Below are positions 1-38,535 of a DNA stretch of 38,535 nucleotides, piece by piece. The DNA is from an uncultured archaeon (lineage in GTDB: Archaea > Halobacteriota > Methanosarcinia > Methanosarcinales > Methanoperedenaceae). The position numbers and the translations under genes are program-made. The stretch lies in the NCBI GenBank assembly GCA_902386255.1, contig CABMII010000062.1, positions 1 through 38,535 of the forward strand. Reading direction: 5' to 3'. The notes under the pieces were generated by a model. The model was not told the DNA's origin and did no database searches. It worked only from the letters and a program-made list of their open reading frames with translations. Positions within the stretch are counted from its first letter, which is position 1; each line of letters begins with the position of its first letter.

Positions 1-60
1 ATACGAACCAAGAAACGGCGAAATAAGATATGCATTTTGAGAACAGTTGAGCATTAAATT

Positions 61-80
61 GCCCCGTTAGGGGCTTTCTT
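61..80 (+). terminator. Hairpin terminator-like element at left edge
   Basis: GCCCC at 61-65 and GGGGC at 70-74 form a 5-bp perfect stem with a GTTA loop, followed by a T-rich run TTTCTT on the plus strand. It probably ends a plus-strand gene lying left of the window, and could also separate it from the ligase gene, which ends at 129 on the other strand. It is short, so this is only a plausible call. Confidence 0.4.
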
Positions 81-128
81 GACGAACATGCGTATGTTGG
101 CGAACAAAATGTATATAGTTTTCGGTCT

Positions 129-1793
129 TCATTTTCCTTTCTGAACTGTGTACAGTTGTTCTATCCTGTCAATGGAATCGGAATCTTCAGCCGATTTATC
201 GCTTCTCACATTGACAAGTCTCGGGAAGCGAAGCGCGTATCCCGAATCATAATTCGGGCTTTTCTGGATTTCCTCAAAAGCCACCTCGAATACGATTTTA
301 GGCTCCAGTTCGACGTGAATGCCGCTTTCTGAAACCACAAGGTTTTTGAATACATTCGTGAGCTCGGCCAGTTGTTCATCCGTAATCCCTGTTGCCACGC
401 GGCCTATGGAAAGGAACCTCTCTGTATCCGGGTCGCGGCAGGCGAGGAGGTAAGAACCAATAAAATTGGCTCTTCTCCCTTCCCCCCATTCTCCTCCGAT
501 TACCACAAGGTCAAGTGTCTCCATTATCGGCTTTAATTTAAGCCAGTTCTTTCCCCTTTTGCCGGGTGTATAAAACGAATCCGGGTTTTTCAGCATCACT
601 CCCTCATGGCCTGCAGCAAGTGCTTCTTTATAAATCGCTTCGACAAGCGCCGTATCACAGGTTACGGCCTGTTTTGCAACAATACTCTTGTCGCATATTT
701 CCTCAAGTTTTTTTCGTCTCTCCGTTAGCGGAGCATCGATAAGGGTTTCCCCATTTAAATAAAGTATATCAAACAGGTTAAGGTTTAAGGGAATTTCAAT
801 CGCGGTAGCTGAGATATCGTATTTCCGCCTGAAGCGCCGCAATATCTCCTGGAATGCCATCGGTCTTTTATCCCTGCCAATAGCCACAGCTTCACCATCA
901 AGAATCACGCTGTCTGCAGAAACATTGGTTCTTACGGCTTTTACAATATCAGGCAAAGAAGATGTCACATCCTCAAGTTTGCGTGAATAAATCGTTATAC
1001 TGCCGCCTTCTTTATGTATCTGGACTCGCGCCCCGTCAAATTTCCATTCAACAGCCACAGTACCCATTTCCTCCACAGCTTCCTTAATTCCCACAGCCAC
1101 CTGCGCCAGCATCATTTTTAATGGCCTGTTTATTAAAACTCCGAGCCTGGAAAGTCCCTGTTCACCTTCTTTTTTTGCGGTATAAGCAACCTGTCCGAAA
1201 TCATTTGTGAGCATAAACCCCCGCTCGACCAGTTCGGGAGATACATCGAAAGCCTCGGCGATTGCATCCCTTACGATTCCTTCTCCCACTCCAATTCGCA
1301 ATTCCTCGATCGATAAACGCGCAAGATAAACGATTTCCAATGGTTTGGCCGAACTGAAGAGATACTGCAGGTTCTTTATTTTTGCGTCCTGCGAACCCTT
1401 CCCAGTAAGCCCTGCAATCTTCTGGAACCGCAGGTACACATCCTTTATAGAAAGTTCATCTTCAGAAAAAAAATTCAAATGAGTTCTGCCAGAAGCTATT
1501 GCTTTTTCTGCAGCCAGGCCTATATCGCCTGTATCTTTTACGAATTCTTCTATTTTTTTAACAGGCAGCGATGAAGTCTTTGATATCGCCGTATACAAAA
1601 GGTTCGGTCCGATACCAAGTTCTTCCTTGCTCCAGACCGGAAAAACATGCCCCATAATAAAACGGGTAACAATAGGAAGCTCCTCGTCGCTCACTTCCTT
1701 AAAAAAACCTGCAACCATAGATGTCATTTCAAGAGAACTTGAAATCTCTTCAATCCTGCTGCAGATTTTTGCAAACTCCAGAAATGAAGTCAT
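129..1793 (-). CDS. lig: ATP-dependent DNA ligase
   Basis: Seals nicks in double-stranded DNA during lagging-strand synthesis and repair, using ATP to adenylate its active-site lysine. The product has 554 residues, the usual size of archaeal/eukaryal-type ligases. The nucleotidyltransferase signature KFDGARVQ, carrying the adenylated Lys, lies near residue 252. The N-terminal 200 residues match the helical DNA-binding domain (for example the [12 protein letters not shown] stretch), and the adenylation motif EGVMLKNP and motif V WLKLKP follow in order before the C-terminal OB-fold. The start is the ATG at 1793, just after the upstream small membrane-protein gene (stop at 1800), so the two may be co-transcribed. 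Nothing is missing. Confidence is high from motif order and length. Confidence 0.97.
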
Positions 1794-1799
1794 ATTAAT

Positions 1800-2042
1800 T
1801 CATGGTCTTGCGTCTTTTCTAATCGTGTCATATACGATATATATCCCCAGTAATACCACGATTACAAAAAGGGCACTGATAACAAGGGACAGGAGAGAAT
1901 AACCGCCACTATAAAACATTGAGCCTGTTCTTATATCCCCGATTATCACGCCATAACCGGTCAGCCTGTAAACCAGACCCACAAGTCCAATAACAATTAA
2001 AACCACTCCTGCAAACAATCTCTCGCCCGGGTCTAATGCCAT
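1800..2042 (-). CDS. Small two-helix membrane protein
   Basis: An 80-residue protein with two hydrophobic segments, about residues 9-27 (AGVVLIVIGLVGLVY) and 47-71 (LLSLVISALFVIVVLLGIYIVYD), and a positively charged tail KDARP. It ends 6 bases before the ligase start and follows the cytochrome gene on the same strand, so all three may be one transcript. The purine-rich GGAAGG lies immediately before the ATG. I do not recognise a family and infer only an integral membrane location. Its persistence between two conserved genes and its clean hydrophobic pattern argue that it is a real gene. Confidence 0.7.
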   Translation of the reverse strand: MALDPGERLFAGVVLIVIGLVGLVYRLTGYGVIIGDIRTGSMFYSGGYSLLSLVISALFVIVVLLGIYIVYDTIRKDARP

Positions 2043-2085
2043 ACCTTCCTGGAACTATAGTAAAATAAAAGGGTTTGGCACCCTT

Positions 2086-2688
2086 TTACTTGGTCATATT
2101 GGCAAGTGCTGCTGCGTGAATGGCGCCGATATCGGTACCATGGCAGTTCGTACAATACTTGCCTCTTGATAGATGAATTATTATCAGGTTGCCGTAGCTG
2201 GGTTTGAGTGAATCTGGCGGCGCTGCATGACATTGTTCACAAACGCTGTAACTTCCCGGTCCTGTACCGTTTTGCACTGTGGGAATCTTTGGCGGGAACC
2301 CGTGGCATGTATCGCATTGCAATCCGACTGTGCCCGGTCCTATATGAATATTATGCACCTGGCTTCCATGACAGTTTATGCAGAGTTTTCCCCCGTTGAC
2401 ATGCGGAGGGAGGTTCTGTGGATTTGTATGGCACAATTCGCATTTGACGGTCTCAACTTTCGGGGGGGCTACTGCGACAGCAGGGGTTGCCTGTGCTCCC
2501 GTCTGTGCCGGGGTTTCGTTTAATGCTGATGTTACTGTTTTTTCAGGTGTTGGCGTAGCAGTGGAAGTTGGAGTAACTGTAGTAAATTTAGTTTTACCAC
2601 CAAGAACAAAATAACCGCCGGCTGCGATGAGCAGGACTGCAACCAGGATCGCAATATAAATAGGAACTTTCGAATCTTTTTCGGACAT
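2086..2688 (-). CDS. Membrane-anchored five-haem cytochrome c
   Basis: A 200-residue protein with one N-terminal transmembrane helix (about residues 9-29, IYIAILVAVLLIAAGGYFVL), a Thr/Pro/Ala-rich linker (about 36-75), and a C-terminal domain holding five CxxCH haem c sites: CELCH, CINCH, CDTCH, CEQCH and CTNCH. Many further His residues could serve as distal ligands. The helix lacks a clear cleavage site, so the protein is probably tethered outside the cell. It would carry electrons near the membrane. Multihaem cytochromes are plentiful in ANME archaea that pass electrons outward, but the partner here is unknown. The ATG at 2688 is followed by a charged N-terminus typical of an anchor. Confidence 0.9.
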   Translation of the reverse strand: MSEKDSKVPIYIAILVAVLLIAAGGYFVLGGKTKFTTVTPTSTATPTPEKTVTSALNETPAQTGAQATPAVAVAPPKVETVKCELCHTNPQNLPPHVNGGKLCINCHGSQVHNIHIGPGTVGLQCDTCHGFPPKIPTVQNGTGPGSYSVCEQCHAAPPDSLKPSYGNLIIIHLSRGKYCTNCHGTDIGAIHAAALANMTK

Positions 2689-3114
2689 TTACGTAATCAC
2701 CATGGTTAATTAGGGTTCTGTATCGTTTTAAATGTTTTGGTTTTTGTCTGTCCTTTGTTATCCGGGGATTGAGTCGATTTTTTCCGCTCGCTATTTTTCG
2801 TAAGCTCATATATTATATTAAACTTCTTATGTTCTTTTTAAGCTTTTTTGGTGTTATATGCTATATCACATTAGAATATATCTATCGATAGCGATTTTTG
2901 TATTGCAGATTTTTGAAATAATCGTTTGCCCTTTATGATTCTGAATATTGACGTTATTCAATGGTTTTTATGGCTTTTTATGCCTTTTTTGCGAAAGACA
3001 TTATTTCTAATATTGGACGCAAAACCAAGTTTAAGATAAAAAACGATTAAATTTATATTATATTAGTACTTATTAAATCATTGATATTAAAGGTGAATTA
3101 TTGAGGGAAAAAAA
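2689..3114. other. AT-rich intergenic region
   Basis: About 430 bases between divergent genes (cytochrome to the left, membrane protein to the right). The sequence is strongly AT-rich. No convincing gene or RNA was seen. TATA-like stretches such as ATTTATATTATATTAG near 3051-3066 could drive the plus-strand gene. Confidence 0.5.
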
Positions 3115-3189
3115 ATGTCGATATATTTGATGATGAATGTGATTCTAAAAGATGGAGGAATTAGAGATTTTAAAAATTGGGTTTGTTGA
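3115..3189 (+). other. Possible 24-codon upstream ORF overlapping next gene
   Basis: A GAGGGA Shine-Dalgarno-like stretch at 3103-3108 precedes an ATG at 3115 that opens a 24-codon frame ending in TGA at 3187-3189. This frame overlaps, in another register, the start of the membrane-protein gene at 3152, which has no good ribosome site of its own. It may be a leader peptide that couples translation, or chance. Confidence 0.3.
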
Positions 3190-3568
3190 GGCTTTCTTAG
3201 TAATATTTACTGCAATCGCTGCGTTTATGTTAATCATTCTCATTGGCCAGATTCTCTTTATGATACATAAGGCGGACAAGGACTTATCAAATACTGATTT
3301 ATTCCTTGACAAGGCAGTGTTGGAGCGAACCTGGATTTATATTTCAGTTGCTGGAGCAGGGTTTGCTCTAAATATACTAATCAAGTTTATGATTTGGCTC
3401 AGTATCGCAGGAGATTTGCTTAAAACCTATTATTTTGCTGAGATTACACAGGTTGTCTTCCTGATAGCATTTATCATGGCAGTTTACAATAAGATGCAAA
3501 TTATAAAATCACAGATATATGCGGAGGAAGGAACAAAAATCTGGAGAAGATTGATTAAAAATGGGTGA
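3152..3568 (+). CDS. Hypothetical membrane protein, three helices
   Basis: A 138-residue protein with three hydrophobic segments: about residues 12-36 (EAFLVIFTAIAAFMLIILIG), 61-82 (WIYISVAGAGFALNILIKFM) and 94-111 (FAEITQVVFLIAFIMAVY). The tail is basic (RRLIKNG). No family is recognised. The start ATG at 3152 lacks an obvious Shine-Dalgarno site; the nearest one belongs to the short overlapping frame that opens at 3115. The gene stands alone, with more than 250 bases without clear genes on either side. Base composition is AT-rich, like the surrounding spacer. Confidence 0.7.
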   Translation: MEELEILKIGFVEAFLVIFTAIAAFMLIILIGQILFMIHKADKDLSNTDLFLDKAVLERTWIYISVAGAGFALNILIKFMIWLSIAGDLLKTYYFAEITQVVFLIAFIMAVYNKMQIIKSQIYAEEGTKIWRRLIKNG

Positions 3569-3859
3569 GCATATTTATCAACCGGATAGTTTATCTCCGG
3601 AAAAAATTGAAAAGTATTGTGTATTTACCGTAACGGTATGCATATCTTGAGGAATCTTTTCCTAGAAGAATTTAGTATATACCAAATCATGATATCTCTT
3701 GCCTTTATCCTTGAAAAAACGTGTTATTTTTAATGAGCCATTTTTTAAGTTCAAATTCCATCTAGAAAAACTTATGGTTCTAAATAAAATACTTCAAATC
3801 GAACCATTTAGAAATTTCATGAACAAAGTGAATAAAAATTATAAATGCTCGGATTCCAT
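3569..3859. other. Intergenic region with a short palindrome
   Basis: About 290 bases with no well-supported gene. A near-perfect palindrome, TACCGT-A-ACGGTA, lies at 3626-3638 and could be a regulator site. A 64-codon frame at 3699-3893 on the plus strand overlaps the end of the DUF504 gene, shows no family resemblance and has no ribosome site, so it is not called as a gene. Confidence 0.4.
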
Positions 3860-4117
3860 TCATTTCTTAATTTCTCTTTCAAATATTATGTGATTATTAA
3901 ACTCTATCCTGAATATCCTGTGGTAGGGAATATATACGTCCTCCATCACACCTTCAAGAACAAGGAATGACCTGTCGATATTCCTGATGGCGCTGCCTTC
4001 TACGATTTTCACGTTCCCGGGCGCACCCCTGTGAATGTAGTATATTTTACACCTGCTGAGGTCGAATCTCCATTTAATCTCGTTGAATATGTCTCTTGGA
4101 TGTTTTGACCTGAACAT
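3860..4117 (-). CDS. DUF504 / UPF0248 family protein (RNA-repair-associated)
   Basis: Small conserved archaeal protein. The product matches the DUF504 pattern: an N-terminal DIFNEIKWRF segment, a central YYIHRGAPGNVKIVEGSAI block and a C-terminal VYIPYHRIFRI. Family members have been linked by context and fusion to RNA repair, but the biochemical role is not established here. The ATG at 4117 (MFRSKHPRD) is chosen because the frame extends upstream into tRNA-Leu sequence on the same strand; that extension cannot be protein-coding in practice. The gene begins about 32 bases after the tRNA 3' end, suggesting read-through from the tRNA promoter. Length after start correction is 85 residues. Confidence 0.85.
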   Translation of the reverse strand: MFRSKHPRDIFNEIKWRFDLSRCKIYYIHRGAPGNVKIVEGSAIRNIDRSFLVLEGVMEDVYIPYHRIFRIEFNNHIIFEREIKK

Positions 4118-4149
4118 AGAATTATGTCTTACCGCATGATATTTAAAGA

Positions 4150-4234
4150 TGCGGAGGATGGGATTCGAACCCATGAACTCCTGCGAGAACAGCCCCTAAA
4201 GCTGCCGCCTTTGACCGGGCTGGGCGACCTCCGC
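4150..4234 (-). tRNA. tRNA-Leu (anticodon UAG)
   Basis: On the minus strand the 7-bp acceptor stem GCGGAGG/CCTCCGC is perfect. The D arm is followed by an anticodon stem GCAGC/GCTGT with the loop TTTAGGG, giving anticodon TAG (reads CUA). A long variable arm with the stem CTC/GAG marks a class II tRNA, and the T arm ATGGG-TTCGAAT-CCCAT is perfect. The discriminator base is A (position 4150), as expected for leucine. CCA is not encoded. There is no intron. Confidence 0.96.
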
Positions 4235-4259
4235 AAGCCTGTGCACAACAAGTTCTGTA

Positions 4260-4275
4260 CACATATAACTTATGA
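4260..4275 (-). promoter_or_regulatory. Probable TATA box for tRNA-Leu
   Basis: The minus strand reads AAGTTATATGTG across 4263-4274, roughly 30 bases before the tRNA 5' end at 4234, the expected spacing for an archaeal TATA box and a short leader. Confidence 0.45.
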
Positions 4276-4403
4276 TTACATTAGTTTTCCTGCGTTGCAT
4301 GGTAGCAGTTGATAGCGCCAACATGTTCCTTGACAACCACATGGCCTGTGGAACCTGCAGCTTATGGAAACTGTTATTGTTACTGGAATTGTGAATAGCT
4401 TTT

Positions 4404-6662
4404 ATGCAGGCTTGCATTACATGCGAAGCATCAAATAAGTGCGGGTTAAAAGATGAAAGGCTTTTTGACCTGTGCCCGAAATTGAAAACCTTTGAAGATC
4501 CGGGAAAAATCAATTTGCATCCGGATGAGAAGAACCCTGTCATCGACTATAACCTGCTCAGCCGGTATTTTGGATACTCTGAATTCCGCCTGCTTCAAAA
4601 GGACATAATTCTTGATGTCCTGAAAGGCAATGACGTACTTGTGCTGATGCCCACAGGCGGTGGAAAGTCCCTGTGCTACCAGTACCCTTCAATACTTTTC
4701 AAGGGACTGACTATAGTTATCTCACCTCTAATTTCACTGATGAAAAACCAGGTAGACAGCATGAGAATGAATGGCATCGCCGCTGAATTCATCAACAGTT
4801 CACTGAATTATGAGGATATTATAAAAATCAAATCCGCCCTTTTGCAAAATAAGGTCAGGTTGCTTTATATCGCTCCGGAAAGATTCACTATTCCTTCCTT
4901 CTTATCGTTCCTGAAGGGGCTCAAAATAAACCTGTTCGCTATCGATGAAGCCCATTGCATATCAGAATGGGGGCATGATTTCAGGCCGGAATACAGGCAG
5001 TTAAAGCAAATAAGGCAATGTTTTCCGGATGTTCCGATAATAGCGCTGACTGCCACAGCTACCACGAAAGTCAGGGAGGATATCATAAACCAGCTTGCCA
5101 TTTCCGATTGCAGAAGATATCTTGCCAGCTTTAACAGGGAGAACCTTGTCTATTCTGTCAAACCCAAGCAGGATGCATTCCGACAAATTGTGGATTTCCT
5201 CCGAACAAAGTCTGGGGAATCCGGCATTATTTACTGCTACAGCAGGAAAAACGTTGAAACTATTGCAGAAGGCTTGAAATCTGCCGGGTTTCGGGCGCTT
5301 CCATATCATGCAGGCTTATCTTCGAATGTAAGGTCGCAAAATCAGGAAAAGTTCATAAAAGACGATATAGAGGTGCTTGTCGCCACCATTGCCTTCGGGA
5401 TGGGCATCGATAAACCCAACATTCGTTTTGTAATACATCATGACCTTCCCAAAAACCTTGAAGCCTACTACCAGGAAACAGGGCGCGCAGGGAGGGATGG
5501 ATTGAAGAGCGACTGCATACTATTCTATAGCTACGGTGACAGGCAGAAGATCGAGTATTTTATAAACCAGATGTCAAATGAAAAAGAAAGACAAATTGCG
5601 CAAAATAAACTTAATGACATCATAAATTTCTCTGAAACCACATTGTGCCGCAGAAAGCTCCTGCTTGGTTATTTTGGAGAGGATTTCAAAGAGAATAACT
5701 GCAGAGGCTGTGATAACTGTCTCCTGCCGAAGGAGGAGATAGAAGCAACCGGTGAGATAATGACCATCCTTTCATGCGTCGATGAAATGGGTGAGAGGTT
5801 CGGGATAAATTATGTTATTGATGTGCTTATCGGAGGAAAGAGCAGCCGTCTCCTGAACAACGGGCACGCATCATTAAGATCATATGGATCAGGGAAAACC
5901 CTGCCAAAGAAAATGTGGCACGGATTCATTAGAGAACTTATCCAACGGGGCTACTTAAATCTTGAAGGTGAATATCCGGTTCTGAAATTAAGCCAGAAAA
6001 GCAGGGATGTTTTATCTGGGTCGAAGGGTGGCATGAAAAATGAGAAAATATACCTTGTAAAACCCCACATCATCGAAAAACCGGTTAAAATCGAGCAGGA
6101 CATAGCCGATGCCGGGTTGTTCGAGAAGCTTCGGGCATTAAGGAAAACCCTTGCGGACGCCGAGGACCAGCCTCCGTATATGATATTTAATGACGCCACC
6201 CTGAAACAGATGGCGGCGCGCCGGCCATGCAAACCGGAGGATTTCAGGAAGATGACTGGAGTTGGAGATAAGAAACTTGAGAGATATGGCGGAATTTTTA
6301 TGGGTGAGATACGCAGGTTTTGCGAGAAACATGATTTGTATGGCCATCCGGTTAAAAAGCAATCAAGTGAATATGTGACCCTTGAAATGCTGGATCAGGG
6401 TATGGACCTTGATGAGATCACATTAAAGAGAAATTTATCCCTGAATACCATATACGGCCATATCGAAAAATTGATACTGTCCGGTGAAAATATCGAGATC
6501 GAGAGGTTGATAAAGAAGGATAAGATCGAAAAAATCATAAGCAGCATACTTGAATTGGGGGGAGAGGCCATGAAGCCGATAAAAGAGAGATTGGGGGATA
6601 ATTATTCTTATGGGGAAATAAGGCTCGTGAGAGCCAGGATGAGGAAAAAAGGTCGCGTCTAA
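4404..6662 (+). CDS. recQ: RecQ-family ATP-dependent DNA helicase
   Basis: A 3'-5' superfamily 2 helicase used in recombination and fork repair. Walker A is TGGGKS (about 84-89) and motif II is DEAH (181-184), followed by the aromatic-rich CISEWGHDFRPEY loop diagnostic of RecQ. The helicase C domain contains the GRAGRDG motif VI. A zinc-binding region (CRRKLLLGYFG to CRGCDNC) follows, then an HRDC-like domain around 560-640 (MTGVGDKKLERYG). The last 95 residues form a helical, HTH-like tail. Unusually, the first 24 residues hold four cysteines (C4, C7, C13, C24) that could bind metal. At 752 residues it is longer than E. coli RecQ. No strong ribosome site precedes the ATG at 4404. It converges on the SWIM/SNF2 pair. 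Confidence 0.95.
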   Translation: MQACITCEASNKCGLKDERLFDLCPKLKTFEDPGKINLHPDEKNPVIDYNLLSRYFGYSEFRLLQKDIILDVLKGNDVLVLMPTGGGKSLCYQYPSILFKGLTIVISPLISLMKNQVDSMRMNGIAAEFINSSLNYEDIIKIKSALLQNKVRLLYIAPERFTIPSFLSFLKGLKINLFAIDEAHCISEWGHDFRPEYRQLKQIRQCFPDVPIIALTATATTKVREDIINQLAISDCRRYLASFNRENLVYSVKPKQDAFRQIVDFLRTKSGESGIIYCYSRKNVETIAEGLKSAGFRALPYHAGLSSNVRSQNQEKFIKDDIEVLVATIAFGMGIDKPNIRFVIHHDLPKNLEAYYQETGRAGRDGLKSDCILFYSYGDRQKIEYFINQMSNEKERQIAQNKLNDIINFSETTLCRRKLLLGYFGEDFKENNCRGCDNCLLPKEEIEATGEIMTILSCVDEMGERFGINYVIDVLIGGKSSRLLNNGHASLRSYGSGKTLPKKMWHGFIRELIQRGYLNLEGEYPVLKLSQKSRDVLSGSKGGMKNEKIYLVKPHIIEKPVKIEQDIADAGLFEKLRALRKTLADAEDQPPYMIFNDATLKQMAARRPCKPEDFRKMTGVGDKKLERYGGIFMGEIRRFCEKHDLYGHPVKKQSSEYVTLEMLDQGMDLDEITLKRNLSLNTIYGHIEKLILSGENIEIERLIKKDKIEKIISSILELGGEAMKPIKERLGDNYSYGEIRLVRARMRKKGRV

Positions 6663-6702
6663 TATCTGGCTAAATTACACAATCAATAGGAGATTCCAAT
6701 AT

Positions 6703-7578
6703 TCATTTCTTCTTCCCCGCCTCTCCATAAGCGGTCTCAATCGCTTTCCTGCTTATTTCCTCGTAATATTTTTCCATCTTCTTATTGAAATCTTCCTTGC
6801 TGTCCCAGAACTCCGGCGTTCCCAGACGCTTTATTATCGCGGCTGGCACATCCGGGCGAGCGATGTTAACAGAGAACGATTCAAGTTCTCCTCCGCCCCA
6901 GAAACCGTCTGCTGATAATGGAACATCCTTCGGGTTTTCCGCTTCCTTCTGTGGTTCTTTTGTTTTCTCCTCCCCTGCCCGCTTTTTGCGAAGCGAAACA
7001 GTAATCTCTTCTTTTGTCCTCCCCCTCAGGTTAAAAAGCATGAAAGGGTCGCGGTCAAACTCTTCGGCCAGAATGTAATAGACTGCTGCTATGTGCTTGC
7101 ACGGGTTTGCGCTGTCAGGGCAAGAGCAGTCGGTTTTGATATCCTTAGACGATTCGGGAAACAGCGGCACTCCCACTGCTTTAAAAGCCTCTTCGATATT
7201 TTGCGGCATCTCACCTGCCAGTAATTTTGCTGCAAAAATCGCCTTCTGTGCCATCTCTTCAGTGGCTTTGGTCCAGGCTTCAGCGGTAAGCGGCTTAATC
7301 TCTATAATTACAGAATACGGCGTAGAAACAGAACCCTGCACGTGCGCCGTGACTTTTCCAGGCGTTAGCTTAAAATCAAGCACCTGACCGCCCCTGGCAT
7401 ATCTACGTCCACGCTCAAGCCTGTTGCTCCAGCCGAACGATTCAAGCACAGACACCCAGCGCTTTGACCACCATGTATCGCCGATGCTTCCCCGCTTGCT
7501 TTTTGCTTTGATGCCGCCTTCCACTTTTATGGGCTTTGAAGGGGTGTAGCCGCCCCAGAAATCATCGCGCCAGGTCAT
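6703..7578 (-). CDS. SWIM zinc-finger protein, partner of SNF2 helicase
   Basis: A 291-residue protein with a SWIM zinc finger: C151-x-C153 ... C160-x-H162 (CSCPDSANPCKHIAAVYY). The N-terminal half (WWSKRWVSVLESFG, ARGGQVLDF) is typical of the family found beside SNF2 helicases. The C-terminus is charged and ends in basic residues. It starts 22 bases after the SNF2 helicase stop on the same strand, so the two are almost certainly one operon. The finger is thought to bind DNA or a protein, and the pair probably acts together on DNA or DNA-protein complexes. The exact role of these prokaryotic SNF2-SWIM pairs is not known. Confidence 0.9.
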   Translation of the reverse strand: MTWRDDFWGGYTPSKPIKVEGGIKAKSKRGSIGDTWWSKRWVSVLESFGWSNRLERGRRYARGGQVLDFKLTPGKVTAHVQGSVSTPYSVIIEIKPLTAEAWTKATEEMAQKAIFAAKLLAGEMPQNIEEAFKAVGVPLFPESSKDIKTDCSCPDSANPCKHIAAVYYILAEEFDRDPFMLFNLRGRTKEEITVSLRKKRAGEEKTKEPQKEAENPKDVPLSADGFWGGGELESFSVNIARPDVPAAIIKRLGTPEFWDSKEDFNKKMEKYYEEISRKAIETAYGEAGKKK

Positions 7579-7600
7579 TTAGATTCTCCTTTGGTAATTA

Positions 7601-10600
7601 TTATTCATCAGCCACCGTCTCTCGCCTCAGCGTGAATAACTCCTTTAACTGCGCAGTCGTCATCTCGGTCAGCCATCCTTCCCCAGTTCCGATGATATTT
7701 TCGGCAAGCTCTTTCTTTACCTCTATCATCTCATCTATCCTTTCTTCAAGCGTCCCGTCGCAAATGAACTTGTGCACCTGCACGTTCTTTGTCTGCCCTA
7801 TGCGAAAAGCCCGGTCTGTAGCCTGGTTCTCAACAGCGGGATTCCACCATCTGTCAAAATGGAACACATGGTTTGCACGTGTGAGATTTAGACCCACGCC
7901 ACCCGCCTTGAGGGAAAGGATGAATATCCTGGGACCATTCTTTTCCGAGAATCGCATGACCATCTGATCTCTTTGCTTCTGGGACACCCCTCCGTGTAAA
8001 AAGAGCACTTCCTGCCCCAAAACCTTCTGGAAATGAGCTTTGAGCATACCCCCCATCTCGGCAAACTGCGTAAAGATAAGAACAGAATCATCCTCGGCAA
8101 GTACTTCTTCAAGCATCTCCGTTATGCGGTTCAACTTACCTGAGCGTTCGGGTAGAGAGGAACCATCGCCAAGGAATTGCGCCGGATGATTGCACACCTG
8201 CTTGAGCCTCATAAGGGCAGAAAGCACCGCGCCTTTTCGTTCTATTCCCTCGGATTCTTCAATTTTTCTTAGCATATCCTTGACAACCGCTTCGTATAGC
8301 GTTGCCTGCTCCTTTGTGAGGTTGTAGTGTTCCTTCATCTCGATCTTATCAGGCAGGTCTTTTATGATGGAAGAATCTGTCTTCAGGCGGCGAAGAACAA
8401 AGGGTGTAACGATGCTGCGCAGGCGCATACCTGCTTCTTTATCATTATAACGCTCAATTGGTAGCGCAAATGTCCTCCTGAATCCTGCGGCAGAGCCAAG
8501 ATAACCCGGATTCAGGAACTCCATGATAGACCACAATTCGCTCAGGCGGTTCTCAACAGGCGTTCCTGTAAGAGCGATGCGGTATCCGGCTTTTATCCTT
8601 CTTACTGCCTGGGATTGTTTGGTTGACGAATTTTTGATGCTTTGCGCTTCATCAAGAACCACGCCATTCCATTCCACATTCGCCAAGACATCTTCATCCC
8701 TGTGAGTAAGCGCATAGGTGCTGATGACGAGATCGTAATTATGAACTTCTTTAAGGAACTCTTTCTTCCTGCGGTTGATGCCGTGATGAAGAAGAACACG
8801 AAGCGAGGGGGCAAACTTCATTGCTTCTCTTTGCCAGTTTCCGACTACCGAGGTCGGACATATAAGCAGGACAGGCAGGTCATTACCTTCTTCTTTATCT
8901 TTTAATAACAGAGCAAGCAGCTGTATGGTCTTTCCAAGCCCCATATCATCGGCAAGACATGCACCAAGCCCGTACTGCCGCAAAAATGCAAGCCATGAGA
9001 AACCTTTCACCTGATACGGGCGAAGTCCCCCCACAAAGCTGTCAGGCTGCTGAATTTGTTTTATTCCTTTGCGTCCCGATAATTGCTCGAACAGGGAAGA
9101 CAGACTTCCTTTTGCCTCAAACCCAACGATCGAAAGACCTGTTTCTGACTTGCCCTGACCAATACTGAGCTTCATGGCTTCACTCAGCTTCATTTCGCCG
9201 GAATTTTTTGACCTGAAGAATTTTATCGCTGCATCAATTTCATCTTTTTTCAGTTCCACCCACTGTCCTCTTATACGAACAAGAGGCTCTTTGAGGCTTG
9301 AAAGACGCTCAAATTCCTCTTCACTTATTGCCTCACCTCCAAGTGCAAGCTGCCAGTTGTAACTTATTATTGAATCAAAAGTAAATATCCCCTTTCCGGT
9401 CTTTGGCTCACGCTTTGGTTTTACGTTCAATTTAATACCAAGCTGCGTTTTTGCCGCGCCTTTGTTCCACCAGGGGGGAATGAGCACGCCAAAGCCGCTT
9501 TCGGAGAGCAGGGACGCCGCCTCTTTTAAGAATATATAAGCCTGCCGGGTTCCAAGTTTTGCATCTTCAGGTCTTGCGGTGTTTAAGCTTTCTTCTATCG
9601 GGGGGAATAAACGCGAGGCTTTTCCGAGATCTGCAAGCAGCTTTTCCTGCGGGTGGTCGAATTTCCGTGTCAGGAATGAAAGAGTGTCCCGTGATTCCCT
9701 CCACACATCCCCTGCCGGAACAAGAAGGCTCGGATCATCCGATGCCTGGAGGAAATAGCGAAGGTTCCAGCTATCATCCGCCTCCGCTGCAGGCGGTTCG
9801 AGGCGAAAACATGTGCGAAATCCTGATCTCTCTATTTCGTGTATCGGTTCGCTCCATGATTTTAGTTCTTCCGGGAGATTTTTTAGCCAATGGGCCTTGG
9901 TTCTTATCGGTTCGCCTGTTGCAAGGGAATCTAACCATGCCGATGAGAGACCTGACGTCTTTGTTTTTATTTCAGAGATAGGTATCCATCTTCTGATGCA
10001 CCCATCCACAGCCGTATTCAGGAAATCAGATAATAACGCTTCGGGATAGTTTGAAAGCCCATTCTGGAGGATGGATCTGCAAATTGGCGGCATCCTTCCG
10101 GCAAGCATTGACATACGCGTCAAGTCGTCCTGGTCATTGAGCGCATACTGCCATCGGGCAAAGCTCTGGTCATTATTCTCTGAGACAACGAGTCCGGGAA
10201 CAAAATGTTGTTTTGATAGAAGTTCCATAGCGAACTTTGAGACTTTGCTCCAGAACCGAAAATCCGTGCCTATGGCAAAACCGTCAATTCCTGTCCAGAA
10301 ACCGGACAACATTGTGAGGAGCGACACGGCATCTTCCGGCGGAATGCTTAAACCGTCAATTTTCCATGCCGCCAGCCCGACTTTCTCGGTTCCGTTTTCG
10401 CTGTCATCTTCCCTTATCAGGTCAGGGGAAGCCTGCGGGGAATTTGAAATAGAGGGGAGCGTGATAAATACGCTATCATGGCGCGCCTTTTTAATGCCGC
10501 TGTTTGCAAAATCAAGCGCTGTAATAATTTTAAGAATATCACCCTGCGAAGCTTGGAATGGATGCGAACGCGGTACCCCTGCCCTGGGACGACCTCTACG

Positions 10601-10699
10601 TTTTACCTTGGGTGATGCTGAAGACTCACCCCATAAGAAGAAGTCTCCTCGCTCCTGTATCGCAGCAGCAGGTTTCCATGTTCCATGCAAGACTATCAT
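7601..10699 (-). CDS. SNF2-family DNA-dependent ATPase/helicase
   Basis: A large SWI2/SNF2-type DNA translocase. The C-terminal 450 residues hold the two RecA-like lobes: Walker A DDMGLGKTIQ near residue 588, motif II DEAQ (VVLDEAQSIKN), motif III LTGTPVENR, and motifs V-VI in GGVGLNLTRANHV ... DRAFRIGQTKNVQV. The preceding region (about 400-550, with NWQLALGGEAISEEEF and VRIRGQWVEL) is the SNF2-associated domain common in bacterial and archaeal members. The first 400 residues are poorly conserved. A TTG three codons earlier (10708) is possible; the ATG at 10699 is chosen as the more usual start, and neither has a strong ribosome site. It is coupled to the SWIM gene downstream. Length is about 1032 residues. 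Confidence 0.95.
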   Translation of the reverse strand: MIVLHGTWKPAAAIQERGDFFLWGESSASPKVKRRGRPRAGVPRSHPFQASQGDILKIITALDFANSGIKKARHDSVFITLPSISNSPQASPDLIREDDSENGTEKVGLAAWKIDGLSIPPEDAVSLLTMLSGFWTGIDGFAIGTDFRFWSKVSKFAMELLSKQHFVPGLVVSENNDQSFARWQYALNDQDDLTRMSMLAGRMPPICRSILQNGLSNYPEALLSDFLNTAVDGCIRRWIPISEIKTKTSGLSSAWLDSLATGEPIRTKAHWLKNLPEELKSWSEPIHEIERSGFRTCFRLEPPAAEADDSWNLRYFLQASDDPSLLVPAGDVWRESRDTLSFLTRKFDHPQEKLLADLGKASRLFPPIEESLNTARPEDAKLGTRQAYIFLKEAASLLSESGFGVLIPPWWNKGAAKTQLGIKLNVKPKREPKTGKGIFTFDSIISYNWQLALGGEAISEEEFERLSSLKEPLVRIRGQWVELKKDEIDAAIKFFRSKNSGEMKLSEAMKLSIGQGKSETGLSIVGFEAKGSLSSLFEQLSGRKGIKQIQQPDSFVGGLRPYQVKGFSWLAFLRQYGLGACLADDMGLGKTIQLLALLLKDKEEGNDLPVLLICPTSVVGNWQREAMKFAPSLRVLLHHGINRRKKEFLKEVHNYDLVISTYALTHRDEDVLANVEWNGVVLDEAQSIKNSSTKQSQAVRRIKAGYRIALTGTPVENRLSELWSIMEFLNPGYLGSAAGFRRTFALPIERYNDKEAGMRLRSIVTPFVLRRLKTDSSIIKDLPDKIEMKEHYNLTKEQATLYEAVVKDMLRKIEESEGIERKGAVLSALMRLKQVCNHPAQFLGDGSSLPERSGKLNRITEMLEEVLAEDDSVLIFTQFAEMGGMLKAHFQKVLGQEVLFLHGGVSQKQRDQMVMRFSEKNGPRIFILSLKAGGVGLNLTRANHVFHFDRWWNPAVENQATDRAFRIGQTKNVQVHKFICDGTLEERIDEMIEVKKELAENIIGTGEGWLTEMTTAQLKELFTLRRETVADE

Positions 10700-10857
10700 T
10701 GAAAACAAATCTTCTCTTTGGTTTATTGTAATAAATGTTTGTTTTTGTTTTCATTGTTCTGACATACCATGCTTCACCGGGATTCACCGCAAGCTCGATA
10801 AAAAAAGGATGCCATTTAAAGCAAAAGATTTGATGTTGTAATCCTATTTAACAGCCA

Positions 10858-11295
10858 ATGAAAGGAATATACGTTCTAATCCTCAGGATGAAAGAGAGCA
10901 GGGACATCCGCATAGGAAAACTCGGAAGGCTTCATTTCAGGAGAGGCTATTATTCTTACGTCGGCTCAGCCCAGGGCAGCGGAGGGGTCAAACGCGTAAC
11001 AAGACATTTCAGCGTAGCTCACGGCAGAAACACCACGAGAAAATGGCATATCGACTATCTCCTGCCGCACTCTGATGTAATTTGCGCGGTTTTTTCACCA
11101 ACTGATGATGCCATGGAGTGCGTTGTGGCAAAAATCCTCGGTGAATATTCAGAAGCCTTGCCCGGTTTTGGGTGCAGCGACTGTACCTGCGAATCGCATC
11201 TTTTCTTTACAGGTGGAAATATAATGGGCGATGCTTCTGACATCTGCGAAGGGGTTTCTGGAAACGAAAGTATCATTATTTACCCGAACATGTAG
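10858..11295 (+). CDS. DUF123 (GIY-YIG-like) family protein
   Basis: A 145-residue protein matching the DUF123 family, which is related to the GIY-YIG nuclease fold: GIYVLILRM at the N-terminus, RRGYYSYVGSAQGSGGVKRV, and the HWHID-like segment KWHIDYLL. Cysteine-rich GCSDCTCESHLFF near residues 109-121 is the usual end of the family core. Family members are stand-alone or fused to endonuclease III, suggesting a link with DNA repair, but activity is unproven. The ATG at 10858 has no Shine-Dalgarno site, so the message may be leaderless. argC follows 7 bases after the stop, so co-transcription is likely. Confidence 0.85.
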   Translation: MKGIYVLILRMKESRDIRIGKLGRLHFRRGYYSYVGSAQGSGGVKRVTRHFSVAHGRNTTRKWHIDYLLPHSDVICAVFSPTDDAMECVVAKILGEYSEALPGFGCSDCTCESHLFFTGGNIMGDASDICEGVSGNESIIIYPNM

Positions 11296-11302
11296 GAACT
11301 AT

Positions 11303-12313
11303 ATGGACATCGGAATCATCGGAGGTTCAGGATATACAGGCGGAGAACTGCTGCGTTTGCTTTCACAGCACCCCGAGGCGAACGTCAGGGCAGTTACTTC
11401 ACGCAGCTTGAAAGGACAGAAGGTCAGCGATACGCATACGCATCTTCGGAAAATATACGACTTAAATTTCGAAGACCTGACGCCTGAAGAAGTGGCTTCA
11501 CGCTGCGATATAGTTTTCACAGCCGTCCCTCACGGCACTGCCATGCAGGTAGTTCCTGCGCTTCTTGATAACGGCGTAAAAGTCATAGATTTGAGCGCTG
11601 ATTACCGCCTGAGGACAGATATTTTTGAGAAAACATACAAGATGAAACATACCGACCCGCGGGATGCGGTATATGGCATACCTGAACTCCATCCTGAAGT
11701 TGCAGAACAAAAATTCATAGCCAACCCCGGCTGTTACCCTACAGGAGCATCGCTAGCCGCTGCGCCTCTTGCAGCCGCAGGTCTTATCGAGCGCGTTGTT
11801 TTTGATTCAAAAAGCGGTATTTCAGGTGCGGGCGCAGAGCCAACGATTGTATCCCATTATCCTAACATGGCTGAGAATATACAGGCGTACAAACTCACAT
11901 CCCACCGCCATCGCGCGGAAATAGTGCAGGAACTCACCCGTCTTGACAGCGGTTTAAAAAGCATCAGCTTCACCCCGCATGTCATCCCATCCGTACGCGG
12001 CATTCTGACCACCGCGCATATTTTTGTCAGGAAGGAATTAAATGAAGAGGATGTCAGCAAAATCTACAAGGATTTTTACCAGGATAAGCCTTTTATCAGG
12101 CTGATACAGGGGATTCCGATGCTGGGCAGCGTGCGCGGCTCGAATTTCTGCGATATCGGTTTTGAGATTGAAAAAAACAGCGACAGGATAGTTGTCATAT
12201 CCGCAATAGACAATCTTGTAAAAGGGGCGTCAGGACAGGCAATCCAGAACATGAACCTGATGTTCGGGCTGCCGGAGAATACGGGTCTCTGGACACCCGC
12301 CATCGCCCCGTGA
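11303..12313 (+). CDS. argC: N-acetyl-gamma-glutamyl-phosphate reductase
   Basis: Third step of arginine biosynthesis: NADPH-dependent reduction of N-acetylglutamyl-phosphate to the semialdehyde. The NADP-binding GGSGYTGGELLRLL motif sits at the very N-terminus, which fixes the start at the ATG at 11303 (an AGGA ribosome site lies at 11295-11298); a longer frame from 11231 overlaps the previous gene and is rejected. The catalytic cysteine is in NPGCYPTGA, and the conserved His is in SHRHRAEI. The 336-residue length is normal. It leads a tight cluster with a CBS-domain gene and argJ, so the arginine intermediates are made from one transcript. Confidence 0.96.
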   Translation: MDIGIIGGSGYTGGELLRLLSQHPEANVRAVTSRSLKGQKVSDTHTHLRKIYDLNFEDLTPEEVASRCDIVFTAVPHGTAMQVVPALLDNGVKVIDLSADYRLRTDIFEKTYKMKHTDPRDAVYGIPELHPEVAEQKFIANPGCYPTGASLAAAPLAAAGLIERVVFDSKSGISGAGAEPTIVSHYPNMAENIQAYKLTSHRHRAEIVQELTRLDSGLKSISFTPHVIPSVRGILTTAHIFVRKELNEEDVSKIYKDFYQDKPFIRLIQGIPMLGSVRGSNFCDIGFEIEKNSDRIVVISAIDNLVKGASGQAIQNMNLMFGLPENTGLWTPAIAP

Positions 12314-12321
12314 GGTGAAAT

Positions 12322-12795
12322 ATGAAAATAAAAGAAGTGATGAATAAGGACGTAATTGCATGCAAACCTGATGACACATTAAGCAAGGTTTCAAAGCTGT
12401 TTCGGGAAAATCACATCAGCGGCTTGCCTGTTGTTGAAAAAGGAAAAGTCGTGGGACTTGTTTCTGAAACTGATTTGATAAAGTTATTGAAATCGCCTGA
12501 GTTTTCAAATGAATTGTGGCTACCCAGTCCACTTGAAATAATTGAAATTCCCATCAGGAATATCGTCAGGCTTGAAGAGACAAAGAAAGCACTTGAAAAT
12601 CTGAAAGTTCGTCCGGTAAGGGATATTATGACAAAAACCGTACATGCCATTTCCCCTGACGATAGCCTTGAAAAAGCATCAGGCATCATGGTCAAGTATA
12701 AAATCAACAGATTGCCAGTCGTCGAAAATGGCAAACTTGTGGGCATCGTGGCGCGAAGCGATATAATACGGGGTCTTTCGGAAGCCGCAGAATAA
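12322..12795 (+). CDS. Two-CBS-domain protein within the arginine operon
   Basis: A 157-residue protein with two CBS motifs: residues about 1-55 (MNKDVIACKPDDTLSKV ... GLPVVEKGKVVGLVSETD) and about 97-155 (DIMTKTVHAISPDDSLEKA ... RLPVVENGKLVGIVARSD). CBS pairs bind adenosyl compounds such as AMP, ATP or SAM and regulate partner proteins. A GAGGTG ribosome site precedes the ATG by a few bases, 8 bases after argC. argJ starts only 2 bases after its stop. The linker (about 58-95) is helical and variable. No effector domain is fused, so it may sense energy state for the flanking enzymes or simply share their promoter. Confidence 0.92.
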   Translation: MKIKEVMNKDVIACKPDDTLSKVSKLFRENHISGLPVVEKGKVVGLVSETDLIKLLKSPEFSNELWLPSPLEIIEIPIRNIVRLEETKKALENLKVRPVRDIMTKTVHAISPDDSLEKASGIMVKYKINRLPVVENGKLVGIVARSDIIRGLSEAAE

Positions 12796-12797
12796 TT

Positions 12798-13973
12798 ATG
12801 AAAATCATCAAGGGCGGCATCTGTACAGTCAGAGGTGTCAGGGCGAACGGGATTAAGGAAGGGAAGAACGGACTTGCAGTAATCGTAACAGATTCAAAAA
12901 GACTTTCCTCAGCCGGCGTATTTACGCGGAATAAGGTCATAGCGGCTCCGCTTATTGTCACGAAAGAAGTGCTCACAAAAAGAGATTTAAAAGCGGTAAT
13001 CGCCAATAGCGGATGCGCAAACGCTTTCACGGGTCAACGCGGGCTTGATGATGCCCGCTGGATGGCGCAGGTTCTGGCAAAAAAATTGAAGTGCAAGCCA
13101 GATGAAATCGGTGTAGCTTCTACGGGCGTTATCGGGCGAAATCTTGATAAAACATGGATTGGAGAGCATCTTGACGGGGTTTATAACACTCTTGCAGCAT
13201 CAGAGGATGCAGGGAAATCCGCCGCCAGGGCTATAATGACTACGGATACATCCATGAAAGAAATTGCTGTCGAGCTTGATAACGGGGTTCGTGTTGGCGG
13301 GATGGCTAAAGGCTCGGGGATGATTGAACCGAATATGGGCACAATGCTTGCGTTTTTATATACGGATGCGGCTTTATCAAAGGAAGCTCTCGATGTCTGC
13401 TTAAGAAAAGCTGTCGATAAGAGTTTTAACATGGTAGTGGTGGACGGCGATACAAGTACCAACGATATGGCGCTTATTACAGCTACGGGCTATCTGGAAT
13501 GCGATGAAGAAATGTTTCAGCGGGGGCTTGATTTTGTGTGCCAGAGCCTTGCTAAAATGATAGCAAAGGACGGCGAAGGCGCGACAAGATTGATCGAGGC
13601 AAGAGTCACAGGCGCGCAAAGCGAGGATGACGCGCGGAAAGCTGCCAAAGCTATTGTGCGCTCGCCGCTTGTAAAGACTGCAATATTCGGGAAAGACCCG
13701 AACTGGGGAAGGGTCGTGGCTGCAGTGGGGTATTCCGGCGCCGAGATTGACCAGGATAAGATTTCGCTCAAGTTCTCGGATAATAAAAATGAGGTCATGC
13801 TTGTCGATGAGGGAAAGATTGTGGAGGGAAAACTTGAGGCGCTAAAGAGCATTATGGAGAGCAAGGAGATTTTTATCGAGGCGGCGCTAGGTCTTGGGGA
13901 CTTCGAAGCGACTGCGTGGGGATGCGATTTGACTTATGATTATGTGAAGATTAATGCGATGTATACGACTTAA
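12798..13973 (+). CDS. argJ: Glutamate N-acetyltransferase (ornithine acetyltransferase)
   Basis: Transfers the acetyl group from N-acetylornithine to glutamate, closing the arginine cycle. ArgJ self-cleaves before a catalytic threonine. Here the KGSGMIEPNM-GT-MLAF motif puts this nucleophile at Thr182, preceded by Gly181 where Ala is more usual. The oxyanion-hole motif STGVIGR is at about 108-114 and the C-terminal DPNWGRV motif is present. The 391-residue length is typical. It is the last gene of the DUF123-argC-CBS-argJ run. Whether it is mono- or bifunctional (also using acetyl-CoA) cannot be told from the sequence. Confidence 0.96.
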   Translation: MKIIKGGICTVRGVRANGIKEGKNGLAVIVTDSKRLSSAGVFTRNKVIAAPLIVTKEVLTKRDLKAVIANSGCANAFTGQRGLDDARWMAQVLAKKLKCKPDEIGVASTGVIGRNLDKTWIGEHLDGVYNTLAASEDAGKSAARAIMTTDTSMKEIAVELDNGVRVGGMAKGSGMIEPNMGTMLAFLYTDAALSKEALDVCLRKAVDKSFNMVVVDGDTSTNDMALITATGYLECDEEMFQRGLDFVCQSLAKMIAKDGEGATRLIEARVTGAQSEDDARKAAKAIVRSPLVKTAIFGKDPNWGRVVAAVGYSGAEIDQDKISLKFSDNKNEVMLVDEGKIVEGKLEALKSIMESKEIFIEAALGLGDFEATAWGCDLTYDYVKINAMYTT

Positions 13974-14032
13974 CATCGCAGCATTTATGTTTCTTGAAAA
14001 TAAGGATTAAATGAGCAGGGAATTGATATCTT

Positions 14033-15205
14033 ATGAACAAAACCGGATTTTCCACACGCGCAATCCATTCAGGTGAGAGGGAAGAAGAAACCGGGGCGGT
14101 CGTAACCCCGATTTACCAGACAGCGCCGTTTAAGTTCAAGAGCGCAGCCCATGCAGCAAGCGTGATGGCCGGTGAGGAAAAAGGGTACGTGTATTCCCGC
14201 GGCTTGAACCCCACGACAGAAGTGCTTGAAGAAAAAATGGCAGACCTTGAGGGCGGCGAAGCAGCGCTCGCACAGGCTACTGGAATGGCTGCCATAAGCG
14301 CTGCGGTTTTCACTTCTATCAAAGCTGGCGACCATGTGATTGCAGATGAGGTTATTTATGGGAGCACATACGACCTGTTCGTTGACATGGCGAAATTCGG
14401 CGTGGAGGTGAGTTTCATAGATACATCCGATTCCGGGAATGTCGAGGATGCCTTCAGGCCGAACACGAAACTTGTATTTTTCGAGACGCCTGCCAATCCT
14501 ACCATGAAACTCACGGACATAAAAGCAGTATCAGAAATAGCCCATGAAAGGGGTGCGGAAGTGATGGTCGATAATACTTATATGACGCCTTATTACCAGC
14601 AGCCGCTCGCATGCGGCGCTGACGTGGTGGTTCACAGCGCGACAAAATACTTAAACGGTCACGGGGATACGCTCGGCGGCGTCATTGTGGGCACTTCGGA
14701 TTTCATAAAACGGGCAAGGCACACCGCAAAGAACATCGGCGGCGCAATGAGCCCTTTTTCGGCATGGTTAATCATACGCGGGATGAAAACGCTTCCGGTG
14801 CGTATGGACAGGCACACTGAGAATGCAATGGCAGTGGCAAGATTCCTGCAAAGTCATGATAAAATCGAAAAGGTAATTTATCCCGGTCTTCCGGAGTTCC
14901 CACAATACGACCTTGCAAAAAAACAGATGTCAGGATTTGGAGGTATGATTGCGTTCCTGCTAAAAGATGCAAAAGACGTTCCGTTATTCCTTGATTCCCT
15001 CAAAATGTGCACCCTTGCGGTGAGCCTTGGCGAGACTGGGACGCTTATCCAGCATCCTGCCACCATGACCCATGCTGTTGTTCCGCGGGACGACAGGATA
15101 AGATACGGGATTGCTGATGAGCTTGTGCGGCTGTCTGTGGGGCTTGAGGATGTGGAGGATATAATTGCGGATTTGGGGCAGGCGCTGGATAGGGTTAATT
15201 ATTGA
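14033..15205 (+). CDS. PLP-dependent trans-sulfuration enzyme (cystathionine synthase/lyase family)
   Basis: A 390-residue Cys/Met-metabolism PLP enzyme. The PLP lysine is K205 in HSATKYLNGHGD. The phosphate-binding YSRGLNPT segment is at 54-61 and the aromatic stacking residue is in the GSTYDLF loop (110-116). Methionine gamma-lyase usually has Cys in that loop; here it is Ser/Thr, favouring cystathionine gamma-synthase, gamma-lyase or O-acylhomoserine sulfhydrylase. The exact reaction cannot be fixed from the sequence. It would form or break the C-S bond in homocysteine/cysteine metabolism in the cytoplasm. It lies 59 bases after argJ and may have its own promoter. The C-terminus is complete. 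Confidence 0.9.
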   Translation: MNKTGFSTRAIHSGEREEETGAVVTPIYQTAPFKFKSAAHAASVMAGEEKGYVYSRGLNPTTEVLEEKMADLEGGEAALAQATGMAAISAAVFTSIKAGDHVIADEVIYGSTYDLFVDMAKFGVEVSFIDTSDSGNVEDAFRPNTKLVFFETPANPTMKLTDIKAVSEIAHERGAEVMVDNTYMTPYYQQPLACGADVVVHSATKYLNGHGDTLGGVIVGTSDFIKRARHTAKNIGGAMSPFSAWLIIRGMKTLPVRMDRHTENAMAVARFLQSHDKIEKVIYPGLPEFPQYDLAKKQMSGFGGMIAFLLKDAKDVPLFLDSLKMCTLAVSLGETGTLIQHPATMTHAVVPRDDRIRYGIADELVRLSVGLEDVEDIIADLGQALDRVNY

Positions 15206-15512
15206 ATAAGGCTGCCACTTCAACTACTTTAGGTTTGGTTATATACGATTTAACCTAATCTTCAGCCAGAGATATCATTTCCCGAAATAATCTCCTCTTT
15301 CATAACTTATTTTACCTTTGCACAGTTTCATAAAATTCACCAACCAAAGATCTTAAAAGCAAAACCGAACCAGACCTCTGGAGGCATCTTCCTCATAAAA
15401 GCCTCATTAGGAGTTTCAGCCCGGTCTCAAATTCAACGCTTGTGAGGCAGGTTATTATACCAGGTAAATCATCTTATCCAGACTTTCAAATCTTGCCCTG
15501 TGGCCCCGGGCA
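15206..15512. other. Intergenic region with an inverted repeat
   Basis: About 300 bases with no gene seen. TTAGGTT (15229-15235) and AACCTAA (15252-15258) form an inverted repeat around TTATATAC, a possible TATA box with an operator around it. No other structure is evident. Confidence 0.35.
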
Positions 15513-15707
15513 ATGGATGAGCGGCTCCGGGATTTTTATGAGTACACGGCTTTGTGCAGGAAATATGACATGCTGGGTTTAAATGACCTGAAGCTTAATG
15601 CGCAATATTTCACAAAGGGCATGGATAACATAAAATCGGTGCGTGTTGAGATTAATAAGGCGAATGATATTGATTCTGTGATGGGGATAATTGGGAGATT
15701 GGGATGA
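15513..15707 (+). CDS. Small hypothetical protein
   Basis: A 64-residue frame beginning MDERLRDFYEY and ending in GIIGRLG. It is mostly alpha-helical in character with mixed charge, with no membrane segment, metal motif or recognised family. It is preceded by a GC-rich stretch without a clear ribosome site. It lies between the trans-sulfuration enzyme and the AT-rich RloA/RloB island and may be the remnant of a larger gene. I give it only moderate support. Confidence 0.4.
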   Translation: MDERLRDFYEYTALCRKYDMLGLNDLKLNAQYFTKGMDNIKSVRVEINKANDIDSVMGIIGRLG

Positions 15708-15832
15708 ATCGGATTAAGATTAGGGTCTCATATAGGCGTAAGACTTAAATATTTTGCAGTTTAATTGATAAAAAATGTGAATTTATCCCAAAAAACACGT
15801 TTTGATTGTTATAATTGGGAAGTTGAACCATA

Positions 15833-17242
15833 ATGTTAATTGAATTTAGTGTTGAAAATTTTCGTTCTATAAAGGAGAGGGTAACTTTAAGTATGGTATC
15901 TTCTTCTGATAAGTCATTAGATAATAATTTAATTAGAACCGATTCATTAGAAAAAGAAAGTTTATTGCGAAGTGCATTAATCTATGGAGCAAACGCCTCT
16001 GGAAAGAGCAACGTCATTTTAGCGTTCAAATTTTTGAAAGGGTTAGTGAGGAATTCTCATAAGAATCAAAAAGATATTAAAATAAGAGTATCTCCATTCA
16101 AACTGGATGCAGATTATCCTTCTAAGCCAAGTAAATTTGAGGTTATTTTCATTAAAAACAATACTAAATATGTATATGGAGTATCGGTTACTACTGAAAA
16201 AGTTATAGATGAATATCTATATCATTACCCTAAAGGTCGTAGAGCAATTCTCTTTGTGAGAGAGAATACTACGGACTATAAGTTTATTACGGACATAAAA
16301 GAGCAAAAATTTTTATCAGAAAGAACCTTAGAAAATGTTCTTTATCTGTCAAGTTCAACTCAATTGAATTATACGAAGCTATCTGAGGCTTTTGATTGGT
16401 TTAATGGTGACCTAAAAGTTATAACGCCAGAATCCGAAGTTAATATGATTGCATTTACTATTAATAGGTTTAATAAGGATAATAATTTAAAAGAATACAT
16501 GTTAAAAGCCCTCACAGAAGCTGATTTAGGAATTGATGATTTTTCTGCATCTTTTGAGAAAGTTTCAACCGATGAAGGGACGAAGGCTTCAACAGACGAA
16601 GGGTCGATGGACATTAGTAAAATTCTTGGTGCTTTGGAGAAAATGAGCTTAGCTGATAATCGTGGTAGTGTTCTTATATCCGATAGAAAAGGTAACCTTA
16701 GGAAAATTGATGTTAGAACAATTCACACATCTCTTAAAGGTACAAGTAATGAATTAAAAGTTCCATTTAAATTCGAAGAAGAATCAGATGGAACGAAAAA
16801 AATATTTTCCCTTATTGGTCCTTGGATTGATGCATTAAGCAACGGGCGTATACTAATAGTTGATGAATTAGATACTAAATTACATCATCGACTAAACCTT
16901 TTTTTAATTAAATTATTCCATGACCCAACTCAAAATACAAAGAATGCACAATTAATCTTTACAACACACAATACTAATTTACTGGATTTGGATTTATTCA
17001 GAAGAGACCAAGTGTGGTTTACTGAAAAAAATCCAAATACAGGAAGTACGGACCTGTACTCTCTCTTAGAATTTAAACCTCGTAAAGATCAGAATATTCA
17101 AAAAGGATATATTGCAGGAAGATATGGAGCCATACCCTTTATAAGTGATGAAAGAATATTCGTAGAACCAAAGGATAAATTAAAATGGGCGGATATGGAC
17201 GAAGGAAAAAAGGAAGAAGAGAAACCAAAAGAGTTTTCGTGA
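15833..17242 (+). CDS. rloA: RloA/AbiLi-like AAA ATPase of a defence pair
   Basis: An AAA15/OLD-type ATPase of 469 residues, starting MLIEFSVENFRSIKE, the usual opening of this group. Walker A is GANASGKSN (52-60), an ABC-type signature lies at SDGTKK (318-323), Walker B is ILIVDELD (340-347) and the switch His is in TTHNTNLLD (377-385). The RloB partner overlaps it by 58 bases. RloA-RloB (AbiL) pairs are recognised phage-defence systems; the ATPase is thought to sense infection and control the Toprim-like partner. An internal near-repeat, STDEGTKASTDEGS (245-258), looks like a short in-frame duplication. Composition is much more AT-rich than in the argJ or thermosome genes, suggesting acquisition by transfer. 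Confidence 0.85.
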   Translation: MLIEFSVENFRSIKERVTLSMVSSSDKSLDNNLIRTDSLEKESLLRSALIYGANASGKSNVILAFKFLKGLVRNSHKNQKDIKIRVSPFKLDADYPSKPSKFEVIFIKNNTKYVYGVSVTTEKVIDEYLYHYPKGRRAILFVRENTTDYKFITDIKEQKFLSERTLENVLYLSSSTQLNYTKLSEAFDWFNGDLKVITPESEVNMIAFTINRFNKDNNLKEYMLKALTEADLGIDDFSASFEKVSTDEGTKASTDEGSMDISKILGALEKMSLADNRGSVLISDRKGNLRKIDVRTIHTSLKGTSNELKVPFKFEEESDGTKKIFSLIGPWIDALSNGRILIVDELDTKLHHRLNLFLIKLFHDPTQNTKNAQLIFTTHNTNLLDLDLFRRDQVWFTEKNPNTGSTDLYSLLEFKPRKDQNIQKGYIAGRYGAIPFISDERIFVEPKDKLKWADMDEGKKEEEKPKEFS

Positions 17243-17817
17243 TTGTTTGTGAGGGTGGGGAAACAGAACCGATATATTTTAACAGATATAAAGAGCGGGG
17301 TTTAAATTTAACGATTGAAGTACCTAAAAATAAATACACTGACCCTGTAAATCTGGCAAAGTTTGCTAAAGAATATATAAAAAAAGGAAAACAAGGAGAA
17401 AAAGAAAGGTTCGATTTTAAGAAGGGAGATAAGATTTGGTGTGTTTTTGATTGTGATGAAAATCCTAATGAAAAGATATCTGAAGCCTGTAAAATTGCAG
17501 GCAAAGATGTTATAATGTGTTTATCAAATCCTAGTTTTGAATTATGGTACCTTTTGCATTTTGTTCGTATTCAATCCAAGTTATGGCGCGATGAAGTAAA
17601 TGACAGATTAAAAAAATACATACGAGACTATGATAAAAGTGAAGACGTTTATGATTTATTGAAAAAATATAGACCTGTAGCGATTGAAAATGCAAAAAAT
17701 TTAAATAAAAAGCATGAAAAGACTGGAACGGAATTAATATGTGTTGAAAGCAACCCTTCAACCCAAGTATACGCCATTGTTGAAGAAATTCTTAAAATTA
17801 CAGCAAACGCCCCTTGA
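17185..17817 (+). CDS. rloB: RloB/AbiLii-like Toprim-fold effector
   Basis: A 210-residue RloB-like protein. The N-terminus is very basic (GRRKKGRRETKR), followed by VFVIVCEGGETEPIYF, where Glu23 sits in the Toprim-like first motif. The acidic pair is in CVFDCDEN (D89, D91), and the family motif SNPSFELWYLLHF follows at 114-126. These residues resemble the metal site of Toprim nucleases, so it is probably the nuclease effector of the RloA/RloB pair. It overlaps the rloA 3' end by 58 bases in another frame, indicating translational coupling. The start ATG at 17185 is chosen because it retains the basic N-terminus. AT-rich like its partner. Confidence 0.85.
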   Translation: MGGYGRRKKGRRETKRVFVIVCEGGETEPIYFNRYKERGLNLTIEVPKNKYTDPVNLAKFAKEYIKKGKQGEKERFDFKKGDKIWCVFDCDENPNEKISEACKIAGKDVIMCLSNPSFELWYLLHFVRIQSKLWRDEVNDRLKKYIRDYDKSEDVYDLLKKYRPVAIENAKNLNKKHEKTGTELICVESNPSTQVYAIVEEILKITANAP

Positions 17818-17865
17818 TAGTACTCCTCTGCAAACATCAACTTGGCAGACCCCCATCCTCGCACA

Positions 17866-17912
17866 AATTATTTATAGAACCACAAACACTTAGAATCATC
17901 TCATTCGGAGGT
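17866..17912 (+). promoter_or_regulatory. Thermosome promoter and ribosome site
   Basis: The TATA-like TTATTTATA at 17868-17876 lies about 25 bases before a probable start of transcription near 17900. A strong GGAGGT Shine-Dalgarno site at 17907-17912 is 8 bases before the thermosome ATG. Confidence 0.6.
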
Positions 17913-17920
17913 AATTCATT

Positions 17921-19564
17921 ATGGCAGGACAATTAAGCGGACAGCCTATTATCATACTCGACCAGGACAAAACAAGAACCCAGGGGAGAGACGCCCTCGG
18001 ATTCAATATCTCGGCAGCAAAAGCCGTAGCCGATGCGGTAAGGACCACGCTTGGCCCGAAAGGCATGGACAAAATGCTTGTAAACCAGATCGGCGATGTG
18101 GTGATTACCAATGACGGCGCCACGATTTTACGTGAAATGGATATAAAGCACCCGGCAGCCAAGATGATGGTCGAAGTCGCAAGGACTCAGGAAGATAAAG
18201 CGGGCGACGGAACCACAAGCGCAGTCGTCCTTTCCGGAGAACTCCTAAGCAAGGCGCATGCCCTTGTTGAACAGGGCGTTCATCCCACGACCATTAACAG
18301 AGGCTACAGTCTTGCAGCCGAAAAGTCACTCGAAATCCTGGATGAACTGGCTATTGACGCATCAGATGAAGTGCTTGAGAATATCGCAAGGACAGCCCTC
18401 ACGGGAAAAAGCGCAGACCTCGCCCTTGATTCGCTTGTCCAGTTATGCGTACAGGTCGCCAAGTCGATTAAAGAGGGCGGCAAGGTGAATATAAAAGAGA
18501 ATATCAATATCATCCACCAGCGCGGGGGAAGCATAAAGGATACAAAATTCGTTCACGGGCTTGTTATCGATAAGGCACGGGCGCATAAAAACATGCCAAA
18601 GAAGGTCGAGAATGCACGAATCGCCATCCTTGATACCGGAATCGAGATTGAAAAAACGCAGGTCAAGTCAACTCTTAAAATCTCATCTCCCGAACTTCTC
18701 TCAGAAGCAAGGCTTGAGGAAAGCAAACTTGTTGAAGAAAGAGTGGAAGCACTTGCAAAAAGCGGCGCCAATGTCGTATTCACGGAAAAAGGCATCGACG
18801 ATACAGGAATGCATTACCTCAAAAAGAAAGGTATTTTTGCTGTGCGAAGATGCAGCGAAGAGGAAATCAAGAAATTAGTAAAGGCAACCGGGGCACGCAT
18901 CGTCTCGAAAGTGGACGGCGTTGAAGAAGAAGACCTCGGAAAAGCGGCGCTTGTCGAGGAGCGCGGCGTTGGCAATTACAAGATGGTCTATATCGAAGGA
19001 TGCGAAAATCCCAAAGCAGTTTCCATCCTTATTTACAGCGGAGCAGAGCATGTGGCAGACGAAATCGAGCGGGCGCTTGATGATGCGCTGCGCGTGGTCG
19101 GTGTGGTAATCGAAGACGGTAAGATTGTAGCCGGCGGTGGCTCGCCCGAGATCGAACTTGCAACAAGGCTCAGGAAGTACGCAAACACATACGGCGGCAG
19201 GGAGCAGCTTGCAATAATGGCTTATGCGGATGCGCTTGAGGAAATACCCAAAGGTATTGCCGAAAATGCCGGTCTTGATGCTATAGATATTATCGTTGAT
19301 CTCCGAAATAAGCATAATAAAGGCGCAAAAACTTCCGGTTTAAATGTGTTCACAGGCAAAGCGGAAAATATGCTTGAACTGGGAGTAGTTGAGCCGCTCC
19401 GTGTGAAGACACAGGAAATCAAATCGGCGACCGATGCCGCAATAATGATTCTTCGTATAAATGATATACTGATGGCAAAGGAAACTGGCATGATGGATGT
19501 CAAGCCTGAGCATACAGCGGATTATTATGACGGCGTCCAGGCGCCGAGTGTCGAGGAAGACTAA
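17921..19564 (+). CDS. ths: Thermosome (group II chaperonin) subunit
   Basis: A 547-residue subunit of the archaeal double-ring chaperonin that folds proteins in an ATP-driven lidded chamber. ATP-site motifs are present in order: [12 protein letters not shown] near 43-54, [21 protein letters not shown] near 91-104, [10 protein letters not shown] near 405 and the [13 protein letters not shown] segment near 455. Length is standard. The C-terminus ends in VQAPSVEED without the Gly-Met-rich tail of some homologues. The ATG at 17921 follows a strong GGAGGT ribosome site. It is directly upstream of grpE-dnaK-dnaJ, so the window holds both the archaeal and the bacterial-type folding machines side by side. 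Confidence 0.98.
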
Positions 19565-19668
19565 CATTAAAATAGAATAAAACTTAAAATAACACATAAT
19601 AACCAATGAGTTATGGTGTTAGTATGAGCTGCAGGATTTGAAAAGCTGATTTTTTATCGCGGAGTTGT

Positions 19669-20310
19669 GTGGTTTTGAATAAAAAGGACATGAACAAGGA
19701 AGAAAAGCAAATCACAAAGGAAGAAACCGAACCTTCCGCCTGCGCGGCTGTAGAAGAAATTAAATCTCCTGAACCAGAAGTAATTAAACCCCTGGAACCT
19801 GAAGAAAAACTCCGGAAAGAGCTGGACTCGATTAAAAAACAACTCGAAGAAGAAAAAGACCGGTGTCTTCGTCTCAATGCAGATTTTGATAATTTGAGGA
19901 AACGTACCCTTAAAGATAGGGACGAATTCGTGAAATATGCGAACGAGAAACTCATACTGGAACTGGTAGATGTATTGGAATCCCTTGAAAGAGGGATTGA
20001 AAATGCAAAGAAAGCCAAAGATAAGGACATGCTAATTGAGGGAATGGAGCTGGTATATAAACAATTCAAGAATGTTCTTGAAAAAAACGGGTTGGCCCCG
20101 ATTAAAGCGGTGGGACAAAAGTTTGACCACTACAAACACGAAGCGATGATGCAAACAATTACGGATGAATGTGATGAAGGTACAATTCTTGAAGAATTTG
20201 CAAGGGGTTACACGTTGAACGGTAAGGTCATTCGTTATTCTAAAGTCAGGGTATCGAAAAAGAAAGAATCAGATAATATAGAAGAAAAGGTAGAAGAAAT
20301 AATAGAATGA
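19669..20310 (+). CDS. grpE: GrpE nucleotide exchange factor
   Basis: A 213-residue co-chaperone that releases ADP from DnaK. A long charged N-terminal coiled coil (about 45-90, LRKELDSIKKQLEEEKDRC) precedes the RLNADFDNLRKRTLKDRDEF segment and the C-terminal beta domain with QKFDHYKHEAMM and EEFARGYTLNGKVIRYSKVRVS. The frame opens at GTG (19669) with GGAG at 19661-19664 as its ribosome site; an ATG seven codons on (19690) is the alternative. dnaK begins 18 bases after the stop. The extra acidic, Lys-rich N-terminal tail of about 40 residues is variable in the family. Confidence 0.95.
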   Translation: MVLNKKDMNKEEKQITKEETEPSACAAVEEIKSPEPEVIKPLEPEEKLRKELDSIKKQLEEEKDRCLRLNADFDNLRKRTLKDRDEFVKYANEKLILELVDVLESLERGIENAKKAKDKDMLIEGMELVYKQFKNVLEKNGLAPIKAVGQKFDHYKHEAMMQTITDECDEGTILEEFARGYTLNGKVIRYSKVRVSKKKESDNIEEKVEEIIE

Positions 20311-20328
20311 ATAGAATGAGGTGAAATA

Positions 20329-22170
20329 ATGGCTAAGATAATTGGAATAGATTTGGGTACAAGCAATTCAGCCGCTGCAGTTATGCAGGGGAACAGGCCG
20401 GTAATAATACCGAGCGCGGAAGGGATATCCCTCGGGGGCAAAGCATTTCCGTCATACGTTGCATTCACAAAAGACGGGCAGCGATTAACAGGCGAGCCAG
20501 CAAGAAGACAGGCCGTGACAAATCCTGAGGGAACGGTTACAGCATTCAAGAGAAAAATGGGTACGGATTACAAATACAATCTGCGCGGAAAGGATTACAG
20601 GCCGCAGGAACTTTCTGCTTTTCTCCTGCAGAAAATAAAACAGGACGCTGAGGCTTTTTTAGGCGAGAAGGTGGAAAAAGCGGTAATCACTGTACCTGCA
20701 TATTTCAATGATAACCAGAGACAGGCAACAAAGGATGCCGGGGAGATTGCAGGGCTTGAAGTTATCAGGATAATCAATGAACCCACAGCGGCAGCCCTTT
20801 CTTACGGTCTTGATAAAGAGGGCGACCAGAAGATAATGGTGTTTGACCTCGGCGGGGGGACTCTTGATGTTACCATAATGGAACTCGGAGGAGGGGTATT
20901 TGAAGTAAAATCCACGGCAGGCGACACGCAGCTTGGCGGCACTGATATGGATAACAGGATTGTGGATTATATTGCAGAGGAATTCAAAAGAGAACACGGC
21001 ATCGACCTTCGCAAAGACAGGGTTGCAAACCAGAGACTGCGCGATGCAGCCGAAAAGGCAAAAATTGAGCTTTCCACAACCCTCACCACTGAAATCAACC
21101 AGCCTTTCATAACGGCAGATGTCAGCGGCCCGAAACACCTGACAATGACCCTCACGCGGTCAAAACTCGAGGAAGTCATAAGACCGGTAATCGACAGATG
21201 CAGGGCGCCTGTGGAGCAGGCAATAAAGGATGCAAAATTAACTTCGGCTGAGATTAAAAGGGTAATACTTGTCGGCGGACCGACCCGGATGCCCATCGTA
21301 CAAAAATTCGTCGAGGACTATGTCGGTAAAAAAGTGGAAGGGGGCGTTGACCCGATGGAATGCGTGGCAATGGGCGCGGCTATCCAGGCAGGCGTACTTG
21401 CTGGTGAAGTAAAAGATATACTGCTGCTAGACGTTACGCCGCTCACCCTCGGTATCGAGACGCTGGGACATGTCATGACAAAGCTCATAGACAGGAATAC
21501 CACAATACCCACAAGAAAAAGCCAGATATTCTCGACCGCTGCTGATAGCCAGACCACAGTGGAAATACATGTGCTTCAGGGCGAGAGGGCGATGTCATAT
21601 GATAACGTGACGCTGGGCAGGTTCAACCTCGTGGGCATACCGCCTGCTCCCCGCGGAATCCCGCAGATAGAGGTCACTTTTGATATAGACGCGAACGGCA
21701 TACTCCATGTAACCGCAAAAGATTTGGGAACAGGTAAGGAGCAGAAGATGACCATAACCGCTCCGCTCAAGATGGCTTCAGATGAAATCGACAGGAAGAT
21801 AAAAGACGCCGAGAAATATGCCGAGGAAGACAGGAAACGAAAGGAAAAGGTTGAAGTTTTGAACCAGGCAGACACACTGGTTTATACAACCGAGAAGACC
21901 CTGAAAGAGCTTGGGGATAAGGTCAGCGGCGACCAGAAAGCGAAAGTCGAAAAGGCGCTTGAGGCAACAAAGGAAGCTATGAAGAGCGAAGATGTGGGCA
22001 GGATTAAGTCCGCAATCGAGGAACTCACAAAGGAAATGCATCCAATAAGCACGATACTTTACCAGCAGCAGGCGCAGCAACAGGCTGGTAAAGAAGAGCC
22101 CAAGGAAGAAAAGAAAGAAGAGAAAGTTACAGATGCGGAATATAAGGTTGTGGACGAGGATAAGAAGTAA
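20329..22170 (+). CDS. dnaK: Chaperone DnaK (Hsp70)
   Basis: A 613-residue Hsp70. The nucleotide-binding domain starts with [14 protein letters not shown] and contains [47 protein letters not shown] and VGGPTRMP. The substrate-binding domain follows from about 380 ([13 protein letters not shown]) with the helical lid and a charged C-terminal tail after a short Gln-rich stretch (YQQQAQQQ). A GAGGTG ribosome site precedes the ATG. DnaK is absent from many thermophilic archaea and is generally regarded as acquired from bacteria in methanogen lineages. It works with the flanking GrpE and DnaJ. Confidence 0.98.
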
Positions 22171-22192
22171 TCCGCGTTCTTAAAAAATCAAT

Positions 22193-22225
22193 TGGGGTAT
22201 TCATACCCCATTTTCACTTTTTAAC
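22193..22225 (+). terminator. Hairpin terminator after dnaK
   Basis: TGGGGTA (22193-22199) pairs with TACCCCA (22204-22210) across a 4-base loop, followed by the T-rich TTTTCACTTTTT. This should end the grpE-dnaK transcript, giving dnaJ, which starts at 22270, its own promoter. Confidence 0.6.
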
Positions 22226-22269
22226 CGGACATATCTTTTTTACATTCAAGGTCATTATATACGCAAATC

Positions 22270-23415
22270 ATGGTTACAAAACGCGACTACTACGAAATTC
22301 TCGGCGTGGACAAAAAAGCATCAGCAGATGACATAAAGACAGAGTATCGCAAACTTGCGATGCAGTACCATCCTGACAGGAACAAAGCCCCTGACGCCGA
22401 GGAGAAGTTCAAGGAAATATCGGAAGCCTATGCGGTTTTATCAGACCAGAACAAACGCCAGCAGTACGACCAGTTCGGTCATGCCGGCATAGATATGAGA
22501 TATTCGCAGGAAGATATTTTCAAGGGTGTTGACTTCGAGGATATTCTCAGGGATTTCGGCGCCGGCGGCGGTTTCGGGCGCGGCGGGGGAAGCATCTTCG
22601 ATATCTTTTTCGGAGGCGGGGGAAGGCGTGAAGGACCGAGGCGCGGGTCAGATATCCTTTACGAATTGCCTATTGATTTTGAAGAAGCCGCCACCGGGAA
22701 AACCGTGGATCTTGAAATCCCAAGGATTGAGACTTGCAACGTATGCCATGGAAGCGGGGCAAGACCCGGAACATCACCCAAAACATGTCCTGCGTGCCGC
22801 GGCACAGGGCAGGTGAGCAGGACCCAGAACACGCCCTTTGGGAGGTTCATGACCACCTCGACATGCGGAACATGCCGGGGAAGCGGCCAGATAATCGATG
22901 CCCCATGCACGACATGCCACGGCTCCGGAACCGTGCAGGGACGCCGCAAACTTGAAGTGAAAATCCCGCCCGGCGTTGATACGGGTTCAAGACTCCGGGT
23001 TCCGGGCGAAGGCGAGGCCGGGGAAAAGGGCGGACCTCCCGGCGACCTGTATGTAGAAATGAATGTCAGGCCGCATGATATTTTCTCACGCCATGACGAT
23101 GATATATTAATGGAAGCGACCATCACGTTCACGCAGGCCGCGCTGGGCGATGAGATAATAGTGCCAACGCTTGACGGCAAGGCAAAAATGAAAATCCCGC
23201 CGGGCACACAGAACGGGAATGTTTTCCGGCTGCGCGGGAAAGGATTCCCGAGCCTGCATATTTCAGGTAAAGGCGACCAGCTTGTTAAAATAAAGGTCGA
23301 TGTCCCGACAAAGTTAAATGACAGGCAGAAACAGTTGCTTCGGGAGTTTGCCGAGGCAAGCGGTGAGAAGGCAAGAAGCAAGGGTATTTTTGAGAAGGTA
23401 AAAGAGCATATTTAA
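22270..23415 (+). CDS. dnaJ: Chaperone DnaJ (Hsp40)
   Basis: A 381-residue class A J-protein. The J domain (1-70) has the HPD motif in [11 protein letters not shown] Gly/Phe-rich linker (about 92-118, [12 protein letters not shown]) follows, then four zinc-binding repeats: [24 protein letters not shown] and CTTCHGSG. The C-terminal substrate domain contains [19 protein letters not shown]. It stimulates DnaK ATPase and delivers substrates. It lies 99 bases after dnaK beyond a hairpin terminator. The ATG has no strong ribosome site, consistent with a short or leaderless message. Confidence 0.97.
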
Positions 23416-23438
23416 CGTTAAGACCGTTGCATTTCATA

Positions 23439-23606
23439 ATGGATAGGGATATCTATCGTCTTTTCGGAAGCATGAGAACGAGTGCAGAGAGCAGTCCCTA
23501 CCCCCGAATGAATTCGGAGGACATCCCGGCGTCGGAGCATGAGGTTTTTCTATCGCCTGTTGTAACTTTGGATTATTTTGAAAAAGTGGGGGCACAAAAA
23601 CAATAA
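23439..23606 (+). CDS. Possible small protein of 55 residues (weak)
   Basis: An ATG at 23439 opens a 55-codon frame beginning MDRDIYRLFGSM and ending in EKVGAQKQ. It has no ribosome site, no hydrophobic segment and no recognised family. A second frame downstream, running to a stop at about 23712 with a plausible residue mix (KLHEAVMKIMIEPQK), suggests that the interval 23416-23827 may hold the remains of a broken gene. Both are unproven. Confidence 0.25.
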   Translation: MDRDIYRLFGSMRTSAESSPYPRMNSEDIPASEHEVFLSPVVTLDYFEKVGAQKQ

Positions 23607-23827
23607 AACCGATGGAAGAGAGGAAAAAAAGCGTACGCTTAAACTGCATGAGGCTGTAATGAAGATTATGATTGAACCTCAGAAATTATTAAATCCAATA
23701 GTATCCTTTTAATGAAAATGACAAAAATTATTCATGAGACGGTTCATAAAGGTATGATAAAGCAAATCCGTGTTGCCACCCTTATAAGAGTAGACAGGTA
23801 GACAACATTTATTGGAGTTATTAAGAC
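23607..23827. other. Intergenic region before NERD gene
   Basis: About 220 bases; apart from a short frame that may be gene debris, nothing certain is seen. A GGAG at 23815-23818 is the likely ribosome site of the next gene. Confidence 0.4.
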
Positions 23828-24805
23828 ATGAGTATATGGCAACGCCTTAATAGAGTTTTTGATGCATTGTCTAATATCGAATTAGATGAGGTTTCTAGAT
23901 ATGGTGCTATAGGGGAGGAATATGCACAAAGTATTCTTTCTGAAGATAACTGTTATACTTTCATTAATAGAATAATCCCACATCCTCAAAAGAAAACTGT
24001 ATTTTTGGAAATCGACACAATAATTTACGCGGAAGGCAATGTATTTTGTGTGGAGATAAAAAATTATAAAGGAAAAATATATTTTCCTGAAAGATATAAG
24101 ACTATTGAGGTTGAAAAGAAATTTCTGTTCTGGAAATATAGTACTGTAGAGAGTGTTTTTGATGGGTATGACGATTCAAAAATAGTCAAAGAAAAAGAAG
24201 GAAATTATGGAGAAGGAGTATTCTATATGGAGTTTTCCAATCCATTAAAAAAAACCAAATACTTCATCTATCATCTAAAACAATATCTTTCGAAATTCGA
24301 TTCTAGGTTTTCACACCTCTACATCATTCCAATCGTTGGATTCTCGGATACAGAATCTGATATCTCGGCAATACACTCTGTTAAAAACGGTATGGTCTAT
24401 GTTTCGGAGATACAAGAAGTTATTAAATATTATCGCAATGAAAAATTCGCAAACTCCCCCTCTACTTGGATTGTTAATGGACTTAAGAAAATTCCAAGTT
24501 GGGATATAATATTAACTAGAAAGAATGAACGGTTATATGGAATAATTATAGATGATGAATTTAAGTTTAAAACCATTGATGGGATACAACATGGCATACC
24601 GTATAATGATATAGTTTCTATTTTCGTTGATAGAACTGGGCTATTATCAGCTTATGACGAGATAAAAGTTTTATCGGCAGATGGCAAAAGTAACACTTTT
24701 TCGTGTGTTGATGGACAGGTAAACCTGGATAGGTTCGGAGAACATCAAATCCACAAACTGAGAAATATTAATCAAATTCGGGTTGGCACAGGAAGTTTAA
24801 GATGA
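23828..24805 (+). CDS. NERD-domain (nuclease-related) protein
   Basis: A 325-residue protein whose N-terminal 100 residues fit the NERD domain, a PD-(D/E)XK nuclease relative: GAIGEEYAQ with Glu30, FLEIDTIIY with Glu61/Asp63, and VEIKNYKGKI with Glu76/Lys78. The central part contains YHLKQYLSKFDSRF and IIPIVGFSD, as in other NERD proteins. The last 100 residues are a separate, beta-rich region that I do not recognise. It would bind or cut nucleic acid, but no substrate can be assigned. The sequence is AT-rich relative to its neighbours and the gene stands alone between chaperone genes and a nucleotidyltransferase, suggesting transfer. The ATG at 23828 follows GGAG by 9 bases. Confidence 0.8.
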   Translation: MSIWQRLNRVFDALSNIELDEVSRYGAIGEEYAQSILSEDNCYTFINRIIPHPQKKTVFLEIDTIIYAEGNVFCVEIKNYKGKIYFPERYKTIEVEKKFLFWKYSTVESVFDGYDDSKIVKEKEGNYGEGVFYMEFSNPLKKTKYFIYHLKQYLSKFDSRFSHLYIIPIVGFSDTESDISAIHSVKNGMVYVSEIQEVIKYYRNEKFANSPSTWIVNGLKKIPSWDIILTRKNERLYGIIIDDEFKFKTIDGIQHGIPYNDIVSIFVDRTGLLSAYDEIKVLSADGKSNTFSCVDGQVNLDRFGEHQIHKLRNINQIRVGTGSLR

Positions 24806-24985
24806 AGACCAAACGCGTTTAATAGGTGTGCCCCGTCTTTGTAGTTTTATCCGTGCCCCTATTTTGACGCCACGATTCTTGTTCAAGGTATTCCAACCGA
24901 TGCACCCAAGACCAATCATTTTCAGTCCACTTTATACCCCGTACGATATGAGGTCTGCGTTTTTAGGAATATACGGGATTATTTC

Positions 24986-25903
24986 CTACACACCAAGCAG
25001 CGTCAGCGACCGTATCCATTCCCCTTTAGGTTCCCGCGTTGTCCCGACCACGAGCCGCTTCATGTTCCCGATAACCTCCACGACACCCCTCGCTTCTATC
25101 CGCTCTCCTGCCAGCGCCTGCCCCGCATACGTATGGGTATAGGACAGCACGTAATCTATTTCAGGATGGTCTATTTTATATATCGCCGGGCTGTCAAATG
25201 AAAAATCGGCATTGGTAACCGTAGCTTCTATAGTCTTGATACCGATATCCCGCCCCCGCAGGCAGGGCGCGATATCCTCCCAGTCCCTGACATAAAGCAG
25301 GTCAAAATACGTTCCGCCCACCATGCCCCTGTTCCCTTTCCGCAACTCATGCGTAAGGAATTCATCATAAGGCAGCTCAGGCCTGCGCTTTTTGTAAATT
25401 TCATGCCACATCTCATCGCTTATCTCGGTGATGGGATTTTTTTCCAATTTTGCCCGTGCAATAATATCCCGCGCTTTGAACCATGAACTCCCGTACACGA
25501 TGAAATCAATATCTGAAGACTCGTTTTCAAGTCCTGCAAGAAGCGAGCCTGTCACTCCCATTTTATCAGGAGGGATAGCTTTTAGCGTGTTCACTATTGC
25601 CCTTACTTTACTGTTTTTCTTCACCAGCGAAGGCAGTCTCTTTTCAGGCGCAAGTACCTGTTTGACCGAATCCAATGGAACGATATGGACATCGCTCACC
25701 CATTCAGGGCGTTCTTTTTTCATAAACACGAACGAATCATCAAAATCAAGTTTGCGGTATTTTTTATCTGCGCCCCTTTTACCTTCAGGGTCGGGTACGT
25801 ATCTCAGGATTGAACGGATGCCGCCTTCATGGCAATAATCCGCAACTGCAAATATCCAGTCATCGTGTGTGATTATAAAATCCCGGAGGCGTGTTCGTAA
25901 CAT
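24986..25903 (-). CDS. Nucleotidyltransferase-domain protein (Pol beta superfamily)
   Basis: A 305-residue protein with the Pol beta-type nucleotidyltransferase motif GSLLAGLENESSDIDFIVYG near residues 120-139, where the two Asp residues of the DxD bind metal. The N-terminal 110 residues form a separate domain (LRDFIITHDDWIFAVADYCH), and the C-terminal 80 residues include EARGVVEVIGNMKRLVVG. This arrangement is a conserved archaeal family often annotated as a polymerase beta-like or nucleotidyltransferase protein; the substrate is unknown. A good TATA box (CTTTATATAAAC on the minus strand, 25926-25937) lies about 25-35 bases before the ATG at 25903, implying an almost leaderless message. Confidence 0.8.
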   Translation of the reverse strand: MLRTRLRDFIITHDDWIFAVADYCHEGGIRSILRYVPDPEGKRGADKKYRKLDFDDSFVFMKKERPEWVSDVHIVPLDSVKQVLAPEKRLPSLVKKNSKVRAIVNTLKAIPPDKMGVTGSLLAGLENESSDIDFIVYGSSWFKARDIIARAKLEKNPITEISDEMWHEIYKKRRPELPYDEFLTHELRKGNRGMVGGTYFDLLYVRDWEDIAPCLRGRDIGIKTIEATVTNADFSFDSPAIYKIDHPEIDYVLSYTHTYAGQALAGERIEARGVVEVIGNMKRLVVGTTREPKGEWIRSLTLLGV

Positions 25904-25925
25904 CGTTTACTCTACTGATTCGGGT

Positions 25926-25937
25926 TTATATAAAGAA
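25926..25937 (-). promoter_or_regulatory. TATA box of the nucleotidyltransferase gene
   Basis: The minus strand reads CTTTATATAAAC, close to the archaeal consensus, about 25-30 bases before the ATG, suggesting a leaderless or very short-leader message. Confidence 0.55.
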
Positions 25938-26029
25938 TATGCCAGTAAGAAATTCTCTGCAGAATAATTAACCGCAGAGTCGGCTATGAACACGGTTCAT
26001 AGAAACCATTGAAAAAGGACACCAACATT

Positions 26030-26102
26030 AACAACGAACTAATACGAACTAGTACGAACTCCCATGGCGTGAGTTCGTATCAGTTCGTACGAGTTAGTTG
26101 TT
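26030..26102. repeat. Long hairpin repeat 1, arms with 10-bp period
   Basis: Two 32-base arms (26030-26061 and 26071-26102) match in 27 of 32 positions around a 9-base loop. Each arm is itself built from direct repeats of CGAACT spaced exactly 10 bases apart, so recognition faces would align on one side of the helix. A second copy begins 169 bases downstream. This is neither a CRISPR nor a terminator. Confidence 0.85.
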
Positions 26103-26116
26103 GATTTTTTCATATC

Positions 26117-26182
26117 AGGACGCAAAGAACGCAAAGCAGCGCAATATTTACTTTGTGACCTTCGCGCTCTTTGCGGTGAAGG
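26117..26182. repeat. Interspersed 'CGCAAAG' repeat, copy 1
   Basis: The sequence runs from ACGCAAAGAACGCAAAGC to TTCGCGCTCTTTGCGGTGAAG, an imperfect inverted repeat of the CGCAAAG/CTTTGCG type. A related copy with the same words is at about 27148-27214. Such short imperfect palindromes occur in many genomes between genes. Confidence 0.6.
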
Positions 26183-26198
26183 ATTTTGCACAAACATT

Positions 26199-26271
26199 AA
26201 CAGCGAACTAATACGAACTCGTACGAACTCCGTCGGCGTGAGTTAGTACCAGTTCGTACGAGTTAGTTGTT
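26199..26271. repeat. Long hairpin repeat 2, arms with 10-bp period
   Basis: Second copy of the hairpin at 26030: arms 26199-26230 and 26240-26271 (26 of 32 positions pair or match) with a 9-base loop. The left arm is nearly identical to that of copy 1, while loops and some arm positions differ, including changes on both arms that keep the overall fold. Confidence 0.85.
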
Positions 26272-26320
26272 ATTTCATACATTTTTTACAATCCCCCTAA
26301 TAAAAAGAAAACAATACAGC

Positions 26321-26728
26321 CTAATACACAAACAACTCCACTCTTGCATTTTTATCCCGCCCCATCGGTATATCCAGTTTTGCATGTAAAAACCATCGCA
26401 ATCCTGCCCCATCTCCATCTATCGTCGGGGGCGCATTTTCAGGTATTTTGAATTCGAAATCCTTTTCCACAAATTCATACACGCTCTCGCCTGAAAGTTC
26501 GATTTCATCACCATGTATTTTGATTTCTTCTTTTTTCGCCCGGCGGGATTTACCACTTCCGCAGCTTATATCAACCCATTCTTCTCCTATCAATGAAACC
26601 AGGAACCGTCGTGCTTTGACAGGTTTATCAAGAATAAGCTTAACCCTGCCTTTAAGCGTTTCACCCGGCATAAAGGAATCTTTCTTCAGGCCGATATCAA
26701 GGGTCCCGCCGGGCTCAAGAAGGTTCAA
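26321..26728 (-). CDS. Arrestin-like beta-sandwich protein B
   Basis: A 135-residue protein resembling one lobe of the arrestin/Spo0M fold: DIGLKKDSFMPGETLKGRVKLILDKPVKARRFLVSLIG at the N-terminus and DFEFKIPENAPPTI, the typical strand that precedes the second half. It starts with TTG at 26728, the TTGA overlapping the TGA stop of the preceding gene, so it is translationally coupled. The two together could form the two lobes of one arrestin-like assembly. Function in archaea is unknown; a cytoplasmic scaffold is plausible. The ending at LFVY suggests a full single domain. Confidence 0.7.
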   Translation of the reverse strand: MNLLEPGGTLDIGLKKDSFMPGETLKGRVKLILDKPVKARRFLVSLIGEEWVDISCGSGKSRRAKKEEIKIHGDEIELSGESVYEFVEKDFEFKIPENAPPTIDGDGAGLRWFLHAKLDIPMGRDKNARVELFVY

Positions 26729-27096
26729 CGTTCAACCTCCACATATTTTTCAGCATGAATATCGAAAGCCAAAGGAATATCGATTTTTACATTTAACTGC
26801 CATGTGCTTTCGATGTGTTCTCCTTTGTATGAAGGCGGAGCTTCTTTGGGAATACTGAATTTAAATGGAATCGTAGCATTTCGAAGCCTTGCGCCTTTAT
26901 CCAGATATTGCTGTGACACGGAAAGCAGATTCCAGCCTGAAAAATTTTTCGTGCACGGGTTGGGGTAAGTGATCGTATTGTCAAATGAAATTATGACATC
27001 ACGGAAATTTACATCTTTGTCAAGAGCTATTATTACAATCCCTTCCAAGACCCCGCCTCTTTTTATTTTTTCAGGTGTTTTAATCTCAACTGCCAT
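26725..27096 (-). CDS. Arrestin-like beta-sandwich protein A
   Basis: A 123-residue protein with the same pattern as its downstream neighbour: KTPEKIKRGGVLEGIVIIALDKDVNFRDVIISF and IPFKFSIPKEAPPSYKGEHIESTWQLNVKIDIPLAFD, matching the arrestin N-lobe/Spo0M consensus including the 'P...APPS' motif. It starts at the ATG at 27096 and its TGA is shared in the TTGA overlap with the next gene. The tandem arrangement looks like a duplication of a single arrestin-like lobe, split into two chains. Neither has a membrane segment. Confidence 0.7.
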   Translation of the reverse strand: MAVEIKTPEKIKRGGVLEGIVIIALDKDVNFRDVIISFDNTITYPNPCTKNFSGWNLLSVSQQYLDKGARLRNATIPFKFSIPKEAPPSYKGEHIESTWQLNVKIDIPLAFDIHAEKYVEVER

Positions 27097-27147
27097 TGAA
27101 CTACCATATTTACAATTAAGAACCTAATTTTGTTAACTTATTATATG

Positions 27148-27214
27148 AGCCTTCGCGTTCTTGGCGCCTTAGCGTGTGCGTTTTATTTACCGCAAAGACG
27201 CAAAGGTCACAAAG
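27148..27214. repeat. Interspersed 'CGCAAAG' repeat, copy 2
   Basis: Contains CCTTCGCGTTCTTGGCGCC on the left and CGCAAAGACGCAAAGGTCAC on the right, an imperfect inverted repeat of the same words as the copy at 26117-26182. It lies upstream of the LeuC-family gene and after the divergent arrestin-like pair. Confidence 0.55.
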
Positions 27215-27345
27215 ATAGTTAAAATTGTTTTAGTTCTTGACTAATTGGAATGATGGGTCAGATTGTTTAAAAATGTTATCATTGGGTTTCTAAAGCGCTC
27301 CAATCTCCAAAAGATTAAATAATTCCACGCTATCAATAGGGCTTC

Positions 27346-28614
27346 ATGGCACAAACAATCTCGGAAAAAATATTCAGCAAAGCATGCGGAAAGAAAGTAA
27401 AAGCGGGAGATTTCGTCCTCGCCAACATTGATTGCGCCATGACCCACGATATCACGGGTCCGCTTGCAGTCGAGGGTTTCAGGGAAATCGTAAAAGGCAA
27501 GAAAAAACAAAAAGTATGGGACTCGGACAAGATTGTTATCCTTTTTGACCACCAGGTGCCGGCCGATTCGTTAAATGCGGCAGCCAACCATATTTTCCTG
27601 CGCCAGTTCGCAAACGAGCAGGGAATCCTGAATTACGATGTTTTCGAAGGCGTGTGCCACCAGGTGATGCCGGAAAAAGGGCACGTTAAACCCGGCGACC
27701 TCATCGTGGGTTCCGACTCCCACACATGCGCATACGGTGCGCTCGGCGCTTTCTCAACAGGCATAGGCAGCACTGATATGGCTTTTGTTTTTGCCACAGG
27801 AAAGCTGTGGTTCCGTGTACCCCAGACCCTGCGATTTGATATCAAAGGAAAACTCCCGGACTGCGTTTACCCCAAGGATGTCATTCTCCATCTGATAGGC
27901 GATGTGGGCGTTGAGGGGGCGCGGTATATGGCAGCAGAATTCTGCGGAAAGACTGTTCGGGATATGGATATTCCCGGCAGGATGACCATGTGCAACATGG
28001 CTATCGAGATGGGGGGAAAAGCGGGGATTGTAGAGGCTGATAAAACAACCGAGAAATACCTGAAAGAAAGGCTACCTGATTTCAAACTTGACCCGAAATG
28101 GAAGAGCGATGAGGATGCAGAGTTCGCCCAGATTAAACAATACAATGTAAGCGACCTTTCCCCGCAGGTAGCGTGCCCGCATAACGTGGACAACGTGAAG
28201 CCGGTTGAAGAGGTCGAGGGAACAAAGATTGACCAGGTGTTCGTGGGCTCGTGCACCAACGGGCGTTTTGAGGACATTGAAATCGTCGCCAAAATTATGG
28301 ATGGTGAAAAAGTTGCAAAAGGTGTTCGTCTCCTGATAATACCTGCATCGCATACGGAATACATGAAAGTCCTTCGCGCCGGATACGTCGAGCAGTTCAT
28401 GGAAGCCGGGGCAATCGTGGAATCACCGTGCTGCGGGCCGTGTATGGGCGGGTCATTCGGCCTGCTCGGCAAAGGCGAAGTCGGGCTCTCCACGTCAAAC
28501 CGCAATTTCAAAGGAAGGCAGGGAAGCCCGGATGCTTTTGTATACCTGTCATCTCCTGCTACTGCGGCTGCAAGCGCGCTGTACGGCGAAATTAAAGACC
28601 CGAGAAAAGTTTAA
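27346..28614 (+). CDS. leuC: LeuC/HacA-family hydro-lyase large subunit
   Basis: A 422-residue aconitase-superfamily large subunit. The three cysteines binding the 4Fe-4S cluster are Cys303 in VGSCTNGR and Cys363/Cys366 in CCGPCMGG. Other family segments are [33 protein letters not shown] and [12 protein letters not shown]. In methanogens two such subunits exist: isopropylmalate isomerase for leucine and homoaconitase for coenzyme B. These are distinguished by the small subunit, which is not in this window, so the substrate remains open. The aminopeptidase gene starts 2 bases after its stop and is co-transcribed. The gene symbol is therefore tentative. Confidence 0.9.
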
Positions 28615-28615
28615 C

Positions 28616-29551
28616 ATGACAACTCAAGGCGCACGCAAGGTAATGGAGTGTCTGGGAGTAAAACGCGGGGAAAGCGTTCTTATCGTAGCGGACACCTCCA
28701 CTCCGGTATCCATCGGAGGGAGCTTATTCGAAGCTGCCAAGAACCTTGGATGCGAGGCAATGATTGTGACCATGCTTCCGAGAACGCGCCACGGGGAAGA
28801 GCTGCCTGATGCTGTAGCCCAGGCCATGAGGAATGCAGATGTAGTTATCGCCCCGACAACTTATTCTCTCACCCATACCCAGGCAAAAATAAATGCATGT
28901 AAAAAAGGTGCACGTGTCGCTTCAATGCCCGGAATCACGGAGAAGATGATGAATTCAGGCGGGATGACCGCTGATTATAACAAGGTCAATGAAATCGCTG
29001 TTCGATTAAATAAAAGGCTTGAGAATGTGAAAAATGTCAGGGTTGTTACGGATTCGGGCACGGATATCACATTTGACCTTGAGGGCTGCAAATGGATGAC
29101 GGATACGGGACTCTGCCGTGAAAAAGGGCGCAGCACCAATCTTCCCGCAGGCGAGCTTTATATTGCGCCAAAGGATGCAAACGGCGTCTTTGTAGTGGAC
29201 GGTTCCATGAGCGGGCTTGGGCTTCTTGATTCTACACTTGAGTTCACTGTCAGGAAGAGGTTCGTGACCGATATCAAAGGCAAGCATGCCGGGAAGCTGG
29301 TAGCCGTGCTTGATAAAGTCGGGGAAAAAGCGCGTAACATCGCTGAATTCGGTATAGGGATCAACCTGGAAGCGCGGCTCATCGGGAATGTCCTTGAGGA
29401 TGAGAAAGTGGGAGGCACGGTGCATATAGCTCTCGGGGATAACAGTACATTTGGCGGGGATGTGATAGCCGGGATTCATCTTGACGGGATTATAACCAAA
29501 CCGGAACTTTTTGTGGATAACGAAAGATTTATTTTAAGTTATAACGATTAA
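28616..29551 (+). CDS. M29-like aminopeptidase (AmpS-type)
   Basis: A 311-residue protein similar to the thermophilic aminopeptidase (M29) family: GVKRGESVLIVADTST at the N-terminus, GTDITFDLEGCKW in the middle, and the metal-binding style ending GDNSTFGGDVIAGIHLDGII. The ATG at 28616 (TTAACATG) is chosen because the longer frame overlaps the LeuC-family gene. Family members remove N-terminal residues using metal ions; archaeal members of this short form are little studied. It is followed after 6 bases by a tiny zinc-ribbon gene, all three probably one operon. Confidence 0.8.
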   Translation: MTTQGARKVMECLGVKRGESVLIVADTSTPVSIGGSLFEAAKNLGCEAMIVTMLPRTRHGEELPDAVAQAMRNADVVIAPTTYSLTHTQAKINACKKGARVASMPGITEKMMNSGGMTADYNKVNEIAVRLNKRLENVKNVRVVTDSGTDITFDLEGCKWMTDTGLCREKGRSTNLPAGELYIAPKDANGVFVVDGSMSGLGLLDSTLEFTVRKRFVTDIKGKHAGKLVAVLDKVGEKARNIAEFGIGINLEARLIGNVLEDEKVGGTVHIALGDNSTFGGDVIAGIHLDGIITKPELFVDNERFILSYND

Positions 29552-29557
29552 TATATT

Positions 29558-29686
29558 ATGGAAGAATTAAACCAGTCTGTTGTATTCTTCAGGTGCATGG
29601 TTTGCGGTTTTGATTTCGAAGCAGACCCCAACTTCATCCCGATACCATGCCCGCAGTGCGGAAGCGAGGATACGGCAAGGGTTTGA
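29558..29686 (+). CDS. Tiny zinc-ribbon protein (42 residues)
   Basis: A 42-residue protein starting MEELNQSVVFFRCMVCGFDF with two Cys pairs, CMVC and CPQC, separated by 17 residues, forming a rubredoxin-like zinc ribbon, and ending in SEDTARV. It begins 6 bases after the aminopeptidase stop, so it belongs to that operon. The ribbon probably binds Zn2+. Length and Cys spacing make it a real gene, though too short to assign a role. Confidence 0.75.
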   Translation: MEELNQSVVFFRCMVCGFDFEADPNFIPIPCPQCGSEDTARV

Positions 29687-29691
29687 ATCGG

Positions 29692-30255
29692 TTAGGGATG
29701 TTTTACAGTTGCACTGGTAACGGCAATTACCTGATTTGTGGGAATATCAATTATCGTTATTACAACCTCGGAGCCGGATTGTAATTTCCATTTACTATCT
29801 ACCATATTTTCAGCTAGATGTCCATCTCGTCCATAAAGTTCTATTTGCTCACCTGCATCCCATGAAGTTCCTTCTACAATTTCCTCATTCGCACCTAATA
29901 AATCATTATCGCCAGTTAAATCGTAATAAACAACTCGCAAGTCTTGAGCCGAATGATATTCTGGGTCAGCTCCTGTGTACTTATATCCTTTCCCTGTAAT
30001 GATAATTTTTGTATCGTTTTCATTCAGGGCATCACCACCTTTATGTTTTAGCATTATGACATTTTCATGGAGATACTTGTTAATTCCTCCCTTCGCCTCC
30101 ACAATCACAATCTTCGCATGCGGCGCGCTCTCAGGAAGCGAGAATGAAAATATGGATATAGCCACTGCTGAAATCATAATCACTGTCATACCCGTCATCA
30201 GAACCACGCCGATAACCTGCGAAACCGCATACTCGTCCACCCTGAAATTCCTCAT
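29692..30255 (-). CDS. Type IV pilin-like protein with class III signal
   Basis: A 187-residue archaeal pilin-type protein. The N-terminus (RNFRVDEYAVSQVIGVVLM) is the class III signal peptide, which the PibD/EppA peptidase would cut just before the hydrophobic helix (VIGVVLMTGMTVIMISAVAIS). The rest is a beta-rich head with Gly/Asn turns and many charged residues, ending ATVKHP. Family members (Pilin_N/DUF1628) build adhesion pili or other type IV-like filaments. The ATG at 30255 is preferred; a TTG three codons earlier is the alternative. It is opposed to the zinc-ribbon gene, 5 bases apart at their stops. Confidence 0.85.
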   Translation of the reverse strand: MRNFRVDEYAVSQVIGVVLMTGMTVIMISAVAISIFSFSLPESAPHAKIVIVEAKGGINKYLHENVIMLKHKGGDALNENDTKIIITGKGYKYTGADPEYHSAQDLRVVYYDLTGDNDLLGANEEIVEGTSWDAGEQIELYGRDGHLAENMVDSKWKLQSGSEVVITIIDIPTNQVIAVTSATVKHP

Positions 30256-30433
30256 GGGGCGCAAGGTATTTTTTAGATAATTAACTCTTTCGATTTTATT
30301 CCGGGGAAGCAGAAGATATCAAAATAGTCCGGTCCTGGTAAAGCATAAAACAAAGTATTATTAACCTGAACAATAATATTAAAATGGGATATTAAGGGAT
30401 GAGTGGAATCCCAAATAATGTGGAGGAGTGAAA

Positions 30434-31018
30434 ATGAATATTAGGGGTAATGAGAACAAAAAGTCATTATATATCTATATAGTAATTTTAATAATAATTA
30501 CTATAATAAACTCCCTATTGTCACGTTTTGCCATGGTTACCTGGCAGATTGCCCCCGGAGTTTCCGGATTATATTTTGCAGTTGCTTTTATGATTGCCTT
30601 TACGTTATGGTTCGGGGTCTGGGGCGCAATTGCCGCATACATTGGATGTTTTATAGGAGCCGGGACAGGCCTGCCGCCCGATGTCAATGCCTATTGGTCA
30701 TTAGCCGATCTCTGGCAGGTTTTGATACCACTTGTGGCTTTCAAGACATTTGGTGCCGATACAGGTCTTAAAACAAAAAGGGACTTTTTAATATTCCTGG
30801 TTTTTGGCGTGGTGTTAAATAATCTTGTTGGGGCTGGATGGGGTGCAAGTACGCTTGCCCTGGGCGGGATTGTTTCATGGAATAATGCACCTGGAATATT
30901 TGCCGGCTGGCTTATCCCTAATATAATAGTAACAATTGTGATTACCCCGCTGCTGCTGCGATACATCACGCCGCAAATAAAAAAATCGGGATTATATGTT
31001 AGAAATTATTGGATTTAA
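30434..31018 (+). CDS. Integral membrane protein (S-component/MASE1-like)
   Basis: A 194-residue protein with about five hydrophobic segments: near 13-36, 41-62 (SGLYFAVAFMIAFTLWFGV), 65-80 (IAAYIGCFIGAG), 111-150 and 160-185. The GVWGAIAAYIGCFIGAGTG stretch resembles the small-residue motifs of ECF-type substrate-binding (S) components and of MASE1 domains, but the match is loose. The ATG at 30434 follows GGAGG at 30422-30426 by 7 bases. It leads a run of four plus-strand genes ending in a cytosine-deaminase-like gene, so a link to nucleobase uptake is conceivable. This is inference only. Confidence 0.6.
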   Translation: MNIRGNENKKSLYIYIVILIIITIINSLLSRFAMVTWQIAPGVSGLYFAVAFMIAFTLWFGVWGAIAAYIGCFIGAGTGLPPDVNAYWSLADLWQVLIPLVAFKTFGADTGLKTKRDFLIFLVFGVVLNNLVGAGWGASTLALGGIVSWNNAPGIFAGWLIPNIIVTIVITPLLLRYITPQIKKSGLYVRNYWI

Positions 31019-31033
31019 AGGAGGTGATGAGAA

Positions 31034-31294
31034 ATGGCATTTATATGGGATCCGATTACTGCAGTAAATCTGGTGCTAAGCGTCATAATACTGGTACTGG
31101 GCTACCTGGGCTATAAAAAGAGCAAAGAAAACGTGTCTCTGTATGTCGGTATAGCCTTCGGGCTTTTTGGCGTCTCGCATCTTGCAACACTGCTCGGCTT
31201 TGCACAAAGTTTAGTAAGTGTTTTAATAACAATCAGGACGCTTGCCTATCTGATTGTTATATTTGCTGTTTATAAAATAGCATTTAAGCGATAG
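31034..31294 (+). CDS. Three-helix membrane protein, paralogue A
   Basis: An 86-residue protein opening MAFIWDPITAVNLVLSV, with three hydrophobic helices (about 9-25, 37-55, 60-82) and a basic end KIAFKR. A strong GGAGGTGA ribosome site lies directly upstream (31020-31027). The next gene at 31334 is a tandem paralogue with the same start and end (MAFMWDPVNALGLT ... YKLAFKR). No family is recognised. Strong ribosome sites on both suggest high expression. Confidence 0.7.
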   Translation: MAFIWDPITAVNLVLSVIILVLGYLGYKKSKENVSLYVGIAFGLFGVSHLATLLGFAQSLVSVLITIRTLAYLIVIFAVYKIAFKR

Positions 31295-31333
31295 ATAGGG
31301 ATAGAGATAATAAGCCAGAGGAGGTGATAGGAA

Positions 31334-31591
31334 ATGGCATTTATGTGGGACCCGGTCAATGCATTAGGTTTGACGTTCAACATCATAATAGTGGTCGTGG
31401 GCTATTGGAGTTATAAGAAAAGCGGTGACAAGGTGCCTTTGTATATCAGTGCAGCCTTCGTGTTATTTGGCATCTCGTATATTATAACACTTCTCAGTCT
31501 CAGAAGAGCACTGGAAAGCGTTCTCATAATCAGGACGCTTGGCTATCTGATACTTACATTTGCCGTGTACAAATTGGCATTCAAGCGGTAA
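31334..31591 (+). CDS. Three-helix membrane protein, paralogue B
   Basis: An 85-residue tandem duplicate of the protein at 31034. Shared features are MAF-WDP at the start, a YKKS-(K/G)(E/D)-VPLY-like loop, LFG(V/I)S and IRTL(A/G)YL(I)V/LTFAVYK, ending in AFKR. A GAGGAGGTGAT ribosome site precedes it. The duplication is old enough for many substitutions while membrane topology is kept. The pair could assemble as heteromers, but this is untested. Confidence 0.7.
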   Translation: MAFMWDPVNALGLTFNIIIVVVGYWSYKKSGDKVPLYISAAFVLFGISYIITLLSLRRALESVLIIRTLGYLILTFAVYKLAFKR

Positions 31592-31624
31592 ACACACTCT
31601 GGATGGCAAAACCGAAGGGAAGTT

Positions 31625-32059
31625 ATGGATGTCTATATCGAAGCAGCTATTGAAGAGGCGAAAAAGGGGTTGCATGAGGGGGGAATTCCAATCGGTTCCA
31701 TCCTTGTGAAGGATGGGAAGATTGTGGGGAGAGGGCATAACAGGCGCGTGCAGGATAATGACCCGGTAATGCATGCAGAAATTGATTGCCTGCGTAATGC
31801 AGGAAGAATTGGGAAATATAGCGGGACTGTTCTTTATTCCACATTGATGCCCTGTTATCTTTGCGCCGGGGCGGTTGTCCAGTTCGGGATTAAGAAAGTG
31901 ATTGTGGGAGAATCCGAGACTTTCAGAGGCGCGAGGGAATTTATGGAATCGCATGGCGTTCTGGTCATCGATTTGGACATTGATGAGTGCAAGCAATTGA
32001 TGAGGGAGTTTATTAAGAAATATCCTCAGGTGTGGAATGAGGATATAGGAAAACTTTGA
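31625..32059 (+). CDS. Cytosine-deaminase-like nucleoside/base deaminase
   Basis: A 144-residue zinc deaminase with the metal site HAEIDCL (H50, E52) and PCYLC (C77, C80). The C-terminus, EFIKKYPQVWNEDIGKL, matches the fungal cytosine deaminase FCY1 ending better than it does tRNA adenosine deaminases, so cytosine to uracil is the likely reaction; other bases cannot be excluded. It ends the membrane-protein operon. Its 3' half recurs twice downstream (37142-37413 and about 38276-38409), so this is the only complete copy. The ATG at 31625 follows GGGAAG. Confidence 0.9.
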   Translation: MDVYIEAAIEEAKKGLHEGGIPIGSILVKDGKIVGRGHNRRVQDNDPVMHAEIDCLRNAGRIGKYSGTVLYSTLMPCYLCAGAVVQFGIKKVIVGESETFRGAREFMESHGVLVIDLDIDECKQLMREFIKKYPQVWNEDIGKL

Positions 32060-32067
32060 GTGGTGGT
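31796..32067 (+). repeat. Deaminase 3'-end repeat, copy 1 (in intact gene)
   Basis: A 272-base segment of the deaminase gene from AATGCAGGAAGAATTGG to TTGAGTGGTGGT, which recurs at 37142-37413 with the same length and about 21 differences (about 92% identity), and in part at 38276-38409. The homology stops at the same point just past the gene's stop codon in all three copies. Confidence 0.9.
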
Positions 32068-32290
32068 TAGAATGTGGATTAGAAAAATTAGACGCAGCTT
32101 TAGCAATCATTAGCTTGGTCAACAATTTCGTTTAGGGGATTTGTTTCGCCTTTAAGATATAATGAAATCTGTTGGATAAGTTCTGTTGAGTATATGCCAG
32201 TTGGCGATGTGGGAAGTCAAATGGCTAATTGGATTACTTCATCTTAATGCTAGATCTTGTATTGCAGAAATACGGTTGAGATCTGTAATG
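32068..32290. other. Spacer with possible gene debris
   Basis: About 220 bases after the deaminase. On the minus strand one frame reads IYSTELIQQISLYLKGETN before a stop near 32108, without a start codon and bounded by a stop upstream; it may be the tail of a lost gene. Nothing else is seen. Confidence 0.35.
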
Positions 32291-32545
32291 TCATTTTGAT
32301 AAGAATATTTTAACCAGATATACTCCAACACCAATAACCACTAAACTGAAAATCGCTTTTACAAGTGCCACATACTGAGGATTGAACAGAACTGATATTG
32401 CTTCCTGCATGCTGAAAAAGAAAGTAAACAATGCGATGAAGATAAGTGCAACAAGCATTATTACCACTGCTACATTTATGATTTTTTTAAAAGAATTATC
32501 TTCATGAAAAGGCTTCTCTTCTACACTCTTATTTTGATCGTCCAT
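32291..32545 (-). CDS. Small two-helix membrane protein
   Basis: An 84-residue protein with two hydrophobic helices (about residues 24-46 and 58-80, VKAIFSLVVIGVGVYLVKIF) behind a charged N-terminus. Its ATG directly follows the TAG stop of the lipoprotein gene (no gap), so they are one operon. Probably a membrane partner of the two lipoproteins upstream. No family recognised. Confidence 0.7.
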   Translation of the reverse strand: MDDQNKSVEEKPFHEDNSFKKIINVAVVIMLVALIFIALFTFFFSMQEAISVLFNPQYVALVKAIFSLVVIGVGVYLVKIFLSK

Positions 32546-33439
32546 CTAGTATCTCCTAGTTTTTCTTATTCTGCCAGTAAGGTATATCAGAAGTATGCCT
32601 GCCACCGCAATCGCTGCTTCGAATCCAGGTGACTTTGCTGTTGCCACAGGTTTGCCCTCTTCCACCAGTGGATAAGTCATAGGGGTATTATATTTCACTT
32701 CATTTAATTTTACTTTTTCAATGACATTCGTGCTAATTACAGTTTTTCCGCCCTCGATTGCCTTCACAGTAAAGCTATATTCCCGATTTCTTGGGATGTC
32801 GAAAGTCACCTTACTTCTTCTTCTCTCTGAGGCTTTTACTATTCCGATGTCATCACTTTTAGTATATTCAGTATAAGGATCTACCCGTGCCGTAACTTCT
32901 ATGGTCAATGGTCCAGAATCACCACCCTGATTATATATTCCGGGAGAAACATCCACAAGAGCGCCCGAACCATCGTTATAAATTTTTGTTACAACAAGAT
33001 TCAAATCCATCAGCTTTATGTCGGATGGTTGTCCGGGTACGGGTTTTTGTTTCACTGTTACAGGTAAGAAATTTTGAGCCCGGAGTTTTCCACCCTCGAA
33101 AACCTGAACTTCAACTCCATATTCACCTGGGTTTGCAACTGTAAGAGATATACTGTTGGAAGAAGATAGTCCGCTTTTGATGTATCCTATTTCTGAATCC
33201 TTTTCTGCAACGATGAGATTGGTCGATGGATCCCTAATTTTTATCTTGAGAGTAAGCATCCCTGTATCTACATTCAGATTATTCTGGACATAAGGTGTTA
33301 TTGTCAGCTTTGTCCCATCTTCCTGTGGTGATGACATCACGTCCACAGATGTTATCACTATATTGTCATATTCCCTGATACAGCCGCTAAAAATAATGCT
33401 GCTGAGTATTAAAATAAAAAATAAGAACCTGATTTCCAT
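32546..33439 (-). CDS. Lipoprotein with PGF-CTERM anchor (DUF7490-like)
   Basis: A 297-residue envelope protein. The N-terminus is a lipoprotein signal with lipobox IFSGC (Cys at about residue 20). Two beta-sandwich-like regions follow (ITSVDVMSSPQEDGTKLTI..., LNLVVTKIYNDGSGALVDV...). The C-terminus has SPGFEAAIAVAGILLIYL followed by a basic tail, the PGF-CTERM signal normally processed by archaeosortase A. So both ends carry membrane-anchoring signals. The resemblance to DUF7490 is from memory. It is the middle gene of a three-gene envelope operon. Confidence 0.8.
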   Translation of the reverse strand: MEIRFLFFILILSSIIFSGCIREYDNIVITSVDVMSSPQEDGTKLTITPYVQNNLNVDTGMLTLKIKIRDPSTNLIVAEKDSEIGYIKSGLSSSNSISLTVANPGEYGVEVQVFEGGKLRAQNFLPVTVKQKPVPGQPSDIKLMDLNLVVTKIYNDGSGALVDVSPGIYNQGGDSGPLTIEVTARVDPYTEYTKSDDIGIVKASERRRSKVTFDIPRNREYSFTVKAIEGGKTVISTNVIEKVKLNEVKYNTPMTYPLVEEGKPVATAKSPGFEAAIAVAGILLIYLTGRIRKTRRY

Positions 33440-33454
33440 TTTAATATCTTGCCT

Positions 33455-34249
33455 TTAAGTGAGTTTTACATTGAGCATCAGGGTCTTTGAATCTATGAGA
33501 TTATCGCCCATAAATAATTTCACATAGACAGGAGTTAGACCGTTGGGTGCATCTTTATTGATATTCAATACCAATGCTTCTGTATATGATGTGCCACCCA
33601 TTGCCATTGCTTCACCGATGATGAAACTATCACTGCCTCCAATTTCTTTGTTCTCTATCTCTACGACTACCTTGAGAGTGTTTTTATCAATGGTTGTATT
33701 TCCTTCATTTCTCACTGAGAATGTTACTGTGGCATTCTTCCCTTTTTCGAGCGTCCATGTATTCACTCCAGTCCCTCCTCCTCTTTTTTCATAGGATTCC
33801 ACAAAACCAACGAATTTTAGAGTCGCATTGGGAAGAACTGTTGTCTGCACTGGGACTGTTTTTGTGTTTATCACAGGGTTTCCTTTTTCATCTTTTCCTG
33901 AAGCATAAGATAAAGTCAATGTCGTTGTATTTGCAACCGACTTGAAACTCGGGGCTTGAATTTTTGCTGTGACAGTAACTGAGGACGCACCTTCGGTTGT
34001 CTTTCCAGGAATATTCACATTACCGCTTGAAAGCACATTTAAAGTATCAAATGAAGCCACATTAACATTATCAATAGCTTCAGTGGCATTATCAAGCACA
34101 TTCACTGATATTTCCTGTTCCTGGAACTCTTTTATTGTTATAGGTTTGATGCTCACTATAACATCATCTGGTTTCACAGGATTGATAGTCGATACACATC
34201 CCGAAATTAGGATTATTGAAATGATTATCAAACTGACTAATTTTTTCAT
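33455..34249 (-). CDS. Secreted lipoprotein, beta-rich
   Basis: A 264-residue lipoprotein starting MKKLVSLIIISIILISGCVS with the lipobox LISGC (Cys at residue 18), so it is anchored to the outside of the membrane by its N-terminus. The rest is beta-rich, with repeated TTEGASSVTVTAKIQAPS- and TWTLEKGKNATVTFSVRNEG-like segments, as in CARDB/adhesion-type beta-sandwich domains. The ATG at 34249 is chosen because GGTGGT lies just before it; a GTG five codons upstream extends the frame. It is the first gene of the envelope operon. The transposon at 34303 has landed just upstream of its promoter. Confidence 0.75.
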   Translation of the reverse strand: MKKLVSLIIISIILISGCVSTINPVKPDDVIVSIKPITIKEFQEQEISVNVLDNATEAIDNVNVASFDTLNVLSSGNVNIPGKTTEGASSVTVTAKIQAPSFKSVANTTTLTLSYASGKDEKGNPVINTKTVPVQTTVLPNATLKFVGFVESYEKRGGGTGVNTWTLEKGKNATVTFSVRNEGNTTIDKNTLKVVVEIENKEIGGSDSFIIGEAMAMGGTSYTEALVLNINKDAPNGLTPVYVKLFMGDNLIDSKTLMLNVKLT

Positions 34250-34280
34250 TATTACCACCGCCACTCAGAAGAACATCTCA

Positions 34281-34291
34281 ATATAAATAGA
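34281..34291 (-). promoter_or_regulatory. TATA box of the envelope operon
   Basis: The minus strand reads CTATTTATATT, 30-40 bases before the lipoprotein ATG. It lies only 12 bases inside from the transposon's left end, whose 8-bp target duplication begins at 34295. Confidence 0.5.
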
Positions 34292-34294
34292 TTA

Positions 34295-34302
34295 TGATTT
34301 AT
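34295..34302. repeat. Left 8-bp target-site duplication
   Basis: TGATTTAT immediately left of the transposon end GGTTCTG; an identical copy is at 37077-37084 right of the other end. Confidence 0.9.
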
Positions 34303-34353
34303 GGTTCTGTTAAGTCTGCGTGGGATATGAAAGGGTGTTAACTGTAGTGGGAT
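34303..34353 (+). repeat. Left terminal inverted repeat with two motif copies
   Basis: GGTTCTGTTAAG, 4 bases, CGTGGGAT (34319-34326), then GTTAAC (34337-34342), 4 bases, GTGGGAT (34347-34353). The GTTAAS-N4-(C)GTGGGAT unit appears twice, 28 bases apart, as expected for tandem transposase-binding sites. Confidence 0.85.
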
Positions 34354-34361
34354 GAAAAAAA

Positions 34362-35588
34362 TTATTTATTCGATTTTGAAGAGTTACAAGTCTTATGTGT
34401 TATTTGCGCATTTTTCAATTCGGTTTTTCCACCTTTACTATGAGGGACTATGTGGTCTAATGAATAATCTTCCCATTTTACTTCCTTACCACAAACACCA
34501 CATTTCTTTTCCTTTGATAACTCCCAAAATATCCTTCTTTCTTCATCATTAAAATCTCTTTTTGAGTCTTTTGCTACTAAATGAGGAATCAGAAGGCTTC
34601 TTAAAATTACAGTTTTCGTTCCCCTGCTTTCTTTATTTGCCCTTCTTGTCAGTTGTGCTTCATAATAACTCTGTACATTTGGGGCTGAGAAATCTTCTGT
34701 GCTAAGCTTTTCCGAGAATTTTTCTAAATCCGCTCTAATATTTTCGGCTCCTTCATCCGAGAAATGATAATTCTCAATTAAATCTGAGAAAGCAACGAAT
34801 AAACTATAATAACTCAATTTATCATGCCATCTTGTCGGTTTCAAATCTCCAACGATTTCATCTATTTTTGATTTAACTTTTAAAAATTTGTTTTTTATTG
34901 TATTTTTCTCATCGAACTTAACATCATAAACTCCATAGAATTTATCGATTAAATCTGGCTCTTTGGGTTGAATCCCATGCAAGAGTGCTATTAATAACTC
35001 ACTAACGAACTCTACATCAATCATTCGCCTTATTTCAGCGGCATTAACTATTCTTTGTTCTGCCCAGTACTCATCATCCGCTAATTCAGAAGCCAACTGG
35101 ATAAAATGACCTGTGAATGTTGCATTTCTAAGTTCTTGTCTTGTTAGAGGGACTGCATTCTTATTCAAACGCTGAAATACTGCCCTAATATCTGCATCAT
35201 TATTAGTTTTAAGTTCCCTTACAACTAATGCATAGTCCCATATTTCAGTCTTGATGCCGTCGGGTAATTGAGAAAATTCTTTGCCCCCATATTCTTGGCT
35301 ATCTTCTTCGAGTATCTCGAACTCCCCGTCCACATACTCTAATATTGACCGTATCCTCTGTTGACCATCAACAACAATATATTTGGTATTGCCGTCCTTA
35401 TCTGTCTTTATTTGCACGAATATTTCCGGTATCGGGAAACCACGCACAATCGTATCTATAAGATATGATTTGTTTTTTAAGCTCCAAACAGGCTTGCGTT
35501 GGAACGGTGGGTGAATTATAAGGCTACCCTCTTTGTTCCTTTGGTAGAACCAAGTTACTCTCTGGGTCGTTGGCGGTGAATTGTCCAT
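34362..35588 (-). CDS. DUF262-HNH (GmrSD-like) nuclease, transposon cargo
   Basis: A 408-residue protein. The N-terminal DUF262 domain shows FQRKPVW (29-35) and the catalytic-type DGQQR (74-78), which in GmrS-like proteins belongs to the nucleotide-using ParB-like fold. The C-terminal 48 residues are an HNH nuclease: CGVC (C363, C366), DHIVPHS (D378, H379, H383), then H398 and C401. DUF262 proteins with nuclease tails are found in type IV restriction and phage defence against modified DNA. Inside this transposon it would be cargo, perhaps protecting the host or helping the element persist. It ends 59 bases from the left end and starts at the ATG at 35588. The stretch from 35589 to 35662 holds no further gene. 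Confidence 0.88.
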   Translation of the reverse strand: MDNSPPTTQRVTWFYQRNKEGSLIIHPPFQRKPVWSLKNKSYLIDTIVRGFPIPEIFVQIKTDKDGNTKYIVVDGQQRIRSILEYVDGEFEILEEDSQEYGGKEFSQLPDGIKTEIWDYALVVRELKTNNDADIRAVFQRLNKNAVPLTRQELRNATFTGHFIQLASELADDEYWAEQRIVNAAEIRRMIDVEFVSELLIALLHGIQPKEPDLIDKFYGVYDVKFDEKNTIKNKFLKVKSKIDEIVGDLKPTRWHDKLSYYSLFVAFSDLIENYHFSDEGAENIRADLEKFSEKLSTEDFSAPNVQSYYEAQLTRRANKESRGTKTVILRSLLIPHLVAKDSKRDFNDEERRIFWELSKEKKCGVCGKEVKWEDYSLDHIVPHSKGGKTELKNAQITHKTCNSSKSNK

Positions 35589-35662
35589 AATCTCGCCGAA
35601 ATATTAGTGGCTTTGTTTAAATAGTCATCTTTTCATCAGAATCTTAACTTCTCACGAGAGCA

Positions 35663-35794
35663 TTATCGTTTTAAGCCACGTTGGATTAATTTTACAACCG
35701 CTTCATTATTATTTTTAAGTCCGTAGTCTATCCTAAATTTAAGTACTTCTTTCCAAAGGTCTTCATCAACATCGAGAATAAGCTTTTTTGCCAT
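35663..35794 (-). CDS. 43-residue ribbon-helix-helix regulator
   Basis: A 43-residue protein (MAKKLILDVDEDLWKEVLK ... NNNEAVVKLIQRGLKR) with a beta strand (KLILDVD), helix 1 (EDLWKEVLKFRIDYGL), turn (KNNN) and helix 2 (EAVVKLIQRGLKR), the pattern of CopG/Arc/MetJ-type dimeric repressors. It lies between the cargo gene and the transposase, divergent from the transposase, with 10-bp direct repeats just upstream of its ATG and of the transposase. It likely represses both its own promoter and the transposase. It could also be an antitoxin to an unidentified toxin, but no partner is seen. Confidence 0.75.
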   Translation of the reverse strand: MAKKLILDVDEDLWKEVLKFRIDYGLKNNNEAVVKLIQRGLKR

Positions 35795-35887
35795 TATTAA
35801 CACCTATTAATAACTATTAATGGAAAACTATTTAAAGTCTGTGGTCAATCTTATTAATAACAATTAATAACTATTAACAAAAAAGAG
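35795..35887. promoter_or_regulatory. Bidirectional promoter with 10-bp-spaced operators
   Basis: Between the regulator and transposase starts, two clusters of the word TATTAAYAAC repeat every 10 bases: TATTAACACC/TATTAATAAC/TATTAATGGA around 35795-35824, and TATTAATAAC/AATTAATAAC/TATTAACAAA around 35852-35881. The 15-base ATTAATAACTATTAA occurs exactly at 35806-35820 and 35863-35877. A TATA-like CTATTTAAAG at 35828-35837 lies between them and can read both ways. The 10-bp phase is what two or three ribbon-helix-helix dimers binding side by side need. Confidence 0.7.
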
Positions 35888-37069
35888 ATGATTAAAATGA
35901 TTACCGATACCGACATGCAAACCGTAGGCACAAGAGAGGATAGAGGAAAAGCAATAGCAGAAAAAGACGGTCAAATAATAAGAATTAATGACTACTCATA
36001 CAAGGTTAAATCGCAATCAAGTTATACTCTTTATGATATTATTTCAACTGAAATAGGCTGGAAATGCACATGCCCTGACCACACTTCCAGAGGGGTAAAA
36101 TGCAAACATATCTTTGCGGTTGAGTTTAGTTATGCGATACGCAAGCAGGTTGAAAAGGTAAGAATCGAGCCTATCACAACAATAAACCCGACAGCATGTA
36201 TCCTTTGTGGTTCTGCAAACATCGTAAAGGATGGATTAAGACATAACCAATATGGTGATATTCAGGTATTTTTTTGTAAAGACTGCTCACAACACTTTAC
36301 CTTAAATCTCGGATTTGAAAAAATGAAAGCCAGCCCGCAGACAATAACCACGGCAATGCAACTGTATTTCTCTGGGGAATCCTTGAGAAATGTAGCCAAG
36401 TCGTTAAGACTTTTGGGCGTGAAAGTTACGCATGTCGCAGTTTACAAATGGATTGAGAAATACACGCTTTTGATGGAGCAATACTTAGAGCAAATAAAAC
36501 CTCAAGTCTCTGATACTTGGCGAGCCGACGAGGTTTTTGTTAAATTCAGTGGTAATATGAAATATCTGTTTGCCTTAATGGACGATGAAACAAGGTTCTG
36601 GATAGCCCAAGAAGTTGCAGGTACAAAATACAAACATGATGCGAGAAGTCTTTTTGCTATGGGGAAGGAAGTTACAGGTAAAAGACCTAACGTCCTCATA
36701 ACTGATGGACTGCCAGCTTATCACGATGCCTTCAATAAGGAGTTTTATACACGCTCAAACCCCAAATCCAAGCACATCAACGCCATAAAACTGGATGGCG
36801 ATATGAATAATAACAAAATGGAGAGGATAAACGGAGAGATAAGAGATAGGGAAAAGGTCATGCGTGGATTAAAGAAGGATGATACGTCAATTCTTAGAGG
36901 TATGCAGATATACCACAATTTCATCAGGACACATGAAGGGCTTAATGGTAAAACACCTGCCGAAGCATGTGGAATAGAGGTAGTCGGAGAAAACAAGTGG
37001 ATAACCCTAATCCAGAATGCCAGCTATCCCACGCTGGTTAACAGTAGAATCCATCCCACGACATCTTAA
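35888..37069 (+). CDS. IS6-like DDE transposase with N-terminal SWIM finger
   Basis: A 393-residue transposase. Its N-terminal region contains a SWIM finger (C60-x-C62 ... C72-x-H74) and a second zinc site (C104, C107, C130, C133), followed by a helix-turn-helix (about 163-190). The DDE core fits IS6: WRADEVFVKFSGNMKYLFALMD with Asp214, LITDGLPAY with Asp273 and the NNKMERINGE motif with Glu312. Standard IS6 transposases are about 230-240 residues; the added SWIM and zinc modules make this one much longer. The frame opens at the ATG at 35888 (a second ATG follows three codons later) with no strong ribosome site. The stop at 37067-37069 lies within the right inverted repeat. Confidence 0.9.
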   Translation: MIKMITDTDMQTVGTREDRGKAIAEKDGQIIRINDYSYKVKSQSSYTLYDIISTEIGWKCTCPDHTSRGVKCKHIFAVEFSYAIRKQVEKVRIEPITTINPTACILCGSANIVKDGLRHNQYGDIQVFFCKDCSQHFTLNLGFEKMKASPQTITTAMQLYFSGESLRNVAKSLRLLGVKVTHVAVYKWIEKYTLLMEQYLEQIKPQVSDTWRADEVFVKFSGNMKYLFALMDDETRFWIAQEVAGTKYKHDARSLFAMGKEVTGKRPNVLITDGLPAYHDAFNKEFYTRSNPKSKHINAIKLDGDMNNNKMERINGEIRDREKVMRGLKKDDTSILRGMQIYHNFIRTHEGLNGKTPAEACGIEVVGENKWITLIQNASYPTLVNSRIHPTTS

Positions 37070-37076
37070 CAGAACC
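37026..37076 (-). repeat. Right terminal inverted repeat with two motif copies
   Basis: Read on the minus strand from 37076: GGTTCTGTTAAG, 4 bases, CGTGGGAT (37060-37053), then GTTAAC (37042-37037), 3 bases, CGTGGGAT (37033-37026). It mirrors the left end, with the two units 27 bases apart. Confidence 0.85.
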
Positions 37077-37084
37077 TGATTTAT
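37077..37084. repeat. Right 8-bp target-site duplication
   Basis: TGATTTAT directly after the right end of the transposon, identical to the copy at 34295-34302. Confidence 0.9.
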
Positions 37085-37141
37085 GGTGACTGTTTCAATT
37101 CATGTTGGTGAATAAAAATTACAATATATATTTTTCGTTGA

Positions 37142-37413
37142 AATGCAGGAAGAATTGGCAGATACAGCGATTCTATTCTTTATTCCACATTGATGCCCTG
37201 CTATCTTTGCGCCGGGGCGGTTGTCCAGTTCGGGATTAAGAAAGTGATTGCGGGAGAGTCCGAGACCTTCGCGGGCGCGAGAGAATTTATGGAATCGCAT
37301 GGTGTTCTTGTCGTCGATCTGGACATTGATGAGTGCAAGCAATTGATGAGGGAGTTTATTAGGAAATATCCTCAGGTGTGGAATGAGGATATCGGAAAAC
37401 TTTGAGTGGTGGT
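37142..37413 (+). pseudogene. Truncated deaminase copy 2
   Basis: A 272-base copy of the 3' half of the intact deaminase gene at 31625, about 92% identical with no insertions or deletions and the same stop (37403-37405). It keeps the zinc motif PCYLC but lacks the first 57 or so residues, including the catalytic HAE, so it cannot be active. Most differences are silent third-position changes, which suggests it diverged as part of a working gene before being truncated. It is not an exact repeat such as a fresh integration site. Confidence 0.9.
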
Positions 37414-37453
37414 ATATCAAAGAACTTATACGCTGGCAGGCTATTACAGATGC

Positions 37454-37624
37454 ATGGCTAAATTAGTTGATTCAATAGTCGGTACTGAAAAATATAGACC
37501 CAGTTGTTCTGTTTGTAATGGAAGGAAAAGGATAGACCTGAACGCTCCTAATGGTAGAGCTATCGGACACAATTGGACGACGTGTACCCAATGTGATGGA
37601 ACAGGTTACCAAAAACTGAATTAG
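37454..37624 (+). CDS. Small DnaJ-zinc-finger-like protein
   Basis: A 56-residue protein, MAKLVDSIVGTEKYRPSCSV..., with two Cys pairs: CSVCNGRKR and CTQCDGTGY. The second fits the CxxCxGxG repeat of DnaJ zinc domains, so it is a small two-knuckle zinc protein that may bind RNA or protein. The ATG at 37454 is preferred over the GTG at 37406, which lies within the tail of the deaminase repeat. No ribosome site is strong. Context gives no clear role. Confidence 0.65.
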   Translation: MAKLVDSIVGTEKYRPSCSVCNGRKRIDLNAPNGRAIGHNWTTCTQCDGTGYQKLN

Positions 37625-37655
37625 CTTAAAACTCTCTTTCAGTGACCATTACAAC

Positions 37656-37666
37656 AGTATATATAC
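37656..37666 (+). promoter_or_regulatory. TATA box of the TRAM gene
   Basis: AGTATATATAC at 37656-37666. If used, transcription would begin near 37690 and leave a leader of about 95 bases before the TTG at 37784. Confidence 0.5.
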
Positions 37667-37783
37667 AACAGGCTGCATTAGTATTTTGTCAGTTAGCTAT
37701 CAGGTAAGTTATAGAATCAGGGAATAATCCCATCTGTGTTTGCTTTTTTAGGTAGATTGATTAAATAAACAGAGGTTAAAACA

Positions 37784-37996
37784 TTGTTTACAGAACAAGA
37801 TAGAAATTCTCCAGTTTCAGAAGGCGGTGTCCACGATGTCACAATTGATGGCATTGCCAGAGAAGGAGATGGAATAGCACATATACAGGGTTTAGTGATT
37901 TTTGTGCCAGGCACGAAGGTCGGAGACCAGGTAACGATAAAGATTGAGCGGGTAATGCGAAAATTTGCAATTGCAGCGCTTGCAGAAAAGAATTAG
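37784..37996 (+). CDS. TRAM-domain RNA-binding protein
   Basis: A 70-residue stand-alone TRAM domain: GGVHDVTIDGIAREGDGIAHIQGLVIFVPG and GDQVTIKIERVMRKFAIAAL. Single-TRAM proteins are known in methanogens and act as RNA chaperones that can take the place of bacterial cold-shock proteins. It starts at TTG (37784) with AGAGGT seven bases ahead. The next gene, a zinc ribbon, follows 18 bases after its stop. The apparent 5' leader of about 95 bases could carry temperature control, as in cold-shock mRNAs. That is inference. Confidence 0.9.
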   Translation: MFTEQDRNSPVSEGGVHDVTIDGIAREGDGIAHIQGLVIFVPGTKVGDQVTIKIERVMRKFAIAALAEKN

Positions 37997-38014
37997 AAGA
38001 ACGGAGAGATATAC

Positions 38015-38215
38015 ATGGGTTTTGAAAGAAAAGATAACCGTGGCGGCGGTTTCAGACCAACAGGTCCGAGAGATATGCACATGGGTCCAAGAGAGATGTT
38101 CAAAGCAACTTGCGCGGACTGCAAACAGGAAACTGAAGTACCCTTTAAGCCATCAGGCGACAGACCGGTGTACTGCAGGGAATGTTACCAGAATCATAGA
38201 CCAAAGAGATTTTAA
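38015..38215 (+). CDS. Gly/Arg-rich zinc-ribbon protein
   Basis: A 66-residue protein with a Gly/Arg-rich start (MGFERKDNRGGGFRPTGPRD) and a C-terminal zinc ribbon: CADC, then CREC 18 residues later, ending NHRPKRF. It resembles the small CxxC-CxxC ribbon proteins of methanogens. With the TRAM gene 18 bases upstream it is probably co-transcribed and may bind RNA or the same ribonucleoprotein. A GGAG ribosome site precedes the ATG. A terminator follows directly. Confidence 0.85.
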   Translation: MGFERKDNRGGGFRPTGPRDMHMGPREMFKATCADCKQETEVPFKPSGDRPVYCRECYQNHRPKRF

Positions 38216-38223
38216 ATAACATA

Positions 38224-38254
38224 AGACGGGCGAGCTGCCCGCAGTCTTTTTTTT
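38224..38254 (+). terminator. Hairpin terminator after the TRAM operon
   Basis: GGGC pairs with GCCC around a GAGCT loop, extended by AGAC/GTCT with a small bulge, followed by a run of ten Ts at 38245-38254. Confidence 0.75.
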
Positions 38255-38275
38255 AGTATTTACCAATGGTTAGCC

Positions 38276-38409
38276 AGAGGTATTTAAGGAATCGCATGGG
38301 GTTCTGGTGGTCGATTTGAACATTGATGAGTGCAAGCAAGTGATAAGGGATTTATAGGGAAATATCCTCAGGTGTGGAATGAGGATATCGGAAAACTTTG
38401 AGTGGTGGT
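38276..38409 (+). pseudogene. Deaminase copy 3, decayed fragment
   Basis: About 134 bases matching the last part of the deaminase gene, from GGAATCGCATGG (38288-38299) to TTTGAGTGGTGGT, with extra substitutions and small deletions that break the frame (GGATTTATAGGG). It shares ATATCGG and the ending GGTGGTA with copy 2, so it is closer to that copy than to the intact gene. The remaining bases to the window end (38410-38535) hold no gene that I can see. Confidence 0.85.
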
Positions 38410-38535
38410 AAAACCGGAGTTTATAAGAAATCATCAAAATCAAATAGCAGCGCTAAGTAAACTGTGGGTCTAACAAAATCTTTATTCAGTTGGGAATGAA
38501 TGTTCCAAGCTGAAGTTTGCCAAAAATTTCCGCCG

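What the first reader, a model, noticed from the sequence alone, without database searches (positions are those of the whole stretch)
34303..37076. Complete IS6-like transposon with restriction-like cargo
The 12-bp inverted ends GGTTCTGTTAAG and the perfect 8-bp duplication TGATTTAT prove a transposition event. IS6 elements are normally about 0.8 kb with a single transposase; here the same kind of ends enclose 2.77 kb with a DUF262-HNH nuclease gene and a regulator. If this is a family rather than a one-off, it is a mobile defence (or self-maintenance) unit moved by an IS6 transposase.
Basis: partly seen in the sequence, partly recalled or inferred. Interest (0 to 1): 0.85.

Follow-up and report, generated by a model that had tools for sequence, protein, structure and literature searches.

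The report
Archaeal IS6-like transposon carrying swappable genes
This is one intact member of an apparently undescribed, archaea-wide family of small jumping elements that share a jumping enzyme and end sequences but nearly always carry different passenger genes (here a DNA-cutting, restriction-like enzyme), so it may be one way archaea pass accessory and defence genes around.

Summary
Confirmed and extended. Window 34303-37076 is a 2774-bp element with inverted ends and a perfect 8-bp target duplication. It encodes a 393-aa SWIM/zinc-ribbon IS6-type transposase, a divergent 46-aa putative regulator and a DUF262-HNH protein. It is neither a one-off nor a fixed defence unit. I delimited 47 relatives with ends of the same kind (46 with an exact 8- or 9-bp duplication) in Methanoperedens, Methanoregula, Methanosarcinales, Bathyarchaeota, Thaumarchaeota and Thermoplasmata. 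They are 2.3-5.4 kb long; no cargo-free copy was found. Pairs with 80% or more transposase identity share cargo in 1 of 9 cases. DUF262-HNH occurs only here, but restriction-modification genes recur in 7 others and in a transposase-less copy in the same genome. Two features look new: each end carries two direct copies of an element-specific box, and a small regulator gene, often beside repeated operator-like sequence, lies divergent from the transposase in about 34 of 48. Published archaeal IS6 members are bare 0.7-0.85 kb elements; one (bacterial) IS6 element with a passenger gene is listed. Verdict: new variant of a known kind, an IS6-type unit transposon with exchangeable, partly defensive cargo. 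Defence function and transposition route are inferred.

The parts
34295..34302 (.). Left copy of the 8-bp target-site duplication TGATTTAT
   Evidence: Identical to 37077-37084
34303..34326 (+). Left terminal inverted repeat and first box (TGTTAA...GTGGGAT)
   Evidence: Inverted match to 37053-37076, 12/12 outermost, 83% over 24 nt
34335..34353 (+). Left second box, direct repeat of the first (GTGTTAACTGTAGTGGGAT), 28 nt further in
   Evidence: Element-specific half-box repeated within ends, 73 of 96 ends against 19% for other elements' boxes
34362..35588 (-). Cargo: DUF262 (GmrSD_N) - HNH protein, 408 aa, DGQQR and HNH motifs intact
   Evidence: Pfam GmrSD_N 5.1e-24, HNH 1.9e-10; PADLOC NsnA 5.7e-42; alignment
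35663..35803 (-). 46-aa ORF, putative ribbon-helix-helix regulator, divergent from the transposase
   Evidence: Position conserved in about 34 of 48 elements; no Pfam hit, fold assigned by eye only
35794..35884 (.). Repeated ATTAATAACTATTAA-type sites between the divergent genes, possible operators
   Evidence: Two 34-nt copies at 82% identity (D2); repeat score z = 5.7 against dinucleotide shuffles
35888..37069 (+). SWIM / zinc-ribbon / IS6-type DDE transposase, 393 aa
   Evidence: DDE_Tnp_IS240 7e-15, NCBIfam transpos_IS6 9e-34 but below cut-off; D214, D273, E312 and zinc ligands conserved in 62 relatives; model pLDDT 82.6, best fold match a DDE transposase
37026..37044 (-). Right second box, direct repeat of the first (CTGTTAACCAGCGTGGGAT)
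37053..37076 (-). Right terminal inverted repeat and first box
37077..37084 (.). Right copy of the target-site duplication TGATTTAT

Best explanation
An intact, single-copy member of an archaeal family of cargo-bearing unit transposons moved by a SWIM/zinc-ribbon IS6-type DDE transposase. Shown: the enzyme is encoded between bipartite ends (two direct copies of an element-specific box at each end), and the whole unit, cargo included, is bounded by an 8-bp target duplication; across the family the transposase and ends persist while the cargo is replaced. Inferred: the transposase binds both boxes at each end, cuts the target with an 8-9 bp stagger and inserts the unit, either as a cointegrate resolved by host recombination (the IS26 model) or directly. 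Inferred: the small divergent protein binds the repeated ATTAATA-type sites between the two promoters and represses both transposase and cargo, so that expression is highest just after entry into a new cell. Inferred: the DUF262-HNH cargo is an NTP-dependent nuclease of the type IV restriction kind that attacks foreign or modified DNA, which gives the host a reason to keep the element.
For: Ends and duplication. 46 elements delimited by one criterion, 45 of 92 loci against 2 of 2275 decoys, lengths 2332-5424 bp. No bare copies, although the method finds bare bacterial IS6. Cargo exchanged while transposase is kept. Bipartite ends: 73 of 96 ends and 49 pattern hits in 22 of 31 congeners, none for the reversed control. 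Divergent regulator and repeats. Intact catalytic and zinc residues. R-M genes recur as cargo, also in a transposase-less copy in the same genome.
Against: No second copy of this exact element and no clean empty site, so recent movement of this unit as a whole is shown only by its own duplication. The transposase is just under the NCBIfam IS6 cut-off and also weakly matches IS1. The regulator's fold has no profile support. Defence by DUF262-HNH is by homology only; its fold match to BrxU is weak. Enrichment of defence cargo over background was not tested.
Confidence: 0.75

Rival explanations
1. The element is a transposon as described, but the DUF262-HNH protein serves the transposon rather than host defence: it destroys rival elements or element-free DNA, or aids transposition, and so works as a maintenance function.
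For: The HNH domain resembles those of Cas9d and IscB, nucleases tied to mobile elements; the gene is headed by a small DNA-binding-type ORF as in addiction modules, and 11 of 34 such ORFs in the family match MazE/AbrB.
Against: It is in only 1 of 48 elements, so the family does not need it; the same slot holds R-M genes and unrelated proteins elsewhere; DUF262 relatives outside the element have no transposase next to them in the stretches examined.
Confidence: 0.15
2. The transposase is not an IS6 enzyme but belongs nearer to IS1/IS1595, a group in which elements with passenger genes are already known; the finding would then be less unusual.
For: NCBIfam IS1 model 2.7e-14, IS1/IS1595 zinc-binding domain 7.8e-05, IS6 model below its cut-off, duplications of 8 or 9 bp.
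Against: The IS6 model is far stronger (9e-34, full length) and Pfam gives the IS240/IS6 DDE domain above its cut-off, with no IS1595 hit; ends begin GG-TTCTGTT as in IS1216; archaeal IS6 members with 9-bp duplications exist (PMC6807381).
Confidence: 0.12
3. A one-off: an ordinary short IS6 element whose end was displaced, trapping neighbouring host genes between the ends.
For: Single copy in its genome; no other element has DUF262-HNH.
Against: All 48 delimited elements carry cargo and none is bare; both ends are complete bipartite ends.
Confidence: 0.03

Closest known systems
IS6/IS26 family insertion sequences, including archaeal ISfinder members (PMC7986276, PMC6807381)
   Same: IS6/IS240-type DDE domain, ends starting GG with TTCTGTT, 8-bp (sometimes 9-bp) target duplications
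   Different: Published archaeal members are 696-853 bp with 211-237 aa transposases; here 2.3-5.4 kb, 393 aa with SWIM and zinc ribbon, two-box ends, regulator and cargo
ISDsp3 (Dehalococcoides), the only IS6 element with a passenger gene named in the 2021 review
   Same: One IS6-type transposase plus passenger between ends with an 8-bp duplication
   Different: 1456 bp, 319-aa transposase without an intact zinc finger, one hypothetical passenger, bacterial, single copy
Long clostridial IS6 elements (clades h/i, or VII/VIII)
   Same: N-terminal zinc finger, in clade VIII a further N-terminal extension
   Different: 1.2-1.8 kb, no passenger genes described; whether the extension is a SWIM domain was not tested
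IS1595-type elements with passenger genes (tIS; from general knowledge)
   Same: Zinc-binding N-terminus, DDE enzyme, passenger genes between single-IS ends
   Different: No IS1595 profile hit for this transposase
Tn7-like transposons with defence cargo (PMC8649781)
   Same: Several transposase-binding sites at each end, variable cargo including defence genes
   Different: One transposase gene instead of tnsABC plus target selectors, small size, 8-9 bp duplication, archaea
GmrSD/BrxU type IV restriction enzymes (cargo protein)
   Same: N-terminal DUF262 with DGQQR motif and C-terminal HNH nuclease; weak model hits to BrxU and ParB folds
   Different: 408 aa, HNH of PF01844 type, no GmrD domain and no partner gene; best archaeal homologue found 41% identical

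Membership tests
IS6 family | IS6-type DDE transposase | tested here: inconclusive
   Pfam DDE_Tnp_IS240 above cut-off (55.8 against 27 bits); NCBIfam transpos_IS6 full-length 9e-34 but 116.9 against 125 bits
IS6 family | Ends beginning GG with a cTGTt motif | tested here: met
   GGTTCTGTTAAG, and GG or GA ends across the family
IS6 family | 8-bp target duplication | tested here: met
   TGATTTAT here; relatives 8 or 9 bp
IS6 family | Short element (about 0.7-0.9 kb, up to 1.8 kb) with the transposase as its gene | tested here: not met
   2774 bp here, 2332-5424 bp in relatives, always with cargo
IS6 family | Replicative cointegrate transposition | not testable with these tools
   Needs a transposition assay
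Transporter IS (tIS): IS-type transposon with passenger genes | Passenger genes unrelated to transposition between the ends, with one duplication around the whole | tested here: met
Transporter IS (tIS): IS-type transposon with passenger genes | Related IS without passenger genes exists | tested here: not met
   No bare copy found for this transposase clade
IS1/IS1595 | IS1 or IS1595 transposase profile above its cut-off | tested here: not met
   IS1 model 53.6 against 100 bits; no IS1595 model hit
Tn7-like transposons | tnsABC-type gene set | tested here: not met
   One transposase gene, no tns genes in the element
GmrSD type IV restriction enzymes (cargo) | GmrS (DUF262) domain | tested here: met
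   GmrSD_N 5.1e-24
GmrSD type IV restriction enzymes (cargo) | GmrD (DUF1524) domain | tested here: not met
   HNH of PF01844 type instead; no GmrD hit
NsnA-containing defence system (PADLOC) | NsnA together with its partner genes | tested here: not met
   NsnA profile 5.7e-42 over residues 11-295, but the only neighbouring cargo ORF is the 46-aa one

The most novel reading that the evidence does not exclude
A previously undescribed, archaea-wide class of regulated unit transposons: a SWIM/zinc-ribbon IS6-type transposase acting on two-box, element-specific ends; a swappable repressor (AbrB, RHH or zinc ribbon) with its own operators controlling transposase and cargo together; and cargo, often R-M or other conflict genes, exchanged much faster than the transposase diverges, with transposase-less derivatives mobilised in trans. 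It would be a substantial vehicle for defence and accessory genes in Thaumarchaeota, Bathyarchaeota and Methanoperedens.
Probability: 0.5. Interest if true: 0.8.

Novelty: new variant of a known kind. Interest (0 to 1): 0.68.

Why it matters
IS6-type transposases are known for moving genes only indirectly, through cointegrates and recombination between two IS copies, and a 2019 survey of thaumarchaeal mobile elements listed composite transposons with passenger genes among the classes not detected in archaea (PMC6563490). The elements here suggest an IS6-type enzyme moving cargo as a unit in several archaeal phyla, including ammonia oxidisers and anaerobic methane oxidisers. The defined ends give a way to find new archaeal accessory and defence genes, because what lies between two such ends is likely to be mobile cargo. 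The two-box ends and the swappable regulator also make specific, testable predictions about how the transposase recognises DNA and is controlled.

Tried and rejected
Same cargo in other copies: rejected; DUF262-HNH is in 1 of 112 cargo ORFs, there is no close homologue in the order, and the best one elsewhere in the phylum is 41% identical with no transposase beside it in the stretch held. Bare relatives: none; the one hint (L171, a possible internal end giving 1558 bp) matches only 11/14 and lacks a duplication. Clean empty site: the left flank continues uninterrupted in G064 (86%), but the right flank is different DNA. Archaeal short IS6-like relatives (about 26% identity) as a length control: no convincing ends found, so bacterial IS1216 copies and an Enterobacter IS6 were used. 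Rfam: nothing in 33000-38535. Cargo gain through internal extra ends: internal end-like sites were seen in only three elements, so no support. Solved-structure search with the 46-aa ORF gave only designed repeat proteins. Literature searches for SWIM transposases, Methanoperedens transposons with R-M genes and archaeal IS6 with cargo found no prior description; subscription journals, preprints and ISfinder itself were not searchable, so the novelty claim is limited by that.

Full report
OBSERVATION. GGTTCTGTTAAG starts at 34303 and its complement ends at 37076; the inverted match extends over 24 nt at 83%. TGATTTAT stands on both sides (34295-34302 and 37077-37084). Inside are a 408-aa DUF262 (GmrSD_N) - HNH protein (-), a 46-aa ORF (-) and a 393-aa transposase (+). 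There is one copy in the genome. The genome belongs to the Methanoperedens group: same-genus matches correspond in contig length and position to records titled Candidatus Methanoperedens, and the contig carries ordinary chromosomal genes.

TRANSPOSASE. It has a weak SWIM zinc finger match (below Pfam's cut-off), an IS1/IS1595-like zinc ribbon and an IS6/IS240-type DDE domain. In 62 aligned transposases the zinc ribbon cysteines, D214 and E312 are invariant; the SWIM ligands (C60, C62, C72, H74) and D273 are conserved in at least 90%. The AlphaFold model (pLDDT 82.6) matches a DDE transposase first, then retroviral integrases and TnsB. It falls just under the NCBIfam IS6 cut-off (116.9 against 125 bits), so 'IS6-like' is the right word.

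FAMILY. I searched 186 genomes of the order, then a collection of 84,980 prokaryote species and IMG/VR. With one criterion (end repeat of at least 10/14 and an exact 8- or 9-bp duplication) 46 elements were delimited, the window included; in the matched test 45 of 92 loci passed, against 2 of 2275 decoy pairings of left and right flanks. L051 (one mismatch in the end motif, exact duplication) and L043 (perfect 24-nt ends, no duplication) were added, giving 48 with the window. Of 45 loci without delimited ends, 32 have the transposase near the end of the DNA held. Hosts are Methanoperedens, Methanoregula, other Methanosarcinales, Bathyarchaeota, Thaumarchaeota and Thermoplasmata, with undelimited copies in Asgard archaea. 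A few records are labelled bacterial, possibly mis-binned contigs. The transposase tree follows host phylum closely: 6 label changes against 26 for shuffled labels.

ALWAYS WITH CARGO. Lengths are 2332 to 5424 bp, median about 3.3 kb. At least 262 bp lie upstream of the transposase in every case, and 39 of 48 have more than 250 bp on both sides. A search for ends closer than 2 kb around the transposase found only weak, chance-like pairs, while the same kind of search returned 808-809 bp for three of four bacterial IS6 copies. So this clade has no visible bare IS form.

CARGO IS EXCHANGED. DNA similarity between elements is almost always limited to the transposase. Of 9 element pairs with at least 80% transposase identity only one shares any other ORF, a 48% identical regulator; of 43 pairs at 70-80%, four do. 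DUF262-HNH occurs only in the window element. Type I, II or IIG methyltransferase or R-M genes occur in L044, L047, L052, L144, L149 (D12 methylase plus HNH), L153 (methylase-Mrr fusion) and L169. Others carry AbiV HEPN, Fic, NYN, NurA, ClpP-like or proteasome-like proteins, and many carry small unknown proteins. Thus 8 of 48 have R-M or restriction-like nucleases; whether that is above background was not tested.

ENDS. Each end carries the box twice in direct orientation. In the window element TGTTAA..GTGGGAT recurs 28 nt inside. The second half of the box differs between elements (GTGGGAT, GAGTGGT, CGTTTGCT, CGTCGGA, CGAGACC and others) but is repeated within each: the own half-box is recovered at 6/8 or better in 73 of 96 ends, against 19% with other elements' boxes, mostly at offsets 26-28 or 34-37, a difference of about one helical turn. 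A bipartite pattern gave 49 hits in 22 of 31 congeners and none for the reversed control.

REGULATOR. In about 34 of 48 elements a 45-110 aa ORF lies directly upstream of and divergent from the transposase; a few of these ORFs may be spurious. Eleven of 34 match MazE/AbrB, others look like RHH or zinc ribbon proteins, so the same position is filled by different folds. The stretch between it and the transposase is rich in repeats in 23 of 36 elements (z > 2; window z = 5.7), for example TTAGGTACCTAA, ATCCGTACGGAT or TCGTACGA copies. I infer that the small protein represses both promoters; this is not shown.

TRANSPOSASE-LESS COPIES. Searches with two elements turned up lone ends. Two short elements with perfect 8-bp duplications and no transposase exist: L234 (767 bp) and L247 (874 bp, with the window-type GTGGGAT box). 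In the window's own genome, contig C14 (L232 947-3760) has a pair of somewhat decayed ends around a C5 methylase, an NgoFVII-type restriction enzyme and a Vsr protein, without transposase and with only a partial duplication. This suggests movement in trans. The same genome holds a second, distant, complete cargo-bearing member on C64 (L013 1252-4380, duplication CCAAATGT).

SPREAD. L174 and L172 from IMG/VR sit near tail genes, and L174 also near a reverse transcriptase and clamp-loader genes, so viruses or proviruses may carry them.

CARGO ENZYME. DUF262-HNH has intact DGQQR and HNH motifs. PADLOC gives NsnA and PD-T4-2 profiles. Its model (pLDDT 79, pTM 0.59) gives only weak hits, to ParB folds and the type IV enzyme BrxU. 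It lacks the GmrD domain and a partner gene, so I do not file it as GmrSD or as the NsnA system, though it may work like them. Restriction of foreign DNA seems most likely; a maintenance role for the transposon is the main rival.

KNOWN OR NEW. The IS6 review names one passenger-carrying member, bacterial ISDsp3 (PMC7986276); tabulated archaeal members are 696-853 bp with 211-237 aa transposases (PMC6807381); a thaumarchaeal survey listed passenger-carrying composite transposons among classes not detected in archaea (PMC6563490). I found no earlier description, within an open-access library only. I file it as a new variant of a known kind.

Noticed in passing
L232 947-3760 (own genome, contig C14 about 8446-11259): Transposase-less pair of family-type ends around a complete-looking type II R-M set (C5 methylase, NgoFVII-type restriction enzyme, Vsr); ends somewhat decayed and only a partial target duplication.
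   Followed up: partly
L013 1252-4380 (own genome, contig C64): Second, distant (about 36% transposase identity) complete cargo-bearing member with an exact 8-bp duplication CCAAATGT and different cargo.
   Followed up: partly
L011 about 1482-2900 (own genome, contig C81): Relic with one family-type end, a 212-aa ORF and a transposase remnant.
   Followed up: no
window 37085-37130: Right flank of the insertion is a short sequence (ACTGTTTCAATTCATGTTGGTGAATAAAAATTAC) that recurs in many congeners as 28-39 bp matches, perhaps the end of another small mobile element.
   Followed up: partly
window 31796-32067, 37142-37413, 38282-38410: The 3' part of a deaminase-like gene (31625-32059) is present three times in the window at about 90-92% identity.
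   Followed up: no
L234 957-1723 and L247 4666-5539: Short transposase-less elements (767 and 874 bp) with perfect 8-bp duplications.
   Followed up: partly
L236 636-3259 (G048): Family-type ends about 2.6 kb apart around an 814-aa helicase - RNase H protein, no transposase and no visible duplication.
   Followed up: no
L102, L114, L144, L146, L172 (elements): Proteasome-like or ClpP-like proteins recur as cargo, some only by weak profile matches; function unexplained.
   Followed up: no
L172 and L174 (IMG/VR contigs): Elements inserted near phage-like tail genes; L174 also near a reverse transcriptase and clamp-loader genes, suggesting viruses or proviruses as carriers.
   Followed up: partly

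Follow-up and report, generated by a model that had tools for sequence, protein, structure and literature searches.

The window analysed here, a stretch of 38,535 nucleotides taken at its full length, contains a complete IS6-like element of 2774 bp (34303–37076). The element is bounded by terminal inverted repeats of 24 bp (left, 34303–34326, plus strand; right, 37053–37076, minus strand), its ends GGTTCTGTTAAG...CGTGGGAT agreeing at 20 of their first 24 positions, and by an exact 8 bp target site duplication, TGATTTAT, whose left copy (34295–34302) is identical to the right copy (37077–37084). Within it lie, in order, a cargo gene, a 43-codon gene, an intergenic region of 102 bp and a gene for a SWIM-domain transposase; the first two of these genes are on the minus strand and the transposase gene has the opposite orientation. 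The small gene and the repeats beside it, which an earlier note on this DNA had assigned to a transposable element, are with these inverted ends and this duplication found to sit inside a complete one. Just to the right of the element, a direct repeat of ∼130 bp (37285–37414 and 38282–38410, 88–97% identical, ∼996 bp apart) is accompanied by deaminase-like coding remnants.

The transposase (35897–37069, plus strand, 390 aa; Pfam and NCBIfam) has a SWIM-like and zinc-finger N-terminus and a DDE domain. DDE_Tnp_IS240 scores 55.8 bits, above the Pfam cut-off of 27, while SWIM is sub-threshold (16.9 bits, cut-off 19.6). The NCBIfam IS6 equivalog model falls just below its cut-off (116.9 bits as against 125), and we therefore name the element IS6-like. 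Two further hallmarks of IS6 are present, namely short inverted ends starting GG with CTGTT (GGTTCTGTTAAG at both ends) and an 8 bp target duplication (TGATTTAT on either side). Ahead of the transposase gene stands a Shine–Dalgarno-like GAGATGAT (35885–35892, plus strand), common to several relatives with differing upstream repeats.

As far as extracts of two sources on IS6/IS26 go (PMC7986276, PMC6807381), the likeness consists of the DDE_Tnp_IS240 domain, ends of the GG-TTCTGTT type and the 8 bp target duplication, whereas the SWIM-like domain and zinc finger at the N-terminus, the diverse cargo and the element's own divergent regulator set the elements described here apart, as does the score under the NCBIfam cut-off. 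The extracts of the IS6 review (PMC7986276) name a single IS6 member with a passenger gene, ISDsp3, and the word ‘repressor’ occurs nowhere in its main text; this agrees with the remark in the earlier note that a switch of its own is unusual for IS6. Harmer and Hall (PMC6807381), in the extracts used here, set archaeal IS6 apart from bacterial IS6.

The cargo gene (34362–35588, minus strand) encodes a protein of 408 aa with a GmrSD_N (DUF262) domain (85.9 bits; Pfam cut-off 33.2) and an HNH nuclease domain (41.2 bits; cut-off 21.4), whose best PADLOC match is NsnA (E 5.7e-42). Lying ∼75 bp downstream of the 43-codon gene and read from the same strand, it may be co-transcribed with the regulator gene and hence also come under the regulator's control. 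The cargo proteins of two related elements match PADLOC NsnB (L078, E 2.6e-38) and SoFic (L171, E 4.6e-95), and by these PADLOC matches the cargo of all three elements looks defence-like.

A small predicted ribbon-helix-helix protein and its phased repeats

The 43-codon gene (35663–35794, minus strand) runs from an ATG at 35794 to a stop at 35663; an alternative start, a GTG at 35803, would add three residues, and a Shine–Dalgarno-like AGGTG ends 6 nt ahead of the ATG. Its product matches no Pfam or NCBIfam profile, ribbon-helix-helix (RHH) profiles included, nor does it match DUF2080 (PF09853, NF033496), and comparison with PDB sequences returned repeat-protein noise and nothing informative. 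An AlphaFold model made with a six-row alignment (mean pLDDT 83.5) has an extended N-terminus followed by helices at residues 11–24 and 29–42; a model made without alignment (mean pLDDT 77.7) has helices at 11–24 and 30–41. When the model was compared with solved structures by Foldseek, ArtA and NikR led (best E 0.22, prob 0.98), and re-alignment (VIA) gave NikR, CopG, Arc and MazE-type antitoxins, with Z values from 5.7 downwards. No match reaches a Foldseek E of 0.001 and every Z is below 8, as is expectable at such small size; the assignment draws its weight from the agreement of the leading structural matches and not from single scores. The protein is predicted to be an RHH protein, and the RHH pattern that the earlier note had picked out in the translation is borne out by the strand-helix-helix arrangement in the AlphaFold models and by the leading fold matches.

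By sequence, the links that place the protein in a family appear weak, with few close RHH homologues. The nearest relative is the N-terminus of a 489 aa open frame in genome G051 (44% over 39 residues), followed by the regulators of L203 (BLASTP E 6e-6) and L191 (4e-5), and clustered relatives match RHH_1 or RHH_6 only below the Pfam cut-off. L037 and, in G051, L036 have an RHH-like domain fused to the N-terminus of a protein of ∼480 residues; the fusion in L037 (oriented-locus minus strand, from ∼2505) bears weak DGQHR/DndB similarity. Upstream of the RHH-fusion gene in G051, ACCATCAACA stands twice in tandem at a 10 bp step. Because the transposase search found no full-length relative of the window transposase in G051, the regulator may travel with cargo too.

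Two candidate operator clusters, each consisting of three WATTAAY boxes on the plus strand at a 10 bp step, lie in the intergenic region. The left cluster (35795–35821; boxes starting at 35795, 35805 and 35815) overlaps the Shine–Dalgarno sequence of the regulator gene, and the right cluster (35852–35878; boxes starting at 35852, 35862 and 35872) stands just before that of the transposase gene. The earlier note had reported six TATTAAYAAC words at an exact 10 bp step. The step is indeed exact and the grouping is three plus three, but exact copies of the full word stand at 35805 and 35852 alone, with the other four boxes matching 9, 7, 9 and 9 of its 10 positions, and it is the 7 bp core WATTAAY that is exact in all six. 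Between the clusters a TATA-like TATTTAAA (35829–35836) can be read on both strands and is the presumed core of a shared promoter, so that the clusters, as had been claimed, flank this putative promoter with one on either side. Each cluster would cover one transcription start region, with the left one also overlapping the ribosome site of the regulator. Spacing was usable in 83 relatives; in 44 of these the best-scoring TATA-like octamer starts 26–40 bp ahead of the transposase start codon, and for the regulator start codon the count is likewise 44 of 83.

The spaced triple WATTAAY-N3-WATTAAY-N3-WATTAAY occurs twice in the 2,601,349 bp genome, both times here, and its reversed control does not occur. 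We generated 20,000 dinucleotide shuffles of 35663–35887 and counted WATTAAY triples at any step of 7–15 bp on either strand; one triple appeared in a single shuffle and two triples in none. When any 5-mer present three times at a constant step was counted, the real sequence had two such series, and among 3,000 shuffles 69 had one and none had two. AT-rich drift, to which the earlier note had allowed the repeats might be due, is insufficient by both measures, and the genome-unique triples together with the shuffles led us to reject it as their source. Elsewhere in the window, outside the element, CGAAC repeats at a 10 bp step are found at 26034–26205.

Recurrence and exchange of the regulator cassette

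The transposase was searched for in 185 genomes of the order, in GTDB contigs (30 loci) and in IMG/VR (3 loci), and the transposase alignment in 250 genomes from the order of Nitrosocosmicus genome G188, 81 of which match at E ≤ 1e-60; for Nitrososphaerales, the best-scoring 60 regions were taken from a longer match list. After removal of duplicates and of loci with <150 bp upstream, 115 near-full-length open transposases were retained and three interrupted or truncated ones (L041, L047 and L051) were added by hand; those left out include one locus at a contig end (L045), two interrupted ones (L074, L077), two fragments (L052, L053) and two that did not pass selection (L186, L202). The resulting 118 loci come from 69 genomes or records, in a selection that favours high scores.

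Upstream of the transposase, 106 of the 118 loci carry a small gene that is divergently oriented and belongs to one of several recurrent classes, and 12 are without a class. The classes are RHH-A (24), AbrB (24, a class that merges several subfamilies), PKW (19), RHH-B (16), to which the window regulator belongs, Zn-ribbon (10), DUF2080 (3) and five classes of two each; PKW, wHTH and YLYY are labels coined here, for which folds were judged by eye. The AbrB and DUF2080 classes have members that score above the Pfam cut-offs (MazE_antitoxin and DUF2080, respectively), RHH and Zn-ribbon members have sub-threshold Pfam matches only, and a search with the PKW protein gave no Pfam match. The DUF2080 regulator of L061, for example, scores 34.8 bits with PF09853 (cut-off 21.5) and 65.1 with NF033496 (cut-off 22). 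As a control, ORFs were clustered on each side of the transposase in the 115 loci; a clustered divergent ORF was present in 99, as compared with 4 downstream of the transposase on the plus strand and 11 convergent to it, while the 56 found on the co-directional upstream side include a genuine small acidic ORF as well as antisense shadows of regulators. The limits of 53 of the 118 elements are set by inverted ends together with an exact 8 bp duplication; a classified regulator is present in 46 of these 53, and in all 46 it is inside the ends. One viral-contig element, L086, has neither palindromes nor regulator.

Intergenic repeats beyond those of shuffles (p ≤ 0.02) were found in 46 of 99 elements, 7 of the 106 classified loci being too short or unreadable, as against 1 of 106 transposase-coding controls; the other 53 of the 99 lie above p 0.02 by a repeat statistic that rewards three copies. 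The palindromes of PKW elements (ATCTACGTAGAT, ATCCACGTGGAT, ATCCGTACGGAT, ATCACCGGTGAT, ATCTACGGAGAT and ATACGTACGTAT) have outer bases alike and a variable core, and in one AbrB group the repeats are TTAGGTACCTAA, TTAGGCACCTAA and TAGGCGCCTA. Since the repeats vary within PKW and within AbrB, specificity appears to change inside a regulator family as well as through replacement.

A tree of 115 transposases, 103 of them with a class, requires no fewer than 53 changes of regulator class; the minimum would be 10, and the mean for shuffled labels is 65.4. Class thus shows some clustering on the tree but is by no means simply inherited with the transposase. Among 17 pairs whose transposases are ≥85% identical, the regulators are dissimilar in 14 and of different class in 10. 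Thus L191 and L126 have transposases 92% identical and regulators of the RHH and Zn-ribbon type, respectively; L056 and L055, from the same genome, combine transposases 90% identical with Zn-ribbon and RHH-C regulators; and L073 and L070, again from one genome, have transposases 94% identical and two AbrB-class regulators that are 24% identical. When eight pairs were aligned, similarity in the DNA of the transposase gene (76–87%) set in no more than ∼25 bp from the start of that gene in seven, whose promoter regions are unrelated. The exception is L073/L109, in which the regulator gene is also shared and the sites have drifted. L191 and L126 have a further 199 bp in common at 95%, farther upstream on the left side.

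Operator similarity tracks the regulator more than the transposase. The partial Mantel correlation between regulator and operator, given the transposase, is 0.268, and that between transposase and operator, given the regulator, is a weaker 0.112; in each case 0 of 1,000 permutations were as high. This correlation reflects gene and sites travelling together, for which co-transfer alone suffices and which does not imply binding. Where transposases are ≥80% identical, a 12-mer (≥11 of 12) is shared by 85% of the 13 pairs with similar regulators and by 30% of the 20 pairs with dissimilar ones. The earlier note had reasoned that loss of the reading frame from close relatives in which the repeats stay would tell against a regulator. 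In close relatives, frame and repeats are instead replaced jointly, a different small gene of regulator-like type standing there with repeats of a different kind, although in L120, L128, L166 and L168, among the 118 loci, palindromes are kept and no regulator gene is detectable. What had been read as the property of a single element is a family-wide exchangeable cassette.

Proposed repression of the transposase and its alternatives

For insertion sequences, the known modes of control act mostly through the transposase protein, through variants of it or at the level of translation. At this locus, the 43 aa RHH gene, its operators and the shared divergent promoter probably form a self-contained, exchangeable autorepressor–operator cassette that silences the transposase. 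RHH dimers would array at the 10 bp step on both box clusters, which would overlie two start regions, one for the regulator/cargo transcript and one for that of the transposase; once bound, the protein would stop initiation, thereby capping its own synthesis and silencing the transposase, and a new or unsilenced copy would transpose until repressor accumulates. Across SWIM-domain IS6-like archaeal elements this slot is occupied by various small proteins of DNA-binding type, every one paired with candidate sites of its own, and regulator and sites are swapped as one unit beside the conserved transposase. We read the protein as a repressor of itself and of the transposase because the two genes are divergent, the sites lie between them and TATA-like octamers are found at 26–40 bp in 44 of 83 relatives on each side; DNA binding, repression and autoregulation, like any role in exclusion between copies, are inferred. 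CopG/Arc/NikR-type RHH repressors offer a likeness in the predicted strand-helix-helix fold and the arrays of short boxes; the 10 bp step of WATTAAY boxes and the lack of a close sequence relative in solved structures distinguish the protein described here.

The small protein might instead regulate the defence-like cargo, as a restriction control protein or in an antitoxin-like manner, with the transposase affected only as a promoter neighbour. Regulator and cargo genes of the window point the same way, and the regulator may therefore also, or mainly, serve the cargo; moreover, L037 and G051 have an RHH domain fused to a larger cargo-like protein, and antitoxins commonly have RHH or MazE folds. 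Across the family, however, cargo is freely variable and the transposase start is the constant neighbour. In 20 of the 46 delimited elements with a classified regulator, there is no co-directional ORF of ≥90 aa starting within 400 bp of the regulator stop, a size limit that smaller toxins of a type II toxin–antitoxin module would escape, and this makes cargo less likely as the regulator's purpose; in L148_3062 and L178, both delimited, the transposase is the only ORF of ≥90 aa. We consider it improbable that control of the cargo is what the protein is for.

We give still less credence to the idea that the protein does not repress transcription but assists transposition, as an architectural or targeting factor. 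Small DNA-binding accessory factors are known from other transposons, a precedent for such a role, and the regulator adjoins the transposase in nearly all elements. Nevertheless, the repeats are in the promoter region and not at the ends; among 42 delimited elements, the operator word (≤1 mismatch) was found 4 times in the terminal 150 bp of both sides, compared with 1.25 in shuffles, and the triple of the window genome is confined to the promoter region. On this scarcity of operator words at the ends we rejected an end-binding accessory role. A chance ORF amid AT-rich drift is scarcely credible, for although 43 codons are short and without Pfam match, the fold prediction and the Shine–Dalgarno-like site speak against it, and the genome-unique phased triples, the shuffles and the divergent slot conserved across relatives (99 of 115, as against 4 and 11) led us to reject it.

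Immunity and relation to known systems

If the cassettes are autorepressors, it is possible, if somewhat doubtful, that these elements are heteroimmune transposons, in which each repressor–operator specificity silences itself and newcomers of the same type, so that numerous copies blind to one another coexist in one genome. Escape from resident repression would then come about by taking up a cassette whose DNA-binding fold is different or, alternatively, by the operator core drifting jointly with the repressor. Were immunity to shape coexistence, pairs from the same genome would be expected to share specificity less, which is not the case: similar regulators are found in 8 of 69 within-genome pairs and 500 of 5184 between-genome pairs, and, where transposases are ≥70% identical, in 4 of 14 and 28 of 120, respectively, with no depletion in either comparison. 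These counts lend no support to the expectation that copies within one genome avoid having a specificity in common.

Repressor/operator immunity regions are known from the transposing phages Mu and D108. The immunity regions of phages would be the nearest functional analogue of the cassettes. Those of cluster A mycobacteriophages, according to extracts of PMC6550527, likewise comprise a compact autoregulatory repressor with element-specific sites, are exchanged beside conserved recombination machinery and diversify in specificity within repressor families. Exchange of regulator and operators together, beside conserved machinery, was found in the present family also. In contrast to phages, these are archaeal IS-like elements of 2–5 kb without lytic genes, unrelated folds fill one slot, no same-genome avoidance was seen, and cross-immunity is hypothetical.

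One class of regulator in the slot, that of L061, belongs to the DUF2080 family transposase-associated proteins (PF09853, NF033496), for which the label ‘transposase-associated protein’ is already known; the window protein differs in having no match to this family. The DUF2080 gene was located by motif search in 17 of 30 loci (L205–L234), and its neighbours in these 17 were transposase-like, some on the same strand, or unrelated, none being of the transposase family studied here. IS-like transposons of thaumarchaea, which in the extracts of PMC6563490 belong to IS elements of 13 families in these hosts, are there typically of one or two genes; those extracts mention no regulator cassette and give composite passenger-gene transposons as undetected in archaea. 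In the open-licence literature we found no published account of this cassette and, among the matches listed, no paper on Methanoperedens IS6 elements; nor did it yield a relevant paper on DUF2080 or transposase-associated proteins, on archaeal IS with AbrB or RHH proteins, on operator-based transposon immunity, or on RHH proteins with transposase expression.

What we rate as new is that small archaeal transposons would exchange unrelated folds within a probable autorepressor cassette, autorepressor cassettes as such being already known. If the proposal is true, the immunity logic of phages would extend to small transposons by way of plug-in cassettes with several unrelated DNA-binding folds, and about a hundred compact candidate repressor–operator pairs would be at hand for archaea. 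It would also become testable whether selection against cross-repression drives the diversification of transposon regulators.

The survey brought out some further features close to the transposase start. In 13 of the 118 loci (L121, L127, L142, L143, L152, L153, L156, L164, L168, L170, L190, L193 and L196), a conserved acidic mini-ORF of ∼30 residues (like MTTEQLRxEMDADEFAEFLAxxEARREMExD) ends at most ∼20 bp from the transposase start. It coexists with PKW, RHH-A, RHH-B or RHH-C regulators or with none, a variety which suggests that it accompanies the transposase and not the cassette. In L157 and L163, stretches that by eye are similar and in part tRNA-like replace the cassette ∼40–120 bp upstream of the transposase; ARAGORN did not confirm a tRNA gene there, its sole hit being at 656–744 in L157. 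L154 (2968) and L176 have an AbrB-like coding stretch upstream, co-directional with the transposase and followed by TATGGYRCCATA palindromes, a variant of the cassette layout.
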